Of a stretch of DNA of 64,000 bases, positions 1 to 64,000 are shown piece by piece. The notes under the pieces were generated by a model, which did not search any database, was not told the DNA's origin, and saw only the letters and a list, made by a program, of their open reading frames with translations. The stretch is from Rhodanobacter glycinis (GTDB lineage Bacteria > Pseudomonadota > Gammaproteobacteria > Xanthomonadales > Rhodanobacteraceae): assembly GCF_006438785.1 (NCBI RefSeq), contig NZ_RCZB01000008.1, forward strand, positions 1 through 64,000, in the 5' to 3' direction. Each line of letters starts with the position of its first letter. Positions within the stretch are counted from its first letter, which is position 1. The position numbers were made by a program, and so were the translations under genes.

Positions 1-24
1 CCAGGATCAAACTCTTCACTTAAG
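1..24 (-). rRNA. 16S ribosomal RNA, 5' end only (rest outside window)
   Basis: The first 15 bases are the reverse complement of the universal 16S 5' motif (AGAGTTTGATCCTGG), so a 16S gene reads leftward out of the window. The mature 5' end is placed at about base 24 by analogy with E. coli; the exact processing site is not visible. Confidence 0.93.
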
Positions 25-258
25 TTTTCGACAACCTCACCCTCGCGGGCTCGGCCATCTATCTTTCCGAAGCGTATGTCCCAACCAACAAACTCATTAC
101 TGTGTTTCTTTGGTTGGACGCTTGCATTTCTATGGACAGGTCGTAACCCTCCATCGCAAGACGTCCACACAATTCACCTGCGCACACTGTCAAAGATCAA
201 TCACTTGCCACCGATTTCTCGATCGCCCCGAGGACGTTTCGTCCTAGGTGAGCCGCCC
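25..258 (-). other. rRNA operon leader region
   Basis: This stretch lies between the putative rRNA promoter and the 16S 5' end and has no convincing gene. It carries a boxA-like element (188-199) and a local stem (81-88 pairing with 110-117, 8 bp) just upstream of 16S, as expected for a transcribed leader that is processed. Long reading frames crossing it are not believed. Confidence 0.75.
188..199 (-). promoter_or_regulatory. boxA-like antitermination element of the rRNA leader
   Basis: On the minus strand it reads TGATCTTTGACA, close to the E. coli rrn boxA TGCTCTTTAACA, and is followed by GTGTG-rich leader sequence as in enteric leaders. boxA RNA is bound by NusB/S10 during rRNA antitermination. 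The position between promoter and 16S fits. Confidence 0.7.
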
Positions 259-286
259 ATTCTACATCGCTTTTTACGACCGTCAA
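259..286 (-). promoter_or_regulatory. Strong sigma-70 type rRNA promoter
   Basis: On the minus strand a -35 TTGACG (281-286) and a -10 TAGAAT (259-264) are separated by 16 bases. An A/T-rich stretch just upstream (about 294-312) resembles an UP element. Directly after the -10 comes a G/C-rich discriminator (GGGCGGC), typical of stringently controlled rRNA promoters. Confidence 0.78.
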
Positions 287-409
287 CACCTTCGTTGAGA
301 AATTTTTCAGCGAGGTTCGTTGCGGAAATCTTCGCGAGAGGGCGTCTCGTCGAACGGGCGAGAATCATAGCGCCGTGTCGCACGCCTGTGAAGAGGGCAC
401 GACGATTTT

Positions 410-421
410 CTTTCATGAAAG
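410..421. promoter_or_regulatory. Perfect 12-base palindrome upstream of the DUF192 gene
   Basis: CTTTCATGAAAG is a perfect palindrome about 60 bases before the start at 481, in the divergent region between the rRNA promoter and the lipoprotein gene. It could be a repressor site; no family match is claimed. Confidence 0.3.
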
Positions 422-480
422 TCGCCCGCGATCGCGGCGCTACACTTCTCGCCATACCTATTCCACTGCGACGAGTACAC

Positions 481-933
481 ATGATGAAGCGATGGCTTGC
501 ACCGATATTCTTGTTGCTTACCGGCTGCGTCAGCGCTGCTCCCGGAAGCAAGGCGCCCGCGGTGGTGCTTCACGGGCAAAGGTTCTCGGCGGAATTCGCC
601 GCTGACGAGCCCAGCCGCGAACACGGCCTGATGATGCGCACCACGCTGGCTCCGGATCACAGCATGCTGTTCGTGTTTTCCTATACTGCACCGCAGGCGT
701 TCTGGATGAAGAACACACTGATCCCGCTCGACATACTGTACTTCGACACGGATCGACGACTGGTCTCGATGCAGTTGGATGTGCCACCGTGCAAGGCCGA
801 CCCTTGCCCCGTCTATCCCAGCGACGCGCCAGCGCGTTACGTACTCGAACTGTCAGCCGGTACGGCGCGGCGCATTGGTGCAAAGGCCGGCGATGAACTA
901 AGGATCGAGGGCGACATCGGCCCGGTGCGTTGA
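481..933 (+). CDS. DUF192 family lipoprotein
   Basis: Product of 150 residues. The start at 481 (tandem ATG) gives a lipoprotein signal ending in the lipobox LLTGC with Cys16; a longer frame upstream runs through the rRNA promoter and is rejected. The rest is one DUF192 domain, recognised by the run REHGLMMRTTLAP, the MLFVFSY strand and FWMKNTLIPLDILYFD. DUF192 proteins are small beta-rich envelope proteins without an established reaction. The gene is divergent from the rRNA promoter, with about 195 bases between the -35 and the start. Family assignment is firm, function unknown. Confidence 0.88.
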   Translation: MMKRWLAPIFLLLTGCVSAAPGSKAPAVVLHGQRFSAEFAADEPSREHGLMMRTTLAPDHSMLFVFSYTAPQAFWMKNTLIPLDILYFDTDRRLVSMQLDVPPCKADPCPVYPSDAPARYVLELSAGTARRIGAKAGDELRIEGDIGPVR

Positions 934-1043
934 GCTGCCGGGCCGGACCTGTTCAGCATCCCCACGCGATAGGGGATCAGTTCTTCGGGCCGCAGGCTTG
1001 CCAATACGTCCCAATCGTCTTCGAAAGGAATGAACTGTCGCAC
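837..1043 (-). CDS. Possible small protein (68 aa), unknown, perhaps truncated
   Basis: A GTG start at 1043 is preceded by a good ribosome site (GAGGAG, six bases before the start). The first 30 residues (MRQFIPFEDDWDVLASLRPE and following) look protein-like, but the tail is Ser/Pro/Ala-rich and runs antisense through the 3' end of the DUF192 gene. Either it is a genuine small gene or the surviving start of a longer one. It lies downstream of rubredoxin on the same strand, beyond a hairpin. No family recognised. Confidence 0.4.
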   Translation of the reverse strand: MRQFIPFEDDWDVLASLRPEELIPYRVGMLNRSGPAAQRTGPMSPSILSSSPAFAPMRRAVPADSSST

Positions 1044-1095
1044 GGGATGCTCCTCGGTTGCGCGCCACGATACGTGCGCAGGAACATCAGAGCAG

Positions 1096-1130
1096 ACGGC
1101 CCGGCCAATGCGCCGGCAAGATCGGGCCGT
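1096..1130 (-). terminator. Hairpin downstream of rubredoxin
   Basis: Arms ACGGCCCG (1096-1103) and CGGGCCGT (1123-1130) pair perfectly over 8 bases with a G/C-rich loop. It lies 20 bases past the rubredoxin stop. The T-rich tail is weak, so an intrinsic terminator is plausible, not certain. Confidence 0.45.
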
Positions 1131-1150
1131 TTGCAGGCGGAAGTCGGCCT

Positions 1151-1348
1151 TCAGTCGAGTTCGATCATCTCGAAATCATCCTTGGTGGTGCCGCAATCCG
1201 GGCAAGTCCAGGTGTCGGGCACATCTTCCCAGCGGGTGCCTGGTGCAATCCCTTCGTCAGGAACGCCCACAGCTTCATCATAGATATAGCCGCAGACAAC
1301 GCACATCCATTTGTGCAAGGCAACGGCTTCGGCGGAACTCTGGCTCAT
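1151..1348 (-). CDS. Rubredoxin
   Basis: A 65-residue electron carrier with one Fe(Cys)4 centre. The two CxxC pairs are Cys16/Cys19 ([10 protein letters not shown]) and Cys49/Cys52 (CPDCG), with the family segment [15 protein letters not shown] between. The ATG at 1348 gives normal rubredoxin length; an upstream in-frame ATG at 1444 would add 32 unlike residues. It is divergent from thiE across about 110 bases. Rubredoxins pass electrons to oxygenases, oxidases or peroxide-reducing systems; no partner gene is next to it, so the partner is unknown. Confidence 0.93.
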
Positions 1349-1457
1349 GGTTGGACTTCTTTGGATCGTCATGGAATGGCACATTCTCGCAACTCGCCCG
1401 GCAATGCGAAAGCATCGCAATGCGCTGGCCACACATCTGCACATATGAGGTATCGAA

Positions 1458-2102
1458 TTGAACAGGTTTGCACCATGGTCAGGCCGCGGCCTTTACGCCC
1501 TCACCGACGGGCCTCGCGAGGATCTGTTCGAAGTCGTCTCCCAGGCGCTTGCCGGCGGCGCGCAACTACTGCAGTACCGCGACCCGACCGCTGACGCAGC
1601 ACGCCGTCACGCCGAAGCGACTGCCCTCAGACAGCTATGCCACGAGCATGGTGTGCCATTGATCATTGACGATGACATTGCGCTGGCCAAGGCCGTCGGC
1701 GCGGATGGCGTTCACCTGGGCGATGCAGAGAACGATATCGGTGTCGCCCGCAGCGAACTGGGCGACCACGCGATCATCGGCATGGCCTGTCGCGACTCGC
1801 TGCAGCTGGCCCAGATCGCCGCCCACGCCGGCGCGAGCTATCTGTCGTTCGGCGCGTTCTTTCCCTCAACGACCAAGCCATTGGCGCCACGTGCCTCGAT
1901 CGATCTGCTGAGGCAAAGCGCCGCGCTCGGCCTGCCGCGGGTGGCGATCGGCGGAATCACACCGGACAATGGCGCACCGTTGATTGAAGCCGGCGCAGAT
2001 TTTCTGGCGGTAGTTTCAGCCCTTTTCGGTGCCTCCGATGTACGCGCTGCCGCGCAACACTTTTCCAACATGTTCTCCCCCGATCGAGAATCCACACGAT
2101 GA
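1458..2102 (+). CDS. thiE: Thiamine phosphate synthase
   Basis: Cytosolic enzyme joining hydroxymethylpyrimidine diphosphate and thiazole phosphate to thiamine phosphate. The 214-residue product has the ThiE barrel features: QYRDPTAD near residue 40, [24 protein letters not shown] (about 69-92), the [11 protein letters not shown] loop and [10 protein letters not shown] (about 161-170). The start is TTG at 1458; no better ATG lies before the first conserved strand. It overlaps hemL by four bases (ATGA), so the two are probably translationally coupled. No thiamine riboswitch was recognised upstream. Confidence 0.92.
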
Positions 2103-3382
2103 CCAACCACGAACTCTTCCAGCGCGCCCTGCAACTGATGCCCGGTGGCGTGAACTCGCCGGTACGCGCGTTCCGGTCGGTCGGTGGCGAGCCGTTCTTC
2201 ACGGCGCGCGCGGATGGTGCTTATCTGTGGGATGTCGAGGGCACTCGCTATATCGATTACGTCGGCTCGTGGGGGCCGATGATCGTCGGCCACAACCACC
2301 CGGCGGTGCGCGAAGCGGTTGAGCGCGCAGTGAAGGATGGGCTTTCATTCGGCACACCTTGCGCAGCCGAAGTCACCATGGCCGAGATGATCACCCGGCT
2401 GATTCCCTCGGTGGAAATGGTGCGCATGGTCAACTCCGGAACCGAAGCGACGATGTCGGCCATCCGGCTCGCACGCGGCGCCACCGGCCGCGCCAGGATC
2501 GTGAAGTTCGAGGGCTGCTACCACGGCCACGGCGACAGTTTTCTGGTCAAGGCCGGCTCCGGCGCGCTGACCTTCGGCGTGCCCACCTCGCCCGGCGTGC
2601 CCAAAGCCAATGCCGATCTCACGCTGACCTTGCCCTACAACGATATCGATGCGGCACAGACCCTGTTTGCCGAACAAGGACACGACATTGCCGGCCTGAT
2701 CATCGAGCCGGTCGCCGGCAACATGAACTGCATCCCGCCCGTGGACGGCTACCTGCAGGCATTACGCGAACTGTGCACGCAGCACGGCGTACTGCTGATC
2801 TTCGACGAAGTGATGACCGGCTTCCGCGTCGCACTCGGCGGCGCACAGGCGTATTACGGCGTGACACCGGATCTGACCACGTTCGGCAAGATCATCGGCG
2901 GCGGTATGCCGGTCGGCGCCTATGGCGGCCGTCGCGATCTGATGGAACAAATTGCCCCGAGCGGCCCGATCTACCAGGCCGGCACGCTCAGCGGCAATCC
3001 GGTGGCGATGGCGGCGGGCCTGGCGATGCTGGAACTGATTCAGACGCCAGGCTTCCACGATCAGCTCGCCGCCCGCACACGCCTGCTCGCCGACGGCTTT
3101 CAATCGGTCGCCGATGGCGAGGGCATTCCGTTCAGCACGAATCGCGTCGGCGGCATGTTCGGTCTCTTCTTCAGTGCTCAAAAAAAGGTGACCAGCTACG
3201 CGCAGGCGACAGCGGCTGATGTGGCGCTGTTCAACCGCTTCTTCCACGGCATGCTGAAACGCGGCGTGTACTTGGCACCGTCCGCATTCGAGGCCGGCTT
3301 CATGTCCAGCGCGCACAGCGACCAGGACATCGCCGACACCCTGGAAGCCGCGCGCGGCGCACTGCGCGACGCGCGGGCCTGA
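2099..3382 (+). CDS. hemL: Glutamate-1-semialdehyde 2,1-aminomutase
   Basis: PLP enzyme of the C5 pathway of tetrapyrrole synthesis, turning glutamate-1-semialdehyde into 5-aminolevulinate. The 427 residues match the family length. Visible motifs are [15 protein letters not shown], the Asp of [10 protein letters not shown], and [16 protein letters not shown], where Lys264 should bind PLP. It starts inside the end of thiE, giving a coupled thiE-hemL pair, and ends two bases before the convergent glyoxalase-like gene. Confidence 0.97.
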
Positions 3383-3383
3383 T

Positions 3384-3803
3384 TCACCAGCTGCCGGTAT
3401 TCGGCATCGACGCCCACGGTTCGCGTGACGGCAGATGGCCTTCCTGCAGTAGCTCGATCGAAATCAGATCGGGTGAGCGCACGAAGGCCATGTGCCCATC
3501 GCGTGGCGGACGATGGATGGTGCAGCCCATCGCCTGCAAACGCTCGCAGGTGGCGTAGATATCCTCGACGCGGAACGCCAGATGGCCAAAGTTGCGCGCC
3601 GAGCCGTAATCCTCCTGCGAGCCCCAGTTCCAGGTCAGCTCGATCTCGGCCTCCGGGCTGTCCGGCGCCGACAAAAACACCAGCGTGTACTTGCCTTCGG
3701 GCACTTCGGTGCGGCGCACTTCACGCAGGCCAAGACCGTCGCAATAGAAGCGCAACGAGGCGTCGAGGTCATGTACGCGCACCATGGTGTGAAGGTATTT
3801 CAT
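3384..3803 (-). CDS. gloA: Glyoxalase I-like VOC metalloenzyme (lactoylglutathione lyase)
   Basis: A 139-residue vicinal-oxygen-chelate protein. The start at 3803 is set by an AGGAG site and gives [26 protein letters not shown], the usual N-terminus; a longer frame to 3863 is rejected. Likely metal ligands are the N-terminal His of YLHTMVRV, the Glu of EIELTWNWG, the His of [12 protein letters not shown] and the Glu of ISIELLQEG. It probably isomerises the glutathione hemithioacetal of methylglyoxal. It lies 40 bases downstream of argD on the same strand. Confidence 0.85.
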
Positions 3804-3843
3804 CGGAATGCTCCTGATCGATGGGCCGCCGCGAAAAATCGCC

Positions 3844-5079
3844 TCAGCCTGCCGCAAAGTCACTCAACGCCGCGTGCAGACGGGCGAGGCCTTCGGCCAG
3901 TTCTTCGTCGGTGATGGTCAGCGGTGGCACGAAACGCAGCACATCCGGCCCGGCCTGCAGCAATAGCAGGCCATGCGCGGCGGCGTGATCGAGAATCGCG
4001 CCCGCCTTGCCCTTGTGCGTGTCTGCGAGCACCGCCCCGATCATCAGGCCGCGGCCGCGCACTTCGGCGAACAGGTTCAACTCATGGTTGATGTGGGCCA
4101 GTCCGGCGCGCAAGGCGTTCGCCTGGCGTTCCACGTTCATCAGTACCGCCGGCGAAGCCAGCTTGGCCAGCGCGACACGCGCGACCGCAGCCGCCATCGG
4201 ATTGCCGCCGAACGTGGTGCCGTGTGCGCCGTACTGCATGATCTCGTCCACTTTCGGGCCAGCCAGCATCGCGCCGATCGGGAAGCCGCAACCGAGTGCC
4301 TTGGCCAGGGTCACGATGTCCGGTGTGACGTTCTCGTGGGTGTGCGCGAACAGCGTGCCAGTGCGGCCCATGCCGCACTGGATCTCGTCCAGCACCAGCA
4401 AGGCGTCATGCTGATCGCACAACTCGCGGGCGCGCTTCAGAAAACCCGGCGCAGCCGGCAGCACACCGCCCTCGCCCTGTACCGGCTCAAGCATCACTGC
4501 GGCAATGTCGCCCGCAGTGAGGGCTGCCTCCAGCGCGGCCTCGTCATTGAAATCGAGATAGCGAAAACCCGCCGGCAGCGGCTCGTAGCCCTCCTGGTAT
4601 TTCGGCTGCGCCGTGGCAGTGACCGTGGCCAGCGTGCGGCCATGAAACGAGCCCCTGAAGGTGATGATGTTGCGTTGTTCCGGCGTGCGACCTTTCGACG
4701 CCGCCCACTTGCGCACCAGCTTGATCGCCGCCTCGTTCGCCTCGGCGCCGGAATTGCACAGAAACACCCGCTCGGCGAATCCGGAGGCAAGCACCAGCTC
4801 CTCCGCCAGTCGCAGCGGCGGCTCGGTATAGAACACGTTGCTGGCATGCCACAGCTTGTGCACCTGCGCGATCAGTGCCTCGATCAGATCCGGATCCTGA
4901 TGGCCGAGCGCGTTCACCGCGATGCCGGCGCCAAAATCCACGTAGTCGCGACCTTGCGTATCCCATATGTATGCACCCTTGCCGTGGTCGAGCACGAGCT
5001 CGCGCGGCCGATAGACGGGTAGCCAATAACGCTTCCCCAGATCCGTCAGGGATGTGCTGGGCGGCAGTCGTTCGTGCAT
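3844..5079 (-). CDS. argD: Acetylornithine aminotransferase (class III, ArgD-type)
   Basis: PLP-dependent transaminase of 411 residues, probably converting N-acetylglutamate semialdehyde to N-acetylornithine in arginine synthesis. It shows [19 protein letters not shown] near the N-terminus, [39 protein letters not shown], the Asp of [14 protein letters not shown] and the PLP lysine in [11 protein letters not shown] (Lys260). It could also serve as succinylornithine or succinyldiaminopimelate transaminase, since the subfamilies are hard to split by eye. No other arginine gene is adjacent. Confidence 0.88.
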
Positions 5080-5696
5080 GTCTTGCTCCGGGCATCGCCG
5101 ACAGGCGACACCAGCGATGGATGATCAAGGTGGGGATTCGGGCCACCCTCGGCACATGGTCGGGGCGACACACACCATGCATCGTAAAACCTGGGGGCAG
5201 GTTTTGCACGGCTCCGTACGGCCGCGCTGTATACCAACCAACACGTTGTATCGCTTATGTATCACTCCAGCAGAAACGGTTCACCGCGCCATCTGCCAAC
5301 CCAACCATGGGCGGTAGAGCGGATGCCGGGCTGTAACGCTGTGACAGTTCCGACCGAGCAACAAACCATCGCATCCGTTGGCAACCCTTGCTGTTGCAGC
5401 ATTGCCGGCCCTTGGCACAGGCATTGCTGTACTTCGCACGCTTGCCAGGGTTGAGGGCGGTCACCGAGACAACTCATCCACTTTCGAAGGTGTGGGTTTG
5501 CCGCGATGGCTGACCCGCGAGAACAACCTGCTGCCGCGGAGCGCGGCGAAGGCGAACGAGGGCGGTAACCCGGCACCCTGTAGCCGGGCACCACTGGAAC
5601 CCCCGGCCCGTCCCCTGCGGGCCGGGGGATTCCTCTGACGAGGCCTGACGTAAGGCTGACCCGAACGCTGCAAACCGCAGCCGCACCTTGGTGGCT
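5080..5696. other. 617-base intergenic region, no convincing gene
   Basis: It separates the starts of argD (leftward) from the end of the sigma-54 activator. The right half (about 5480-5690) is very G/C-rich, contains a perfect hairpin (5600-5628) and a second short repeat (CCGGCACCCTGTAGCCGGGC region), and has the look of a dispersed intergenic repeat. The left half should hold the argD promoter, but no clear -35/-10 pair was found. Small frames here have no protein-like features. Confidence 0.6.
5600..5628. repeat. Perfect 11-bp hairpin, possible dispersed repeat element
   Basis: CCCCCGGCCCG (5600-5610) pairs perfectly with 5618-5628 around a 7-base loop. There is no T-run on either side, so it is a poor intrinsic terminator. 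REP-like elements often carry such stems; a second copy cannot be shown from this window. Confidence 0.55.
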
Positions 5697-7115
5697 CTAC
5701 ATGCTCTGCGCCACTGGCGACCCATGGCCGTTCACGGCGGCTATTCGCCGCCCGGCAGGTGGCCGATCACCGTCGCGAAGCTCTTCCAGCGCCACCTTGT
5801 GCTTCTTGCACAGACGGTACACGGTGACTCGCGACACGTTGAGTCGTCGCGCACATTCGCTGATATTGAAATGGCTTTCGTGCAGGCAGTTCAGTACCGC
5901 CTCGCGTTCGGCCGAAACGCGGGTCAGACCGAGACTCGAACGACTGGCGGGCGTCGGCTGCATGTCCTGCAGATCCAGGTCCGCGGCGCTGATCAACGTG
6001 CCCTCGGCGACCACGGCCGCGCGTTGCACCCGATTGAGCAGTTCGCGCACGTTGCCGGGCCACGCAAACCCGCGCATGGCCTGTCGTGCCTGGATGCTGA
6101 AGGCATGGGCACGGCTGTGATGTCGCAGACGGAATGCATCGAGAAAATGTTGCGCGAGCAACTCGACATCACCCTCGCGTTCGCGCAGTGCCGGCATGCG
6201 CAAACGCAGCACGTTGAGCCGATAGTACAGATCCTCGCGGAAACGACCTTGCGCCACGGCCATTTCCATATCCACATGCGTGGCGGCCAACACCCGGACA
6301 TCCAGCTTGATCGGCTGGCTGGAGCCCACCCGCACCAGCGTGCCCTCTTCCATCAGGCGCAGCAGGCTGGTCTGGGCATCGAGCGGCAGGTCACCGATCT
6401 CGTCGAGAAACACGGTGCCGCCGGCCGCCGTCTCGAAATGCCCGATGCGGCGCACATTCGCTCCGGTGAAAGCGCCGCGCTCGTGACCGAACAGCTCGGA
6501 CTGCACCAGGTTCGACGGCAGCGCACCGCAGTTGATCGGCACGAACGGGTGTTCGCAGCGCGCCGATAACCCATGCAGAGCGCGGGCGGCTATTTCCTTG
6601 CCGCTGCCGGTCTCGCCGGTGATCAGTACCGGCAACTCCACCGGCGCATATTTGCGCAGGCTGCTCATGATGGTGCGCATCACCGGGCTGACGGCGCCGA
6701 CGATACCGGGGATATCCGCTTTTTCGGCTGTCGGCGACCAGCCGTTGCTGATCTTCATCAACGTGTGGAGCAGGCGCTTCATGTCAACCGGCACGGTGAA
6801 GAAATCGGCACTGTCGCGCAGGACGCGCACCACTTCCGGCTTGCCCGCGGCGGTCTCCTGCGGAACAAGCACCAGCCACGGCAGCCACGGATGATTATCC
6901 ATCAACCGCCCCATGGCCTGGATTGCCTGCTCGTCGCCGTGCCGCAGATCGGCCATCGCCACCACGATATCGTCGCGTCGCATGCCGACACCGTCCTGCA
7001 GCCGGGCATCGCCTATCCGTGTGCGCCATCCTGCTTGCGCCAGACTGGCACACTCCTCGGCGGTGGGTTGACCAAACCAGACTACGCAACGCCTCGATGC
7101 CTGTTCATTCGTCAT
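5697..7115 (-). CDS. VpsR-like sigma-54 dependent activator
   Basis: Product of 472 residues. Residues 1-115 form a receiver-like domain of low similarity to canonical receivers; the central AAA+ domain has Walker A GETGSGKE (about 166-173), the sigma-54 contact loop GAFTGA (about 210-215) and Walker B GGTVFLDEIGDL; a Fis-type helix-turn-helix follows (ECARRLNVSRVTVYRL, about 420-436). This layout resembles VpsR/FleQ-like enhancer-binding proteins that control polysaccharide, biofilm or motility genes, some responding to cyclic di-GMP. ATG 7115 is preferred; GTG 7136 in frame is possible. No kinase gene is nearby. A Crp/Clp-type site lies about 113 bases upstream. Confidence 0.88.
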   Translation of the reverse strand: MTNEQASRRCVVWFGQPTAEECASLAQAGWRTRIGDARLQDGVGMRRDDIVVAMADLRHGDEQAIQAMGRLMDNHPWLPWLVLVPQETAAGKPEVVRVLRDSADFFTVPVDMKRLLHTLMKISNGWSPTAEKADIPGIVGAVSPVMRTIMSSLRKYAPVELPVLITGETGSGKEIAARALHGLSARCEHPFVPINCGALPSNLVQSELFGHERGAFTGANVRRIGHFETAAGGTVFLDEIGDLPLDAQTSLLRLMEEGTLVRVGSSQPIKLDVRVLAATHVDMEMAVAQGRFREDLYYRLNVLRLRMPALREREGDVELLAQHFLDAFRLRHHSRAHAFSIQARQAMRGFAWPGNVRELLNRVQRAAVVAEGTLISAADLDLQDMQPTPASRSSLGLTRVSAEREAVLNCLHESHFNISECARRLNVSRVTVYRLCKKHKVALEELRDGDRPPAGRRIAAVNGHGSPVAQSM

Positions 7116-7227
7116 GGCACTGACCCCTGTCCCCACGGTCGCTGATGCAGTTCGAGACGACCACCTTGGCAGGCGATGATTCCCGGTACTTTCGCAGCCG
7201 CATCCTGCGCCCTGGTTGCTACAAAAG

Positions 7228-7243
7228 TGTGATGTGCATCACG
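7228..7243. promoter_or_regulatory. Crp/Clp-type operator
   Basis: TGTGATGTGCATCACG matches the Crp-family consensus TGTGA-N6-TCACA except for the last base. In Xanthomonadales the homologue Clp uses this site and is inhibited by cyclic di-GMP. It lies in the 305-base gap (7116-7420) between the activator and the dehydrogenase gene, about 113 bases before the activator start; nothing else was recognised in that gap. Confidence 0.65.
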
Positions 7244-7420
7244 CAATATACTCCCAAGTAAGCCGGAAATGCATGAAGCGACAAAGCATTTTCGTCCGCA
7301 TAAGTCCATCGGTGACAAGGGTTTACAGCATATGCAGGCTAGGTACACCACCCCCGGTCTTGTCAGATTTTGCCGATTGGCGGCCCGATCACGGTCATAC
7401 CAGCGCTCACTCGGAGAGAT

Positions 7421-8239
7421 TCAGTCCAGAAAAAGATCCGGCAATAGCGACATGCCCGGCTGTACGGCGTAGTTGGCGAAGTCGCCTAGACCCGTCTCAC
7501 GCAGGACGTCTTCGTCGATCGCGAAGTGGCCCGTATAGTCGCGTGCCGGACGGCTCAGGATGACGTGCGCGGCATCGGCGACGATCTCCGGTTTGCGGCA
7601 ATGCTCGACCTTCACGCCGTCGATCATGCCGATGGCCGCGGTGGCAATCACCGTGCGCGGCCACAACGCGTTCACCGCGATACCGATCGAGGCAAACTCC
7701 GCGCTCATGCCCAGCACGCACAGGCTCATGCCGTACTTGGCGATCGTATAGGCGGTATGCGGCGCGAACCATTTCGGATCGAGATTCGGCGGCGGCGACA
7801 GCATCAGCACATGCGGATTTGCCGCCCGTTTCAGGTAGGGCAGACAGCTCTGGGTAACCAGAAAGGTGCCACGGGTATTGACCTGCTGCATCAGGTCATA
7901 GCGTTTCATCGGTGTGTCGGCAGTGCCGGCCAGCCAGATCGCACTGGCGTTGTTGATGACGATATCGATGCCACCGAAATGGTCGGCCGCCTGCGCTGCG
8001 GCGGCGCGCACCTGCTCCTCTTCCCGGATATCCACCTGCAACGCCAGCGCCTTGCCACCGGCGGCCTCGACAGCGGCCGCCGCGGTGTGGATGGTACCGG
8101 GCAGTTTCGGGTTCGGCACGCCACTCTTGGCCGCGATCACGATATTGGCGCCGTCGCGTGCGGCGCGTATGGCAATCGCCAGGCCAATGCCGCGCGAGGC
8201 GCCACTGATGAACAAGGTCTTGCCGGCCAGGTTGCCCAT
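7421..8239 (-). CDS. Short-chain dehydrogenase/reductase, HSDL2-like
   Basis: An NAD(P)-binding SDR of 272 residues with the Rossmann motif SGASRGIGLAIA (TGxxxGxG type), the NNAS motif (INNASAIWL) and a YTIAKYGMS segment matching the catalytic YxxxK. The segment MLSPPPNLDPKWFAPHTAYTIAKYGMS is typical of the HSDL2-like group, whose bacterial substrates are not well defined. The second ATG (8239) sits nine bases from a GGAG site and is preferred to 8245. It is convergent with nothing; the LON-domain gene lies 58 bases upstream on the same strand. Confidence 0.88.
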   Translation of the reverse strand: MGNLAGKTLFISGASRGIGLAIAIRAARDGANIVIAAKSGVPNPKLPGTIHTAAAAVEAAGGKALALQVDIREEEQVRAAAAQAADHFGGIDIVINNASAIWLAGTADTPMKRYDLMQQVNTRGTFLVTQSCLPYLKRAANPHVLMLSPPPNLDPKWFAPHTAYTIAKYGMSLCVLGMSAEFASIGIAVNALWPRTVIATAAIGMIDGVKVEHCRKPEIVADAAHVILSRPARDYTGHFAIDEDVLRETGLGDFANYAVQPGMSLLPDLFLD

Positions 8240-8297
8240 GCGCATCGACTCCGTCGCGGGTGTCAGGTGAGGTCCGGCCAGTGTAAGGCTTGTCGAT

Positions 8298-8900
8298 TCA
8301 CGGTTTCTGGAAACGCGGCAGGATGTCGCGCAGTTCGGCCAACCGTTGCAGCGGATCGTTCAACTCCAGCATGTGCTGCTGTTCGATCGCATCCAGCGGC
8401 AACAGTTCGGCCAGCCGGAAGCCCACCCAGCTGGCGTCGTCATAAGCACTGCGTGGAGCCTGCCGCCAATGCGGAGCCATAGTCTCGATCAGTCGTTCGA
8501 GGATGCTCTGCAGCAAGGCAAACTCTACCGGCACCGGTAGCTCCGGCTCGGCCGGCCATACCTCCACTTCGCCGCGCACCAGGCCGTCGGCGCGAACGCG
8601 GCTGCGCGCAGCCCGAAAGCGCTGGTCGCCCACGGCAACAATGCCGAGCAGGCCATCTTCGTCGCGATGAAAGTCGCTGATCCTGGCAATCGTGCCGATG
8701 GCGGCCGGCACTGCCGGCGCGCCCGTTTCATGTCCATCGAGGATCAGACACACGCCGAAGCCGGTACCATGGCGGGTGCACTCTCGCACCAGGTCGAGAT
8801 AGCGCGGCTCGAAGATCCGCAGCTGCAGCTGGCCGCCGGGAAACAGGACGGAGGCGAGTGGAAACAACGGCATCTCGATAAGCGGCGATTGGGCGACCAT
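8298..8900 (-). CDS. LON substrate-binding domain protein
   Basis: Two hundred residues forming a single LON N-terminal domain (PLFPLASVLFPGGQLQLRIFEPRYLDLVREC at residues 11-41), without AAA+ or protease parts. Stand-alone LON-domain proteins are common in bacteria and have no settled role; substrate capture or adaptor function is a guess. It lies between mpl and the dehydrogenase, all leftward, with gaps of 33 and 58 bases, so a common transcript is possible. Confidence 0.87.
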   Translation of the reverse strand: MVAQSPLIEMPLFPLASVLFPGGQLQLRIFEPRYLDLVRECTRHGTGFGVCLILDGHETGAPAVPAAIGTIARISDFHRDEDGLLGIVAVGDQRFRAARSRVRADGLVRGEVEVWPAEPELPVPVEFALLQSILERLIETMAPHWRQAPRSAYDDASWVGFRLAELLPLDAIEQQHMLELNDPLQRLAELRDILPRFQKP

Positions 8901-8933
8901 GCAACGAGTGTAACCAGAGGGCCCTTGTCGTGT

Positions 8934-10310
8934 TCAGGTGCCTGCCCGCAACGCCTCGACGAAGCGGCGCGGCGCGTTTTCGAAACCGCCGTTGGACATG
9001 AACACCACTTGATCGCCGGGCCTGGCCAGGGCGCGCAGCGCAGCAATCAGGGCATCGACGCTCGGCGCGGTGGTGCCCCGCCCGCCCAGTGCATCAGTAA
9101 CGTGATGCGCGTCCCATGGCAATTCCGGCCGTTGCAGAAACACCACCGCATCGGCATCGGCCAGCGATGGCGCCAGCGTCTCGGCATGCGCGCCCTGACG
9201 CATCGAATTGGAGCGTGGTTCCAGCGCCACCAAGATGCGCGCTTCAGCCACCTTCGCGCGCAGTCCAGCCAAGGTCGTGGCGATGGCAGTGGGATGGTGG
9301 GCGAAGTCGTCGTAAATGCGCACACCGCCCATCTCGCCAACCAGCTCCATCCGCCGCTTGACGCTTTCAAAGGTGGCGAACGCGGACAGCAACGCCTTCG
9401 TGTCGGCCCCGGCGGCTGTGGCGGCGGCCAGCGCGGCCAACGCGTTCATCACGCTGTGGTTGCCGAGCAGCGGCCAGCTCACCTCACCGATCAGCTCGGT
9501 ACCGTGATGCACGGTGAATGCCGAGCCATCCGCTTCAACCAGTGTCGCCTGCCAGTCACCGCAACCGATGCCGAACGTTTCCACCGGCGTCCAGCATCCC
9601 ATCGCCAGCACTTCGGCCAGCCGCTGATCGTGCGCGTTGACGATGAGCCGGCCGTTGCCCGGCACCGTGCGCACCAAGTGATGGAACTGGCGCTGGATCG
9701 AAGCCACATCCGGAAAGATATCGGCGTGGTCGTATTCGAGATTGTTGAGGATCGCGATGCGTGGGCGGTAGTGCACGAACTTCGAACGTTTGTCGAAAAA
9801 CGCCGTATCGTATTCGTCCGCCTCGATCACGAACGGCTTGCCCTGCCCCAGCCGCGCCGACACGCCGAAATTGCCTGGCACGCCGCCGACCAGGAAGCCC
9901 GGCGAGAGTCCTGCACATTCCAGCAGATGCGCCAGCAAGCTGGTGGTGGTGGTCTTGCCGTGGGTGCCGGCCACGGCCAGCACATTGCGCCCCTGCAGCA
10001 CTGTCTCGCCCAGCCATTGCGGGCCGGAGATGTAGCGCAGCTGCTGATCGAGCATGTATTCGACGGCAGGGTTGCCGCGGGTCATCGCGTTGCCGACGAC
10101 GACAAGATCCGGCCGGCCATGGTCAGGCCCGGGCTGCAGATGTTCGGCCGTGTAGCCGCTCATCAACGCAATGCCGAGTGCTTCGAGCTGGGTGCTCATC
10201 GGTGGATAGACGTTGGCGTCGGAGCCTTCGACCGTGTGGCCGAGTTCGCGAGCCAGCGCGGCGACACCGCCCATGAAGGTGCCGCAGATGCCGAGGATGT
10301 GCAGACGCAT
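8934..10310 (-). CDS. mpl: UDP-N-acetylmuramate:L-Ala-gamma-D-Glu-meso-DAP ligase
   Basis: Cell-wall recycling ligase that attaches the salvaged tripeptide L-Ala-gamma-D-Glu-meso-DAP to UDP-MurNAc. The 458 residues show the Mur ligase plan: N-terminal HILGICGTFMGGVAALARELGH, the ATP loop GTHGKTTTTSLLAH, the central EADEYDTAFFDKRSKF segment and the C-terminal DDFAHHPTAIATTLAGLR. The form GTFMGG at the N-terminus and EADEYDTAFFDKRSKF distinguish Mpl from MurC. It lies between adk and the LON-domain gene, all leftward. Confidence 0.96.
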   Translation of the reverse strand: MRLHILGICGTFMGGVAALARELGHTVEGSDANVYPPMSTQLEALGIALMSGYTAEHLQPGPDHGRPDLVVVGNAMTRGNPAVEYMLDQQLRYISGPQWLGETVLQGRNVLAVAGTHGKTTTTSLLAHLLECAGLSPGFLVGGVPGNFGVSARLGQGKPFVIEADEYDTAFFDKRSKFVHYRPRIAILNNLEYDHADIFPDVASIQRQFHHLVRTVPGNGRLIVNAHDQRLAEVLAMGCWTPVETFGIGCGDWQATLVEADGSAFTVHHGTELIGEVSWPLLGNHSVMNALAALAAATAAGADTKALLSAFATFESVKRRMELVGEMGGVRIYDDFAHHPTAIATTLAGLRAKVAEARILVALEPRSNSMRQGAHAETLAPSLADADAVVFLQRPELPWDAHHVTDALGGRGTTAPSVDALIAALRALARPGDQVVFMSNGGFENAPRRFVEALRAGT

Positions 10311-10358
10311 GGTGGGACGCGATTCCTTGAAGCCCGCTCCAATGGGAACGGGGTGTAC

Positions 10359-10943
10359 TCAGCCGTTCGCTGCTGCCGATTCGTTCTGCAGCGCCTGCTT
10401 AACCCGCGCGGTGACGTCGCTCAATTCGCCGACGCCATCGACGATCTGCAGCTTGCCGCGGCGGGCGTAGAAATCGGCCACGGGGGCGGTCTGCTCGGCG
10501 TAGATCGCCAGGCGCCGGCGCACGGTGTCGGGGTTGTCGTCGGCGCGGCCTTCAGCCTTGAAGCGGATCTCGCAGCGGCCGATGATCACTTCGCTGGGTA
10601 CCTTGAGCTTCACTACCGCATCCAGCGGCTGGCCTATCTTCGCCAGCAGCTGGTCGAGCGCATCGGCCTGGGCCAGATTGCGCGGGTAGCCATCGAGGAT
10701 GAACCCGGCTTTCGTGTCGTCCTGAGTCAGCCGGTCTTCCAGCATGCCGAGCAGGATGTCATCGGAGACCAGCTGGCCGGCGTCCATCACCGCCTTGGCT
10801 TTCAACCCCATCGGCGTGCCGGCGGCGACGGCGGCGCGCAACATGTCGCCGGTCGAGATGTGCGGCACAGCGAATTCCGTCTTCAGCCGCGCAGCCTGCG
10901 TGCCTTTGCCCGAGCCGGGCGCACCAAGTAGGACGAGTCGCAT
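10359..10943 (-). CDS. adk: Adenylate kinase (short type)
   Basis: Catalyses ATP + AMP to 2 ADP in the cytosol. The start at 10943 gives MRLVLLGAPGSGKGTQAARL with the P-loop at the very N-terminus, as in all Adk proteins; the upstream in-frame start at 10976 is rejected. Other motifs are ISTGDMLRAAV and LDGYPRNLAQADALD. At 194 residues the LID is the short form without a zinc knuckle. It is divergent from pfp across 192 bases. Confidence 0.96.
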   Translation of the reverse strand: MRLVLLGAPGSGKGTQAARLKTEFAVPHISTGDMLRAAVAAGTPMGLKAKAVMDAGQLVSDDILLGMLEDRLTQDDTKAGFILDGYPRNLAQADALDQLLAKIGQPLDAVVKLKVPSEVIIGRCEIRFKAEGRADDNPDTVRRRLAIYAEQTAPVADFYARRGKLQIVDGVGELSDVTARVKQALQNESAAANG

Positions 10944-11135
10944 AATGCTCCACAAGTTCGGCGGGCTGCCGCACACTGCAGCAGCCCGCCGGATTCCCAG
11001 AATTGGCTGTCAAATTAGCGTCTGCACCCGGTGCCGTCAAACAGAGGCATTCCCGCGCTTGCGGCAAGTATTTGTTGCCAAAAAGATTTACCGCCGACCG
11101 CCATCGTCCCGCAACCGCCCTTCAAGAGGATCCCC

Positions 11136-12413
11136 ATGAGCCCGAACCGTCGTCCGCCAGCCATCGCCGGCAACCTGCTGTACGCCCAGTCCGGCGGCGT
11201 AACCGCGGTGATCAATGCCACCGCCGCCGGCGTGATCGAGGCGGCCCGTGACAAGGGCATGAAAGTGTATGCCGCACGCAACGGCATCCTCGGCGCGCTG
11301 CGCGAGGAGCTGATCGACACCTCGAAGGAGTCGGCCGCGGCAATCACCGCGCTGCGCCACACGCCCGGCGGCGCGTTCGGCTCATGTCGCTACAAGCTGA
11401 AGTCGCTGGAAGACAACCGCGCCGAGTACGCGCGACTGATCGATGTGTTCCGCGCCCACGACATCCGCTGGTTCCTCTACAACGGCGGCAACGACTCGGC
11501 CGATACCGCGTTGAAGATTTCGCAGCTGGGCAAGGCAATGGGTTACGACATCCGCTGCATCGGCGTGCCGAAGACGGTGGACAACGACCTGGCCGTCACC
11601 GACTGCTGCCCCGGTTTCGGCTCGGTCGCGAAGTACACCGCAATCTCCACGCTGGAAGCGAGCCTGGATGTGGCCTCGATGGCCGAGACCTCGACCAAGG
11701 TGTTCATCCTTGAGGTGATGGGTCGCCATGCCGGCTGGATCGCCGCCGCCGCCGGCCTGGCCGGTGAAGGCGCCGATGCGCCGCCGCACGTCATTCTGTT
11801 CCCTGAAAACACGTTCGACGAGACGGCGTTCCTGGCGAAAGTGAAAGCCACCGTCAAACGCGTGGGCTGGTGCACCGTGGTGGCTTCCGAGGGCGTGCGC
11901 AACGCGGCCGGCCAGTTCCTCGCCGAGGCCGGCACGCGTGACGCGTTCGGCCATGCGCAGCTCGGCGGCGTCGCACCCGTGCTGGCGGCGCTGGTGAAGG
12001 AGAAGCTCGGCTACAAGTACCACTGGGCACTGCCCGACTACCTGCAGCGTTCGGCACGCCATGCCGCCTCGAAGGTCGACGCCGAGCAGGCCTACGCGGT
12101 CGGTCGGGCCGCGGTCGACTACGCGCTGGCCGGCATGAATGCGGTAATGCCCGTGATCGTGCGCGCGTCCGATACGCCGTACCGCTGGAAGGTCGAACCC
12201 GCGCCGCTGGCGAAGATCGCCAATCGCGAAAAGAAGATGCCGAAGAACTTCATCACTCGCGATGGTTTCGGCATCACCGCCGCCGCACGCCGTTACCTGG
12301 CGCCGCTGATCCGCGGCGAGGCGCCATTGCCATACGGCAAGGATGGATTGCCGCGCTACGTGCAATTGAAGAACGTGGCGGTGGCAAAACGGCTGCTGGC
12401 GTTCACGCGCTGA
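11136..12413 (+). CDS. pfp: Pyrophosphate-dependent 6-phosphofructokinase
   Basis: Reversibly phosphorylates fructose 6-phosphate with pyrophosphate instead of ATP. Product 425 residues; start at 11136 follows AGAGGA. The phosphate-donor motif reads YNGGNDSADTA, where ATP enzymes have GGDGS; the substitution marks PPi enzymes, as does PKTVDNDL with its lysine. Further motifs are MGRHAGWIAAAAGLA and the sugar-phosphate segment near the C-terminus. It is transcribed toward the RcnB-like gene and hppA. Use of PPi is inferred from these residues and the neighbouring PPase. Confidence 0.92.
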   Translation: MSPNRRPPAIAGNLLYAQSGGVTAVINATAAGVIEAARDKGMKVYAARNGILGALREELIDTSKESAAAITALRHTPGGAFGSCRYKLKSLEDNRAEYARLIDVFRAHDIRWFLYNGGNDSADTALKISQLGKAMGYDIRCIGVPKTVDNDLAVTDCCPGFGSVAKYTAISTLEASLDVASMAETSTKVFILEVMGRHAGWIAAAAGLAGEGADAPPHVILFPENTFDETAFLAKVKATVKRVGWCTVVASEGVRNAAGQFLAEAGTRDAFGHAQLGGVAPVLAALVKEKLGYKYHWALPDYLQRSARHAASKVDAEQAYAVGRAAVDYALAGMNAVMPVIVRASDTPYRWKVEPAPLAKIANREKKMPKNFITRDGFGITAAARRYLAPLIRGEAPLPYGKDGLPRYVQLKNVAVAKRLLAFTR

Positions 12414-12563
12414 ATTCAGGTCCGCTGCCGCCGGTTGGCTGAGCGTCACCTGAAATCGCGCACGCCCTGTGCGTACTCTGTTCAGCCGCAGCTTCCTACG
12501 ATCCATCCCATCCGAGTCAAAGGCCGCACTGTTGCGGCCATGACCCCAGGGAGGAGACCCCAG

Positions 12564-12971
12564 ATGAAGCTCATCAACCGCCTGCTCATCGCCCTTGCCC
12601 TGTTCTCCACCGGCAGTCTCGCACTGGCCGCTCCCGAACAGGATCATGGCCGTGGACACGGTGACCATGATCGCGACCACCACGGCCACGATCGCCGCCA
12701 TGACAACGGCCGCTGGCATGGCGGCGATCGCCGCTGGGATCGTGACGATCACCGTCGCTACGGCTACTACCGGTCAGGCCCGCGCTACTACGGTCATCCG
12801 CATCGTTGGGAGCGCGGCCATCGTTACGAAGGCCCGACCTATGTCGTACGCAACTACGGCTATTACCGCCTGCGTCAACCACCGCGCGGCTATCACTGGG
12901 TGCGCGCGGACAACGATTACTTGCTGGTCGCCATCGCCACCGGCATCATCCTGGACGTAGCCTTGCATTGA
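12564..12971 (+). CDS. RcnB-like periplasmic His/Arg/Asp-rich protein
   Basis: A 135-residue exported protein; ATG 12564 follows GGGAGGAG. Residues 1-22 (MKLINRLLIALALFSTGSLALA) form a signal peptide. A long linker follows made of His, Asp, Arg and Gly with HGDHDRDHHGHD-type runs, likely metal-binding and disordered. The C-terminal half (GYYRLRQPPRGYHWVRADNDYLLVAIATGIIL) is the RcnB domain, named after the E. coli periplasmic Ni/Co-homeostasis protein. The metal and partner are unknown. It is followed by a strong terminator. Confidence 0.85.
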   Translation: MKLINRLLIALALFSTGSLALAAPEQDHGRGHGDHDRDHHGHDRRHDNGRWHGGDRRWDRDDHRRYGYYRSGPRYYGHPHRWERGHRYEGPTYVVRNYGYYRLRQPPRGYHWVRADNDYLLVAIATGIILDVALH

Positions 12972-12996
12972 GTCCGCATCAAGGCGAATGACCCCC

Positions 12997-13024
12997 GGGC
13001 CATGCATTCGTGCATGGCCCTTTT
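12997..13024 (+). terminator. Intrinsic terminator after the RcnB-like gene
   Basis: A perfect 10-bp stem (GGGCCATGCA, 12997-13006, with 13011-13020) closed by a TTCG tetraloop and followed by TTTT. It separates the pfp/RcnB transcript from hppA, so co-transcription of pfp and hppA would need read-through. Confidence 0.88.
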
Positions 13025-13145
13025 CTTGGGTGGATGCCGCGGCTCCGATGCGCTGCGCCGCACAACAGCCTGCGCGTCAACGTCTGCCTATACTCCCCGG
13101 GACCGCCCATTCCGGACGGCCACTTACAACCATGGGGAGGCTCCG

Positions 13146-15200
<2,055 letters not shown>

Positions 15201-15213
15201 GCGTTGTGTTCCC

Positions 15214-15254
15214 GCAGCAGGGAGAGTCCGCTCATGCGGGTCTCTCCCTGCTGC
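15214..15254 (+). terminator. Strong hairpin after hppA
   Basis: Arms 15214-15226 and 15242-15254 pair perfectly over 13 bases, with an inner CCGC/GCGG pair. It starts 14 bases after the hppA stop. The T-run is absent, so termination is inferred from position and stability. Confidence 0.7.
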
Positions 15255-15419
15255 GATCAGGCAGGCTCTCTGGGAGTCCCCACTTGGGGGACGTCGCCAG
15301 GGTCAAACCCCTCGATCCTGCCTTCGCTCGATTGCCATGCCTGTGAGCGTGCCTGCCTTCCGCATTTGCAGCTTCCCGGCGTATTCTCCCGACGAACCCG
15401 CCACTGGCCAGGATCAATC

Positions 15420-15953
15420 ATGTTCACTGCACTGTCGTCCGTTATCCCGCGTCGCAGGATCGCCTTACCATGGCTGTTGATCGGCGGTTACACCGTTGCC
15501 ACGCTGGATATGCTGGTCGCCATCACCTACTGGTCGGGCCACGGCGTGCCTGCAAGTCGCGTCCTGCAGGTGCCAGCCACATGGCTCCTGGGTCACACTG
15601 CCTATAGCGGCGGCATGGTCACAGCAATGGTCGGCGCCCTCGTCTACGGTCATCTGATGTGGGGCGTGGTCGCGCTTTACCGCGCCATCGCCCGGCGCCA
15701 CCCGGTGTTCTGGCGGCGACCATTTGTGTGTGGATCACTGTACGGAGCAGCTGCATATTTCGTCATCTTCCAGATCATGGCGCCACTGTTGACGAGCACA
15801 CTTCCGAACTTTCACAACTTGCCCTGGCAACTGATCTGCATCGCGACTTTCATGACACTGGTCGGCATTCCCTGTGCGCTGTTTTCACGTATGGCAGACG
15901 ACCGCCCCGCACAGGATGTTTCGCGGGAAGACTGCGCGCTTCCGGCGCAGTAA
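15420..15953 (+). CDS. Small membrane protein of unknown function (copy B)
   Basis: A 177-residue protein with four predicted membrane helices. ATG 15420 begins the first plausible segment (MFTALSSVIPRRRIALPWLL); the longer frame upstream crosses the hppA terminator. Conserved-looking features are TLDMLVAITYW in helix 1, the SRVLQVPATWLLG loop, GALVYGHLMWGVVALYRAIARR and GSLYGAAAYFVIFQIMAPL. The same pattern occurs in the protein at 25085-25588, so the two are paralogues. No function is known to me. It lies 85 bases before the prolyl oligopeptidase gene. Confidence 0.8.
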   Translation: MFTALSSVIPRRRIALPWLLIGGYTVATLDMLVAITYWSGHGVPASRVLQVPATWLLGHTAYSGGMVTAMVGALVYGHLMWGVVALYRAIARRHPVFWRRPFVCGSLYGAAAYFVIFQIMAPLLTSTLPNFHNLPWQLICIATFMTLVGIPCALFSRMADDRPAQDVSREDCALPAQ

Positions 15954-16038
15954 CTTCAAACACGACGCTTCACCGATCATCCTTTCCCGGCTGCAGCCTC
16001 GCAGGGTGCGGAAGGGTCATGGCGACTGGGAGAATTTC

Positions 16039-18177
16039 TTGAAACACGTCTGGATGATCCTGGCGCTCGGCGTCACACTGACCGGCATGAACAACGCCAC
16101 CGCCCATGTCGACCAGCCCGCCAAGCCCGCGGCCACAGCCAAGTCGACGGACGATCCGTTCCTGTGGCTGGAGGACATCCGCGGCACCCGCTCGATGGAC
16201 TGGGTGAAGCAGCAGAACGCGTTGTCGACGAAGCACTTCGTCGACAACGCCGAGTTCGCCAGCACCCGCGACAGCATCCTCGAAGTGCTCGATTCGGATG
16301 CGCGCATCCCGTACGTCAATCGCATGGGCAGCCATCTCTACAACTTCTGGCGCGACAAGACGCACCCGCGCGGCGTGTGGCGACGCACCACGCTGGAGGA
16401 GTACCGCAAGGCCGAACCCCAGTGGGAGGTCCTGCTGGACATCGACGCGCTGAACAAGGCCGAAGGCAAGCGCTGGGTATACAAGGGCGCGCAATGCCTG
16501 AAGCCGGCGTTCGAGCGCTGCCTGATCTCGCTGTCGCCGGACGGCGGCGACGCTACCGTGGTGCGCGAATTCAGCATTCCGCACAAGGCGTTCGTGAAGG
16601 GCGGTTTCGAGTTGCCGGTGGCGAAAAGCCAGGTCGGCTGGATCGACGAGGACACCATCTACGTCGGCACCGATTTCGGCCCCGGCTCGATGACCGAATC
16701 GAGCTATCCGCGCATCGTCAAGCAGTGGAAGCGCGGTACGCCGCTGTCCGTCGCCGCCGCCGTGCACGAAGGCAAACCGACCGACCTCGCGATCAGCGCG
16801 TATCACGATCGCACGCCAGGCTACGAACGCGATTTCGTTTCCGTCGCCAAGGATTTCTTCCACAGCGAGCTGTACCAGCGCAGCGGCGACAAGCTCACCC
16901 GCATCAATGTGCCCACCGACGCGGATGCCGACGCCCATCGCGAATGGCTGCTGGTGCGGATCCGCTCGCCGTGGACAGTCGATGGCACCACCTATCCCTC
17001 CGGCGCGCTGCTGGCGACGCAGTTCGACAGCTTCATGGCTGGCAAGCCGCACTTCACCGTGCTGTTCCAGCCCGATGCGCATACCTCGCTGGACTCATAC
17101 GCCTGGACCCGCCACCACCTGATCCTCAACCTGATGGACGACGTCAAGAGCCAGCTGGAGGTACTGACCCCGCCGCTGATGGCCACGCCCAGCGGCGACT
17201 GGAAGCGCGAGGCGATGCCCGGCGCGCCGGCGATGAGCACGATCAGCGTGGTCGACACCGACCCCGACCACAGCGACGAGTACTGGCTGGACGTCACCAG
17301 CTTCCTCACTCCGTCATCGCTCGAACGCGGCGTGCTGGGCAGTGCCGCGGCACAGACGATCAAGCAGGAGCCGGCGTTCTTCGACGCCGCGAAGTTCAGC
17401 GTGAGCCAGCACTTCGTCAATTCGAAGGACGGCACCCGCGTGCCGTATTTCGAGATCGCGCCGAAGGACATCCAGCTGGACGGCTCCAACCGCACCTTGC
17501 TGTACGGCTATGGCGGCTTCGAGGTATCGCTGCAACCGCATTACAGCGGCAGCATCGGCCGCGCCTGGTTGGCGCGCGGCGGCGTCTACGTGATCGCCAA
17601 CATCCGCGGCGGTGGCGAGTACGGCCCGCAGTGGCACCAGGCCGCGCTGAAGGCAAATCGCCCGCGCGCGTATGAGGACTTCGCTGCGGTGGCCGAAGAT
17701 CTGGTCAAGCGTGGCGTGACCTCGGCGAAGCATCTCGGTGCCGAAGGTGGCAGCAACGGCGGCCTGCTGATGGGCAACATGCTGACGATGTATCCGCAGC
17801 TGTTCGGCGCGATCGCCTGCGAAGTGCCGCTGCTGGACATGAAGCGCTACATCCACCTTTCTGCCGGTGCATCGTGGATGGCCGAGTACGGCAACCCGGA
17901 CACCGATGACTGGAACTTCATCAAGACGTTCTCGCCGTACCAGAACGTGAGCAAGGAGGTGCATTACCCGCCGGTACTGTTCTACACCACCACCAGCGAC
18001 GATCGCGTCGGCCCGGTGCAGGCCCGCAAGATGGCGGCGAGAATGCAGGCGCAGGGTCATCCCGACGTGTGGTTCTACGAGAACCTCGAAGGCGGCCACG
18101 GCGCTGGCGCCGACAACCAGCAATCCGCGCACATGCACGCAATGGCGTATGACTTCCTGTGGGATCAGTTGAAGTAG
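16039..18177 (+). CDS. Prolyl oligopeptidase family serine peptidase (S9A)
   Basis: Exported peptidase of 712 residues cleaving peptides after proline. The start is TTG at 16039, chosen because GGGAGA lies six bases before it and it gives a signal peptide ending near NATAHA; an upstream ATG (15874) would add 55 unlikely residues. The N-terminal propeller begins with DDPFLWLEDIRGTRSMDWVKQQN. The hydrolase domain carries Ser572 in GGSNGGLLMG, Asp654/655 in SDDRVG and His687 in GGHGAG. Being upstream of the receptor units it could trim peptides in the periplasm; that link is inference. Confidence 0.92.
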   Translation: MKHVWMILALGVTLTGMNNATAHVDQPAKPAATAKSTDDPFLWLEDIRGTRSMDWVKQQNALSTKHFVDNAEFASTRDSILEVLDSDARIPYVNRMGSHLYNFWRDKTHPRGVWRRTTLEEYRKAEPQWEVLLDIDALNKAEGKRWVYKGAQCLKPAFERCLISLSPDGGDATVVREFSIPHKAFVKGGFELPVAKSQVGWIDEDTIYVGTDFGPGSMTESSYPRIVKQWKRGTPLSVAAAVHEGKPTDLAISAYHDRTPGYERDFVSVAKDFFHSELYQRSGDKLTRINVPTDADADAHREWLLVRIRSPWTVDGTTYPSGALLATQFDSFMAGKPHFTVLFQPDAHTSLDSYAWTRHHLILNLMDDVKSQLEVLTPPLMATPSGDWKREAMPGAPAMSTISVVDTDPDHSDEYWLDVTSFLTPSSLERGVLGSAAAQTIKQEPAFFDAAKFSVSQHFVNSKDGTRVPYFEIAPKDIQLDGSNRTLLYGYGGFEVSLQPHYSGSIGRAWLARGGVYVIANIRGGGEYGPQWHQAALKANRPRAYEDFAAVAEDLVKRGVTSAKHLGAEGGSNGGLLMGNMLTMYPQLFGAIACEVPLLDMKRYIHLSAGASWMAEYGNPDTDDWNFIKTFSPYQNVSKEVHYPPVLFYTTTSDDRVGPVQARKMAARMQAQGHPDVWFYENLEGGHGAGADNQQSAHMHAMAYDFLWDQLK

Positions 18178-18385
18178 CGCAATCGCGAAGCACCGCGGCA
18201 AGGCCGGTTCAACGGCGGAACGTGCAACTCGCCTCAGGTAGATCTCCATCCCGCGACAGCTCGCCGCGGGACCGGCGATGCCCTCCGCCCCGGAGCGCAC
18301 GCCCCAAGTACAGCTGCAGATCGCGCGATACATCCCGGTTGAACTGCGCGCTGGCCGCAGTGCTGCGGTAGCGTGCGGACCTGGG

Positions 18386-18787
18386 CTACCGGCGCACGCT
18401 GGTGTAACGCTGCCAGGCCAGATCGGCGGCGAAGCCCCTGTACCCACCGAGCACCAGACCCAGTACGGGATCGGACTCGCATCCGTGGTTGGCATCGATG
18501 CCCTGCAGGCGATCCCTCGCCGCGTAAGGTTCGATCGTGTTGAGCCGTCTCGCGGTCGAATAGAACGACCCGTAGTACACCGCGTGCAGCAACTGGTGGC
18601 CGACTCGATGCGGCGCTGGCTGACATGGATCTGGCGATGCGGCTGCGCCCGGCGATTCGGCAAGCCCTGCCGACAGCGCTTCATCCGTAAAAAGGGGCGT
18701 CAACTTTCGTTTCGGCGCGTTGTGCTTCTGGATCCGGCACTGAAAGCCATGACTTTTTGCATACAGACAAATGGTAGTCCCCGTCAT
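18386..18787 (-). pseudogene. Possible gene remnant, unknown
   Basis: A 133-residue minus-strand frame whose second half (from HQLLHAVYYGSFYSTARRLN through LVLGGYRGFAADLAWQRY) looks like a real folded segment, while the first half is unlike protein. No ribosome site is evident. It may be a fragment of an older gene broken by rearrangement next to the duplicated receptor region. No family is claimed. Confidence 0.25.
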
Positions 18788-18939
18788 CTCCAGGTCGATC
18801 GGCGTGGGTTCTTGTCCGGCGACCGCGGATGGCCGGGCAATCCGGCCGATGGCTTTGCATCGCGGCTTTCAGCAGCTTTCACACGACCGACGGCGCGAGT
18901 CCCCAAGCGCATGGTTCGGCACGAATAGCGCCTGCGAGC

Positions 18940-18985
18940 CCAATGAATTGGCATCACCCAGGTTCCGACAATTGGCTATGTATCG
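18940..18985 (+). promoter_or_regulatory. Repeated ATTGG boxes and shared promoter box 1 (copy 1)
   Basis: ATTGG at 18947-18951 is repeated at 18972-18976, 25 bases further on, and the first copy is half of the palindrome-like CCAATGAATTGG (18940-18951). The 15-base segment AATTGGCTATGTATC (18971-18985) matches the segment at 25873-25887 in 14 of 15 positions. Direct repeats about two helical turns apart fit a MocR-type operator. Confidence 0.55.
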
Positions 18986-19024
18986 AGTCGATGCAGGTAC
19001 CTACGCTACAAATCAGACGTTTTT

Positions 19025-19060
19025 GTAACGAATCATTGACATCGCTACACATTCGTCCCC
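19025..19060 (+). promoter_or_regulatory. Shared promoter box 2 (copy 1)
   Basis: This 36-base segment, beginning GTAACGAATCATTGAC and ending GTCCCC, aligns without gaps with 25929-25964; I count 30 identical bases. The surrounding sequence has diverged, so the box is probably functional. TTGACA inside it resembles a -35, but no fitting -10 follows. Confidence 0.65.
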
Positions 19061-19077
19061 CTCCCCCCCAAAAAAAA
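19057..19077 (+). repeat. Homopolymer tract C5-T-C7-A8
   Basis: Five C, one T, seven C and eight A in a row lie between box 2 and the regulator start. Such tracts can change length by slippage and alter transcription. The second regulator has a shorter A7 tract (25913-25919) but at a different position, between the two boxes. Confidence 0.6.
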
Positions 19078-19131
19078 GATGCTTCGTTTTGCAGCCTCGC
19101 GGCTGCATTCCCCATCACGGAGATCACCACG

Positions 19132-19830
19132 ATGCCGACGATTGCGCCGTGCCTCGAACCCGTTCCACCGCGCGCGGACATGGCGCGTGGCCATGCAGCC
19201 GCGCTGATGCGTGAAGACCTGATCACGCGCATGGGCTCGCTGAAACAGACCGCGAGAGTGCATGCCGTCGGGCCGCGCACGGATGAATCACCGCCAGCAC
19301 GCGTGGCGAACATCGCGGGCGATCTGGCTGCGCGCATGCAACAGCTGATCGAACTTGAGGGCAGTGTCTCGGCGCTCGCCGAACGCTGCGGTTTTTCCGA
19401 AGGAGCGGTACGCAATTGGCGCGATGGACGCAGCGACATCTCGCGCGAGCGCTGCATCACCATGGCGCAGATTCTTGGCGTGTCGGTGCTCTGGCTGGTT
19501 GCAGGCGAAGGCCCCATGAAAGTCGGTCCGGAAAACTCACCGCCTCCGCAACCGATCTCGAGCACCTCGTCGCCATCGGCGCACTCGGCACCCGACACCG
19601 TGCGGATGGCGGGGCTCGATTCCAGGCTCCTCGCGGACAGCTTGCGCCTGTTGCAGTCGTATATAGGGCTCATCGGCGGGTCGCTGGATCCGAACTCCCG
19701 CGCCGACCGGGTGGCAGAGCTTTACGACATCCTCAGCCATGCCTGCGACGCTACCCATGTCAATCGCCTCATGAGCTTCCACAGCACGCTCAGCGATCAG
19801 CTCCGCCGAAACCGCGCGCTGATTGCCTGA
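19132..19830 (+). CDS. CI-like helix-turn-helix regulator paired with TonB receptor 1
   Basis: A 232-residue protein. Start 19132 follows GGAG; the longer frame back to 18829 crosses the promoter boxes. Residues about 62-125 form an XRE/phage-CI-like DNA-binding domain (MQQLIELEGSVSALAERCGF, SEGAVRNWRDGRSDISRERC, LGVSVLWLVAGEGPM). A Ser/Pro-rich linker and a helical C-terminal domain (LLADSLRLLQSYIGLIGGSLDPNSRADRVAELYDILSHACD) follow, perhaps for dimerisation. No protease or receiver domain is present. It precedes the receptor by 149 bases, same strand. Its close paralogue is at 26033-26722. Confidence 0.85.
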   Translation: MPTIAPCLEPVPPRADMARGHAAALMREDLITRMGSLKQTARVHAVGPRTDESPPARVANIAGDLAARMQQLIELEGSVSALAERCGFSEGAVRNWRDGRSDISRERCITMAQILGVSVLWLVAGEGPMKVGPENSPPPQPISSTSSPSAHSAPDTVRMAGLDSRLLADSLRLLQSYIGLIGGSLDPNSRADRVAELYDILSHACDATHVNRLMSFHSTLSDQLRRNRALIA

Positions 19831-19979
19831 ATCGTTGGGGCAACACCAAACCCGTGTGACGAGCTGCGGCCGTCCACGCAAACAAACCGGACCCCATGCC
19901 ACGGAATTTCCATTCCAGGGTGGACAGGGATTCCTGTTTTCCGGGTCCGATTTTCATCACCACAGAGACGGGGATTTAC

Positions 19980-22900
19980 ATGAGTAACCGCAGAAACATT
20001 GAACACAAGCCACGCAAGCAGCGCATGGCGGGTCAGGCGTTGAGCCTGGCCGTGGCAGTCACGCTGGGCCTGTACGGCACCATCGCGTCTGCGCCGGCCC
20101 ATGCGCAGGCCACTACCGGCAGCATTTTCGGCCAGGCACCCACGGGTAGCGGCGAGACGGTATTGGTTCGCAGCAATTCCGGCATATCCCGCCAGGTCGC
20201 GGTGGATGCGAGCGGCCACTACACCGTGGACTCGCTTCCGCTCGGCGACTACAGCGTGACTCTGCAGCGTGCCGGGCAAGCTGTCGATTCGCGCTCCCAC
20301 ATCACCATGCGGGTGGGGGCCGGTACCGAGGTTTCCTTCGCTGCGGCAAACGCCGCGGGTGCGCAGACGCTGACCGCGGTCACCGTGCAGGCCAATGCCC
20401 TGCCCACCATCGACGTAACCGGTGTCGACTCCCGTACCGTCATCACATCCCAACAACTGGCCCGCCTGCCGCTGGCACGCAGCGCCGAGGCGATCGCACT
20501 GCTCGCGCCGGGCGTGGTCGAAGGCAGCGGCCTGTTCAACGGCCTGAGCACCACCGGCGGCTCGGTGGTTTCGCTGGGCGGCTCCTCGGTCGTCGAGAAC
20601 GCGTACTACATCAACGGTTTCAACACGACCGATCCGCTGAGCGGCTTCGGCGGCCTGACCCTGCCCTACGGCGCCATCGATCAGCAGGAAGTCCTCAGTG
20701 GCGGCTATGGCGCGGCGTATGGCCGCTCCGATGGCGGCGTGATCAGCCAGGTCGGCAAGCGCGGCACCAACGAGTGGCATTTCGGTGGCCAGGTGCAATG
20801 GACACCTACCGACCTGCAAGGCGACCCCAAGAACTTCTACTACGTCAACAGTGACGGTTCGCGCGGCAGTATCTATCGCCGTCGCGGCGACAACAAGTCG
20901 TGGACGACCACGGTCGATGCCTACGTCGGCGGCCCGCTGATCAAGGACAAGCTGTTCTTCTTCGCCGCCGTCGAAGCCGAGCGCGAACAGGGCCTCGGCG
21001 ACTCCAACAGCCCAGTCGACCGCGGCGTGGGTCCGGTGACGGCGCCGTTCATCACGCACACGCGCGAGGATCGGCCGAAGTGGTACGGCAAGCTGGACTG
21101 GAACATCAACGACAGCAACGTGCTGGAGCTGACCGGCGCCTCCAGCAAGGACTCGTACCAGGGCACGACCTACAACTACGACTACGACAGTGGCAAGCAG
21201 ACCGACTACGTCGGCGGCGCCACCTCGACCAAGAACGGTGCCGATCTGTACTCGGCGAAGTTCACCAGCTACATCACCGACGACCTCACGGTGAGCGCGC
21301 TGTACGGCAAGATGAAGGGCACCTATTACAGCGACACGCCCGGATTCGATCCGACCAACCCGTACCTTTTCCACCCGGAAAACCAGAATCCGGCCATCAC
21401 CGGCGGCGACATCATCACCAACAACCAGACGGTGTCGACGATCAACCTGCCGGGGCATCGCTCGACCAACACCAACCTGCGCGTCGACATCAGCTACAAG
21501 CTGGGTGATCACACGTTGACCGCCGGTATCGACAACCAGAACTCGGCCAATGTCGACGCGGGTACGTACTTCCCGCCCAACGGTACCGGTTATGCGTGGT
21601 ACTACGACCAGATGACCGATGGCGACGGCAACCCGCTGCCGAACCAGTACATCCTGGGCGGCCCGGGAACGGCCGCAGCAGGTGCCGACTGGCACAACTC
21701 CCCGTGGGTGGCTGCGGCCGGCCCGGGCACCAACGGCTACTACGTCTACCAGTACCGCTATCACGACAACGGCTCGTTCCGCGTCGCACAGCGGGCGCAG
21801 TACATCGAGGACAGCTGGCAGGTCAACGACCGCTGGCTGGTCAAGATCGGTCTGCGCAACGACCAGTTCACGAACTACGGTGGCGACGGCCAGCCCTATC
21901 TGCGCCTGACCTCGCCGCAGTGGGCGCCGCGCGTGGGCTTCAGCTGGGACGTCAACGGCGACTCCAGCATGAAGGTCTACGGCAATGCCGGCCGCTATTA
22001 CCTCGCCTTGCCGAGCAGCGTGGCGCAGCGTTCGGCCGGTACCTCGCTGTACACCAGCACCTACTACACCTACACCGGTATCGACGCGAATGGCGTGCCC
22101 ACCGGCCTGACCCCGATCGACACCAGCGTCGGCGCCGGGCAGCCGCTGTCGAACAACGGCGAATATGGCCAGGGACGTGATCCCCGCACCGCGGCCTCGA
22201 CCAACCTGAAGTCGGAGTACCAGGACGAATACATCCTCGGTTTCGACAAGAAGTTGAACGACTCGTGGGTATACGGCGCCAAGGCGACCTATCGCAACCT
22301 GCGCAATGCCATCGACGACGTTGCCGACAACGTATCGATCATCGCGAAGATGAACGCGATGGGCATCGATCCGAACAGCTATGACGCCACGCAGGTACCG
22401 GGCAGCATCCTGATCAACCCGGGCAGCACCTCGTACTTCAACATCCCGAAGCTGGCCGGCGGCTACTACAACGTGCAGATGGACTGGAAGAACGACTTCC
22501 ATTTCAACACCACGATGAAGCGCAAGTACTACGGCCTGGACGTCTACCTGGAGCATCCGTTCGACGGCAAGTGGCAGGGCAAGATCGACTACCTGTGGTC
22601 GCGCAGCTACGGCAACAGCGAGGGCCAGGTGAAGACCGATGTCGGCCAGACCGACGTGTCGGCCACGTCCGACTGGGATTACGCGCAGATCATGGACTAC
22701 GCCAATGGCGAGCTGGCCAACAGCCGGCGTCACCAGATCAAGGCGTACGGTTCCTACCAGTTGAACCCGGCGTGGATGCTCTCCGGCAACCTGACGGTGA
22801 TGTCGGGCGCGCCGAAGAGCTGCCTTGGCCTGTATGCCAACAACACCAACCCGGGACTCGGTTACGGCACCTACTACCACTTCTGCAACGGCCAGCCTTC

Positions 22901-23126
22901 ATCGCCGGGCGAGACGCACAACCCGTGGACCTACCTGCTGAGCCTGAGTGCGGAATACCGGCCGGAATGGGCTCAGCGGCGACTGGGTTTCAACGTGATG
23001 GTCTACAACGTGCTTGACCAGCAGGAAACGACGCAGACCTATGCACGCCAGAACGTCAATTACATGCGCCCGTTCACCGCGCAGACACCGCGTTACGTGC
23101 GCTTTGGCGTGAACTACGACTTCTGA
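19980..23126 (+). CDS. TonB-dependent receptor, Oar-like (copy 1)
   Basis: Outer-membrane gated channel of 1048 residues. ATG 19980 follows AGACGGGGA. A signal peptide ends near PAHA (residue 41); residues 45-115 are a carboxypeptidase-regulatory-like beta domain; the plug follows (LARLPLARSAEAIALLAPGVVEG, GGSSVVENAYYINGFNTTDPL, GGYGAAYGRSDGGVISQVGKRG); the remainder is the barrel, ending in NYDF, a normal outer-membrane aromatic terminus. The ligand is unknown. The plug is nearly the same as in copy 2 while several barrel loops differ, suggesting related but different ligands. A strong terminator follows. Confidence 0.93.
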   Translation: MSNRRNIEHKPRKQRMAGQALSLAVAVTLGLYGTIASAPAHAQATTGSIFGQAPTGSGETVLVRSNSGISRQVAVDASGHYTVDSLPLGDYSVTLQRAGQAVDSRSHITMRVGAGTEVSFAAANAAGAQTLTAVTVQANALPTIDVTGVDSRTVITSQQLARLPLARSAEAIALLAPGVVEGSGLFNGLSTTGGSVVSLGGSSVVENAYYINGFNTTDPLSGFGGLTLPYGAIDQQEVLSGGYGAAYGRSDGGVISQVGKRGTNEWHFGGQVQWTPTDLQGDPKNFYYVNSDGSRGSIYRRRGDNKSWTTTVDAYVGGPLIKDKLFFFAAVEAEREQGLGDSNSPVDRGVGPVTAPFITHTREDRPKWYGKLDWNINDSNVLELTGASSKDSYQGTTYNYDYDSGKQTDYVGGATSTKNGADLYSAKFTSYITDDLTVSALYGKMKGTYYSDTPGFDPTNPYLFHPENQNPAITGGDIITNNQTVSTINLPGHRSTNTNLRVDISYKLGDHTLTAGIDNQNSANVDAGTYFPPNGTGYAWYYDQMTDGDGNPLPNQYILGGPGTAAAGADWHNSPWVAAAGPGTNGYYVYQYRYHDNGSFRVAQRAQYIEDSWQVNDRWLVKIGLRNDQFTNYGGDGQPYLRLTSPQWAPRVGFSWDVNGDSSMKVYGNAGRYYLALPSSVAQRSAGTSLYTSTYYTYTGIDANGVPTGLTPIDTSVGAGQPLSNNGEYGQGRDPRTAASTNLKSEYQDEYILGFDKKLNDSWVYGAKATYRNLRNAIDDVADNVSIIAKMNAMGIDPNSYDATQVPGSILINPGSTSYFNIPKLAGGYYNVQMDWKNDFHFNTTMKRKYYGLDVYLEHPFDGKWQGKIDYLWSRSYGNSEGQVKTDVGQTDVSATSDWDYAQIMDYANGELANSRRHQIKAYGSYQLNPAWMLSGNLTVMSGAPKSCLGLYANNTNPGLGYGTYYHFCNGQPSSPGETHNPWTYLLSLSAEYRPEWAQRRLGFNVMVYNVLDQQETTQTYARQNVNYMRPFTAQTPRYVRFGVNYDF

Positions 23127-23149
23127 CCCACCAGGAAGCGTAAGCAACG

Positions 23150-23186
23150 GGGGCACCGCCGGGGATCCGGCGGTGCCCCTTTTTTT
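23150..23186 (+). terminator. Intrinsic terminator of TonB receptor 1
   Basis: A perfect 13-bp stem (GGGGCACCGCCGG, 23150-23162, with 23167-23179), loop GGAT, followed by seven T. It lies 24 bases after the receptor stop. Confidence 0.95.
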
Positions 23187-23270
23187 CAACCCGTCCATTG
23201 AAGGTTTCCCGGATGCCAGGTTCGACTGTTGATGTATCGCGCAGCTCGGCCGCGGCGTCGCGCGCCGTAC

Positions 23271-23291
23271 GCGGCAGACAATGTCTGCCGC
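23271..23291. promoter_or_regulatory. 21-base palindrome between receptor 1 and MocR 1
   Basis: GCGGCAGACA (23271-23280) is perfectly repeated in inverse at 23282-23291 with one base between. A one-base centre suits a dimer-binding operator better than a hairpin. It is the only clear structure in the 23187-23592 gap, 302 bases before the MocR 1 start. Confidence 0.45.
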
Positions 23292-23592
23292 ATGGAGCAG
23301 GCCCAGCGCGTCATGCGCATGCCCCATCGTGGCCGATCCCGAATACCGGTCATCCCGCGCGGGTCTCCGCTAACCCGGCACAAGCCGGGCCATTCCGAGC
23401 CAATCGATGACTTTCGGCGGGCATTGCTGACCATCTCGGCAGCTTCATCGAATCTGCCCATGCAATGACTTCTGCCGCACGACGCTCGCTGCCGAAATAC
23501 CTAAACTCGCTCGCAGGCCAGTGCGTATTCCCCCTGCGTGCTGGCTGCAATCCAACAACGACAGCATTTCTGAAACCCCTCGGAGATCTGGC

Positions 23593-25071
23593 ATGTTTCT
23601 CATTCTTGACGGAGACGGCCCGCAGTATTCCCAGCTCACGCGTGCGATGCGGGCCGCCATCCTGAGCGGCCGCATGGGCGCCGGCTCACGACTGCCTCCA
23701 ACCCGGCAGCTTGCGCAGGAGCTGGGTTTGTCGCGTACCACCGTGATGGCCGCCTACGAGCAGTTGCGCGCCGAAGGCTTTATCGAGGCGCGGACTGGCT
23801 CGGGCAGTTACGTGGCCGCATTGCAGACCAACCACCCGCCACCGCCGACCGTGCGCTCGATTGTCGCGCCTTCGCGCTATGCGAGCCGGGCACGCCTGAT
23901 ACAGGACCGGACGATTGCCCGCACCCACCGCGATGTGCGCTACGACCTGCAATACGGCAATCCCCTGATCAATCCGTACCTCAGCGAGATCTGGGGACGG
24001 GAGTTGGCACGTGCGGCCGCCTATACGGCACCCAACGGAGTCTCGTCGGAAGGCCTGCTGGCCCTGCGTGTGCAGATATGCGAGTACCTGGCTCGCCGAC
24101 GTGGCGTGCAAACGGTGCCCGAGAACGTGCTGATCGTCAGCGGAACCCAGCAGGCACTCTCGCTGGCCACCAGGGTGCTGCTGAACGAAGGCGATTCGGT
24201 GGTGCTTGAGGAGCCCCATTACTTTGGGGTCTACCAGGCCATGGTCGCGCATGGTGCACGCGTACTGGGCGTCCCCGTCGACGAACAAGGCCTGCTTTGC
24301 GCCGCACTGCCAAAGCCTTCGCCGCCGTTGATCTGCGTAACTCCGTCGCACCAGTTCCCCACCGGTGCCGCCATGTCGCTGCCACGGCGACTGGAACTGT
24401 TGCGCCATGCCCATGCCCAGCGCTGCTGGATTCTCGAAGACGACTACGACGGCGAGTTCAGCTATCGCGCCCAGCCACTGGCCGCCCTGCGATCACTCGA
24501 CCGGGACGACCGCGTGATCTACGTCGGCACCTTTTCCAAGGTCATGTTCGGCTCCCTGCGACTTGCCTACATGGTGTTGCCGGTGGCGCTGCGGGAGGAC
24601 TTCATCAATGCCAAGTTCCTCAGCGACTTTGGCTGCTCGGGCATCGAACAAGCGGCCCTCGCGCACTTCATGGAAAGCGGTGGGTTCGAGCGGCATCTGC
24701 GGTTGGCCCGCAAGGAGCTCAAAGCCCGTCGCGAGGAGCTGATTCGCGGTTTGCAGCACTACGCTGGAGCACGGGTCGAGATCGTCGATTCCTCCGCCGG
24801 CATGCACGTGGTCGCCTGGTTGCCCGGTTATGACCACGCGGCAGTGCAGGAACTGGTCGACCTTGCGCACGCGCGCGGCCTGGGCCTGTATCCGATGGCG
24901 CCGCATTACCTCAATGCACCGGCGCGGCCGGGCCTGCTGCTGGGGTATTGCGGCCTGTCGGCGCAGGAACTGCGGGAAGCGATGCAGTTGTTGGGCAACT
25001 GCCTGGACGAGCTCGACCGGCGACTCGGGGATCAACCGGTCGAGCTTCGGCAACGCCGGTGCATGCCGTAA
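23593..25071 (+). CDS. MocR-type regulator (GntR HTH + aminotransferase fold), copy 1
   Basis: A 492-residue PdxR/GabR-like protein. The N-terminal winged helix (about 8-75) has LPPTRQLAQELGLSRTTVMAAYEQLRAEGFIEARTGSGSYV. After a linker comes a type-I PLP fold with SGTQQALSLATRVLL, CVTPSHQFPTGAAMS, LEDDYDGEFSY and the PLP lysine in GTFSKVMFG (Lys316). ATG 23593 is preceded by CGGAG. Its effector may be PLP with an amino acid or amine. It follows receptor 1 as the MocR pair 2/3 follows receptor 2. The aminotransferase part is most like MocR 3. Confidence 0.93.
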   Translation: MFLILDGDGPQYSQLTRAMRAAILSGRMGAGSRLPPTRQLAQELGLSRTTVMAAYEQLRAEGFIEARTGSGSYVAALQTNHPPPPTVRSIVAPSRYASRARLIQDRTIARTHRDVRYDLQYGNPLINPYLSEIWGRELARAAAYTAPNGVSSEGLLALRVQICEYLARRRGVQTVPENVLIVSGTQQALSLATRVLLNEGDSVVLEEPHYFGVYQAMVAHGARVLGVPVDEQGLLCAALPKPSPPLICVTPSHQFPTGAAMSLPRRLELLRHAHAQRCWILEDDYDGEFSYRAQPLAALRSLDRDDRVIYVGTFSKVMFGSLRLAYMVLPVALREDFINAKFLSDFGCSGIEQAALAHFMESGGFERHLRLARKELKARREELIRGLQHYAGARVEIVDSSAGMHVVAWLPGYDHAAVQELVDLAHARGLGLYPMAPHYLNAPARPGLLLGYCGLSAQELREAMQLLGNCLDELDRRLGDQPVELRQRRCMP

Positions 25072-25084
25072 ACGCGAGTCGTCG

Positions 25085-25588
25085 TCAGGAAACGGCGGAA
25101 CCGGGCGGAACCAGGGAGCCAGGCTGCGCGGCCCAGCGTGACGCCCAGGCAATGGGCAGACCGACAAGCAGGACGTGCACCGCGACGCTACTGAGTACCC
25201 AACCCGCAACGAAGGGCGGTCTCGCCGCAGCCGACAAGGGCAGCACGATCAGGTTCATGACGAGGTAGAGCAGCAGACCGTACAGCGGCCCGCTGAGCCG
25301 CGGCTTGCGCGTGAGCACCGGCACCCACCGGCGTGCGGCGTAGAACGTACCGACCATCGCCCACATCATGGCGTAGTGCAGCAGTGCCCCAAGCCACGCG
25401 GTCGCCGAACCACCGCGGAAAGCCTGCCCGCCCAGCCACCCCGCGGCGATGCCCTGAAGAATGCGCGACGGTCGCACGTTCCAGTACGTGCAGGCAAAGA
25501 CGAGATCGAGGGTGCCCAGCACCACCGCCGTGCCGAGCAGCACCAGCGACGGCCGGATGGCAGATTGAAACCAGGACATCGGCGACAT
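25085..25588 (-). CDS. Small membrane protein of unknown function (copy A)
   Basis: A 167-residue four-helix membrane protein, paralogue of the 15420-15953 product (shared TLDLVFACTYW / TLDMLVAITYW, SRILQ...GWLGG, LYGLLLYLVMNLIVLPL). ATG 25588 has GGAG nine bases before it; the frame could start at 25660 but without a ribosome site. It is convergent with MocR 1 (14 bases between stops) and divergent from regulator 2 across the 444-base promoter region, so its expression may be tied to the same operators. Function unknown. Confidence 0.78.
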   Translation of the reverse strand: MSPMSWFQSAIRPSLVLLGTAVVLGTLDLVFACTYWNVRPSRILQGIAAGWLGGQAFRGGSATAWLGALLHYAMMWAMVGTFYAARRWVPVLTRKPRLSGPLYGLLLYLVMNLIVLPLSAAARPPFVAGWVLSSVAVHVLLVGLPIAWASRWAAQPGSLVPPGSAVS

Positions 25589-25849
25589 CAGGACTTGCTC
25601 CATCGGGTGATTGATCGGGTCCGGCCCGCGCCATGCTGCAGCATTTTTGGGCTCCGGCATTTCTTACGGAAAGTCCCGCTGCCGCGTAACGAAACGCACC
25701 TACGCGTGCCGGCAACCGCCGGCCCGACGACCACTGAAGCCGGACGTCCCCGTGGATGGCCGCGCCCCTTTGCACGACTGGCAGCGTACGACACCGCGAC
25801 GTGCGCTTACACGACCAATTCTTTCGCGTTGACGCTTGGCGACACGCCG

Positions 25850-25887
25850 ATTGGCTTCGTCGGATTTGAAAAAATTGGTTATGTATC
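25850..25887 (+). promoter_or_regulatory. Repeated ATTGG boxes and shared promoter box 1 (copy 2)
   Basis: ATTGG at 25850-25854 is repeated at 25874-25878, 24 bases on. The segment AATTGGTTATGTATC (25873-25887) matches 18971-18985 in 14 of 15 bases. The distance to box 2 is 56 bases here and 54 in copy 1. Confidence 0.55.
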
Positions 25888-25928
25888 TGCCAAGTTCTGC
25901 TCTCTATCCTCCAAAAAAAGACGCCTGC

Positions 25929-25964
25929 GTAACGAAACATTGACGTCGCAACAGAGTTGTCCCC
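25929..25964 (+). promoter_or_regulatory. Shared promoter box 2 (copy 2)
   Basis: A 36-base segment from GTAACGAAACATTGAC to GTCCCC, matching 19025-19060 in 30 positions without gaps. It ends 68 bases before the regulator 2 start. Confidence 0.65.
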
Positions 25965-25981
25965 ACGGTTGTCCAGCGCAT

Positions 25982-26008
25982 CCCCGCCAACGCCTTTTCG
26001 AGGCGGGG
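25982..26008 (+). promoter_or_regulatory. Stem-loop in the regulator 2 leader
   Basis: CCCCGCC (25982-25988) pairs with GGCGGGG (26002-26008) around a 13-base loop, 25 bases before the start. Regulator 1 has its own stem (19091-19106) at a similar place with unrelated sequence. This could affect translation; function inferred only from position. Confidence 0.4.
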
Positions 26009-26032
26009 TTACCACCATCGAGGTCTCGACCG

Positions 26033-26722
26033 ATGACGACAGATGCAGCCAGGCTCGAACCACCCGCATCGCATCAGGTTGCTGATCACGGATGCATGAC
26101 CGGCTCGCCGAGCGACAACTTCCACAACCAGATGAGCCTGGTTCAAGGCACCGCCGCAGCGCAGTCGACCATGGTGCACGTCGCACCAGTGCAGACGACG
26201 GCGACGGTTGCACGAGGCCTGCCCGAGCGCATCCGCAAGTTGATCGACCTGCAGGGAAGCGCTGCTGCCCTCGCCGAGCGCTGCGGCTTTTCGGCCGGTG
26301 CCGTGCGCAGCTGGCGCGATGGCCACAGCGACATCTCGCGCGAGCGCTGCGTGACCATGGCGCGGGCGCTGGGCGTTTCGCTCCCGTGGCTGGTCGCCGG
26401 CGAAGGCCCCATGGCCGCCGCTGCGGACGATGTGATCCACCAACCGGCGCCGCTCGACAGGACAGCACACAGCCTGGCTCGCGCAGCGAGCTCGCGCGCC
26501 GGCAGCCTCGACTCCAGGCTTCTCGCTGCCGCGCTGCGGCTACTCCAGTCCTATATCGGACTGGTCGGCGGATCGCTGGATCCAACCGCGCGTGCCGAGT
26601 TGCTTACCGAGCTCTACGACATTCTCGCGCGCGCCGAGGATGCCGAGCACATAGATCGTCTGATCACTTTTCACAACGCGCTCAGCGACCAGCTTCGTCG
26701 TCAGCGCGCGTTGATTTCCTGA
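26033..26722 (+). CDS. CI-like helix-turn-helix regulator paired with TonB receptor 2
   Basis: A 229-residue paralogue of the regulator at 19132. ATG 26033 follows CGAGGT; the long frame back to 25175 crosses the promoter. The DNA-binding domain covers about residues 61-125 (IRKLIDLQGSAAALAERCGF, SAGAVRSWRDGHSDISRERC, LGVSLPWLVAGEGPM); the C-terminal helical domain (LLAAALRLLQSYIGLVGGSLDPTARAELLTELYDILARAED) is strongly conserved between copies, while the N-terminal 55 residues and the linker differ. The recognition helices are almost the same, so both copies may bind both promoters. The receptor starts 147 bases downstream. Confidence 0.85.
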   Translation: MTTDAARLEPPASHQVADHGCMTGSPSDNFHNQMSLVQGTAAAQSTMVHVAPVQTTATVARGLPERIRKLIDLQGSAAALAERCGFSAGAVRSWRDGHSDISRERCVTMARALGVSLPWLVAGEGPMAAAADDVIHQPAPLDRTAHSLARAASSRAGSLDSRLLAAALRLLQSYIGLVGGSLDPTARAELLTELYDILARAEDAEHIDRLITFHNALSDQLRRQRALIS

Positions 26723-26869
26723 GCTGCCATACCTGCCGGCGAGGTTGACCGGCAGCTTGGGCACCTGGCGAGGAACAGGTAGTTCCATCGCCACCGATTC
26801 TTTCTTCCAGGTGGGCTCGGATCCGTTTCCGGAGAATCCGACCCCACCGCCACTGAGACGGGGAGTTAC

Positions 26870-29800
26870 ATGAATAATCGCAGGATTGTCCAAAGCAACC
26901 ACCGGCGCCGCTACCTGGCGAGTCACGCATTGAGCCTGGCCATTACCGCCACCTTGGGGCTATACGGTTCAACCGCGCTTGCCCAAGCCACCACCGGCTC
27001 CATTTTCGGGCAGGCGCAGGCCGGGGAAACGGTCGTGATCCAGAGTACGTCCGGCATCAATCGACAAGTCGTCGTGGATTCAACCGGCCACTACACCGTC
27101 AGTTCCCTGCCGCTGGGCAGCTACACGGTGACTCTGCAGCAGAACGGGCAGACCGTTGACTCGCGCCCGAACGTTACCTTGCGCGTGGGCACGGGCACCG
27201 AGGTCTCGTTCGGCGGTGCAGCCAACGCGCAGAATCTGCAAGGCGTGACTGTCGTCGCCAATGCGTTGCCGTCGATCGACGTGAGCGGTGTCGATTCTCG
27301 TACGGTCATCACTGCCGGGCAGCTTGCGCGGTTGCCGCTGGCGCGCAGCGCGGAAGCGATCGCGTTGCTCGCGCCGGGCGTGGTGGAGGGCAGCGACACG
27401 TTCATGGGCATGGGCATGGGCGCCTCGTCGCCGCGGAAGTTCGTTTCGTTCGGCGGCTCGTCGGTGACCGAGAACGCGTACTACATCAACGGCTTCAACA
27501 CCACCGATCCGATCAGCGGCTTCGGCGGCCTGAGCCTTCCCTACGGCTCGATCGACCAGCAGGAAATCCTCAACGGCGGTTACGGGGCGGCCTATGGCCG
27601 TTCCGACGGCGGCGTGATCAGCCAAGTCGGCAAGCGCGGCACCAACGAGTGGCACTTCGGCGGGCAGATACTGTGGAAGCCCAAGAGCCTGCAGGGCGAC
27701 CCGCGCGACATCTACTACTCCAACGCCAGCCCCAATGCGGGCAAGCTGTACTGGCGGCGTGGCAGCAACAAGTCCAGCACGACCACGGTTGACGCGTACG
27801 TTGGCGGCCCGCTGATCAAGGACAAGCTGTTCCTGTTTGCCTCGGTGGAGGGCGAGCGCATCCAGGGTACCGGCGCCTCCGGCGGCACACCCTCGGGTGC
27901 AATCGGCGATCCGGCGGGCGTGGGCATCAACACGCCGCCCAGTTACAACAACCACACCCGCCTGGACGACCCGAAATGGTACGCCAAGCTGGATTGGAAC
28001 ATCACCGACAGCAACCTGCTCGAGCTCACCGGCGCCTCGAACAAGTCGTCCTATCGCGGCAACCTTTACCAGTACGACTACGCCACCGGCAAGCAAGGGC
28101 CGTTCGACCATCCCGACCTGCACATCAAGGACGGATCCGACCTGTACGTGGCCAAATTCACCAGCTATATCACCGACAGCCTTACCTTCTCCGCGCTGTA
28201 CGGCAAGATGACCGGCACGCACTACAACGAGTTGCCCGGCTACGACCCCACCCTGATTCCCATCGCCGGACAGACGTCGCAGAACCCCGACATCACCGGT
28301 GGCCAGACCATCGGCAATGCGCAGACGATTGGCGCGCTGTTCGACCCGCAACATGCCACCAAGAACACCAACCTGCGCCTGGACCTGAGTTACAAGCTGG
28401 GCAGCCACACGCTGACTGCGGGCATCGACAACCAGAACGTGCGCGACATCCACGACGGCCAGTTCCCCTCCGGTCCCGGCTATGCATGGGCGTATGCATC
28501 CGGCGACCCGAACAGCTGGATCGCCGGCGGTCCGGACGCGAACGGACCCGGTTGGCAGGGGTATCCGTGGGTGCGACCGCCGGGCCAGTACACCGGCGGC
28601 GAGACCGGCTACTACGTTTCGAAACAGATCTTCGCCAACAGCGCCTCGGTGCGGGTGAAACAGCAGGCGCAATACATCGAGGACGCCTGGCAGATCACCG
28701 ATCGCTGGCTGGTCAAGCTGGGTCTGCGCAACGACCAGTTCACCAACTACAACGGCGTGGGCATCCCGTATCTGCGACTCACCAGTGGCCAGCTGGCACC
28801 GCGGCTGGGCTTCTCCTGGGACGTGAACGGCGATTCCAGCTTCAAGGTGTACGGCAACGCCGGGCGCTACTACCTGGCGGTACCGGCCTCGGTGGCGCTG
28901 CGCTCGGCCGGCTCGTCGACCTTTACCAACGTTTACTACACCTACACCGGTATCGACCCGAGCACCGGCTATCCCACCGGCCTGACCCCGATCGATACCT
29001 ATCGCGGCCTCGAGCAGCCGATCTCCGCCAATCTCGAATACGGCAATCCGCGCGATCCCAAGACAGCCGCCGCCACCAACATCAAGTCCGAGTACCAGGA
29101 CGAGCTGATCCTCGGCTTCGACAGGAAGCTCGGCGATGCCTGGGTGTACGGCGCCAAGGCCACCTGGCGCAAGCTCGGCCGCGCCATCGACGACTGGGGC
29201 GACACTGGCCGCATCGCCGCCAAAATGGCGGAGCTGGGCATGAACGACTACGACCCGGTCAACGGCATCCAGGGCAGCTACCTGATCAACCCGGGCAAGA
29301 ACCCGATCATCCAGATCCCGAAACTATCCGGTGGCTACTACCAGGTGCCGCTGGACTGGAAGAAGGACATGGGCTTCAACACCTCGCTGAAGCGCAAGTA
29401 CTACGCGCTCGACCTGTACCTGGAGCATCCGTTCGATGGCAAGTGGTACGGCAAGATCGACTACCTGTGGTCGCACAACTTCGGCAACACCGAGGGTCAG
29501 GTACGTTCGGACATCGGCCAGACCGACGTGTCGGCGACGGTGGACTGGGATTATGCCCAGGTCATGGACTACGCCAACGGCGCGCTGTCCAACGACCGCC
29601 GCCACCAGATCAAGGCCTACGGCTACTACCAGCTGACCCCCGAGTGGATGCTGTCAGGCAATGCCGCGGTCCTGTCCGGCGCGCCCAAGACATGCATGGG
29701 CTTCTACGGAGCAGACCAGACCAACCCGGGCCTGGGCTACGGTGCGTTCTACCACTTTTGCGGCGGCACGCCGGTTTCACCCGGCTACAAGCGCGAAGCG

Positions 29801-30019
29801 TGGACCTACCTGCTGAGCCTGGGTGCCGAGTACCGCCCGGACTGGGCAGACCACAAGCTGGCCTTCCAGGTGCAGGTCTACAACGTGCTCGATCAACAGC
29901 GCATCACGCAGCACAACGGACGCTACGGCAGCTCGGCGAAAGTGCGACCCACCTACGATCTGCCCCTGTCCACGCAACCGCCTCGCTACGTGCAGCTGGG
30001 CATAACCTACGACTACTAG
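26870..30019 (+). CDS. TonB-dependent receptor, Oar-like (copy 2)
   Basis: A 1049-residue outer-membrane receptor, paralogue of the one at 19980. ATG 26870 has the same leader (GAGACGGGGA) as copy 1. Signal peptide ends near STALA; residues about 38-115 form the carboxypeptidase-regulatory-like domain; the plug follows and the barrel ends in TYDY. Compared with copy 1 it has an insert rich in Gly, Ser, Pro and Thr near residue 335 and different loops near residues 450-590. The intergenic sequence before it is also alignable with that before copy 1, so regulator and receptor were duplicated together. Confidence 0.93.
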   Translation: MNNRRIVQSNHRRRYLASHALSLAITATLGLYGSTALAQATTGSIFGQAQAGETVVIQSTSGINRQVVVDSTGHYTVSSLPLGSYTVTLQQNGQTVDSRPNVTLRVGTGTEVSFGGAANAQNLQGVTVVANALPSIDVSGVDSRTVITAGQLARLPLARSAEAIALLAPGVVEGSDTFMGMGMGASSPRKFVSFGGSSVTENAYYINGFNTTDPISGFGGLSLPYGSIDQQEILNGGYGAAYGRSDGGVISQVGKRGTNEWHFGGQILWKPKSLQGDPRDIYYSNASPNAGKLYWRRGSNKSSTTTVDAYVGGPLIKDKLFLFASVEGERIQGTGASGGTPSGAIGDPAGVGINTPPSYNNHTRLDDPKWYAKLDWNITDSNLLELTGASNKSSYRGNLYQYDYATGKQGPFDHPDLHIKDGSDLYVAKFTSYITDSLTFSALYGKMTGTHYNELPGYDPTLIPIAGQTSQNPDITGGQTIGNAQTIGALFDPQHATKNTNLRLDLSYKLGSHTLTAGIDNQNVRDIHDGQFPSGPGYAWAYASGDPNSWIAGGPDANGPGWQGYPWVRPPGQYTGGETGYYVSKQIFANSASVRVKQQAQYIEDAWQITDRWLVKLGLRNDQFTNYNGVGIPYLRLTSGQLAPRLGFSWDVNGDSSFKVYGNAGRYYLAVPASVALRSAGSSTFTNVYYTYTGIDPSTGYPTGLTPIDTYRGLEQPISANLEYGNPRDPKTAAATNIKSEYQDELILGFDRKLGDAWVYGAKATWRKLGRAIDDWGDTGRIAAKMAELGMNDYDPVNGIQGSYLINPGKNPIIQIPKLSGGYYQVPLDWKKDMGFNTSLKRKYYALDLYLEHPFDGKWYGKIDYLWSHNFGNTEGQVRSDIGQTDVSATVDWDYAQVMDYANGALSNDRRHQIKAYGYYQLTPEWMLSGNAAVLSGAPKTCMGFYGADQTNPGLGYGAFYHFCGGTPVSPGYKREAWTYLLSLGAEYRPDWADHKLAFQVQVYNVLDQQRITQHNGRYGSSAKVRPTYDLPLSTQPPRYVQLGITYDY

Positions 30020-30032
30020 TCCTCGCGGCACG

Positions 30033-30059
30033 CGCCCCGGCCGGGGAACGGCCGGGGCG
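30033..30059 (+). terminator. Hairpin after TonB receptor 2
   Basis: CGCCCCGGCCG (30033-30043) pairs with 30049-30059 over 11 bases, loop GGGAA. There is no T-run. Position right after the receptor suggests a terminator or attenuator before the thioredoxin gene. Confidence 0.6.
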
Positions 30060-30127
30060 TCATGCAGACATGCCACTGGTGTGCGAGGCGGGTATCCGTG
30101 CCGCTTCCGGTTCGCGGAGTAAATGTC

Positions 30128-31084
30128 ATGAAGCAACTTTTGCTGTTCATCGGCCTGTTGCTGGGGAGTGCAGCCGGCGGCGCCGGCGCGTCAGTGACGC
30201 CGGCACATCCGCCGGAATTTGCCGGCATCTCGCAGTGGATCAACTCGCCGCCACTGACCCTCGCCGGCCTGCGCGGCAAGGTCGTGCTGATCGATTTCTG
30301 GGCCTACTCTTGCATCAACTGCCTGCGCGCGATGCCGCACGTCGAGCACCTGTACGAGACCTACAAGGACAAGGGCCTGGTCGTCATCGGCGTGCATTCG
30401 CCGGAGTTCGATTTCGAGAAGGATCTGGCGAACGTCAAGGGTGCGGTGACACGCCTTGGCATCACCTACCCGGTGGCTACGGACAACCATCTCGGCACAT
30501 GGAATGCCTGGCAGAACCTGTACTGGCCGGCGGAATACCTGATCGACCAGAACGGCAACCTGATCGGCCACCACTATGGCGAAGGCGACTACCTGAAAAT
30601 GGAAAACGCCATCCGCCTGCTGCTCGGAATGAACCTGCTGCCGGAAAACGGGAGCGCCGGCAATTCCGCTGCCGGCGCCGTTGTAGCTTCACCCGAGATG
30701 TACATCGGCAGTGCCAAGCAGAAAAACCTGGCCAGCCCGGAAACCGGCCACAACGGCACCCGGCACTTCAGCATCCCGGCACGACTCGCAATGAATCGCT
30801 TCGCGCTCTCCGGCGTGTGGGAGATCAGCGACAAATATGCCCAGTTGGCCAGTGCACATGGCGAACTGCAGCTGCATTTCAAGGCGGGCAAGCTGCACAT
30901 GGTTGCCAGCTCGGAGCAGCCGATCCCGCTGGAGATAGTCGTCGACGGAAAGCTGCAGCCCACGGTTACGGTACAGACCAGTCGCCTGTACACCTTGTTC
31001 GACAGTGACGATTACCGGGAGCATTCGCTGACCCTGCGCATTCCACAAGCGGGCCTGCAGATATACACCTTCACCTTCGGGTGA
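30128..31084 (+). CDS. DipZ-like secreted thioredoxin with C-terminal beta domain
   Basis: A 318-residue exported redox protein; ATG 30128 follows GGAG. A signal peptide (about 1-22) precedes a TlpA/DipZ-type thioredoxin fold with the active site WAYSCINCLRAM (Cys62 and Cys65) and YLIDQNGNLIGHHYGEGDY. From about residue 175 a second domain begins with SPEMYIGSAKQ, as in the C-terminal part of DipZ proteins. The membrane CcdA-like part of full DipZ is missing, and no other ccd gene is near. It may keep receptor or ligand disulfides reduced in the periplasm; that is inference. Confidence 0.85.
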   Translation: MKQLLLFIGLLLGSAAGGAGASVTPAHPPEFAGISQWINSPPLTLAGLRGKVVLIDFWAYSCINCLRAMPHVEHLYETYKDKGLVVIGVHSPEFDFEKDLANVKGAVTRLGITYPVATDNHLGTWNAWQNLYWPAEYLIDQNGNLIGHHYGEGDYLKMENAIRLLLGMNLLPENGSAGNSAAGAVVASPEMYIGSAKQKNLASPETGHNGTRHFSIPARLAMNRFALSGVWEISDKYAQLASAHGELQLHFKAGKLHMVASSEQPIPLEIVVDGKLQPTVTVQTSRLYTLFDSDDYREHSLTLRIPQAGLQIYTFTFG

Positions 31085-31230
31085 AAGCATCAGTCGTCGT
31101 GATTCGCCCCAGGCCAACCGACATGGGGCGAAAGCGAACAATCAGGACTATCAAAATTCATCAGCAAGCTCGCGTGGCGTGCGCCGCAACACGATCACCA
31201 GGTACCTCACGACGGCCGGCTATCCACGCG

Positions 31231-32058
31231 TCATGCGGAAGCGGGTTCCCGTTGAGGACGATGCTCCGGGCCGGCGTCCATCGTCACCGCAGACCGCGCG
31301 AAATATCCAGCCATCAGCCAGGCACCACCACACAGCGCGATGGCAACACACAGACTGGTCCATTCCGCCTGGCTCCGCGGATTCGCCAGCACGCGCGGAA
31401 CGTGCACAATCAGTACCCAGCTCCCGAACATGACGCCCAGCATCGTCGCGGCCAGTCGCGCCTGCACGCCGCTCAGGATGGCCAGACCGGCCGCGATGTG
31501 CGCACAGCCGGTGAAATATGCCCAGAACACCGGCGAGCCGGGGATCCAACCGGGAATCACGCTGGCGACGTATTGCCAGTAAATGAAATGCAAGGCGCCG
31601 AACACCGGCAGCGAGACGCCAAAACCGTAGCGTCCGCTGTCTGCCAGTCGACGGAATCGACCGTACCAGGGTGTGCGCCCGGCCGCGCTATCCGACAGTG
31701 CGCACGCCAGCACCCATGCAACACTGCACAAAGCGAGACACTCGAATGCGGAGGTCCACTTGCTGCCATTGTGAAGATGCGTGAGCAGTGTCGGCACATG
31801 CAACAAGATCAGCCAGAGCGACAGCAGAACTCCCAGCGCAATTGCCGATTCACGTGGCCGCAACCGATTGCTCAGGACACCCCCTCCACCCGCGACAAGT
31901 AGCAAGGCAGTGATATAAGTCCACAGCGTCTGCGCCGGCAGCCAGTCAGGCAGCGGCTCCAGCCCGAGAACGGGAATGGCAAACACGAAGTTGAGCACGC
32001 CGAAAGCCAGCATGCCGATACCGAACAGACCGCTACCAAGACGTGTGGCACTTCTCAT
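31231..32058 (-). CDS. DoxX-like membrane protein, two repeats
   Basis: A 275-residue protein of about eight helices made of two related four-helix DoxX-like halves (first GIGMLAFGVLNFVF..., second GVSLPVFGALHFIYW... with AGLAILSGVQARLAATMLGVMF). ATG 32058 has AAGGA before it. DoxX-family proteins are linked to thiol and thiosulfate metabolism; the actual role here is unknown. It is convergent with the thioredoxin gene and divergent from MocR 2, with 211 bases between the starts, so it could be a MocR 2 target. Confidence 0.8.
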   Translation of the reverse strand: MRSATRLGSGLFGIGMLAFGVLNFVFAIPVLGLEPLPDWLPAQTLWTYITALLLVAGGGGVLSNRLRPRESAIALGVLLSLWLILLHVPTLLTHLHNGSKWTSAFECLALCSVAWVLACALSDSAAGRTPWYGRFRRLADSGRYGFGVSLPVFGALHFIYWQYVASVIPGWIPGSPVFWAYFTGCAHIAAGLAILSGVQARLAATMLGVMFGSWVLIVHVPRVLANPRSQAEWTSLCVAIALCGGAWLMAGYFARSAVTMDAGPEHRPQREPASA

Positions 32059-32228
32059 GAGGCATCCTTTGTCGGATGAAGTACGAGGTCGTTCGCGCCA
32101 TGCAACCCAGGACATGCCGGGCGATACCGACCTGTCCTGGCCTGATTCTGGCAAAGCGCAGCAATGGCGCTTTTTGAAACTTCACTGGCACAAGACAGAC
32201 TAGGCACTGCAGCCCCTGTCATCCATGA

Positions 32229-32257
32229 CCAATTTCGCCATATTTGCAGGAGCCAAT
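32229..32257 (-). promoter_or_regulatory. Repeated ATTGG boxes in reverse orientation before MocR 2
   Basis: CCAAT occurs at 32229-32233 and 32253-32257, i.e. ATTGG on the minus strand repeated 24 bases apart, the same spacing as before regulator 2. It ends 13 bases before the MocR 2 start, suiting autoregulation of MocR 2 and control of the divergent DoxX-like gene. Confidence 0.5.
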
Positions 32258-32269
32258 CGGAGGGTCGGC

Positions 32270-33772
32270 ATGTTTCTGGAACTGGATGGCCATGGGCCAC
32301 ACTACGCGCAGCTTACCCGCGCCATGAAGACCGCGATCCTCGACGGACGCATGGCTGCAGGTTCGCGACTGCCACCCACCCGGGTTCTGGCGCACGAGCT
32401 CGAACTTTCGCGCACCACCGTGCTGGCCGCCTACGAGCAATTGCGCGCGGAAGGTTTCATCGATGGCCGCGTGGGCTCGGGCAGCTATGTGACGAACCTG
32501 CCCATTGCTTCGACGCAGAGCCCTTGCGAGGCCGAGTTCACATCGCCCTCGCGCTACGTGCGGCGCGCGCGTCTGGGGCACGACCTGAGACCGACCCGAC
32601 AGCAGTACAAAGTGCGCTACAACCTGCTGTCCACCAACCCGCTGATCAACCCGGCGCTGGTCGACCTCTGGAGTCGCGAGCTGGCCCGCGCGGCCACGCA
32701 TACGGCGCTGGAGGAGAACAGCGCGCAAGGCCTGTTCGCCCTGCGCCAGCAGGTATGCGACTACCTGGCCCGTCGCCGCGGCATAAGGGCTTCGCCCGAG
32801 GACGTGCTGATCACCAGCGGTGCCCAGCAGGCGTTCTCGCTGACGGCGCGCGTGCTGCTCGACGAAGACGACACGGTAGTGATGGAAGATCCGGACTATT
32901 TCGCCGCGTACCAGGCGTTCGCCGCACACGGTGCGCGCCTGCGCCTTGTGCGCACGGACGCCGACGGCCTGGTCTGCGGCGAATTGCCGGCGGCGCCGCC
33001 GCGACTGGTTTGCGTTACCCCTTCGCACCAGTTCCCCGGCTGCAGTGTGCTCTCGCTGTCGCGTCGCCTGGAACTGTTGCGCTACGCGGCAGATCAGTCG
33101 TGCTGGATCCTGGAGGACGATTACGACGGCGAGTTCCGCTACGACGGCCGCCCGCTGGCCGCGCTGCGCTCGCTCGACGACGGCAATCGCGTGATCTACG
33201 TGGGCAGCTTCTCCAAGATGCTGTTCAGTACTTTGCGACTGGGCTACATGGTGCTGCCTGCCGCGTTGCGCGACGACTTCGTCGCCGCGAAATACCTGTG
33301 CGATTCCGGCTGTCCCGGCATCGAACAGGCGGCGCTGGCGCACTTCATGGAAAACGGCGGGTTCGAGCGGCATCTGCGACGCGTCCGCAAAGAACTGATG
33401 GCACGCCACCATGCTCTGATCGAAGGCCTGCGCCGATACGTCGGTCGGCGCGTGGACATCGTCGACTCGCCAGCCGGCATGCACGTGGTAGCGTGGTTGA
33501 ACGGCTACGGCCATGCCCGCGCGGAAGAGCTGGTCGCGCACGCGCGCACGCGCGGCCTGGGCCTCTATCCGATGACGTGGTACGTGCATCAGCCGCCGCC
33601 GCGTGCCGGCCTGCTGCTCGGCTACGGCCGGCTGTCGACCACGGCGCTGCACGAGGCCATGCAGCTGTTCGGCCAATGCCTGGACGAAATGGATGCCGGC
33701 AGCGACCGCACGCCGCGCCGCCGCACCGCCGCTCTCCGGCCGGCCGACGCAACCGATCCGGCGGAGCCCTGA
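32270..33772 (+). CDS. MocR-type regulator, copy 2
   Basis: A 500-residue GntR-winged-helix plus aminotransferase-fold regulator. ATG 32270 follows CGGAGGG; the frame could begin at 32225 but with no better site. The HTH reads LPPTRVLAHELELSRTTVLAAYEQLRAEGFIDGRVGSGSYV, nearly the same as in MocR 3. The PLP lysine lies in GSFSKMLFS (Lys316). Its aminotransferase domain is the most divergent of the three (YKVRYNLLSTNPLINPAL, MTWYVHQPPPRAGLLLGYGRLS). The stop is one base before the MocR 3 start. Confidence 0.92.
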   Translation: MFLELDGHGPHYAQLTRAMKTAILDGRMAAGSRLPPTRVLAHELELSRTTVLAAYEQLRAEGFIDGRVGSGSYVTNLPIASTQSPCEAEFTSPSRYVRRARLGHDLRPTRQQYKVRYNLLSTNPLINPALVDLWSRELARAATHTALEENSAQGLFALRQQVCDYLARRRGIRASPEDVLITSGAQQAFSLTARVLLDEDDTVVMEDPDYFAAYQAFAAHGARLRLVRTDADGLVCGELPAAPPRLVCVTPSHQFPGCSVLSLSRRLELLRYAADQSCWILEDDYDGEFRYDGRPLAALRSLDDGNRVIYVGSFSKMLFSTLRLGYMVLPAALRDDFVAAKYLCDSGCPGIEQAALAHFMENGGFERHLRRVRKELMARHHALIEGLRRYVGRRVDIVDSPAGMHVVAWLNGYGHARAEELVAHARTRGLGLYPMTWYVHQPPPRAGLLLGYGRLSTTALHEAMQLFGQCLDEMDAGSDRTPRRRTAALRPADATDPAEP

Positions 33773-33773
33773 C

Positions 33774-35246
33774 ATGTTCCTCGAACTGGATGGCCACGGG
33801 CCACACTACGCGCAGCTCACCCGCGCCATGAAGGCCGCAATCCTCGACGGCCGCATGGTCGCAGGCTCGCGACTGCCGCCCACGCGGGTTCTGGCGCACG
33901 AGCTCGAACTTTCGCGCACCACCGTGCTGGCCGCTTACGAACAACTTCGGGCGGAAGGCTTCATCGACGCCCGCGTGGGCTCGGGCAGCTATGTCGCCAC
34001 GCTGCAGCCGGGGGCGGCATTGCAGCCGCCGACTAAAGTGATCAGCGCACCTTCGCTCTACGCGGCGCGCGCGCGACAGGTGCAGGACCGCAAGATCGCC
34101 ACGCAGCATCGCGGATTGCGCTATCACATGCAGTACGGCGAACCGACGATCAATCCCATGCTCAACAGTGCCTGGAGCCGCGAGCTGGCGCGTGCCGCCG
34201 CCTATACGCCGGCAAGCGGTGCCGGTTCGCAGGGCCTGCCGGCGCTGCGCCAGCAGGTTTGCGACTATCTCGCCCGCCGGCGTGGTGTACAGGCGGTGCC
34301 GGAAAATGTGCTCATCGTCAGTGGCACCCAGCAGGCGTTCTCGCTGGCCGCCCGCGTGTTGCTGAACGAAGGCGACAGCGTGGTGCTGGAGGAGCCGCAT
34401 TATTTCGGCGCCTATCAGGCGCTCATCGCGCATGGCGCCCACGTCTGTGGCGTACGCACCGACGCTGACGGCCTGGTCTGCAGCGAATTGCCTGCCACGG
34501 CGCCTTCGCTGATCTGCGTGACGCCGTCACACCAGTTCCCGACTGGCGCCGTGCTGTCGCTGCCGCGCCGACTGGAACTGCTGCGCTACGCCGATGCGCA
34601 GCGATGCTGGATCCTCGAGGACGATTACGATGGCGAATTCCGTTATGACGCCCATCCGCTGGCGGCATTGCGTTCGCTCGATCAGGCCGACCGGGTGATC
34701 TATGTCGGGACCTTTTCCAAGGTCCTGTTCGGCACCCTGAGACTGGCCTACATGGTGCTCCCTGTAGCACTGCGAGACGACTTCATCATCGCCAAGTATC
34801 TCAATGATTTTTCCTGCCCAGGTTTCGAACAGGCGGCACTGGCGCACTACATGGGAGACGGCGGATTCGAGCGGCACCTGCGGGTGGTACGCAGGGAGCT
34901 CAGGGCCCGTCACGAGGAGCTCATCCGGGGTCTGCGCGAACATGCCGGCGAGCGGGTGGAGATCGTTGACTCGCCAGCGGGCATGCACGTGGTCGTGTGG
35001 TTTCGCGATTACGACGAGGCGCAAGCGAACGCACTGCTCGAACTGGCCAGCTCGCGCGGCCTGGGCATGTATGCAATGGCGCCGCACTACCTGAACCCAC
35101 CGGCGCGCCAGGGCCTGTTGCTCGGCTACTGCGGACTCTCGACCGGTGAGCTTCGCGACGCGATGAAGCTGTTTGGCGCCTGCATGGACGAGATCGACGC
35201 GCGCATGCTTTCTGGCCGTGCCCTAAGCGCCGGCGCCCGTGCGTGA
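33774..35246 (+). CDS. MocR-type regulator, copy 3
   Basis: A 490-residue protein starting one base after the MocR 2 stop; its ribosome site (CGGAG) lies in the last codons of MocR 2, so the two are translationally linked. Residues 1-75 are nearly the same as in MocR 2, but the PLP domain (VLIVSGTQQAFSLAARVLLNEGDSVVLEEPHYFG, GTFSKVLFGTLRLAYMVLPVALRDDF) is closer to MocR 1. PLP lysine Lys316. The mosaic similarity suggests gene conversion of the DNA-binding domain or of the enzyme domain. Confidence 0.92.
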   Translation: MFLELDGHGPHYAQLTRAMKAAILDGRMVAGSRLPPTRVLAHELELSRTTVLAAYEQLRAEGFIDARVGSGSYVATLQPGAALQPPTKVISAPSLYAARARQVQDRKIATQHRGLRYHMQYGEPTINPMLNSAWSRELARAAAYTPASGAGSQGLPALRQQVCDYLARRRGVQAVPENVLIVSGTQQAFSLAARVLLNEGDSVVLEEPHYFGAYQALIAHGAHVCGVRTDADGLVCSELPATAPSLICVTPSHQFPTGAVLSLPRRLELLRYADAQRCWILEDDYDGEFRYDAHPLAALRSLDQADRVIYVGTFSKVLFGTLRLAYMVLPVALRDDFIIAKYLNDFSCPGFEQAALAHYMGDGGFERHLRVVRRELRARHEELIRGLREHAGERVEIVDSPAGMHVVVWFRDYDEAQANALLELASSRGLGMYAMAPHYLNPPARQGLLLGYCGLSTGELRDAMKLFGACMDEIDARMLSGRALSAGARA

Positions 35247-35287
35247 AGTAAGCTTTCCAGCTCGTCAGCCAACACGCCACACCGCCC

Positions 35288-36142
35288 ATGCACCAGCGCA
35301 TCACCATCAGCCCCGAACTGCGCGACTGGATTCTTGCCACGACGCGGGCCGGCCATGGCGTGCCTGAGATACTGCGGCTGCTGAAGGAGAACGGCTACGA
35401 CCCGCGGCAAAGCCGCAGCATCGTGGCCGAGGTGCTGAAGCTGCCGCTGGCAGCACTGCATGCGAGTACCGGCAAGGCGCCGCCGCGAGGCCTGCGCACG
35501 AAGCACCCCGAAGCGCCCGACGTCTGCATCGATGGACACACCATCCAGATTTCGCTCAGCGTGGAAACGCCCCTGCTGCGCGTGCTCGACGGCATGCTCA
35601 CCGGGCAGGAATGCGACGAGCTGATCGAGCTCGCACGGCCGCGACTGCAGCGTGCGCTCACCGTCGACAGCGATGGCAGGCATCAGGTCGATCAGCGGCG
35701 CACCAGCGAAGGCATGTTCTTCACGTTGAACGAGCTGCCGCTGGTCGGCCGGATCGAGCAGCGCCTTGCCGGCCTGCTCGGCGTGCCGGTCAATCACGGT
35801 GAAGGCCTGCAGATCCTGCACTACCTGCCGGGCCAGGAGTACGAACCGCATTACGACTGGTTCGATCCGGAGCAGGCCGGCTACGACGCGATCACCGCGG
35901 TGGGCGGGCAGCGCATCGCCAGCGTGGTGATGTACCTGAACACGCCAGCGCAAGGCGGCGGCACGGCGTTCCCGGAGCTCGGCCTGACCGTCACCGCGCG
36001 ACGCGGTTCGGCCGTCTATTTCGCCTACGAAGGTGGCGATCGCAGCTCGCTGCATGCCGGCCTGCCGGTGCTTCAAGGCGAGAAGTGGATCGCCACCAAA
36101 TGGCTGCGCGAACGACCCTACAGCAACCCGAAGAAACCCTGA
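35288..36142 (+). CDS. 2-oxoglutarate/Fe(II) oxygenase, prolyl 4-hydroxylase-like
   Basis: A 284-residue protein. Residues 1-60 form a small helical N-terminal region (ISPELRDWILATTRAGHG...LLKENGYDPRQSRSIVAEVL); the C-terminal double-stranded helix fold carries the iron ligands His188 and Asp190 (HYDWFD) and His256 (SLHAGLPV), with Lys266 (GEKWIATKW) for 2-oxoglutarate. The YEPHYDWFD and GGGTAFPEL segments match procollagen-type prolyl hydroxylases. The bacterial substrate is unknown; a peptide or protein proline is plausible. It lies 41 bases downstream of MocR 3. Confidence 0.9.
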   Translation: MHQRITISPELRDWILATTRAGHGVPEILRLLKENGYDPRQSRSIVAEVLKLPLAALHASTGKAPPRGLRTKHPEAPDVCIDGHTIQISLSVETPLLRVLDGMLTGQECDELIELARPRLQRALTVDSDGRHQVDQRRTSEGMFFTLNELPLVGRIEQRLAGLLGVPVNHGEGLQILHYLPGQEYEPHYDWFDPEQAGYDAITAVGGQRIASVVMYLNTPAQGGGTAFPELGLTVTARRGSAVYFAYEGGDRSSLHAGLPVLQGEKWIATKWLRERPYSNPKKP

Positions 36143-36245
36143 GCCACGGCGCGAGCGGGCCGACCCGGCCATGATGTTGCTGCGATGCAGCAGCGTTTGG
36201 CGTATCCTTGCGAGCCAACGTTCCCCTCCGCAGCAAGGACATTCC

Positions 36246-36785
36246 ATGGGTCTGCATCTCGTCTCCGCCGGCCGCAACGTGCCGGAAGAAATCAACGTCG
36301 TCATTGAAATCCCGAAGGATGCCGAACCGGTCAAGTACGAAGTGGAGAAGGAGAGCGGCGCGATCTTCGTCGACCGCATCCTGTCCACGCCGATGCGCTA
36401 CCCATGCAACTACGGCTATGTGCCCGGCACCCTGGGCGGCGACGGCGATCCGCTGGATGCGCTGGTGATCCTGCCGCTGTCGCTGATCCCCGGCTCGGTG
36501 ATCCGTTGCCATCCGGTGGGCATGCTGAAGATGAGCGACGAGGCCGGCAGCGACGAGAAACTGATCGTCATCCCGTCACCGAAGGTATTCCCCGGCTACG
36601 CGCACATCACCGACATGAAGGGCGTTTCACCGCATTGGCTGGAGCGCATCGGTCACTTCTTCGAGCACTACAAGGATCTGGAGAAGGGCAAGTGGGTGAA
36701 GGTCGAAGGCTGGGTCGGCGCTGACGAAGCAAAAGCCGAGATCGTGGCCGGCATCGAGCGCTACAAGGCCGAGAAGAAAAGCTGA
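36246..36785 (+). CDS. ppa: Inorganic pyrophosphatase, soluble
   Basis: Cytosolic family I pyrophosphatase of 179 residues, splitting PPi from biosynthetic reactions. ATG 36246 gives MGLHLVSAGRNVPEEINVVIEIPKD. Visible signatures are KYEVEKESGAIFVDRIL, YPCNYGYVPGTLGGDGDPLDALV (the metal-binding DGDPLD) and the C-terminal EHYKDLEKGKWVKVEGW. It lies 103 bases after the oxygenase and ends at a strong terminator. Together with hppA and pfp it means three PPi-using proteins in this window. Confidence 0.97.
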   Translation: MGLHLVSAGRNVPEEINVVIEIPKDAEPVKYEVEKESGAIFVDRILSTPMRYPCNYGYVPGTLGGDGDPLDALVILPLSLIPGSVIRCHPVGMLKMSDEAGSDEKLIVIPSPKVFPGYAHITDMKGVSPHWLERIGHFFEHYKDLEKGKWVKVEGWVGADEAKAEIVAGIERYKAEKKS

Positions 36786-36812
36786 GTTCGCCCCTGCTGC
36801 CAGGCAGCGAGG

Positions 36813-37225
36813 CTAGACCCACCGGCTGCGCGATCCGGACGGAGCGCGCAGCCGGTTTTTCAATCGCGACAGATCGCTGCGCCGCAGATCCTCGCGCAAC
36901 TCGCTGGGCGAAACGCCCAGCGAGTTGCGAAACGCCCCGGTCATGTGGCTGTGGCTGCTGAAGCCCACGTCGCAGGCGAGTGCGGCCAGATTTCCTCGCC
37001 GTCGCCCAGACGTCCCAGTGCGGTACCGAGTCGTTGCTGCAATCGAAACTGTCGCAATGATTGCCCGATGCTGCTGCGGAAGATCCGGCACAGATGAAAC
37101 GGCGAACAGCCAGCCAGTCTTGCCAGCGCATACATGTCCAGATTCTCGCCGACGCGCCCAATGATGGCCTCCTCGACGCGCGCCACCTGGCGTGCCACTC
37201 CGCTGTGCCGCGTATGTGCACGAAC
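36813..37225 (-). pseudogene. AraC-family regulator, truncated and frameshifted
   Basis: The minus strand encodes an AraC DNA-binding domain in two frames: RAHTRHSGVARQVARVEEAIIGRVGENLDMYALARLAGCSPFHLCRIF in one frame, then NLAALACDVGFSSHSHMTGAFRNSLGVSPSELRED in another. The break is at about 36988-36995, in a run reading AGATTTCC on the plus strand, so a single-base change is likely. The usual N-terminal sensing domain of about 150 residues is absent; where it should be, the sequence instead belongs to the facing gene. Probably non-functional. A sequencing error could explain the frameshift but not the missing N-terminus. Confidence 0.75.
36821..36860 (+). terminator. Intrinsic terminator of ppa
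   Basis: ACCGGCTGCGCG (36821-36832) pairs with 36845-36856 over 12 bases and is followed by TTTT. It overlaps the 3' end of the broken AraC frame on the other strand. Confidence 0.85.
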
Positions 37226-37286
37226 CGGCGCGCATGACTGCCGCCAACGCGACCCAGCCGTTTCTGCCGACGACTGTCTCAACCCG

Positions 37287-37904
37287 ATGCTGTATCCGAA
37301 GGACTCGCAGCCATTCGGCAAGAGCATGTCCAGCTGGGCGGAACTCAACTGGCAATGGATCTACGCGCGGCCCTCCGATCACAACCCGTATATCGATCCC
37401 ACCGGCGCCGATTGCGCGGTCGACCAGAGCGGACCGGTCTGGCAGCTGGCGCCGATCGCCGCCATGATGTCCGGCACCTACACGCGCGCCTGCACGATTC
37501 CGCGCGGCAAGGCGGTGTTTCTGCAAATCGGCAGCGTCGCCAACGACTGGCCCTGCCCCGACCCGGCCTTCGCCCCGCAACCGGGACAGTCGCTGTACGA
37601 CTTCCTGGTCGCCGACGCACGCGGCTTCAACATGGTCACCAAGCTGGACCTGACGCTGGATGGGCGACCGATCTTCAATCCGAAGGATTACATCTACACC
37701 TCGGGTGATCTGTTCGCACTCAAGGGCGACGCCAGCGAGGCCCAGTTCGATCCGTGCATCACCGGCGCCTACCAGCCCAGCGTGATGTACGGCTACTTCA
37801 TGATGTTCCGTCCGATGTCGCCGGGCTTGCACACCATCGTACGGCACAATCACGACAGTGACGGCAAGGACCTGACCTTCATCTACCATCTCACTGTGCG
37901 ATAG
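37287..37904 (+). CDS. Secreted-type protein of unknown function, N-terminally truncated
   Basis: About 205 residues from ATG 37287. It resembles a family of exported proteins with the pattern FGKSMSSWAELNWQWIYA, NPYIDPTGADCAVDQSGPVWQLA, CTIPRGKAVFLQIGS and a C-terminal HTIVRHNHDSDGKDLTFIYHLTV, with paired cysteines. Such proteins normally start with a signal peptide; none is found here, and the frame upstream to 37134 is antisense to the AraC remnant. The gene probably lost its 5' end in the same deletion. A terminator follows. Confidence 0.65.
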   Translation: MLYPKDSQPFGKSMSSWAELNWQWIYARPSDHNPYIDPTGADCAVDQSGPVWQLAPIAAMMSGTYTRACTIPRGKAVFLQIGSVANDWPCPDPAFAPQPGQSLYDFLVADARGFNMVTKLDLTLDGRPIFNPKDYIYTSGDLFALKGDASEAQFDPCITGAYQPSVMYGYFMMFRPMSPGLHTIVRHNHDSDGKDLTFIYHLTVR

Positions 37905-37940
37905 CGGCCTCACCGATCCTCACGCATCGGCATCATTCCC

Positions 37941-37967
37941 AAACCCCGCCTGCCCTCGGCGGGGTTT
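37941..37967. terminator. Bidirectional terminator
   Basis: AAACCCCGCC (37941-37950) pairs with 37958-37967, loop TGCCCTC, with T-rich sequence after the stem on the plus strand and A/T at the stem base on both. It lies between converging genes. Confidence 0.85.
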
Positions 37968-37980
37968 GTTCATGGCGCAA

Positions 37981-39000
37981 TCAGCCGCGCTTGAGCAGCT
38001 CGCGCAGGTCGATGATCGCGGCATTCGCGCGCGACACGTAGTTCGCCATCACCAGCGAATGGTTGGCGAAGAAACCGAATGGCGAACCGTTCAATACCAT
38101 CGGACTGTGCAGCGGGCGCTGCGCCTCCTCGAGTTCGCGGATTACCTGCTCCAGGCTGACGTCAGCGTGCTTGCTGCGCAGGATCGGGCCGAAGTCCTGC
38201 TGGAAGGCCTTGAGCTGCTCCAGCAGAGTCCAGGTGTAGCCGCGCGCTTCGTAGAAGTTGTCGTCGATCTTGTTCCATGGGGTCTTCACCAGCCGACCGC
38301 CGCCGGGCGTACGCACCGTGCTGGTGCTGGCCGGATCCGACGCATCCACGTCGCCGATGCGGATCTGGCCCACGCTGGCCGACAACCGCTGCGATAGCGA
38401 GCCGAGTCGCGCGGAGACCACCTGCAAATAGTCGGCGAGATTGTCGGCACGCGCATAGAAATGCGCATTGCCGTCGTCGCTGTCGCTGAGCCGTCCCAGA
38501 TAGCCGTCCAGATGGCCAATCGCCTTGTCGTACTGACTTTCCGAACTCGGCAGCAGCCAGCGATCGTTCGGGCTGTTCAGCAGCGGATCGGCCTCGGCCA
38601 GATCCTTGTCCTCGGTCGATTGCGTCTGCGAGCGGCTGAAGTCGTTGCGCAACGCGCGCACCAGATCGCGCGAAGCCGTCAGTGAACCGAATTCCCAATT
38701 GGGGATATTGTCCATGAACACGCCGGGCGGCAGCTTGTCGTTGCTGAGGTAACCGCCGCGCTTGTCGAGCAAGGTGTGCACCGACGCGATCAGGGTCGCC
38801 GTGGTGGTCGCGCCGATGCTGGTCGGGCGCTTCAGCTCCTGCATTTGTGTCTGCGTAACAGCCACCGGATCGAACAGCGGCGGCTCGGTATCCCACCACC
38901 ACATCAGGGCTGCCACGAACAGCAGCAGCAGCGCGAGCAACGCCAGGATGGCGCGCCGGATACGGTGACGCGAAGGATTCGACGTGTCCTGGGCTTGCAT
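37981..39000 (-). CDS. DUF2333 family membrane-anchored protein
   Basis: A 339-residue protein. Residues 19-38 form one membrane anchor (AILALLALLLLFVAALMWWW), leaving a long periplasmic domain. It has family features such as a WWWDTEPPLFDP segment, KLPPGVFMDNIPNWEFG, the WLLPSSESQYDKAI region and a C-terminal FANHSLVMANYVSRANAAIIDLRELL. DUF2333 has no known activity; it occurs widely in Gammaproteobacteria. It sits alone between a terminator and the LysR gene. Confidence 0.88.
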   Translation of the reverse strand: MQAQDTSNPSRHRIRRAILALLALLLLFVAALMWWWDTEPPLFDPVAVTQTQMQELKRPTSIGATTTATLIASVHTLLDKRGGYLSNDKLPPGVFMDNIPNWEFGSLTASRDLVRALRNDFSRSQTQSTEDKDLAEADPLLNSPNDRWLLPSSESQYDKAIGHLDGYLGRLSDSDDGNAHFYARADNLADYLQVVSARLGSLSQRLSASVGQIRIGDVDASDPASTSTVRTPGGGRLVKTPWNKIDDNFYEARGYTWTLLEQLKAFQQDFGPILRSKHADVSLEQVIRELEEAQRPLHSPMVLNGSPFGFFANHSLVMANYVSRANAAIIDLRELLKRG

Positions 39001-39056
39001 CGGCTGCTCCTGCGGATGGGTAAGGGTAAATGGGGTGGCTCAGCTTACAACGCCGC

Positions 39057-39965
39057 TCAGTGCTCCCAGGGTGGATGATCGCCCAGCCGCTCGGCCAGGA
39101 AATCGACGAACGCACGTACCCGCGGCGGCACCAGCCGGCGCTGCGGCATTACCGCATGGATGCCGGTGGCGGCCAGCGGATAATCCGGCAGCAACACCTG
39201 CAGCCGTCCCTCACGCAGCTCTTCGTGCACATGCCAGATCGAGTGCATCGCGATGCCCAATCCGGCTACTACGGCATCACGCAGCAGTTCACCGAGATTG
39301 CTCTCGAAGCGGCCGTTCACCCGCTGCGCGATCTCGACGCCGTGGCCATCGTCGAAACGCCACACGTCCTGGCGCCCCTGACTGCCGACCAGCAGCAGAC
39401 AATCGTGTGCGGCCAGATCCGCCGGTGTGCGCGGCGTGCCGTGCCGGCGCAGGTAATCCGGCGCGGCGCACAGCACGCGCCGGTTGACCGCCAGCTGGCG
39501 CGCGACCAGGCCGGAGTCGCCCAGCGCGCCGACGCGGATGCCCAGGTCGAAACCGGAGCCGACCAGATCCAGCATCTGGTCGTTGAGGTTCACGCTGAGC
39601 TTCACCCGCGGATACAGCGCCAGGAACTCCGGCAGCAAAGGCGAAATGTACTGACGGCCGAACGACGCCGGCAAGGTGACCCGCAAGGTGCCGGTCACTT
39701 CGGTGGCGCCCTGGCGCAGGCCGCCAGTCAGGGCTTCCAGGTCCTCCACCAGGGCACGACCCTGCTCGGCGAGGGCGGCACCTTCGGGCGTGGCGTGCAG
39801 CTGGCGGGTGGTCCGGTGCAGCAGGCGCACGCCGAGGTCGCGCTCCAGCCGTTTCAGGCGCTGGCTGGCCACCGCCACCGACAGGTCGAGGCTGCGCGCG
39901 GCCGCGCTGATCGAGCCCAGGTCGAGTACACGCAGGAACAGGCCGAGGTCGCCGACACGATCCAT
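39057..39965 (-). CDS. LysR family regulator
   Basis: A 302-residue LysR-type protein with an N-terminal winged helix (LGLFLRVLDLGSISAAARSLDLSVAVASQRLKRLERDLGVRLLHRTTRQLHATPEG) and a substrate-binding domain. ATG 39965 is preferred; a TTG at 39974 would start inside the operator-like box. It is divergent from the MFS gene, with a 100-base gap, and probably controls the MFS-reductase-dehydrogenase group and itself. Effector unknown. Confidence 0.92.
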   Translation of the reverse strand: MDRVGDLGLFLRVLDLGSISAAARSLDLSVAVASQRLKRLERDLGVRLLHRTTRQLHATPEGAALAEQGRALVEDLEALTGGLRQGATEVTGTLRVTLPASFGRQYISPLLPEFLALYPRVKLSVNLNDQMLDLVGSGFDLGIRVGALGDSGLVARQLAVNRRVLCAAPDYLRRHGTPRTPADLAAHDCLLLVGSQGRQDVWRFDDGHGVEIAQRVNGRFESNLGELLRDAVVAGLGIAMHSIWHVHEELREGRLQVLLPDYPLAATGIHAVMPQRRLVPPRVRAFVDFLAERLGDHPPWEH

Positions 39966-39968
39966 GAC

Positions 39969-39987
39969 TATCAACCATGCATTGATA
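39969..39987. promoter_or_regulatory. LysR-type operator between LysR and MFS genes
   Basis: TATCAACCATGCATTGATA is a perfect inverted repeat TATCAA-N7-TTGATA, containing the T-N11-A pattern of LysR boxes. It begins three bases before the LysR ATG, so binding would also repress the lysR message. Confidence 0.65.
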
Positions 39988-40065
39988 ATGATTAGCCATC
40001 TTGGTGGTTTTTAGCGAAAAGGCAACCGCCTAAGCTGACGCATCGTTTCTGCCCGGATTGTCGTC

Positions 40066-41286
40066 ATGCCCACTATTTCATCCACCCGACCACGCACGCC
40101 GTTGGCGTTGTACGCACTGACCGTGGGCGCGTTCGGCATCGGCACTACCGAATTCGTGATCATGGGCCTGCTGCTGCAGGTGTCCGCCGACCTGCACGTC
40201 AGCATCGCCGCCGCCGGCCTGCTGATCTCCGGCTATGCGCTGGGCGTATTCGTCGGTGCGCCGCTGCTCACTGCGGCGACCAGCCGGTTGCCGCACAAGA
40301 CCGCGCTGATCGCGCTGATGGTGATCTTCACCATCGGCAACCTGGCCAGCGCGCTAGCGCCTAACTACGCCGTGCTGATGCTCGCGCGGGTGATTACTTC
40401 GCTGGCCCACGGCACCTTCTTCGGCGTGGGCGCGGTGGTGGCGACCGGCCTGGTGGCGGAGGACCGCAAGGCCTCGGCGATCTCGATCATGTTCACCGGT
40501 CTGACCGTGGCGACCCTGCTCGGCGTGCCGGCCGGTGCGTGGCTGGGACTGCATTTCGGCTGGCGCGCCACGTTCTGGGCGGTCAGTGCGATCGGCGTGC
40601 TCGCCACCGTGATCATCGCCACCCTGGTACCGGTCGACCGCGGCGACAGCGCACCGATGAAGTTCGTCGAGGAGCTGAAAGGCATCGCGCATCCGCAGGT
40701 GCTGCTCGGCCTGCTGATGACCGTACTCGGCTTCGCCGGCGTGTTCGCGGTGTTCACCTATATCCAGCCGATCCTCACCCGCGTCACCGGCTTTGCCGAC
40801 AGCGCGGTGTCGCCGATCCTGCTGGTGTTCGGCGGCGGCATGGTGGTCGGCAACCTGTTTGGCGGCCGGCTCGCCGACAAACGACTGGTAGCGACACTGC
40901 TGGGCTCGCTGGCCGCGCTGGCGATCGTGCTCGGCGCGATGACGTTCGCGTTGCACAGCAAGCCGGCGATGATCGCCTTCAGCGGCCTGCTCGGCATCGC
41001 CGCGTTCGCCACCGTGGCACCGCTGCAGTTGCGCGTGCTGCAGAAAGCCACCGGTGGCCAGGTGTTGGCGTCGAGCTTCAACATCGCCGCGTTCAACCTC
41101 GGCAACGCGATCGGTGCATGGCTGGGCGGCATGGTGATCAGCCATGGCCCGGGTCTCGGCGCGGTGAGCTGGGTGGCGGCGCTGCTGCCAGTACTCGGGC
41201 TCGCCGTTGCGTTGTGGAGTGTACGGCTGGACACCCGACTGCCGCGGCGTCTACCCGCCTTGGCCTGTGTCGAAACCGCTCTCTGA
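40066..41286 (+). CDS. MFS transporter, DHA1-like (YdhP/AraJ type)
   Basis: A 406-residue inner-membrane protein with twelve helices. The N-terminal LYALTVGAFGIGTTEFVIMGLL is typical of the AraJ/YdhP group of drug and arabinose exporters; motif A (LLTAATSRLPHKTALI) and the GRLADKRLVATLLG repeat in the second half are visible. The substrate is unknown. It follows the LysR box and precedes two oxidoreductases with short gaps, suggesting an operon for export or detoxification of a carbonyl or aromatic compound. Confidence 0.92.
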   Translation: MPTISSTRPRTPLALYALTVGAFGIGTTEFVIMGLLLQVSADLHVSIAAAGLLISGYALGVFVGAPLLTAATSRLPHKTALIALMVIFTIGNLASALAPNYAVLMLARVITSLAHGTFFGVGAVVATGLVAEDRKASAISIMFTGLTVATLLGVPAGAWLGLHFGWRATFWAVSAIGVLATVIIATLVPVDRGDSAPMKFVEELKGIAHPQVLLGLLMTVLGFAGVFAVFTYIQPILTRVTGFADSAVSPILLVFGGGMVVGNLFGGRLADKRLVATLLGSLAALAIVLGAMTFALHSKPAMIAFSGLLGIAAFATVAPLQLRVLQKATGGQVLASSFNIAAFNLGNAIGAWLGGMVISHGPGLGAVSWVAALLPVLGLAVALWSVRLDTRLPRRLPALACVETAL

Positions 41287-41306
41287 CTTTCACAAGGACT
41301 GCCTTC

Positions 41307-42338
41307 ATGGAATACCGTTATCTCGGCAACTCCGGCTTCAAAGTACCCGCACTCGGCTTCGGCGCCGGCACGTTCGGCGGCAAAGGGCCGTTGTTCAGCG
41401 CGTGGGGCAATACCGATATCGAGGAAGCGAAACGGCTGATCGACATCTGCCTCGACGCCGGCGTGAACCTGTTCGACACAGCGGACGTCTATTCGGATGG
41501 AGCCTCGGAGTCGATCCTCGGCGCGGCGCTGAAGGGTCGGCGTGAGCAGGCAATCATCTCGACCAAGCTCACCCTGCGTGCGGGCGATGGCCCGAACGAT
41601 GTCGGCGCCTCGCGTCATCATCTGATCAGCGGCGTCGAGCGCGCACTCAGACGCCTCGATACCGACTACATCGACCTGCTGCAGCTGCACCACTTCGACG
41701 CGATGACGCCGGTGGAACAGGTGATGTCGACGCTGGACGACCTGGTGCGCGCGGGCAAGGTGCGTTACCTCGGCGCGTCGAACTTCTCCGGCTGGCAGCT
41801 GATGAAATCGCAGGCCGCCGCCGACCGGCACGGCTACTCGCGCTTCGTCGCCAACCAGACCTACTACTCGCTGATCGGCCGTGACTACGAGTGGGAACTG
41901 ATGCCGCTCGGGCTCGACCAAGGCGTTGGCGCGGTGGTCTGGAGTCCGCTCGGCTGGGGCCGGCTCACCGGCAAGATCCGCCGCGGCCAGCCATGGCCCG
42001 AAGGTAGCCGGCTGCACGACACCGCCGGCTTCGCGCCGCCGGTCGAGGAAGGGCGGCTGTATCGCGTGGTCGATGCACTCGATGCGATCGCCGCCGAAAC
42101 CGGCAGGAGCGTGCCACAGGTCGCGCTGAACTGGCTGCTGCAGCGGCCGACGGTATCGACCGTGCTGATCGGTGCGCGCAATGAAGCGCAGCTGCGCCAG
42201 AACCTCGATGCCATCGGCTGGAATCTCACCCGCGACCAGGTCGCGCGGCTCGATACCGCCAGTGCCGTCACACCACCCTATCCTTACTACCCGTATTGGA
42301 ATGGGCAGTTCGCCGAGCGCAATCCACCGGTCGTCTGA
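41307..42338 (+). CDS. Aldo/keto reductase
   Basis: A 343-residue NADPH-dependent barrel enzyme. It begins MEYRYLGNSGFKVPALGFGAGTFGG and shows LFDTADVYSDGASESILGAAL with the catalytic Asp and Tyr, ISTKL with the Lys, LLQLHHFD with the His, and the cofactor-binding end VLIGARNEAQLRQNLDAI. Gap to the MFS gene is 20 bases. Substrate unknown; aldehydes and ketones are typical. Confidence 0.93.
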   Translation: MEYRYLGNSGFKVPALGFGAGTFGGKGPLFSAWGNTDIEEAKRLIDICLDAGVNLFDTADVYSDGASESILGAALKGRREQAIISTKLTLRAGDGPNDVGASRHHLISGVERALRRLDTDYIDLLQLHHFDAMTPVEQVMSTLDDLVRAGKVRYLGASNFSGWQLMKSQAAADRHGYSRFVANQTYYSLIGRDYEWELMPLGLDQGVGAVVWSPLGWGRLTGKIRRGQPWPEGSRLHDTAGFAPPVEEGRLYRVVDALDAIAAETGRSVPQVALNWLLQRPTVSTVLIGARNEAQLRQNLDAIGWNLTRDQVARLDTASAVTPPYPYYPYWNGQFAERNPPVV

Positions 42339-42379
42339 ATCACCCCATCATGCATGCGATGCACTACTGCGGAGTCCCT

Positions 42380-43396
42380 ATGAAAGCTGTTGCCCTCACC
42401 CGCTACCTGCCGATCGACGATCCGGAATCTCTCGTCGATGTCGAGCTGCCCAAACCGGTCGCTGGCGTACACGATCTGCTGGTGCGCGTCGAAGCAGTAT
42501 CGGTGAATCCGGTCGATACCAAAGTGCGCTCGCAGAAACCGCAAATCGAGGCGCAACCAAAAGTGCTTGGTTACGACGCGGCCGGTACGGTCGAAGCGGT
42601 CGGCAAGTCCGTCAATGGCTTCAAGCCGGGCGATCGCGTGTACTACGCCGGCGATGTCACCCGCCCCGGCAGCAATGCCGAGTACCAGCTGGTCGATGCG
42701 CGACTGGCCGGCCACGCCCCTAAGTCGATCGAGCTGGCCGACGCTGCGGCGCTGCCGCTGACCACGATCACCGCGTGGGAGCTGCTGTTCCAGCGCATGC
42801 CGTTCGACAGCGAGAAGGGTGGCGTGGGCAAGTCACTGCTGATCATCGGCGGCGCCGGTGGTGTCGGCTCGATCGCGATCCAGCTGGCACGACGCGCCGG
42901 CTTCGCCGTGATCGCCACTGCCTCGCGCCCTGAGACCATCGCGTGGTGTCGCTCGCTGGGTGCGCAGCACGTGATCGACCATCGTCAGCCGCTGGCACCG
43001 CAGCTGGCTGCACTGGGTTTCGACCAGGTCGATGCCGCACTCAACCTCGCCGATACCTCTCGCTACTGGGACATCCTCGGCGAGATCCTGGCACCGCTCG
43101 GCCATGTCGGCCTGATCGTCGAGCCGAGCAGCGCACTGAAGATCGGCGATCCGTACAAGGCCAAGGCCATCGGCATCCACTGGGAAATGATGTTTGCGCG
43201 GCCGCGTTTCAAAACCGCTGATCAGGCCGAGCAGGGGCGCATTCTTGAACGCGTGGCCGCATTGATCGATGCCGGCGAGCTGCGCGGTACCCGCACTGAA
43301 ACAGTGTCGCCGATCAACGCCACGAACTTGCGTGAAGCACATCGCCGGCTGGAGTCCGGCACCAGCATCGGCAAACTGGTGCTCGCAGACTGGTGA
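42380..43396 (+). CDS. Zinc-type alcohol dehydrogenase-like NADPH oxidoreductase
   Basis: A 338-residue medium-chain dehydrogenase/reductase of the group with N-terminus MKAVALTRYLPIDDPESLVDVELPKPVAG. The Rossmann motif IIGGAGGVGSIAIQLAR is present, but the catalytic-zinc ligands of true alcohol dehydrogenases are not recognisable, so it is more likely a quinone/enone reductase. ATG 42380 follows GGAG. It ends right at a strong bidirectional terminator. Confidence 0.9.
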   Translation: MKAVALTRYLPIDDPESLVDVELPKPVAGVHDLLVRVEAVSVNPVDTKVRSQKPQIEAQPKVLGYDAAGTVEAVGKSVNGFKPGDRVYYAGDVTRPGSNAEYQLVDARLAGHAPKSIELADAAALPLTTITAWELLFQRMPFDSEKGGVGKSLLIIGGAGGVGSIAIQLARRAGFAVIATASRPETIAWCRSLGAQHVIDHRQPLAPQLAALGFDQVDAALNLADTSRYWDILGEILAPLGHVGLIVEPSSALKIGDPYKAKAIGIHWEMMFARPRFKTADQAEQGRILERVAALIDAGELRGTRTETVSPINATNLREAHRRLESGTSIGKLVLADW

Positions 43397-43440
43397 TGCT
43401 GGGAGCGAAAAAAGCGCATGCGCTTCTTTCGCTCCCAGCA
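43397..43440. terminator. Bidirectional terminator with long stem
   Basis: Arms 43397-43410 and 43427-43440 pair perfectly over 14 bases. The loop itself contains a 14-base palindrome AAGCGCATGCGCTT (43412-43425), extending the hairpin. T- and A-runs in the stem serve both converging genes; the dehydrogenase stop lies directly before it and the ferritin-like stop directly after it. Confidence 0.92.
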
Positions 43441-43441
43441 A

Positions 43442-44041
43442 TCAACCGCGTTTGCCGGCGGCGGCCTTCTTGCTTGGCGCCGGCTTGGCTGGCTCGCCTT
43501 TCTTGCCCAGCTGTTCCAGCAGCGTATTCATGTCTTCGGCGTGCTCCTCTTCCATCGCCAGGATGCCTTCCAGCATGCGGCGGGTGGTCGAGTCGTCCGT
43601 GCCTATGTAGTCGATGATCTCGCGGTAGCTGTCGATCGCGATGCGTTCGGCGACCAGGTCTTCCTTGATCATGTCGACCAGATCCTCGCCCTCGACGTAG
43701 TCGGCATGACTACGGCTGAGCAGGCCTTCCGGTGACAGGTTGGGTTTGCCATCGAGCTGGGTAATGCGCTCGGCAATCAGGTCGGCATGGCCCTGCTCCT
43801 CGTTCGCATGTTCCAGAAACTCGGCCTTGACGCTCTGCGAATTGATGCCCGATGCCATGTAGTAGTGATATTTGTAACGCAGCACGCAGACCAGTTCGGT
43901 AGCCAGCGCGTGATTGAGCAGCTTGATCACCGTTTCCCGGTCAGCGTTGTAGCCCGCCGTCATCGCGCCCTTGTCGATGTCCTTGCGCGCGCGCTTGCGG
44001 ATGTTCTCGATGTCGCTGACGAACGGCTTGGTCTTGGCCAT
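43442..44041 (-). CDS. Ferritin-like di-iron protein with Lys/Ala/Pro tail
   Basis: A 199-residue four-helix ferritin-like protein. Iron-binding motifs are ELVCVLRYKYHYY in helix 1, EHANEEQGHADL in helix 2, EDLVAERIAIDSYREI in helix 3 and LAMEEEHAEDMNTLL in helix 4, with two ExxH elements, as in bacterioferritin-type proteins. A basic tail (KKGEPAKPAPSKKAAAGKRG) suggests nucleic-acid contact, as in some Dps proteins. ATG 44041 is preferred over a frame starting at 44095. Likely iron storage or peroxide defence; which is not clear. Confidence 0.85.
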   Translation of the reverse strand: MAKTKPFVSDIENIRKRARKDIDKGAMTAGYNADRETVIKLLNHALATELVCVLRYKYHYYMASGINSQSVKAEFLEHANEEQGHADLIAERITQLDGKPNLSPEGLLSRSHADYVEGEDLVDMIKEDLVAERIAIDSYREIIDYIGTDDSTTRRMLEGILAMEEEHAEDMNTLLEQLGKKGEPAKPAPSKKAAAGKRG

Positions 44042-44198
44042 GATTTGCTCCTGCGTACGGGAAAACGGGCGCGGGCGGGATGGTCCGACCGGCACCCACG
44101 AAAGTCCGCACAGCGTAGGAACGCATATGGAAAAGCCAGGTGAAGATTGCCTACGCCCGACACTCGGCCGCGCGACCAGCCTGGCGCAAGCGGAGGCC

Positions 44199-44849
44199 CT
44201 AACGCGGCAGGTAGGCGCGCAGAAACATCTCGACGCCGGCGCGGGCGGTGCTTTCGATTTCCTCGATGTAGCTCTCGGGACATTCGGTGCAACCGAACAT
44301 CTGGCGCATCATCAGGTTGCCCTTGATCAGGGTTAGGAACTGCACGGTGCTGCGTGGCACGTCGTCGATGACGAGCTGGCCGGCGTCGACCGCCTGTTGC
44401 AGCAGACGTTCCATCAGGCCATGGGTGCGCGTGGCACCCTCTTCCCAGATCAGTTTGCCGTAACGCGGGTTGCCCTGGCGACAGTCACTGAGGATGGCGC
44501 GGAAGGTGCCCACGGTTTCGGCGTTGCAGTCCAGATGGGCGTGGGTCAGCGCCACCCGCAGCAACGTCTGGCGGATGTCGACCTGCGGGTCGAACAGATA
44601 GGTTTCTTCCGGCAACAGATCCTGGATGCGCGAACGGATCACCTCGCGGAACAGGTTGTCCTTGTCGCCGAAATGGCTGTACACAGTGAGCTTGGACACG
44701 CCCGCATCCGCCGCGATCGCGTCCATGCTGGTACCGGCAAACGCATTGCGTATGAACAGCGCCTTGGCCGCGGCCAGAATGGCGGCGCGCTTCTCCATGT
44801 CCTTCGGGCGACCGGGGCCTTGGGCTCTGATCTGCACGCTGGTATTCAT
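44199..44849 (-). CDS. TetR family repressor
   Basis: A 216-residue protein with an N-terminal TetR HTH (RAAILAAAKALFIRNAFAGTSMDAIAADAGVSKLTVYSHFGDKDNLFREVI) and a C-terminal ligand domain including a Cys pair (FGCTECPES). A/T-rich sequence upstream (44877-44915) would suit its operator, but no convincing inverted repeat was found. No efflux pump gene is adjacent; tolC lies about 1 kb away across pcm. Confidence 0.88.
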   Translation of the reverse strand: MNTSVQIRAQGPGRPKDMEKRAAILAAAKALFIRNAFAGTSMDAIAADAGVSKLTVYSHFGDKDNLFREVIRSRIQDLLPEETYLFDPQVDIRQTLLRVALTHAHLDCNAETVGTFRAILSDCRQGNPRYGKLIWEEGATRTHGLMERLLQQAVDAGQLVIDDVPRSTVQFLTLIKGNLMMRQMFGCTECPESYIEEIESTARAGVEMFLRAYLPR

Positions 44850-45113
44850 GCCTCCACCTTCACAAACGGGAATTCGAGCTTTATTATACGCATCGGTTCA
44901 ATTATTTTCCAGAATGGCGCCGGCGCAGTGATCTCGACGCCGTTCGTGCGCATCCGGCGGCAGATGACGTCCGTCAACCATTTGCGATGACTTCCGGCAC
45001 TTCGTGGGTTGGCAGACAACCGGCAGGCTTGTCACTGTCGGGCATGTCATTGTAGGACCGGGCTCCAGCACTTATCCTCTTTGACCTTTTTTATCCGTAC
45101 GGGACACGAGCAG

Positions 45114-45773
45114 ATGGCGATGAATATCGAGCAGGCGCGACTGAACATGGTGGAGAACCAGGTCCGCCCGTGGGAAGTGCTGGACGGCCGCGTGCTGGAT
45201 GTCATCGCGCGCGTGCGTCGCGAGCATTTCGTCGCACCCGAGCACCGCCAGCTTGCCTTCGCCGACCTGTGCCTGCCACTGGGCCATGGCGAGGTCATGA
45301 TGAAGCCGGTCGTGGAAGGTCGCGTGCTGCAGGCGCTGGAGTTGCTGCCGACCGATCGCGTGCTGGAGATCGGCACCGGTTCGGGCTTCCTTACCGCCTG
45401 CCTGGCCACGTTGTCGGCGCAGGTGATCAGCGTGGACATCCATGCCGATTTCACCACCGCCGCTGCGCAGCGACTGCAGGACACCGGCGTCAGCAACGCG
45501 ACCCTGGTCACCGGTGAGGCCGTCAATGCATGGCACCCCGATGGGTTGTTCGATGCGCTGGTGGTGACCGGCGCGGTGTTCGATATTCCGCCGCGCTGGC
45601 TGACCTGGCTCAAGCCGGGTGCCCGCGCGCTGGTCGTGCGTGGCCAGTCGCCCGTGCAGCACGCCACCTTGCTGACTCATGAAGGCGCCGGCCGCTACCG
45701 CGAAGAGATCCTGTTCGAAACCGACCTGCCCTACCTGACCCACGCCGAACCGCCACAACGGTTCGTCTTCTGA
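45114..45773 (+). CDS. pcm: Protein-L-isoaspartate O-methyltransferase-like
   Basis: A 219-residue SAM-dependent methyltransferase repairing isoaspartyl residues. The N-terminal MVENQVRPWEVLDGRVLDVIARVRREHFVAPEHRQLAFAD, the motif I VLEIGTGSGFLTACLA and the GLFDALVVTGAVFDIPPRW region fit. It is a shorter, tolC-linked form; methyl-acceptor specificity may differ from classical Pcm. ATG 45114 and 45120 are both possible. tolC starts 38 bases downstream. Confidence 0.88.
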   Translation: MAMNIEQARLNMVENQVRPWEVLDGRVLDVIARVRREHFVAPEHRQLAFADLCLPLGHGEVMMKPVVEGRVLQALELLPTDRVLEIGTGSGFLTACLATLSAQVISVDIHADFTTAAAQRLQDTGVSNATLVTGEAVNAWHPDGLFDALVVTGAVFDIPPRWLTWLKPGARALVVRGQSPVQHATLLTHEGAGRYREEILFETDLPYLTHAEPPQRFVF

Positions 45774-45811
45774 CTACGCCCCAACCGATTCGATTCCCCA
45801 TGAGGCAACCC

Positions 45812-47113
45812 ATGCGTTTGAAGCTGCTCACCCTGGCCCTGGCACTGGCCGCCATCTCGCTGCCCAGCCACGGCGAGGATCTGCTCGATGCCTACCGTGA
45901 CGCACGCGCCAACGACCCGGTGCTGTCGCAGGCCGACGCCACCCGGCTGGCCACTGGGGAAGGGGTCGATCAGGCGCGCGCGCTGCTGTTGCCGCAGATC
46001 TCCGGCAGCATGGGCCTGAGCCAGACCAACGGCGGCAACCAGACCGGTCACAGCCGCGCACGCACCATCAACGGCACGCTCAGCCAGACCGTAATCGACT
46101 TCAGCAAGTACGCCAACCTGAAGGCCGCGCACTCGGCGTCCGATGCGCAGGAGGAGTTCTACCAGGCCGCCGCACAGGAGCTTTACGTGCGCGTGGCCAC
46201 CGCCTATTTCGGCGTGCTGACCAGCGAGGACGAACTGACCTACGCCAAGGCCAACGAGGACGCGTTCCGGCAGCAGTACGAGCAGTCCGACCAGCGCTTC
46301 AAGGTCGGCCTTTCGGCCATCACCGACGTCTATCAGGCCAAGGCCTATTACGAGGCGGCCAAATCGCAGACCATCGCGGCGCAGAATCAGCTCAACGATG
46401 CCCGCGAGGCGCTCACCCAGATCACCGGCAAGCCGACCGCCGACCTAAAGAAGCTGCGCGACGACCTGCCGATGCAGCCACCGGCACCGGCCGACCAGGA
46501 CAGCTGGGTCAAGCAGGCGATGCAGACCAACCCCAGCCTGCTCGCGCAGAAGAACAACGTGGAGACGGCGCAACACAACATCAGCGTCGCACGTGCCGCC
46601 CATCTGCCCACGCTGACCGCCGGCGTGTCCTACGGCAAGGGTGCCGGCTGGTCGGATACCAATCCCACCGGCCGCTATCGTGACCCGGCCTCGACCACGA
46701 TCGGGCTGACCCTGAACGTGCCGATCTTCTCCGGCGGCGGGACTCAATCGCGCGTGCGCCAGTCGATCTACCAGCGCGATGCCGCCACCGACGCGATGGA
46801 GTCGCAACGTCGCCAGGTGGTGCGCGACACGCTCAATTACTACCGCTCGGTGATCGCCGGCATCGCCCAGGTGGAATCGGCCAAGGCCTCGGTGGATTCC
46901 GGCCAGAAGGCGCTTGAGGCAACCCGCGCCGGTTTCGAGGTGGGCACCCAGACGATGACCAACGTGCTGCTGGCAATCCAGACCCTGACGTCCTCGGAAA
47001 GCAGCTACTCGCAGGCTCGCCACCAGTTCATCCTGAACAAGCTGCTGCTCAAGCAGACCGCCGGCACGGCTGACCTGAAGGACATCGAGGAGATCAATAC
47101 CCTGCTGCAGTAA
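45812..47113 (+). CDS. tolC: TolC family outer-membrane efflux channel
   Basis: A 433-residue outer-membrane protein with signal peptide (residues 1-21, ending SHGED). ATG 45812 has GAGG six bases before it; 45800 is also in frame. The two OEP repeats show DLLDAYRDARANDPVLSQADA and AFRQQYEQSDQRFKVGLSAITDVYQAK, and the second AGFEVGTQTMTNVLLAIQTL. It serves type I secretion and RND efflux, whose other parts are not in the window. A terminator follows. Confidence 0.95.
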   Translation: MRLKLLTLALALAAISLPSHGEDLLDAYRDARANDPVLSQADATRLATGEGVDQARALLLPQISGSMGLSQTNGGNQTGHSRARTINGTLSQTVIDFSKYANLKAAHSASDAQEEFYQAAAQELYVRVATAYFGVLTSEDELTYAKANEDAFRQQYEQSDQRFKVGLSAITDVYQAKAYYEAAKSQTIAAQNQLNDAREALTQITGKPTADLKKLRDDLPMQPPAPADQDSWVKQAMQTNPSLLAQKNNVETAQHNISVARAAHLPTLTAGVSYGKGAGWSDTNPTGRYRDPASTTIGLTLNVPIFSGGGTQSRVRQSIYQRDAATDAMESQRRQVVRDTLNYYRSVIAGIAQVESAKASVDSGQKALEATRAGFEVGTQTMTNVLLAIQTLTSSESSYSQARHQFILNKLLLKQTAGTADLKDIEEINTLLQ

Positions 47114-47134
47114 GCCGCCGCAGGTGACAGACAC

Positions 47135-47163
47135 AAACGGCCGGGTTTGCGCCTGGCCGTTTT
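47135..47163 (+). terminator. Intrinsic terminator after tolC
   Basis: AAACGGCC (47135-47142) pairs with GGCCGTTT (47155-47162) and is followed by T-rich sequence. It may also serve waaA from the other side. Confidence 0.8.
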
Positions 47164-47188
47164 GCTGTCGGCACGACCTGGACGCGGG

Positions 47189-48457
47189 CTATTCCTGCAG
47201 CTGCGCGTCGATCAGCTGCATGATCCGCTGCACCGCGCCACGCTCGCGTTCGAAAACCTGCTGCGCCGCCTGCCCCATCCGCTCGCGCCTGGCGACATCG
47301 AGCAAGAGTTGCAGCATCTCTGGGCCGAGACGATCGACGCCCGCCACCCGTGCGGCACCGCCCTGATGGATCAGGCTGGCGGTGATCTCTTCGAAGTTGA
47401 ACGTGTGCGGTCCCACCAGCACCGGCACGGACAGGGCCGCCGGCTCCAGCACGTTATGGCCACCGATCGGGACCAGGCTGCCGCCGACAAAGGCCACATC
47501 GCTGGCCGCGAAGAACGGCATCAGCTGCCCCATCGCGTCGATCACGAACACCTGATGCGCAGGCGACGGCACGCGATCGATGCTGCGCGTGGCCACCGCG
47601 AAGCCCAGGCTGCGCACCGCATGCTCGACCAACCGGAAGCGCTCGGGATGGCGCGGCGCCAGCAGCAGCAGCGCGTCGGGCAATCGCTTCAACACCTGCA
47701 GGTGCGCTTCCAGTACCGCCAGTTCCTCGCCTTCATGGGTACTGGCTGCCATCCATACCGGCCGACGCGGGCCCCAGTGTTCGCGCATTGCCGCGCCATC
47801 GGCTACCGCACCTTGTGGTATCGGCATGTCGAACTTCATGTTGCCAATGACCACGATCTGCTGTGGATCGGCGCCCAGCAGGCGATAGCGCGCGGCGTCG
47901 GTGCGCGACTGTGCGGCAATCAGGCTCACGCAGCGCAGCGCCGAACGCAGCAGCGCGCGCAGTGGCTTGTAGCCGCGCAACGAACGCTCGGACAGTCGCG
48001 CGTTGACGATCATCAGCGGAATCCCGCGCCGGCGGCAGGCGAAATACAGGTTCGGCCAGATCTCGGTTTCGACGATCAGGGCCAGTCGCGGGCGGATCTT
48101 TTTCAGGAAGCGGCCTACCGAATACGGCAGGTCGTACGGCAGGTAGACATGAAACACGCTGTCGCCGAACAGCTGGTGCACGCGCGCGGTGCCGGTCGGC
48201 GTCACCGTGGTGATCACCAGCGGCGCGTTCGGGTAGTCGCGGCGCAGCGCCTTGATCATCGGCTCGGCGGCATTCACCTCGCCCACCGACACTGCATGCA
48301 CCCACAGGCTGCCGCTGAATCCTGGCGCATCAAAAAAGCCGAACCGCTCCGGCCAGCGTCGATGGTAGGGCCGCGAACGCACCCCGCGCGCCAGCAACCG
48401 CAGCACCAGCAGCGGCGTTACCAGAAACATCGCGAGAGTGTAGAGATAGCGCAGCAA
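47189..48457 (-). CDS. waaA: 3-deoxy-D-manno-octulosonic acid transferase
   Basis: Inner-membrane enzyme adding Kdo to lipid IVA. The 422 residues start with a membrane anchor (LYTLAMFLVTPLLVLRLLAR) and show WVHAVSVGEVNAAEPMIKAL, FHVYLPYDLPYSVGRFLKK, LIVETEIWPNLYFACRRRGI, KFDMPIPQGA and the late VGGSLVPIGGHNVLEPAALSVPVLVGPHTFNF. It is convergent with tolC and divergent from lpxL, 92 bases away. Confidence 0.96.
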   Translation of the reverse strand: MLRYLYTLAMFLVTPLLVLRLLARGVRSRPYHRRWPERFGFFDAPGFSGSLWVHAVSVGEVNAAEPMIKALRRDYPNAPLVITTVTPTGTARVHQLFGDSVFHVYLPYDLPYSVGRFLKKIRPRLALIVETEIWPNLYFACRRRGIPLMIVNARLSERSLRGYKPLRALLRSALRCVSLIAAQSRTDAARYRLLGADPQQIVVIGNMKFDMPIPQGAVADGAAMREHWGPRRPVWMAASTHEGEELAVLEAHLQVLKRLPDALLLLAPRHPERFRLVEHAVRSLGFAVATRSIDRVPSPAHQVFVIDAMGQLMPFFAASDVAFVGGSLVPIGGHNVLEPAALSVPVLVGPHTFNFEEITASLIHQGGAARVAGVDRLGPEMLQLLLDVARRERMGQAAQQVFERERGAVQRIMQLIDAQLQE

Positions 48458-48549
48458 AGTAAGTGCCCGGCATTCAACGCGGCAGTATACGAGAGCGGGG
48501 GGCGGTACACGGGCACGCGCGGTCGTTCCCCGATGCCACCTCCACTACA

Positions 48550-49485
48550 ATGCGCACGATGCCCGGCATGCCCCGTCCCGCCTTCACCCGTTCCCTGCTT
48601 GCACCGCGCCACTGGCCGGCATGGCTCGGGGTGGCCGTGATCTGGCTGATCGCGCGACTGCCGCAGCGTGCGCTGTCGTGGCTGGGCCGCCGGCTGGGCG
48701 CACTGGTGCTGCGGACGCCCTCCGCGCGCCGGCATATCGCGCAAACCAACATCGCGCTGTGTTTCCCCGAACTCGATGCTCCCGGCCGGGCCGCGCTGGT
48801 CGATGCCAACCTGCGCGACATCGGCATGATGCTGGTGGAGTTTGCACTGGGATGGATGGGCAGCGATCGGCGCATGGCAGATATCCCGACCCGCATCGAG
48901 GGGCTGCAGCATCTCGAGGCAGCCCGTGCGCAGGGCCGCGGTGTGCTGTTGGTGGGCGGGCACTTTTCCCATCTGGAGCTGTGCGCCCGACTGGTCTCGC
49001 AGCGCATCCGCATCGCCGGCATGTACCGGCGGATGGACTCGGCGGTATTCGAGTGGGTCGTGCTGCGTGCGCGACTGCACTACGCCGCTGCGATGTTCGA
49101 CAAGGACGACATCCGCGGCACCGTGAAATATCTGCGCAACGGCGGCACGCTGTGGTATGCCCCGGATCAGGACATGCGCAGCAAGGACACCGTGTTCGTG
49201 CCGTTCTTCGGCATACCGGCGGCCACCATCACCGCCACCCACCACCTGGCACGCATGTCCGGCGCGGTGGTGATCCCGTTCTTCCATCGGCGCCTGCCGG
49301 ATGGACAGGGTTATGCGCTGCGGCTCGGTGCGCCGCTGGAAGGTTTCCCGGGCACCGACGTGCTGGCCGATACCGCTCGCGTCAACGCCTGCATCGAGCA
49401 GATGGTGCGTGAGGCGCCCGAACAATATCTGTGGGTGCATAAGCGCTTCAAGACCCGCCCGGCTGATGAGCCGGCGATCTACTGA
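48550..49485 (+). CDS. lpxL: Lipid A late acyltransferase, LpxL/HtrB-like
   Basis: A 311-residue membrane-anchored acyltransferase adding a secondary fatty acid to lipid A. It has an N-terminal hydrophobic segment, the catalytic HX4E motif in GGHFSHLELC, YAPDQDMRSKDTVFVPFFG and the C-terminal YLWVHKRFKTRP. Several ATGs lie within 20 bases (48550, 48559, 48568); 48550 is chosen. Acyl chain and position cannot be read from the sequence. Confidence 0.9.
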   Translation: MRTMPGMPRPAFTRSLLAPRHWPAWLGVAVIWLIARLPQRALSWLGRRLGALVLRTPSARRHIAQTNIALCFPELDAPGRAALVDANLRDIGMMLVEFALGWMGSDRRMADIPTRIEGLQHLEAARAQGRGVLLVGGHFSHLELCARLVSQRIRIAGMYRRMDSAVFEWVVLRARLHYAAAMFDKDDIRGTVKYLRNGGTLWYAPDQDMRSKDTVFVPFFGIPAATITATHHLARMSGAVVIPFFHRRLPDGQGYALRLGAPLEGFPGTDVLADTARVNACIEQMVREAPEQYLWVHKRFKTRPADEPAIY

Positions 49486-49707
49486 TTCCGCCGACAGCCA
49501 GGTGAAAGCCTGATTCGCTGAAAATTGCGCCGCTTTCGCGACCAGAGTCGATCACGCCGACTTGCCTCGCGTCCGAGTGGCGACCTCGCACAATCATTCC
49601 ACCATCCTGAGACGGCACCCTCCGGGTTTGTCGCACGATCGGGCCGGAGACGACCCGTGCAAGGTTTCGCCACTCCATCGCGCCGCATCGGCAAAGGAGT
49701 TGGAAAA

Positions 49708-50454
49708 ATGGACGAAGCCGGCCCGCGGGGGACATCCCCCATGCCCATTCTCATGTACCACAACATCGCACGCGCGCCGCGCGATCTGCGCGTGTATCGC
49801 AGCCTGTTCGTGAGCCCGGCTGCGTTCGCGCGGCAGATGTGGCTGCTGCGCCGATTCGGTTACACCGGACTGTCCATGTCGGCCGCGATGCCGTATCTGC
49901 GAGGCGAACGCGCAGGCCGCATTGCCATCATCACGCTGGACGATGGCTACGTGGACAACCTGGACTACGCGCTGCCCATTCTGCAGCGGTACGGTTTCAG
50001 CGCCACCTGCTATGTCGTCAGCGGCAGTGTCGGGCAATACAACCAGTGGGATGCCGAGCGGCTGGGTGTGCGCAAACCGTTGATGTCGGTGGAGCAACTG
50101 CGCGGCTGGCACCGCGGCGGCATGGAAATCGGCGCACATACGCGCAGCCATCCCCGGCTGACGCAATGCGATGGCGCGCAATTGCACGACGAGATCCACG
50201 GCAGCAAGGCGACGCTGGAGGATCACCTCGGCGCGCCGGTCACGCAGTTCTGCTACCCGTATGGCGACGCCGACGACCGCGTGGCTGGTGTGGTGCGCGA
50301 AGCCGGCTTCGCCGCCGCGACCACGACCCGACGCGGCCGGACCACCGCCGGCATGGACCTGTGGCGACTGCCGCGGGTCCAGGTTGCACGACACCACCTG
50401 TTGCCACAGTTCGGCATGCGGGTGCTGTCGCGCTATGAGGATCGCCGCGCATGA
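49708..50454 (+). CDS. Polysaccharide deacetylase (NodB-like)
   Basis: A 248-residue carbohydrate esterase family 4 protein. ATG 49708 has AAGGAG eight bases before it. The metal and catalytic motifs are MPILMYHNIARAP, IITLDDGYVDNLDYALPIL (TxDDG type), IGAHTRSHPRLT (HxxSHP) and FCYPYGDADDRV. It overlaps the next glycosyltransferase gene by four bases (ATGA). No signal peptide is evident, so it may act in the cytosol on a sugar precursor, or be anchored otherwise. Confidence 0.9.
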   Translation: MDEAGPRGTSPMPILMYHNIARAPRDLRVYRSLFVSPAAFARQMWLLRRFGYTGLSMSAAMPYLRGERAGRIAIITLDDGYVDNLDYALPILQRYGFSATCYVVSGSVGQYNQWDAERLGVRKPLMSVEQLRGWHRGGMEIGAHTRSHPRLTQCDGAQLHDEIHGSKATLEDHLGAPVTQFCYPYGDADDRVAGVVREAGFAAATTTRRGRTTAGMDLWRLPRVQVARHHLLPQFGMRVLSRYEDRRA

Positions 50455-51527
50455 AGCTCCTTTTTGTCGGCACCAACCCCGAGAACACCGGGGCCGCCAG
50501 TCACTTTGTCGCACTGGCGCAAGCCATGGTCGAGGCCGGGCATCAGGTCACTGCGGTGGTCTATCCCGATGGTCTGATCTGGCAGGGGCTGGCCCGCTCC
50601 GGCATCCGTCGATACCAGTCGCAATTCCGCAACGTGTTTGACCTGCGCGGCTATGTCGCCGTCTTCAAGGCGGCACGACAGCTGAAACCGGACTGGCTGG
50701 TGGGAAACTTCGGCAAGGAGTACTGGCCGCTGATCCTGATCGGACGACTGCTGCGCATCCCGGTCGCGCTGTTCCGGCATCGCACGCCAGCCATGAAACG
50801 CCTCTCCGCCCGTCTGGTCCCGCGCCTCGCACAACGATTCCTTGCGGTCTCGGAGCACGCCCGCCAGGCCTATCTGGATCGAGGCATCCCGGGCCATCTG
50901 GTACGGGTGCTCTACAACCCGGTCGACACGGAACTGTGCCGGCCCGATCCGCGCGGACGCAGCGAGATCCTGCGCTCGCTTGGCCTGGATGAGGAAACGA
51001 TCGTGCTCGGCTACACCGGCCGCATGCACAACGGCAAGGGCATCTTTCCCCTGTTCGAAGCCGCCACCGCGGCCATGGCGGAACAGCCGCGGCTGCACTG
51101 CCTGTGGCTGGGCGACGGCCCGGATGCACGAACGCTGCGTGAACGCGCCGCTGCCGATCCGACCGCGGACCGGCATCACTTCCTTGGCTGGATCCATGAC
51201 GTCCAGCCCTATTACAGCGCGATGTCCATGCTGGCCTTCCCGTCGATAGCGACGGAAACCTTTGGCCGGGTCTCGGTCGAGGCGCAGGCCGCCGGCGTGC
51301 CCGTGTTGTGCAGCGATATCGGCGGGATTCCCGAGACACTGGAGGCGGGGGTGACCGGCCTGCTGCTGCCGCCGGGCAACGTGGCCGCATGGCGCGACGC
51401 CATCCTGAAGTTATGCGACCCATCCCTGCGGATGTCGATGGGTGCAGCCGCGCGCGAATATGTGCAAAAGCATTTCAGTACGCTGGTGATCGCCAGCCAG
51501 TTCCTGCAGATACTGACCAGCGACTGA
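50451..51527 (+). CDS. Glycosyltransferase family 4
   Basis: A 358-residue GT-B enzyme. N-terminal LLFVGTNPENTGAASHFVALAQAM binds the acceptor side; the C-terminal half has GYTGRMHNGKGIFPLFEAA, LWLGDGPDARTL and the nucleotide-sugar motif PSIATETFGRVSVEAQAAGVPVLC (EX7E). It overlaps the deacetylase start, suggesting joint work on one glycan, probably LPS core or O-antigen. The sugar is unknown. Confidence 0.9.
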   Translation: MKLLFVGTNPENTGAASHFVALAQAMVEAGHQVTAVVYPDGLIWQGLARSGIRRYQSQFRNVFDLRGYVAVFKAARQLKPDWLVGNFGKEYWPLILIGRLLRIPVALFRHRTPAMKRLSARLVPRLAQRFLAVSEHARQAYLDRGIPGHLVRVLYNPVDTELCRPDPRGRSEILRSLGLDEETIVLGYTGRMHNGKGIFPLFEAATAAMAEQPRLHCLWLGDGPDARTLRERAAADPTADRHHFLGWIHDVQPYYSAMSMLAFPSIATETFGRVSVEAQAAGVPVLCSDIGGIPETLEAGVTGLLLPPGNVAAWRDAILKLCDPSLRMSMGAAAREYVQKHFSTLVIASQFLQILTSD

Positions 51528-51539
51528 GCCTGCGTCGGA

Positions 51540-52298
51540 TCAATCCCGCGGCCGGCGCCGCCCCTCGTACAACTTCGCGTATTTCAGGAACGCGTAGAAG
51601 GCGTGGACCCGCGCCGCGATGAAGCCGGCCCAGCCGGAACGCCAGTGCCCGCGCAGCACGTAGTAGCGCAGGAACGCCACGGCCGGATACGCCACCATGC
51701 GCAGGCGCAGCCAGCGCACCCGACGTTGGGTCAGGTCGGCCAGCTGCAGGCTGGAGTAGCGGTTCGCCTTGGCCACGCGCCCGGCGATGTCGGGTTCGCC
51801 GTAATGATCGATGACCACGTCGAGCACGCCCACTGGGCCGTCCACTTGCACCTCCTCGTGCACCTCGTGATCGCTCATGCGTGCACGTTGCCGGTCGAAC
51901 AGACGCACATAGTGATTGAGCCGGCTGCGCGCAGACTGCCAGCGCCAGAACTGCCACTCGCGGCGCCACAACTGGTAACCCGCATGCGCAGGCGCCTGCA
52001 GCGCCTGTTGCAGCACTGCGGCTGCGGCTGCACCCAGCGATTCGTCCGAATCCAGCAGCAGCACCCAGCGATGGCTGGCCAGGTCGATCGCCGCCTGCTT
52101 CTGCGCGCTGTAGCCGGCAAACGGCTGGGCGTGGATACGCGCGCCGTAGTGCGCGGCGATCGCCTTGGTGGCGTCGGTCGAACCCGAGTCCAGCACAACG
52201 ATCTCGTCGGCCCAGCTCACCCCGCGCAGGCAGGCGTCGAGCGTATCGGCGTTGTTGAATGTGGTCACCACCACCGACAGCGGCTCACGCCCGCTCAT
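51540..52298 (-). CDS. Glycosyltransferase family 2, WaaE/KdtX-like
   Basis: A 252-residue GT-A enzyme. ATG 52298 is better spaced from GGAGG than 52301. It shows LSVVVTTFNNADTLDACLRGVSWADEIVVLDSGSTDAT, WVLLLDSDESLG (DxD) and a C-terminal membrane-associated segment. This pattern is that of WaaE/KdtX, which adds glucose to the LPS inner core heptose. It overlaps the end of the O-antigen ligase gene by 14 bases, so the two are co-expressed. Confidence 0.88.
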   Translation of the reverse strand: MSGREPLSVVVTTFNNADTLDACLRGVSWADEIVVLDSGSTDATKAIAAHYGARIHAQPFAGYSAQKQAAIDLASHRWVLLLDSDESLGAAAAAVLQQALQAPAHAGYQLWRREWQFWRWQSARSRLNHYVRLFDRQRARMSDHEVHEEVQVDGPVGVLDVVIDHYGEPDIAGRVAKANRYSSLQLADLTQRRVRWLRLRMVAYPAVAFLRYYVLRGHWRSGWAGFIAARVHAFYAFLKYAKLYEGRRRPRD

Positions 52299-53550
52299 CA
52301 TCGGCCTCCACGTACAGCGCGGCGCACCACAAGCCGAGCAGCCAGCCGAACAGCAACCCCCACCAGGCCGAATAGAAGGCCAAATGCGTATTCAACGGAA
52401 ACAGCATCACGCCCAGCGCCAGCGTGACCGGGAACGCCCGCGCGCGCGCTGCCGCGCCGACCCGGCGCCATGCGCGCAGCGCCAGCGCCACGGCGGCGAG
52501 CCACAGCAGCAGGCCGATCGCACCGGTTTCGGTAAGCACCTCCAGCACCAGCTGATGCGCATGGCAGGCACCTTCGCCCACGCCGCAGGCTTCGCCGGTA
52601 GCCACGAAGTGATCATTCGCCGGCGCATAGGCCGGATAGGCGTAGCGAAAACCCCGCGCGCCGACACCGTTGACCGGATGTGCCGCAATCATGCCGACGC
52701 TGGCATGCCAGATGTCGAGCCGGCCACTGAGCGCCGTGTCGATCGACTGGTCGGTGCCCTGCAGCACGAGCAGGGTGCGCTCCATCCGATCATGAAAACG
52801 GCTGGAGGTTTTCCAGGCGACGCCGCCGGCCAGCGCCAGCAGTGCCGCCGCGATCGCGCACAGCCCGGCAAAGCGCAGCGGCGACTTTGCCTCGCGCCAG
52901 GCAAAGCCCAGCGCCACCAGCGCGTAACACAGCCATGCCGCGCGTGAGCCCGCCAGCAGCACCGGGCCCAATACCAGCACGAACGCGAGCAGCAGACCCG
53001 GCAAGCCCCAGCGTCGCCGCGCAGCCCACAGTGCAAAGGGCGACAACACGGCCAGGGTCGGCCCCAGCTTGAGATTGTCGGCACCGAAGATACCGGAGAC
53101 GCGCTCCGCCTCGGCGTGGCCGCCCAGGCTCCAGCCGGTCAGTGCCTGCACCCACGCGTCGACACACCACAATCCAAGCACCAATGCCACGGCCACATAC
53201 AGTGCCTGCAGCTTGTGCTCGCGACGGATCGCGAAACACGCATACAAACCCAGCGGCGCGTAACGCAGCAACGCAGCCACCGTTCCCCAGCTCTTGCCCG
53301 GCATGATCGCGTCGACGGCGGACAACAACGCCGCGCCCACGTACGCGGCCAGCAGCCACAACAGCAGGCGCGCACCAGGATGTTGCCGCAGCGCCTGCGG
53401 TTCGCGCGCAAACAGCAGGATCACGCCGAGCAGGCACAGCGCGGTACCCAGCTCCGAACTGCGCCCGAACGGCAGCAGCGCCATCACCAACCAGAACGGC
53501 AGCAGCGGGGAACGCAGCGCAGCCTTGAGTGAGGTGCCGAAGGAATTCAT
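52285..53550 (-). CDS. O-antigen ligase family membrane protein
   Basis: A 421-residue inner-membrane protein of about 12 helices with a large periplasmic loop between late helices (AHPVNGVGARGFRYAYPAYAPANDHFVATGEACGVGEGACHAHQLVLEVLTETG), including the His/Arg-rich region typical of WaaL/RfaL-type ligases. It should join O-antigen or another glycan to lipid A-core in the periplasm. Wzy-type polymerase is the main alternative. ATG 53550 is preferred to 53580. Confidence 0.88.
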   Translation of the reverse strand: MNSFGTSLKAALRSPLLPFWLVMALLPFGRSSELGTALCLLGVILLFAREPQALRQHPGARLLLWLLAAYVGAALLSAVDAIMPGKSWGTVAALLRYAPLGLYACFAIRREHKLQALYVAVALVLGLWCVDAWVQALTGWSLGGHAEAERVSGIFGADNLKLGPTLAVLSPFALWAARRRWGLPGLLLAFVLVLGPVLLAGSRAAWLCYALVALGFAWREAKSPLRFAGLCAIAAALLALAGGVAWKTSSRFHDRMERTLLVLQGTDQSIDTALSGRLDIWHASVGMIAAHPVNGVGARGFRYAYPAYAPANDHFVATGEACGVGEGACHAHQLVLEVLTETGAIGLLLWLAAVALALRAWRRVGAAARARAFPVTLALGVMLFPLNTHLAFYSAWWGLLFGWLLGLWCAALYVEADDERA

Positions 53551-53618
53551 GCGTGGATCGAAGAGGAGGCGGTCCCGCATTGTAGGCGAGCGCGAACGCC
53601 CGCGCGCCCGAACCGCTC

Positions 53619-54770
53619 TCAGCTGGTGGCCACTTCGTCGTACAGCGCCAGGGTGGCATCCTGCATGTCGGTCAGGCGGTAACTCTGCAATGGCGAGATC
53701 GGCGGCGCCACGCGCAACAACTCGGCGGCACGTTCAACCAGCCGCTCGCGATCGCCCGGCGGCACGCGACCGGCCGGATACAGTTCGGCCAGCAATTCGC
53801 CGACGCCACCATGCGCATAACCGAGCACCGGCCGGCACAACGACAGTGCCTCGATCACCGTGCGCCCGAACGATTCGGGTTTGTTCGACAGCTGCAGCAC
53901 CAGCGCGGATATCGCGTAGATGTCGCGGATATCGTGGCGCGGTGGCGACAACACGACCTGCGAGGTGACTCCACGCACGCGGATCAGGTCCCGCAGCTCG
54001 GCCACGTAGGCTTCGCGACCGGGCTCGATCACGCCCAGCAGCAGCAGGCGGGCCTCGATCCCGCGACGCTTGAGGTCGGCCAGCAGTTCGATCGCGTCGT
54101 GATGGCCCTTCAGGCGCGTGCCGCGTGCAGGCAGGGTCAGCAACGGTGCACCGCTCAGCGCCGGGTATTCGGCAAAGAAAGCTTTCTGCCACGCGTCGTC
54201 GGGCCGATGCCCGTAGGGGAACGCGACCGGGTCGATTCCGCGCGGGATCACCCGCACCCTGGCTGGCTCCAGCCAGCGGTAATGGCTGAGCACGTAATCG
54301 CGCATGGTCTGCGAGACCGCGATCACGCGCTCCCCACGCAGCAGGATCGCGCTGTAGCGTCCCGGCGAATTGAGCCCGTGCACGGTGGTGATGAAGTGCG
54401 GCCGCGGCGTCATGCCCTTGAGCGCCCACCAGCCCATCCAGGCCGGCAATCGCGAACGGGCATGCACGATGTCCGGCTTGAGCTCGCGCAGCACCCGGCG
54501 CAACGCACCGAGCCGGGTCAGGGTGAACAGCGACTTGCGACCCAGGTCGAGCGTGACATGCTCGCTGCCCTCGGCCTGCAACTGCGCGTCCAGCCGGCCG
54601 CCGGCGGAGATCACCACCGAGCGATGACCGGCCTGCACCAGCGCGCGGGCAATCTCCAGCGCCGATCGCTCCGCACCGCCGGAATGCAGCGCGGGGATCA
54701 ACTGGACCACGGTCAACAGCTTGGCGGGAACGGCAATGCTGGACATGAGCTCTGGGCTGGAGGCTTTCAT
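53619..54770 (-). CDS. Glycosyltransferase family 4
   Basis: A 383-residue GT-B enzyme. It shows LIPALHSGGAERSALEIARALVQAGHRSVVISAGGRLDAQL at the N-terminus, HARSRLPAWMGWWALKG, TTVHGLNSPGRYSAILLRGERVIAVSQ, the LLTLPARGTRLKGHHDAIEL segment and SNKPESFGRTVIEALSLCRPVLGYAHGGVGELL with the EX7E motif. The mix of features fits a core heptose or hexose transferase. Start 54770 or 54746 possible. It lies 68 bases upstream of the ligase on the same strand. Confidence 0.9.
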   Translation of the reverse strand: MKASSPELMSSIAVPAKLLTVVQLIPALHSGGAERSALEIARALVQAGHRSVVISAGGRLDAQLQAEGSEHVTLDLGRKSLFTLTRLGALRRVLRELKPDIVHARSRLPAWMGWWALKGMTPRPHFITTVHGLNSPGRYSAILLRGERVIAVSQTMRDYVLSHYRWLEPARVRVIPRGIDPVAFPYGHRPDDAWQKAFFAEYPALSGAPLLTLPARGTRLKGHHDAIELLADLKRRGIEARLLLLGVIEPGREAYVAELRDLIRVRGVTSQVVLSPPRHDIRDIYAISALVLQLSNKPESFGRTVIEALSLCRPVLGYAHGGVGELLAELYPAGRVPPGDRERLVERAAELLRVAPPISPLQSYRLTDMQDATLALYDEVATS

Positions 54771-54823
54771 TCTCTAAAGGCAAGCAAAAACAATGCCGCC
54801 AGCGGCTCGCGCCAGTCGGACGA

Positions 54824-55033
54824 TCAGTCGCGCAACACGTAATGCGCACCGCAGTAGGCGCAGGTTGATTCACCGTCGTCATCGACGATCGGCAGGTACA
54901 CCTTCGGGTGCGAATTCCACAGCTCCATGCCGGGCATCGGGCAGGACAGCGGCAGGTCGGTGCGCGTCACTTCGTAACGATTTTCGGCATTTGCCGGCAC
55001 CGGTGGCACCGTCGCGGACAGGGGGCGTGACAT
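54824..55033 (-). CDS. Zinc-finger (CHCC-type) small protein
   Basis: A 69-residue protein with Cys31, His42 and the pair Cys59/Cys62 (LSCPMPGMELWNSHPKVYLPI... CAYCGAHYVL), the pattern of the zf-CHCC family related to NDUFS6. In bacteria these proteins often accompany aminotransferase or LPS genes; the role is unknown. It reads toward the glycosyltransferase gene 53 bases away. Confidence 0.85.
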   Translation of the reverse strand: MSRPLSATVPPVPANAENRYEVTRTDLPLSCPMPGMELWNSHPKVYLPIVDDDGESTCAYCGAHYVLRD

Positions 55034-55232
55034 CGGTGAACTCCAGACTGGACATCAGGCCGCAAATGGTAGCAGGCTGCAGCCTTCTGTCGGGGGGCAG
55101 GAACGGGGAAGCGGGGCGAATCAACCACGGCGTTCAGCCGACAGGTTGCTGCAGGTTTTGTCACCAAGTGGGCACACCATCATCGACCGGTGCTTCGCAT
55201 CGGGCCAACTGCCACTGCTTTAGGAGCAGACC

Positions 55233-56498
55233 ATGGATTCCGGAAAAGTCATCGAACGCGTCAAGGCCATCCTGACGACACCCAAGACCGAATGGCCCGT
55301 GGCTGCCGCCGAGCCGGCCACGGTGAGCGGCCTCTACGCGGGCTATATCGCGATCATCGCCGCACTGCCGATCATCGCCGGCTTCATCAAGGGCAGCCTG
55401 ATCGGCGCCAGCATCTTCGGCATCACGGTGCGTACCCCGATCGGCATGGGCATCGTCGGCATGGTGCTGCACTATGCACTGACCCTGGCGCTGGTCTATG
55501 TGATGGCGCTGATCATCAATGCGCTGGCGCCCACCTTCGGCGGTCAGAAGGACATGCTGCAAGCACTCAAGACCGTCGCCTACGCGTGGACTGCCAGCTG
55601 GATCGCCGGCATCGCGGTGATCGTGCCGTGGCTGGGCTGGCTGATCGCGATCGCGGGCGCCGTCTACGCCATCTACCTGCTGTACCTGGGCCTGCCGCAC
55701 ACGATGAAATGCCCACCGGAGAAGGCCGGGGGCTACACCGCCGTCAGCATCATCATCGCGATCGTGCTGAGCTGGATCGTCGCGCTGATCGTCGGCGGCG
55801 TGATCGGCACCGCCGCCATGAGCGGTGCGGCCATGAGCGGCCTGCATGTCACCGGCAACAACGGCGACAGCGTCACCGTCGACAGCAACAGCGCACTCGG
55901 CAAGCTCGCCGCGATGGGCCAGCGCGCCGAGCAGGCCAGCAAGGAACTGGACGCCGCGCAGAAATCCGGCGACAGCGCCGCCCAATCGGCGGCCATGGGC
56001 AAGATGATGGGCGCGGTATCCGGCAGCAACGGCCCGGTCGAGGCGCTCGCGCCCGACCAGATCAAGGCGTTCCTGCCCGAGAGCCTGGGCAACCTCAAGC
56101 GCACCAGCACCTCGGCCCAGCGCAACAATGCGATGGGCATGCAGATCTCCGAAGCCACCGCAGAGTATTCCGGCGACAACAACCAGCGCATCACGCTGGA
56201 GGTCACCGACACCGGCGGCGCCAAAGGCTTCATGGCGATGGCCGCCGCCATGGCGCCCGAGGAAGAGAAGGAAACCGACCACGGCTACGAGAAGACCTAC
56301 ACCGCCGACGGCAACATGGTCCACGAGGCGTGGGACACCCAGTCCAAGTCCGGCGAGTACAGCGTGGTGCTCGGCAAGCGTTTCACGGTGAAGGCGAACG
56401 GCAACGTCGACAGCATCGACCAGTTGAAGCAGGCGGTGACCAGCGTCGACATGAGCAAGCTGGAGTCACTGAAGGATGCCGGCGTGAAGTCCAACTGA
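55233..56498 (+). CDS. Yip1-domain membrane protein with large C-terminal domain
   Basis: A 421-residue protein; ATG 55233 follows AGGAG. Residues about 1-200 form a Yip1 domain with five or six helices (VIERVKAILTTPKTEWPV, LPHTMKCPPEKAGGYTAVSIIIAIVLSWIVALIVGGV). Residues 210-421 are soluble, with an Ala/Ser-rich helical stretch (QRAEQASKELDAAQKSGDSAAQ) and a beta-rich part (PESLGNLKRTSTSAQRNNAMGMQISEATAEYSG). This large extra domain is unusual for Yip1 proteins. Function unknown. Terminated by a strong hairpin. Confidence 0.82.
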   Translation: MDSGKVIERVKAILTTPKTEWPVAAAEPATVSGLYAGYIAIIAALPIIAGFIKGSLIGASIFGITVRTPIGMGIVGMVLHYALTLALVYVMALIINALAPTFGGQKDMLQALKTVAYAWTASWIAGIAVIVPWLGWLIAIAGAVYAIYLLYLGLPHTMKCPPEKAGGYTAVSIIIAIVLSWIVALIVGGVIGTAAMSGAAMSGLHVTGNNGDSVTVDSNSALGKLAAMGQRAEQASKELDAAQKSGDSAAQSAAMGKMMGAVSGSNGPVEALAPDQIKAFLPESLGNLKRTSTSAQRNNAMGMQISEATAEYSGDNNQRITLEVTDTGGAKGFMAMAAAMAPEEEKETDHGYEKTYTADGNMVHEAWDTQSKSGEYSVVLGKRFTVKANGNVDSIDQLKQAVTSVDMSKLESLKDAGVKSN

Positions 56499-56517
56499 TC
56501 CATCGCCCCACGGGCAC

Positions 56518-56551
56518 AAAAAAACCGCGCCATTACCGGCGCGGTTTTTTT
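56518..56551. terminator. Bidirectional intrinsic terminator
   Basis: A run of seven A, then CCGCGCC (56525-56531) pairing with GGCGCGG (56538-56544), then seven T. A-run and T-run also pair, giving a long stem that works in both directions between converging genes. Confidence 0.93.
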
Positions 56552-56566
56552 GTGTGCCGTGGAAGC

Positions 56567-57160
56567 TTACTTGGCCGGATCGGCCTTCGGCACCGAGCCC
56601 TCGGTGGTGATGCGGATGGTGAGCTCGTCACTGACATTCGGCACGTAGGCGCCGAGGCCGAAATCCGAACGCTTGATGCTGGCGGTGGCGTCGAAACCGA
56701 TCGACTGCGCCTTGCTCATCGGGTGCGGTCCGACCTTGTTCAGCGTGGCCGCCAACACCACCACCTTGGTCACGCCGTGCACGGTCAGGTCACCGGTGAC
56801 CTTGAAGTTGTGGCCGCCCAGCGGCTGCACCTTGGTGCTCTTGAACGTCACCGTCGGGTATTTGTCGGCGTCGAGGAAGTCCGCCTCCTTCAGGTGCTTG
56901 TCCAGCGCCGGCACATGCGTGTCCAGATTGGCCAGCGGCAACGTCACCTCGACGCTGGACTGCGCCGGATGCTGCTCGTCGAACACCAGCGTGCCCTCGC
57001 CCAGGCCGAAATCGGCGGTGGGGTTGGAATAGCCGAAGTGGTTCCAGCTGAACAACACCATCGTATGGCTGGGATCGAGTTTGTAGGTGACCGGGGCGGC
57101 CTGCACCGACACGGCGGCGCCGAGGAGGCCGGCAAGAACGAGATACTTCAGTGCACGCAT
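56567..57160 (-). CDS. YceI family periplasmic lipocalin-like protein
   Basis: A 197-residue exported protein with a signal peptide ending near VQA (residue 21). The YceI barrel begins APVTYKLDPSHTMVLFSWNHFGYSN and includes LPLANLDTHVPALDKHLKEADFLDADKYPTVTFKSTKV and SDFGLGAYVPNVSDELTIRI. Members bind polyisoprenoid lipids. ATG 57160 is chosen for the signal peptide; the frame to 57196 is longer. The nitroreductase gene is 39 bases upstream on the same strand. Confidence 0.93.
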   Translation of the reverse strand: MRALKYLVLAGLLGAAVSVQAAPVTYKLDPSHTMVLFSWNHFGYSNPTADFGLGEGTLVFDEQHPAQSSVEVTLPLANLDTHVPALDKHLKEADFLDADKYPTVTFKSTKVQPLGGHNFKVTGDLTVHGVTKVVVLAATLNKVGPHPMSKAQSIGFDATASIKRSDFGLGAYVPNVSDELTIRITTEGSVPKADPAK

Positions 57161-57199
57161 GGGATAGGTTCCTTGGAAAGTGGTGATGGGGGACACGGG

Positions 57200-57793
57200 T
57201 CAGGCGATCTTGCAGGCTTCGTCGAACGCAAGCCGGGGACTGCGCGGAAACAGGTTGCGACTGACATCGCCGTAACCGATGCTGATCACGAAATTCGACT
57301 TGATCGCGGTGCCTGCAAAGAACGCCGCGTCCACGCCGGCATTGTCGAAGCCGGACATCGGTCCGCAATCCAGCCCGAGCGCGCGCGCAGCCATCAGTAC
57401 ATAAGCGCCCTGTAGGGTGGCGTTGCGGAAGGCCGTGGTATCGATCAACGGCTGGTTGCCGACGAACCAGCTGCGCGCGTCGGCGTGCGGAAACAACTTC
57501 GGCAGCTGCTCGTAGAACTCATGGTCGGTGCCGATGATCGCGGTCACCGGCGCCTCCAGGGTCTTGGCCCGGTTGCCGTCGGACATCAGCGGCGCGAGCT
57601 TCGCTTTCGCTTCGGCGGATTTCACGAACACCACGCGCATCGGCGAGGAGTTCGCGCTGGTCGGGCCGAACTTGGCCAGCTCGTACAGCTGGTGCAGTTG
57701 CTCGTCGCTGACTTCCTTCGGCAACCAGGCATTGAGCGTGCGGGCACTGCGGAACAACTGATCCAGGGTGGCCTCGGAAAGCAACTCGCTCAT
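57200..57793 (-). CDS. rutE: Nitroreductase family, malonic semialdehyde reductase-like
   Basis: A 197-residue flavin (FMN) reductase of the RutE/HadB group. It shows [97 protein letters not shown] and the C-terminal [11 protein letters not shown]. RutE reduces malonic semialdehyde to 3-hydroxypropionate. No other rut gene is near, so it may serve another aldehyde. Confidence 0.88.
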
Positions 57794-57929
57794 GGGTATC
57801 CTTTGTTGAAAGACGCGCCGACGGTGGCGCCATAGTCCGCAAGTGTATAGGTGGGCGAACGCGAACAGACTCGGGCTGCGGAGAACGTACTGTGTTCATC
57901 TGGGAAACAATGCCGCGACGGCCGCGCTC

Positions 57930-58916
57930 ATGTTGACGCCGCAGGGCGAATGCTGGGTCATCACCGATGCCGCCGCCGGCAACCAGCGGCAGGCGTTGGC
58001 GCTGGCCGAGCACCTACAGATGCCGATACGCCACCTGGTGCTGGAGCCGCGTGCGCCCTGGTCATGGTTTGCACCGCGCCTCACTCTCGGCGGTCGGCTC
58101 GCCCTGCCGGCCATCCAGCGCAAGCTGTTCTCTGCGCCGTGGCCTCGCGTCGCGATCGGTTGCGGCCGGGCGGCAGCGCTGTTCACCCGCATGCTGCGCG
58201 ACCTGTCCGATGGCCAGTGCTACACCGTGCAGATCCTCGATCCGCGCATCGATCCTGCCTCTTGGGATACGGTGGTCGCGCCGCAGCACGACCGCGTCGC
58301 CGGCGCCAACGTGCTGCGACCGCTCGGTTCATTGAACACGGTCAACGACGAATGGCTGGCCGACGGCCGCGAAGCCTGCCCCGGTTTCGCCGAGCTGCCG
58401 CAGCCGCGCGTAGGTGTGCTGCTGGGCGGCCCGCGCCAGGGCATCGCACTGAATGCGGACTACGCCCGTCAACTGGCCACGCGCCTGCTGCAACGCCAGC
58501 GCCTTGAAGGCGGCAGCCTGCTGGTGCTGGCTTCGAGGCGCACCTCGCCGGCGTTGATCGAGGTTTTTCGCGATGCACTGAAAGGCGTGCCCGGCCTGCT
58601 ATGGGCCGGTCGCGACGACGGCCGCAACCCCTACCCGGGCGTGCTCGGCTGGGCCGACCGCCTCGTGGTCACGCCCGATTCGGTCAACATGCTCAGCGAA
58701 GCCTGCGCGGTCGGCTGCCCGGTGCAGACCTTCGTCACCGCACCGTTGCCGGCGAAGATCGCGCGATTCCATCAGGCCTTGCGTGACGCAGACCGGTTGC
58801 ATGATCTCGACAGCACGGCGACACCTTCATCCATGCCGCTGCGCGAGACCGCAACCATGGCCACCGAATTGCGCGCGCGAATCCTGCGGCGGCAATCGCA
58901 ACAGGCGTTGAACTGA
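57930..58916 (+). CDS. ELM1/GtrOC1-like putative nucleotide-diphospho-sugar protein
   Basis: A 328-residue protein of the mitochondrial-fission ELM1 family. ATG 57930 begins MLTPQGECWVITDAAAGNQRQALALAEHL, with the GNQ motif of that family; an upstream frame to 57843 is unlikely. Other features are VAIGCGRAAALFTRMLRDL, LLGGPRQGIALN and a C-terminal region VVTPDSVNMLSEACAVGCPVQTF resembling glycosyltransferase donor sites. In bacteria the family may act in glycan or lipid metabolism; reaction unknown. Lies 37 bases from the glnE stop, convergent. Confidence 0.82.
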   Translation: MLTPQGECWVITDAAAGNQRQALALAEHLQMPIRHLVLEPRAPWSWFAPRLTLGGRLALPAIQRKLFSAPWPRVAIGCGRAAALFTRMLRDLSDGQCYTVQILDPRIDPASWDTVVAPQHDRVAGANVLRPLGSLNTVNDEWLADGREACPGFAELPQPRVGVLLGGPRQGIALNADYARQLATRLLQRQRLEGGSLLVLASRRTSPALIEVFRDALKGVPGLLWAGRDDGRNPYPGVLGWADRLVVTPDSVNMLSEACAVGCPVQTFVTAPLPAKIARFHQALRDADRLHDLDSTATPSSMPLRETATMATELRARILRRQSQQALN

Positions 58917-58952
58917 ACCGCCTGCGCCGGACCCGCGGCGAAAGAACCGCGG

Positions 58953-61796
58953 TCAGTCGAATGCAAAACCCAGCGCCGCGGTGACCTCGCACACGCCGTC
59001 GCACAGCTGGTGCAATGCCGCGTCGCGCGGCGTGATGCGCGAGCGCAGGTCGAGCGTGCAGGCCAGGGCGCGTTGCAGCAGGTCGGCGTGCGCCACGGTC
59101 AGGATCGCTGCCTGATCGGCGTTGAGCAGGCCGGCGATGCGGCATGCCTCGATCAGGCCGGCGTTCGCGGTGACACCCAGAAGCTCCGGGCATCGCGCCG
59201 CATGCGCCAGCACCAGACCCTGCAGCGCGAATTCGATATCGAGCAGGCCGCCGCGGCCCTGCTTGAGATCGAGCTGGTGTTCGTCGGAGCGATCGCGCTC
59301 GGCGCGCCAGCGCTGGCGCATGCTGCTGACTTCGGCCAGCACGGCGAGGAGATTGCGCGGCACGGCAAGGATCTCGCGCCGCACTTCGGCCAGCTCGTGG
59401 TTGAGCGACGCGTCGCCGGCGACCGGCCGTGCGCGCAGCAGGGCCTGATGCTCCCACGTCCATGCGCGGCTTTTCTGATACGCGGCAAACGCGTCGAGGC
59501 TGCCGACCAGCAAACCCTTGGAGCCGTCCGGACGCAGTCGCGTATCGACCTCGTACATGCGCCCGGCCCGGGTCAGCACGGTGAGCCAGTTCATCACCCG
59601 CTGGGCGAGGCGCTGATACCAGCGTGCGCCTTCCAGCGGACGCGCGCCGTCACTCATCGCCTGCGCGCGGCGACCGTCGTAGACGAATACCAGATCCAGA
59701 TCGGAAGCGAAGCCCAGCTCGCCGCCACCGAGACTGCCATAGCCAAGCACGGCGAAGCCGGAACCCACGCCGGGCAGCCGGCCGTGCTGGGCGATCAGTT
59801 CCCGTTCGGCCAGCGCCAGCACGGCACCGACCACCGACTCGGCCAGTGCGGCCAGTCGACGCGCCGTAGCCACCGCATCGGCGCGGCCATCATTGAAGGC
59901 CAGCCCCAGCCGGAACGCGGTGGAGGCGCGGAACTCGTTGATCCGCTCGAGCTCGGCTTCGGCTTCGCGCTCATCCAGCGTATTCAGCACGCGGGCGATT
60001 TCGGCGGTGATGTCGGCGCGCTTGAACGGCAATTGATCGATGCGTGGATCGAGCACATCGTCCAGCAGCAGCGGCTGCGTGATCACGCGCTCGGCCAGAA
60101 AGGCACTGTCGGCAAACAGCCGCACCAGGCGCTTGCGTGCAGCCGGCTGTTCCTCCAGCAGCGCCAGATACGACGAGCGCCGCGCCACCGCCTGCATCAG
60201 CCGGCACAGACGCAACAGGCTGGCTACCGGTGCAGCCGTGGCACGCGCGGCACTGAACAGCTGCGGCATCAGGTGATCGAGCCGTTCGCGCGAGCGGGCC
60301 GACATCGAGCGCACCGCCGCGGCCTGCGGCAGCTTCAGCAGCGTGTCGGCCAGTTCGGCAGCAGGCACGAAGCCGGATGCCTCGAGCGTGCCGGCATCGA
60401 GCGATTCGTCGCACGCCCGTTGCCACAACACCATGTCGGCCGCCGGCACGCTGGCGGCGCGACCACCTTGCGGCATCAGCACCGCGGCGAACTCCTCGCT
60501 GACGACGGCGCGATGTTTGCTCAGTGCCGATTCCAGGGCAGTCCAGTCGGGATAGTCCAGGCTCAGCGCGATGCGTTCGCGGCTCAGCGCATCGTCGGGG
60601 ATGTCATGCGTCTGCGCGTCGCGCAGCATCTGCACGCGGTTCTCGACCCGGCGCAACAGCACGTAGGCCTCGCGCAGCATGCGTGCGCGCGCAGCGCCGA
60701 TGTGACCACGCGCCTCGCACGCGGTCAGCGCCGGCAGCAGGCCGCGCACGCGCAGGCTCGGCTCGCGGCCGCCGCGGATCAACTGGGTCAGCTGCACGAT
60801 GAACTCGATCTCACGGATGCCGCCGGGGCCGAGCTTGAGGTTGTCGGCCAGGTCCTTGCGCGCGACTTCCGCATCGATCAACGCCTTCATCTCGCGCAGG
60901 CCGGCGAACGCGGTGTAGTCGAGGTACTTGCGATAGACGAATGGCCGCAGCAATTCCTGCAGCTGCTTGCCGGCAGCGCGGTCGCCGGCCACCGGGCGCG
61001 CCTTGATCCAGGCGTAGCGCTCCCAGTCGCGCCCTTCGCTCTGGTAGTACTGCTCCATCGCGGCGAACGACAGCGCCAACCTACCCGCGTTGCCGAACGG
61101 GCGCAGGCGCAGGTCGACCCGTGCGCAGATGCCGTCCATGGTCGGCTCGTTCAGCAGCCGCACCAGCTGGCGACCGAGCCGGATGAAGTACTCGCTGTTG
61201 TCGAGCGGCCGCGCGCCATCGGTCTGGCCCGCGTGTGGGTACGCCAGCACCAGGTCGATGTCGGAGGAGAAGTTCAGCTCGCTGCCGCCGAGCTTGCCGA
61301 AGCCGATCACCAGCAGCCGTTGCAGCACACCGTCGTGGTCGCGGCTGTAGCCGTAGCGCGCGGCCAGCGCACGCTCGGACCAGCCCAATGCCACGCCGAG
61401 CAAGGCCTCGTACAACACGCTGGTGGCGGACAGGGTCTCGGGCAGTTCGTCCAGCCCGTTGACGTCGCGGAACACCAGTCGCAACGCCTCGGCGTGGCGA
61501 AACCGGCGCAGCGCGACCATGCACGCCGCTTCGTCGTCGGGCAGCTTGAGCGCTTCGATGCGCGCGCTGGCATCGCTGCCGGAACGCAACCGCTCCAGCC
61601 CGGCCGGCGCCAGCAGCTGCGGCTGGCGGCACCACACGTCGAACGCGAAGTCGCTGGCCAGCAGGGTGCGGCGAATCCGCTCGGCGACGCCGGCATCGTC
61701 ATGCAGCGGCACGCCGGCGGCGCGACAACGGGCGGCAAGATCGCCGTAGCGATCGTCGATCAGCGCACGCAGCGCAGCGGATTCATGGGCAGGCAT
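58953..61796 (-). CDS. glnE: Bifunctional glutamine synthetase adenylyltransferase/deadenylyltransferase
   Basis: A 947-residue regulator of glutamine synthetase that attaches or removes AMP in response to PII protein and glutamine. Each half has a nucleotidyltransferase motif: GGSELNFSSDIDLVLAYPH in the N-terminal half (removal) and GGELGFASDLDLVFVYDG in the C-terminal half (attachment), each with the paired aspartates. ATG 61796 is chosen; 61850 is also in frame. No glnA or glnB is in the window. Confidence 0.95.
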   Translation of the reverse strand: MPAHESAALRALIDDRYGDLAARCRAAGVPLHDDAGVAERIRRTLLASDFAFDVWCRQPQLLAPAGLERLRSGSDASARIEALKLPDDEAACMVALRRFRHAEALRLVFRDVNGLDELPETLSATSVLYEALLGVALGWSERALAARYGYSRDHDGVLQRLLVIGFGKLGGSELNFSSDIDLVLAYPHAGQTDGARPLDNSEYFIRLGRQLVRLLNEPTMDGICARVDLRLRPFGNAGRLALSFAAMEQYYQSEGRDWERYAWIKARPVAGDRAAGKQLQELLRPFVYRKYLDYTAFAGLREMKALIDAEVARKDLADNLKLGPGGIREIEFIVQLTQLIRGGREPSLRVRGLLPALTACEARGHIGAARARMLREAYVLLRRVENRVQMLRDAQTHDIPDDALSRERIALSLDYPDWTALESALSKHRAVVSEEFAAVLMPQGGRAASVPAADMVLWQRACDESLDAGTLEASGFVPAAELADTLLKLPQAAAVRSMSARSRERLDHLMPQLFSAARATAAPVASLLRLCRLMQAVARRSSYLALLEEQPAARKRLVRLFADSAFLAERVITQPLLLDDVLDPRIDQLPFKRADITAEIARVLNTLDEREAEAELERINEFRASTAFRLGLAFNDGRADAVATARRLAALAESVVGAVLALAERELIAQHGRLPGVGSGFAVLGYGSLGGGELGFASDLDLVFVYDGRRAQAMSDGARPLEGARWYQRLAQRVMNWLTVLTRAGRMYEVDTRLRPDGSKGLLVGSLDAFAAYQKSRAWTWEHQALLRARPVAGDASLNHELAEVRREILAVPRNLLAVLAEVSSMRQRWRAERDRSDEHQLDLKQGRGGLLDIEFALQGLVLAHAARCPELLGVTANAGLIEACRIAGLLNADQAAILTVAHADLLQRALACTLDLRSRITPRDAALHQLCDGVCEVTAALGFAFD

Positions 61797-61995
61797 CGGC
61801 CCATTGTGCCGCAGCAGGGACAAACTGCCGACAAGGGTTTGCATCGGCAATCACCGTCGGTACACCGACACGGGTCGCATGCGTTTGATCAAGCTGTGAA
61901 CAGGCCCGCCGCTCGCCGTTCGGCGCCTACCCACTGTTCATCTGCATCCCATTACATTTGAGTGTCTACACCATGACAGCGACCGCAGGACTGCC

Positions 61996-63888
61996 ATGTC
62001 CCTGAATTCCGCAAACCCGCCCGGCCGCTGGCGCACGCTGGCGCCGCGCTTCGCACTGCTGCTGGTGCTGGCGCTGGCATTCGTGCTGCTGACCGGGCTG
62101 CTCGACGGCGGAGTCGGCGTCACCCCGCTGCGCATGCTCGACCAGCCACGCTATCCGCTGGCCAACGCGTGGCCGGGCCTGCTGCTGGCTGGCGTATTGC
62201 TGGCACTGAGCCGGCGTGCGCTGCTGTCATTCGGGCTGGCGTTCCTGTCACAGGGACTGGTCTACGGCGTCAATCTCTTGAAAGTCGCGAACCTCGGCAC
62301 GCCGCTGTTGCCGGACGATTTCCGCATGGTCGGCCAGTTGCGCAAGGGCGGCATGCATCTGCTGGCTGGCTACCTGCCGCATAGCCCGTGGCCGTATCTT
62401 GGCCTGTTTGCCGCGCTGGCGCTGGTCGTGGTGGCGTGGCGGCTTGAGCCGCCGATATTCCCGCGGCGCACTCGCAGCCGGCGACTGCTGGCCGGCGGCG
62501 TGCTGGCGGTGGCGCTGGTCAGCATGCTGTTCGGTCTGCCCGCATGGGGGAAGATCTACAACGCGAAGGTGCTCTGGCTGGAGCCGTGGTCTGCCTCCAC
62601 CACCACCGAACATTCCGGCCTGATCAGCTCGCTGATGCTGTTTCACCTGCAGTATGGCCGCAGCCAGCACAAGCCGGACCGCGCTGCGGCCGCCCAGTTG
62701 ATCGAGCAGTCGACACCGGCCCTGCTGCAAACCATGCAGACATCGGTGGCCAGCGGCGACCTGCCGGACATCGTGGTGGTGCAGAGCGAGTCGTTGTTCG
62801 ATCCGGCCATCATGCGCGGTTACGAACAAAGCGACTTCGCGCCGAACCTGCACCGGCTCGCCGCGCAGGGGGTCAGCGGCAAGCTGCACGTGCCCACGTT
62901 TGGCGGCGGCACCATCCGTACCGAATTCGAGGTACTCACCGGGCTGTCGTTGCGCTACTTCGACAACCTGCAATTTCCCTACCTGCAGATGAGCCACAAG
63001 GCCTTGCCGAGCCTGGTGCGCACACTGGGCGCGCACGGTTATTCGACGACCGCGCTGCACGGCAACGACCCGGCATTCTGGAACCGCATCACCGCATTCA
63101 AGGCGCTCGGCTTCGATCGCTTCGTCTCGCAATCGTCGTTCCCGGCAGGTGCGGCGATGGACGGCAAGTACATGGCCGACAGCGCGATGACGGACGAGAT
63201 CATGGTGCAGTTGAAGGATGCCGGCCCGCCGCAGTTCATCTTCGCCATCAGCATCGAGGCACACGGTCCGTACGATGTGGAACCCGCCCACGTCGCCGAA
63301 CGCGATGCCATCCCCGTACCCGACGGCATCACCGGCAGGGACAAGCTGGAGCTGCAGACCTATCTCTACCATCTGCAGCACGCCGACGCCGAACTGGGCC
63401 GGCTGGTAAAACTGCTGGCGCAGCGCAAGCGTCCCAGCCTGGTGCTGTTCTATGGCGACCACCTGCCCGCGTTGAGCAACAGCTATCAGACCACCGGTTT
63501 CGTCAACGGCGGCGACATGCTGAGCCAGGCCGGCACCTGGTTGCTGGTCGATCCGCAGCATCCGCGCAAGCCGACCCAGGCGGATACCGCCGCATGGCTG
63601 CTGCCTGGCAAGCTGCTGGCGCAAGCCGGCATTCACGACGATCCCTACTTCGCGTTGACCGAACTGGTCGGCCCGCAACTTGCCGCGCTGACCCAGGCAC
63701 CCGGCGCGCCGCCGCCCGCCGAGGGTAGCGATCTGCAGAAACTCGACCAGGCCATGGCCAGCGTCAATCAACTGCGCATCAACGGCAAGCTGGACAAGCT
63801 GCTGCCGAGCCGGACGACGATGCCCAGCGGCATTGCCCATGGCGGCAGGGAGTCCGCGCCAGTACCGGCAGCCAACAAGCTGCCGTGA
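61996..63888 (+). CDS. LTA synthase family phosphoglycerol/phosphoethanolamine transferase-like protein
   Basis: A 630-residue protein with five N-terminal membrane helices (about 20-190) and a periplasmic alkaline-phosphatase-type sulfatase domain. Motifs are VVVQSESLFDPAIMRGYEQSDFAPN (metal Glu), FGGGTIRTEFEVLTGLS with the nucleophile Thr, NDPAFWNRITAFKALGFDRF, FIFAISIEAHGPY and LVLFYGDHLPAL (metal Asp-His). Gram-negative members such as MdoB transfer phosphoglycerol to periplasmic glucans. Exact donor and acceptor unknown. Confidence 0.9.
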   Translation: MSLNSANPPGRWRTLAPRFALLLVLALAFVLLTGLLDGGVGVTPLRMLDQPRYPLANAWPGLLLAGVLLALSRRALLSFGLAFLSQGLVYGVNLLKVANLGTPLLPDDFRMVGQLRKGGMHLLAGYLPHSPWPYLGLFAALALVVVAWRLEPPIFPRRTRSRRLLAGGVLAVALVSMLFGLPAWGKIYNAKVLWLEPWSASTTTEHSGLISSLMLFHLQYGRSQHKPDRAAAAQLIEQSTPALLQTMQTSVASGDLPDIVVVQSESLFDPAIMRGYEQSDFAPNLHRLAAQGVSGKLHVPTFGGGTIRTEFEVLTGLSLRYFDNLQFPYLQMSHKALPSLVRTLGAHGYSTTALHGNDPAFWNRITAFKALGFDRFVSQSSFPAGAAMDGKYMADSAMTDEIMVQLKDAGPPQFIFAISIEAHGPYDVEPAHVAERDAIPVPDGITGRDKLELQTYLYHLQHADAELGRLVKLLAQRKRPSLVLFYGDHLPALSNSYQTTGFVNGGDMLSQAGTWLLVDPQHPRKPTQADTAAWLLPGKLLAQAGIHDDPYFALTELVGPQLAALTQAPGAPPPAEGSDLQKLDQAMASVNQLRINGKLDKLLPSRTTMPSGIAHGGRESAPVPAANKLP

Positions 63889-63983
63889 TGAGTAGTGCGG
63901 ACTTCGATTGGCCCGCTTGTGAACGCATCGTCATCGCCGCATGCCAGGCAATGTTGCGATTCAGCGAGCTGGCTGCCGGCTGA
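63888..63983 (+). CDS. Tiny coupled open reading frame (31 aa)
   Basis: ATG overlaps the stop of the preceding gene (TGATG). The 31 residues (MSSADFDWPACERIVIAACQ and following) look like the start of a helical protein but end at TGA 63981-63983. Either a real micro-protein or a frameshifted gene start near the window edge. No family claimed. Confidence 0.3.
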   Translation: MSSADFDWPACERIVIAACQAMLRFSELAAG

Positions 63984-64000
63984 AGTGCGGATCGGTGTGT

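Follow-up and report, generated by a model that had tools for sequence, protein, structure and literature searches.

A MocR regulator with a recombined DNA-binding head in a TonB-receptor locus of Rhodanobacter glycinis

Three MocR-type regulator genes, all read forward, lie in a 64,000-nucleotide stretch of the 4.28-Mb genome of Rhodanobacter glycinis (hereafter, the window). Each product combines a GntR-type winged helix-turn-helix head (wHTH; PF00392, residues 12-74) with an aminotransferase domain of fold type I (Aminotran_1_2, PF00155), and the two tandem genes MocR2 and MocR3 have nearly identical heads. The locus thus raises the question of which gene is the mosaic, and of what two regulators with one type of head would do in the same cell. 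Features are collected in Table 1.

Table 1. Positions of the genes, gene parts and predicted sites in the window.
Feature	Position	Strand	Evidence or remark
Predicted MocR operator before XRE1-TBDT1	18947-18980	+	continues into -10-like TATGTA
XRE1, YdaS/CI-like HTH protein	19132-19830	+	predicted start
TonB-dependent receptor 1 (TBDT1), with carboxypeptidase-regulatory-like domain	19896-23126	+	Pfam
MocR1	23593-25071	+	related to the single MocR at the same place in G028 and G006
Predicted MocR operator before XRE2-TBDT2	25850-25883	+	continues into -10-like TATGTA
XRE2	26033-26722	+	predicted start
TonB-dependent receptor 2 (TBDT2)	26870-30019	+	Pfam
Redoxin/thioredoxin-like protein, downstream of receptor 2	30062-31084	+	Pfam
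DoxX-like membrane protein, divergent from MocR2	31231-32154	-	Pfam 24.4 bits, cut-off 23.6; start predicted at 32058 (leader boundary)
Leader, divergent DoxX-like gene to MocR2	32059-32269	+	orthologous to the MocR3-type leader of G040
Predicted MocR operator shortly before the MocR2 start	32224-32257	-	
MocR2	32270-33772	+	500-aa open frame
MocR2 codons 1-75, wHTH copy 1, MocR3-type	32270-32494	+	identity to MocR3, head tree, shared sites
MocR2 linker plus aminotransferase-like body; isolated, divergent lineage with the PLP lysine retained	32495-33772	+	body tree, motif departures
MocR3	33774-35246	+	
MocR3 codons 1-75, wHTH copy 2	33774-33998	+	97% aa and 92% DNA against the G040 orthologue
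MocR3 linker and body, ordinary orthologue	33999-35246	+	body clade with G040, G005 and G034, 100/100

MocR2 and not MocR3 is the mosaic

A single base separates the MocR2 stop from the MocR3 start. Over codons 1-75 the two genes agree at 71 of 75 residues (95%), 202 of 225 nucleotides (90%) and 34 of 45 fourfold degenerate sites; in the linker (codons 76-150) the figures are 36% for protein, 56% for DNA and 10 of 18 fourfold sites, and in codons 151-475 they are 70%, 73% and 65 of 135. The original prediction had stated that the likeness is limited to the first ~75 residues and their DNA, and this was borne out: beyond codon ~75 the two are distant paralogues. Identity along the pair is not uniform, with a maximum chi-square break after codon 74 when all sites are used (0 of 2000 permutations reach the score). 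Third positions place the break at codon 73 (20/2000) and fourfold sites at codon 71 (32/2000), the best split for codons of identical residues only lies at 126 (47/2000), and fourfold identity differs between head and body (Fisher p=0.0017). Taken alone, this silent-site evidence is moderate. A sharp identity break that includes silent sites, combined with the different placement of the two parts described below, marks a recombination product.

In a search of 45 genomes of the genus, the window's own included, one close MocR3 orthologue was found in each of three congeners (G040, G005 and G034; 87-89% identity), and no MocR2 was found in these three genomes. MocR3 is orthologous to these genes from end to end, with amino acid identities of 91-97% in the head and 90-91% in the body. 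Against the G040 gene, MocR3 reaches 97% (protein), 92% (DNA) and 74% (fourfold sites) in the head and 91%, 86% and 62% in the body, and MocR2 reaches 92%, 88% and 67% in the head and only 72%, 73% and 51% in the body. In the body tree, MocR3 and the three orthologues form a clade with full support (100/100) and MocR2 is a lone long branch; constraining MocR2 into the MocR3 clade was rejected (p=0.006), as was a group of MocR2, MocR3 and G040 (p=4e-8).

The head is placed elsewhere. MocR2, MocR3 and G040 form a clade in head trees of 43 rows (95/96) and 38 rows (87/89), and at 16 head sites these three genes agree with one another and differ from the state common to G005 and G034. The 225-bp head by itself places the genes only weakly: neither a grouping of the four MocR3-type genes without MocR2 (p=0.235) nor one of MocR3 with the MocR1 clade (p=0.351) was rejected, and MocR2 and MocR3 as direct sisters fit equally well (p=0.53). 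As support for a chimeric MocR2, head-only trees are therefore moderate.

It is the flank that decides which gene is the mosaic. The DoxX-like gene before MocR2 is 86% identical in DNA to that of G040, and the 200-bp leader matches the G040 leader at 155 of 195 positions (79%), including 48 of the last 50 bp. Since gene and leader are both of the G040 type, MocR2 sits on the original MocR3-type leader and head. The DNA before MocR3 is MocR2 coding sequence and resembles a leader at background level only, its 200 bp matching the G040 leader at 92 of 182 positions, as unrelated leaders do (85/196 to 111/183). A comparison with five leaders gave no convincing remnant of a MocR3-type leader before MocR3; of 500 shuffles, the score was reached by 238 for the window's own MocR2 leader, 12 for G040, 329 for G005, 114 for G034 and 254 for G022, and the match to the G040 leader contains gaps, is rich in GC and lies ~90 bp before the start. 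Scanning 31900-32400 for a sigma-70 consensus yielded no promoter. The data support a recombination by which MocR2 and MocR3 came to have the same DNA-binding part, as had been proposed for these tandem genes; the choice of the mosaic gene and the role assigned to MocR1 did not hold.

As a rough inference, the recombination may be about as old as the species splits from G040 and G028, because the MocR2 and MocR3 heads have nearly the same fourfold identity (76%) as the peptidase genes of the window species and of G040 or G028 (77-78%; 65-82% across eight congeners).

A repeated joint at the wHTH/linker edge

The MocR gene of G005 (L111, 6526-5087) is a second recombinant with the same joint. 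Its DoxX-like gene, leader and head are of the G034 type (93%, 90% and 93% DNA identity), its body is of the G040 type (89%, versus 80% to G034), and the break falls at codon 62 (0/2000 permutations). MocR3 and G040 show no clear break over all sites (182/2000); a third-position break between MocR3 and G005 (8/2000) arises because the G005 gene is itself recombinant. Between MocR2 and G040 the break is strong over all sites (0/2000) and not significant at silent sites (146/2000 for third positions, 956/2000 for fourfold sites). A scan of 44 of the 903 gene pairs yielded three at no more than 5/1000 permutations, their breaks lying at codons 62, 68 and 120. G005 is a member of two of these pairs, and MocR2/MocR3 scored 12/1000. 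The wHTH/linker edge is accordingly a repeated crossover site at this locus. DNA identity between MocR2 and MocR3 is lowest in the linker, and a crossover driven by homology would be expected to stop in such a segment.

When paralogues or alleles of a regulator recombine within the gene, the crossover falls in the DNA segment that is most conserved. The present case is alike in this respect and unlike in that the joint lies at a domain edge in two lineages, so that the sensor is changed while head, leader and operator are kept. A literature search of titles and the opening parts of abstracts found no report of recombination between MocR genes.

No donor of the MocR2 body was identified in searches of family genomes, order genomes and plasmids. 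Of 233 family genomes, 88 gave a match at E<=1e-120; among the candidates scored, up to eight per genome, the best relatives reach 66-67% amino acid identity, 67% being the highest value outside the window's own genome. There was likewise no close relative in 398 order genomes (four, counting that of the window, at E<=1e-165, with up to four candidates scored per genome) or in 72,556 plasmid records, of which 1199 gave matches, each below 60%.

In MocR1 we observed a separate irregularity: codons 1-32 (23593-23688) have a fourfold identity to MocR2 of 0.06, against 0.57 afterwards (3/2000 permutations).

A predicted operator common to MocR2 and two TonB-receptor modules

Of 16 congener loci fetched, eight are syntenic, and all eight carry a single MocR gene at this place, in the order prolyl oligopeptidase, XRE-TonB-receptor module, MocR, and then 2OG-oxygenase and pyrophosphatase genes. 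The gene is of the MocR3 type in G040, G005, G034 and G022 and of the MocR1 type in G028, G006, G042 and G008; the window genome has both types in tandem, plus MocR2. It also has two tandem XRE-TonB-receptor modules (18829-31084), versus one in each of the eight congeners. The two receptors are 64% identical to each other in amino acids, and receptor 1 is 93-95% identical to its counterparts in the four MocR1-type congeners.

We made several further observations in this region. A recent transfer of receptor 1 need not be invoked, its fourfold identity to G028 (78%) being equal to that of the neighbouring peptidase gene (78%). Receptor 2 is 82% identical in amino acids (81% in DNA) to a gene of Dyella sp. 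SG609 (L031), and just 44-51% identical in amino acids to the receptors at the same place in the four MocR3-type congeners, so that receptor cassettes seem to be exchanged. The protein encoded next to MocR1 at 25085-25660 (minus strand) has no Pfam or NCBIfam match; in Dyella dinghuensis (L032) a 47% relative adjoins the MocR gene, and in G004 (L125) relatives of 35-36% lie ~7 kb from one.

Several MocR leaders have CCAATT-N17-GCCAAT in common. Allowing gaps of 14-19, this pattern matches three times genome-wide, always at this locus (reversed-pattern control, 0); it was built from MocR leaders, and neither of the sites that precede the XRE genes contributed to it. In its extended direct-repeat form, ATTGG-N19-ATTGGYYATG, the predicted operator occurs three times without mismatch in the 4.28-Mb genome, one before each XRE/TonB-receptor module and one before MocR2. 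A single site elsewhere (C1:747240) has one mismatch and 23 have two, for 27 matches with 0-2 mismatches in all, versus 3 in the control. Of 47 MocR genes, 16 have the operator upstream, against an average of 0.06 and a maximum of 2 in mononucleotide shuffles, a count to be read with the fact that the pattern was made after these leaders had been seen.

Among relatives, the operator precedes the receptor module in seven of the eight syntenic congeners, in G005 by a relaxed pattern only, and continues into TATGTA in the module leaders; G040 has none there, even at three mismatches. It stands before the MocR gene in all four MocR3-type congeners and in none of the four MocR1-type ones, nor before MocR1 of the window. 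A repeat operator near the regulator's own gene, a trait of the MocR subfamily, is thus represented by the predicted site in the MocR2 leader, with no such site at MocR1. In 16 other genomes searched, scattered matches also occur away from MocR loci, most of them in G119, G121 and G122. In the study of Suvorova and Rodionov (2016; PMC5320631), MocR motifs are frequently direct repeats with helical-turn spacing, and many contain a conserved TGT or TGG; the repeats and TGG group of the present operator fit this description. The terms TonB, Xanthomonad and Dyella have no match in the main text of that study.

The shared head supports the earlier proposal that MocR2 and MocR3 would recognize the same DNA target. 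MocR1, too, probably binds the predicted operator, which at this locus its relatives carry before the receptor module and not elsewhere; the target would therefore not be special to MocR2 and MocR3.

Sensor bodies, competing explanations and regulation

MocR2 and MocR3 align over their full length with GabR. The FSK motif, whose lysine we take to be the one that binds PLP, is present in all three proteins and is aligned with that of GabR in MocR2 and MocR3, from which PLP binding is predicted. Among solved structures, MocR2 is best matched by 7pq9, annotated as 'PLP-dependent aminotransferase family protein' (E 6e-60), followed by GabR, and MocR3 by GabR of Bacillus subtilis (PDB 4n0b, 4mgr; E 6e-55). 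All three proteins resemble PdxR-type regulators in domain composition and in their scores with the PdxR model NF052282 (406-422 bits, cut-off 320). Unlike PdxR loci, however, no pdx gene occurs among the neighbours examined, and PLP synthesis is probably not the target of these regulators, since the perfect operator sites precede XRE/TonB-receptor modules and MocR2. At the position aligned with GabR Arg430, MocR3 has Pro and MocR2 has Trp, and GABA is therefore not an expected ligand of either. Different effectors, as originally suggested, are plausible because MocR2 is odd near the ligand pocket. A changed ligand would be the likeliest difference between the two proteins, given that MocR2 keeps the PLP lysine and has Trp in place of Pro at the Arg430 position.

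Three other explanations were weighed. A mosaic MocR3, with its head from MocR2 and its body from MocR1, is very improbable. Among the three genes its head is closest to MocR2, and its body is closer to MocR1 (75% amino acid identity) than to MocR2 (70%), so that part of the original observation stands; a grouping of MocR1 with MocR3 was nevertheless rejected in the body tree (AU p=6.9e-71), and the three bodies are about equally distant at silent sites (fourfold identity 54% for MocR1-MocR3, 48% for MocR2-MocR3 and 56% for MocR1-MocR2). The full-length orthologues, moreover, bear the same head type in genomes where no MocR2 was found. The motifs EPHYFG, MAPHYLN and LLLGYCGLS, which had been read as linking MocR3 to MocR1, are mostly the commonest states of the family: in the MocR alignment EEPHYFG and TPSHQFPTG each occur in 21 of 43 members and LLLGYCGLS in 17 of 43, and the P and Y of MAPHYLN are nearly universal (41/42 and 40/42 other members). 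MocR2 is the gene that departs, with EDPDYFA, TPSHQFPGC, PMTWYVHQ and LLLGYGRLS.

An origin of MocR2 by an old tandem duplication of MocR3, with a fast-diverging body and a head kept by purifying selection alone, is disfavoured, and we consider it unlikely. It would agree with the long branch of the MocR2 body, with a silent-site break of p just ~0.01 and with heads being generally more conserved than bodies (83% versus 75% amino acid identity for MocR1-MocR3), but it would not account for the sharp difference in fourfold identity between the MocR2/MocR3 head and body or for the exclusion of the MocR2 body from the MocR3 clade, and the MocR1-MocR3 heads have no silent-site excess (47% at fourfold sites). 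Less probable again is a decaying MocR2 without a regulatory role. The residues G122T, G258C, P437W and Y439V are unusual for conserved columns, yet the frame is open, the PLP lysine and EDDYDGEF are retained, and the number of departures at 95%-conserved columns is five, where MocR3 has none, MocR1 has four and other open-frame members have as many as 18.

We thus regard it as probable that MocR2 is a chimera in which a MocR3-type leader and wHTH were joined to a second body, and that both sensors serve one receptor regulon. The ancestral locus would have held one MocR3-type gene behind the oppositely read DoxX-like gene, as still seen in G040, G005, G034 and G022. Recombination at the wHTH/linker edge would then have joined a second MocR body to this leader and wHTH, leaving the original MocR3 directly downstream with its own wHTH and without its own leader. 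The product would be a probable two-gene operon with one leader and operator, two near-identical heads and two PLP-fold sensor bodies.

GabR represses its own gene and activates its target. By analogy, MocR2 and MocR3, and probably MocR1, may bind ATTGG-N19-ATTGGYYATG, with MocR2 and MocR3 repressing their own operon through the site near the MocR2 start and acting on the two XRE/TonB-receptor modules, where an operator running into a -10-like TATGTA (a promoter element read by eye) would suit GabR-like activation. Most likely, MocR2 is an additional sensor that was put behind the old promoter and head and that works with MocR3, and probably MocR1, on one receptor regulon. A broader reading, that the locus is a sensor-swapping device, is tentative and rather doubtful: crossovers at the wHTH/linker edge would repeatedly plug new PLP-fold sensor bodies under a constant leader, head and operator governing exchangeable TonB-receptor cassettes, and here the two sensors of one operon would jointly control two receptor alleles, possibly in the form of heterodimers.

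In summary, the locus provides two examples of recombination at a domain border and connects MocR regulators with TonB-receptor modules in a testable, three-site regulon. Most MocR regulators have no known ligand. The pair described here amounts to a natural domain swap, with one type of head and operator and two sensor bodies in the same cell, and if MocR2 and MocR3 respond differently, the sensor should be the cause.
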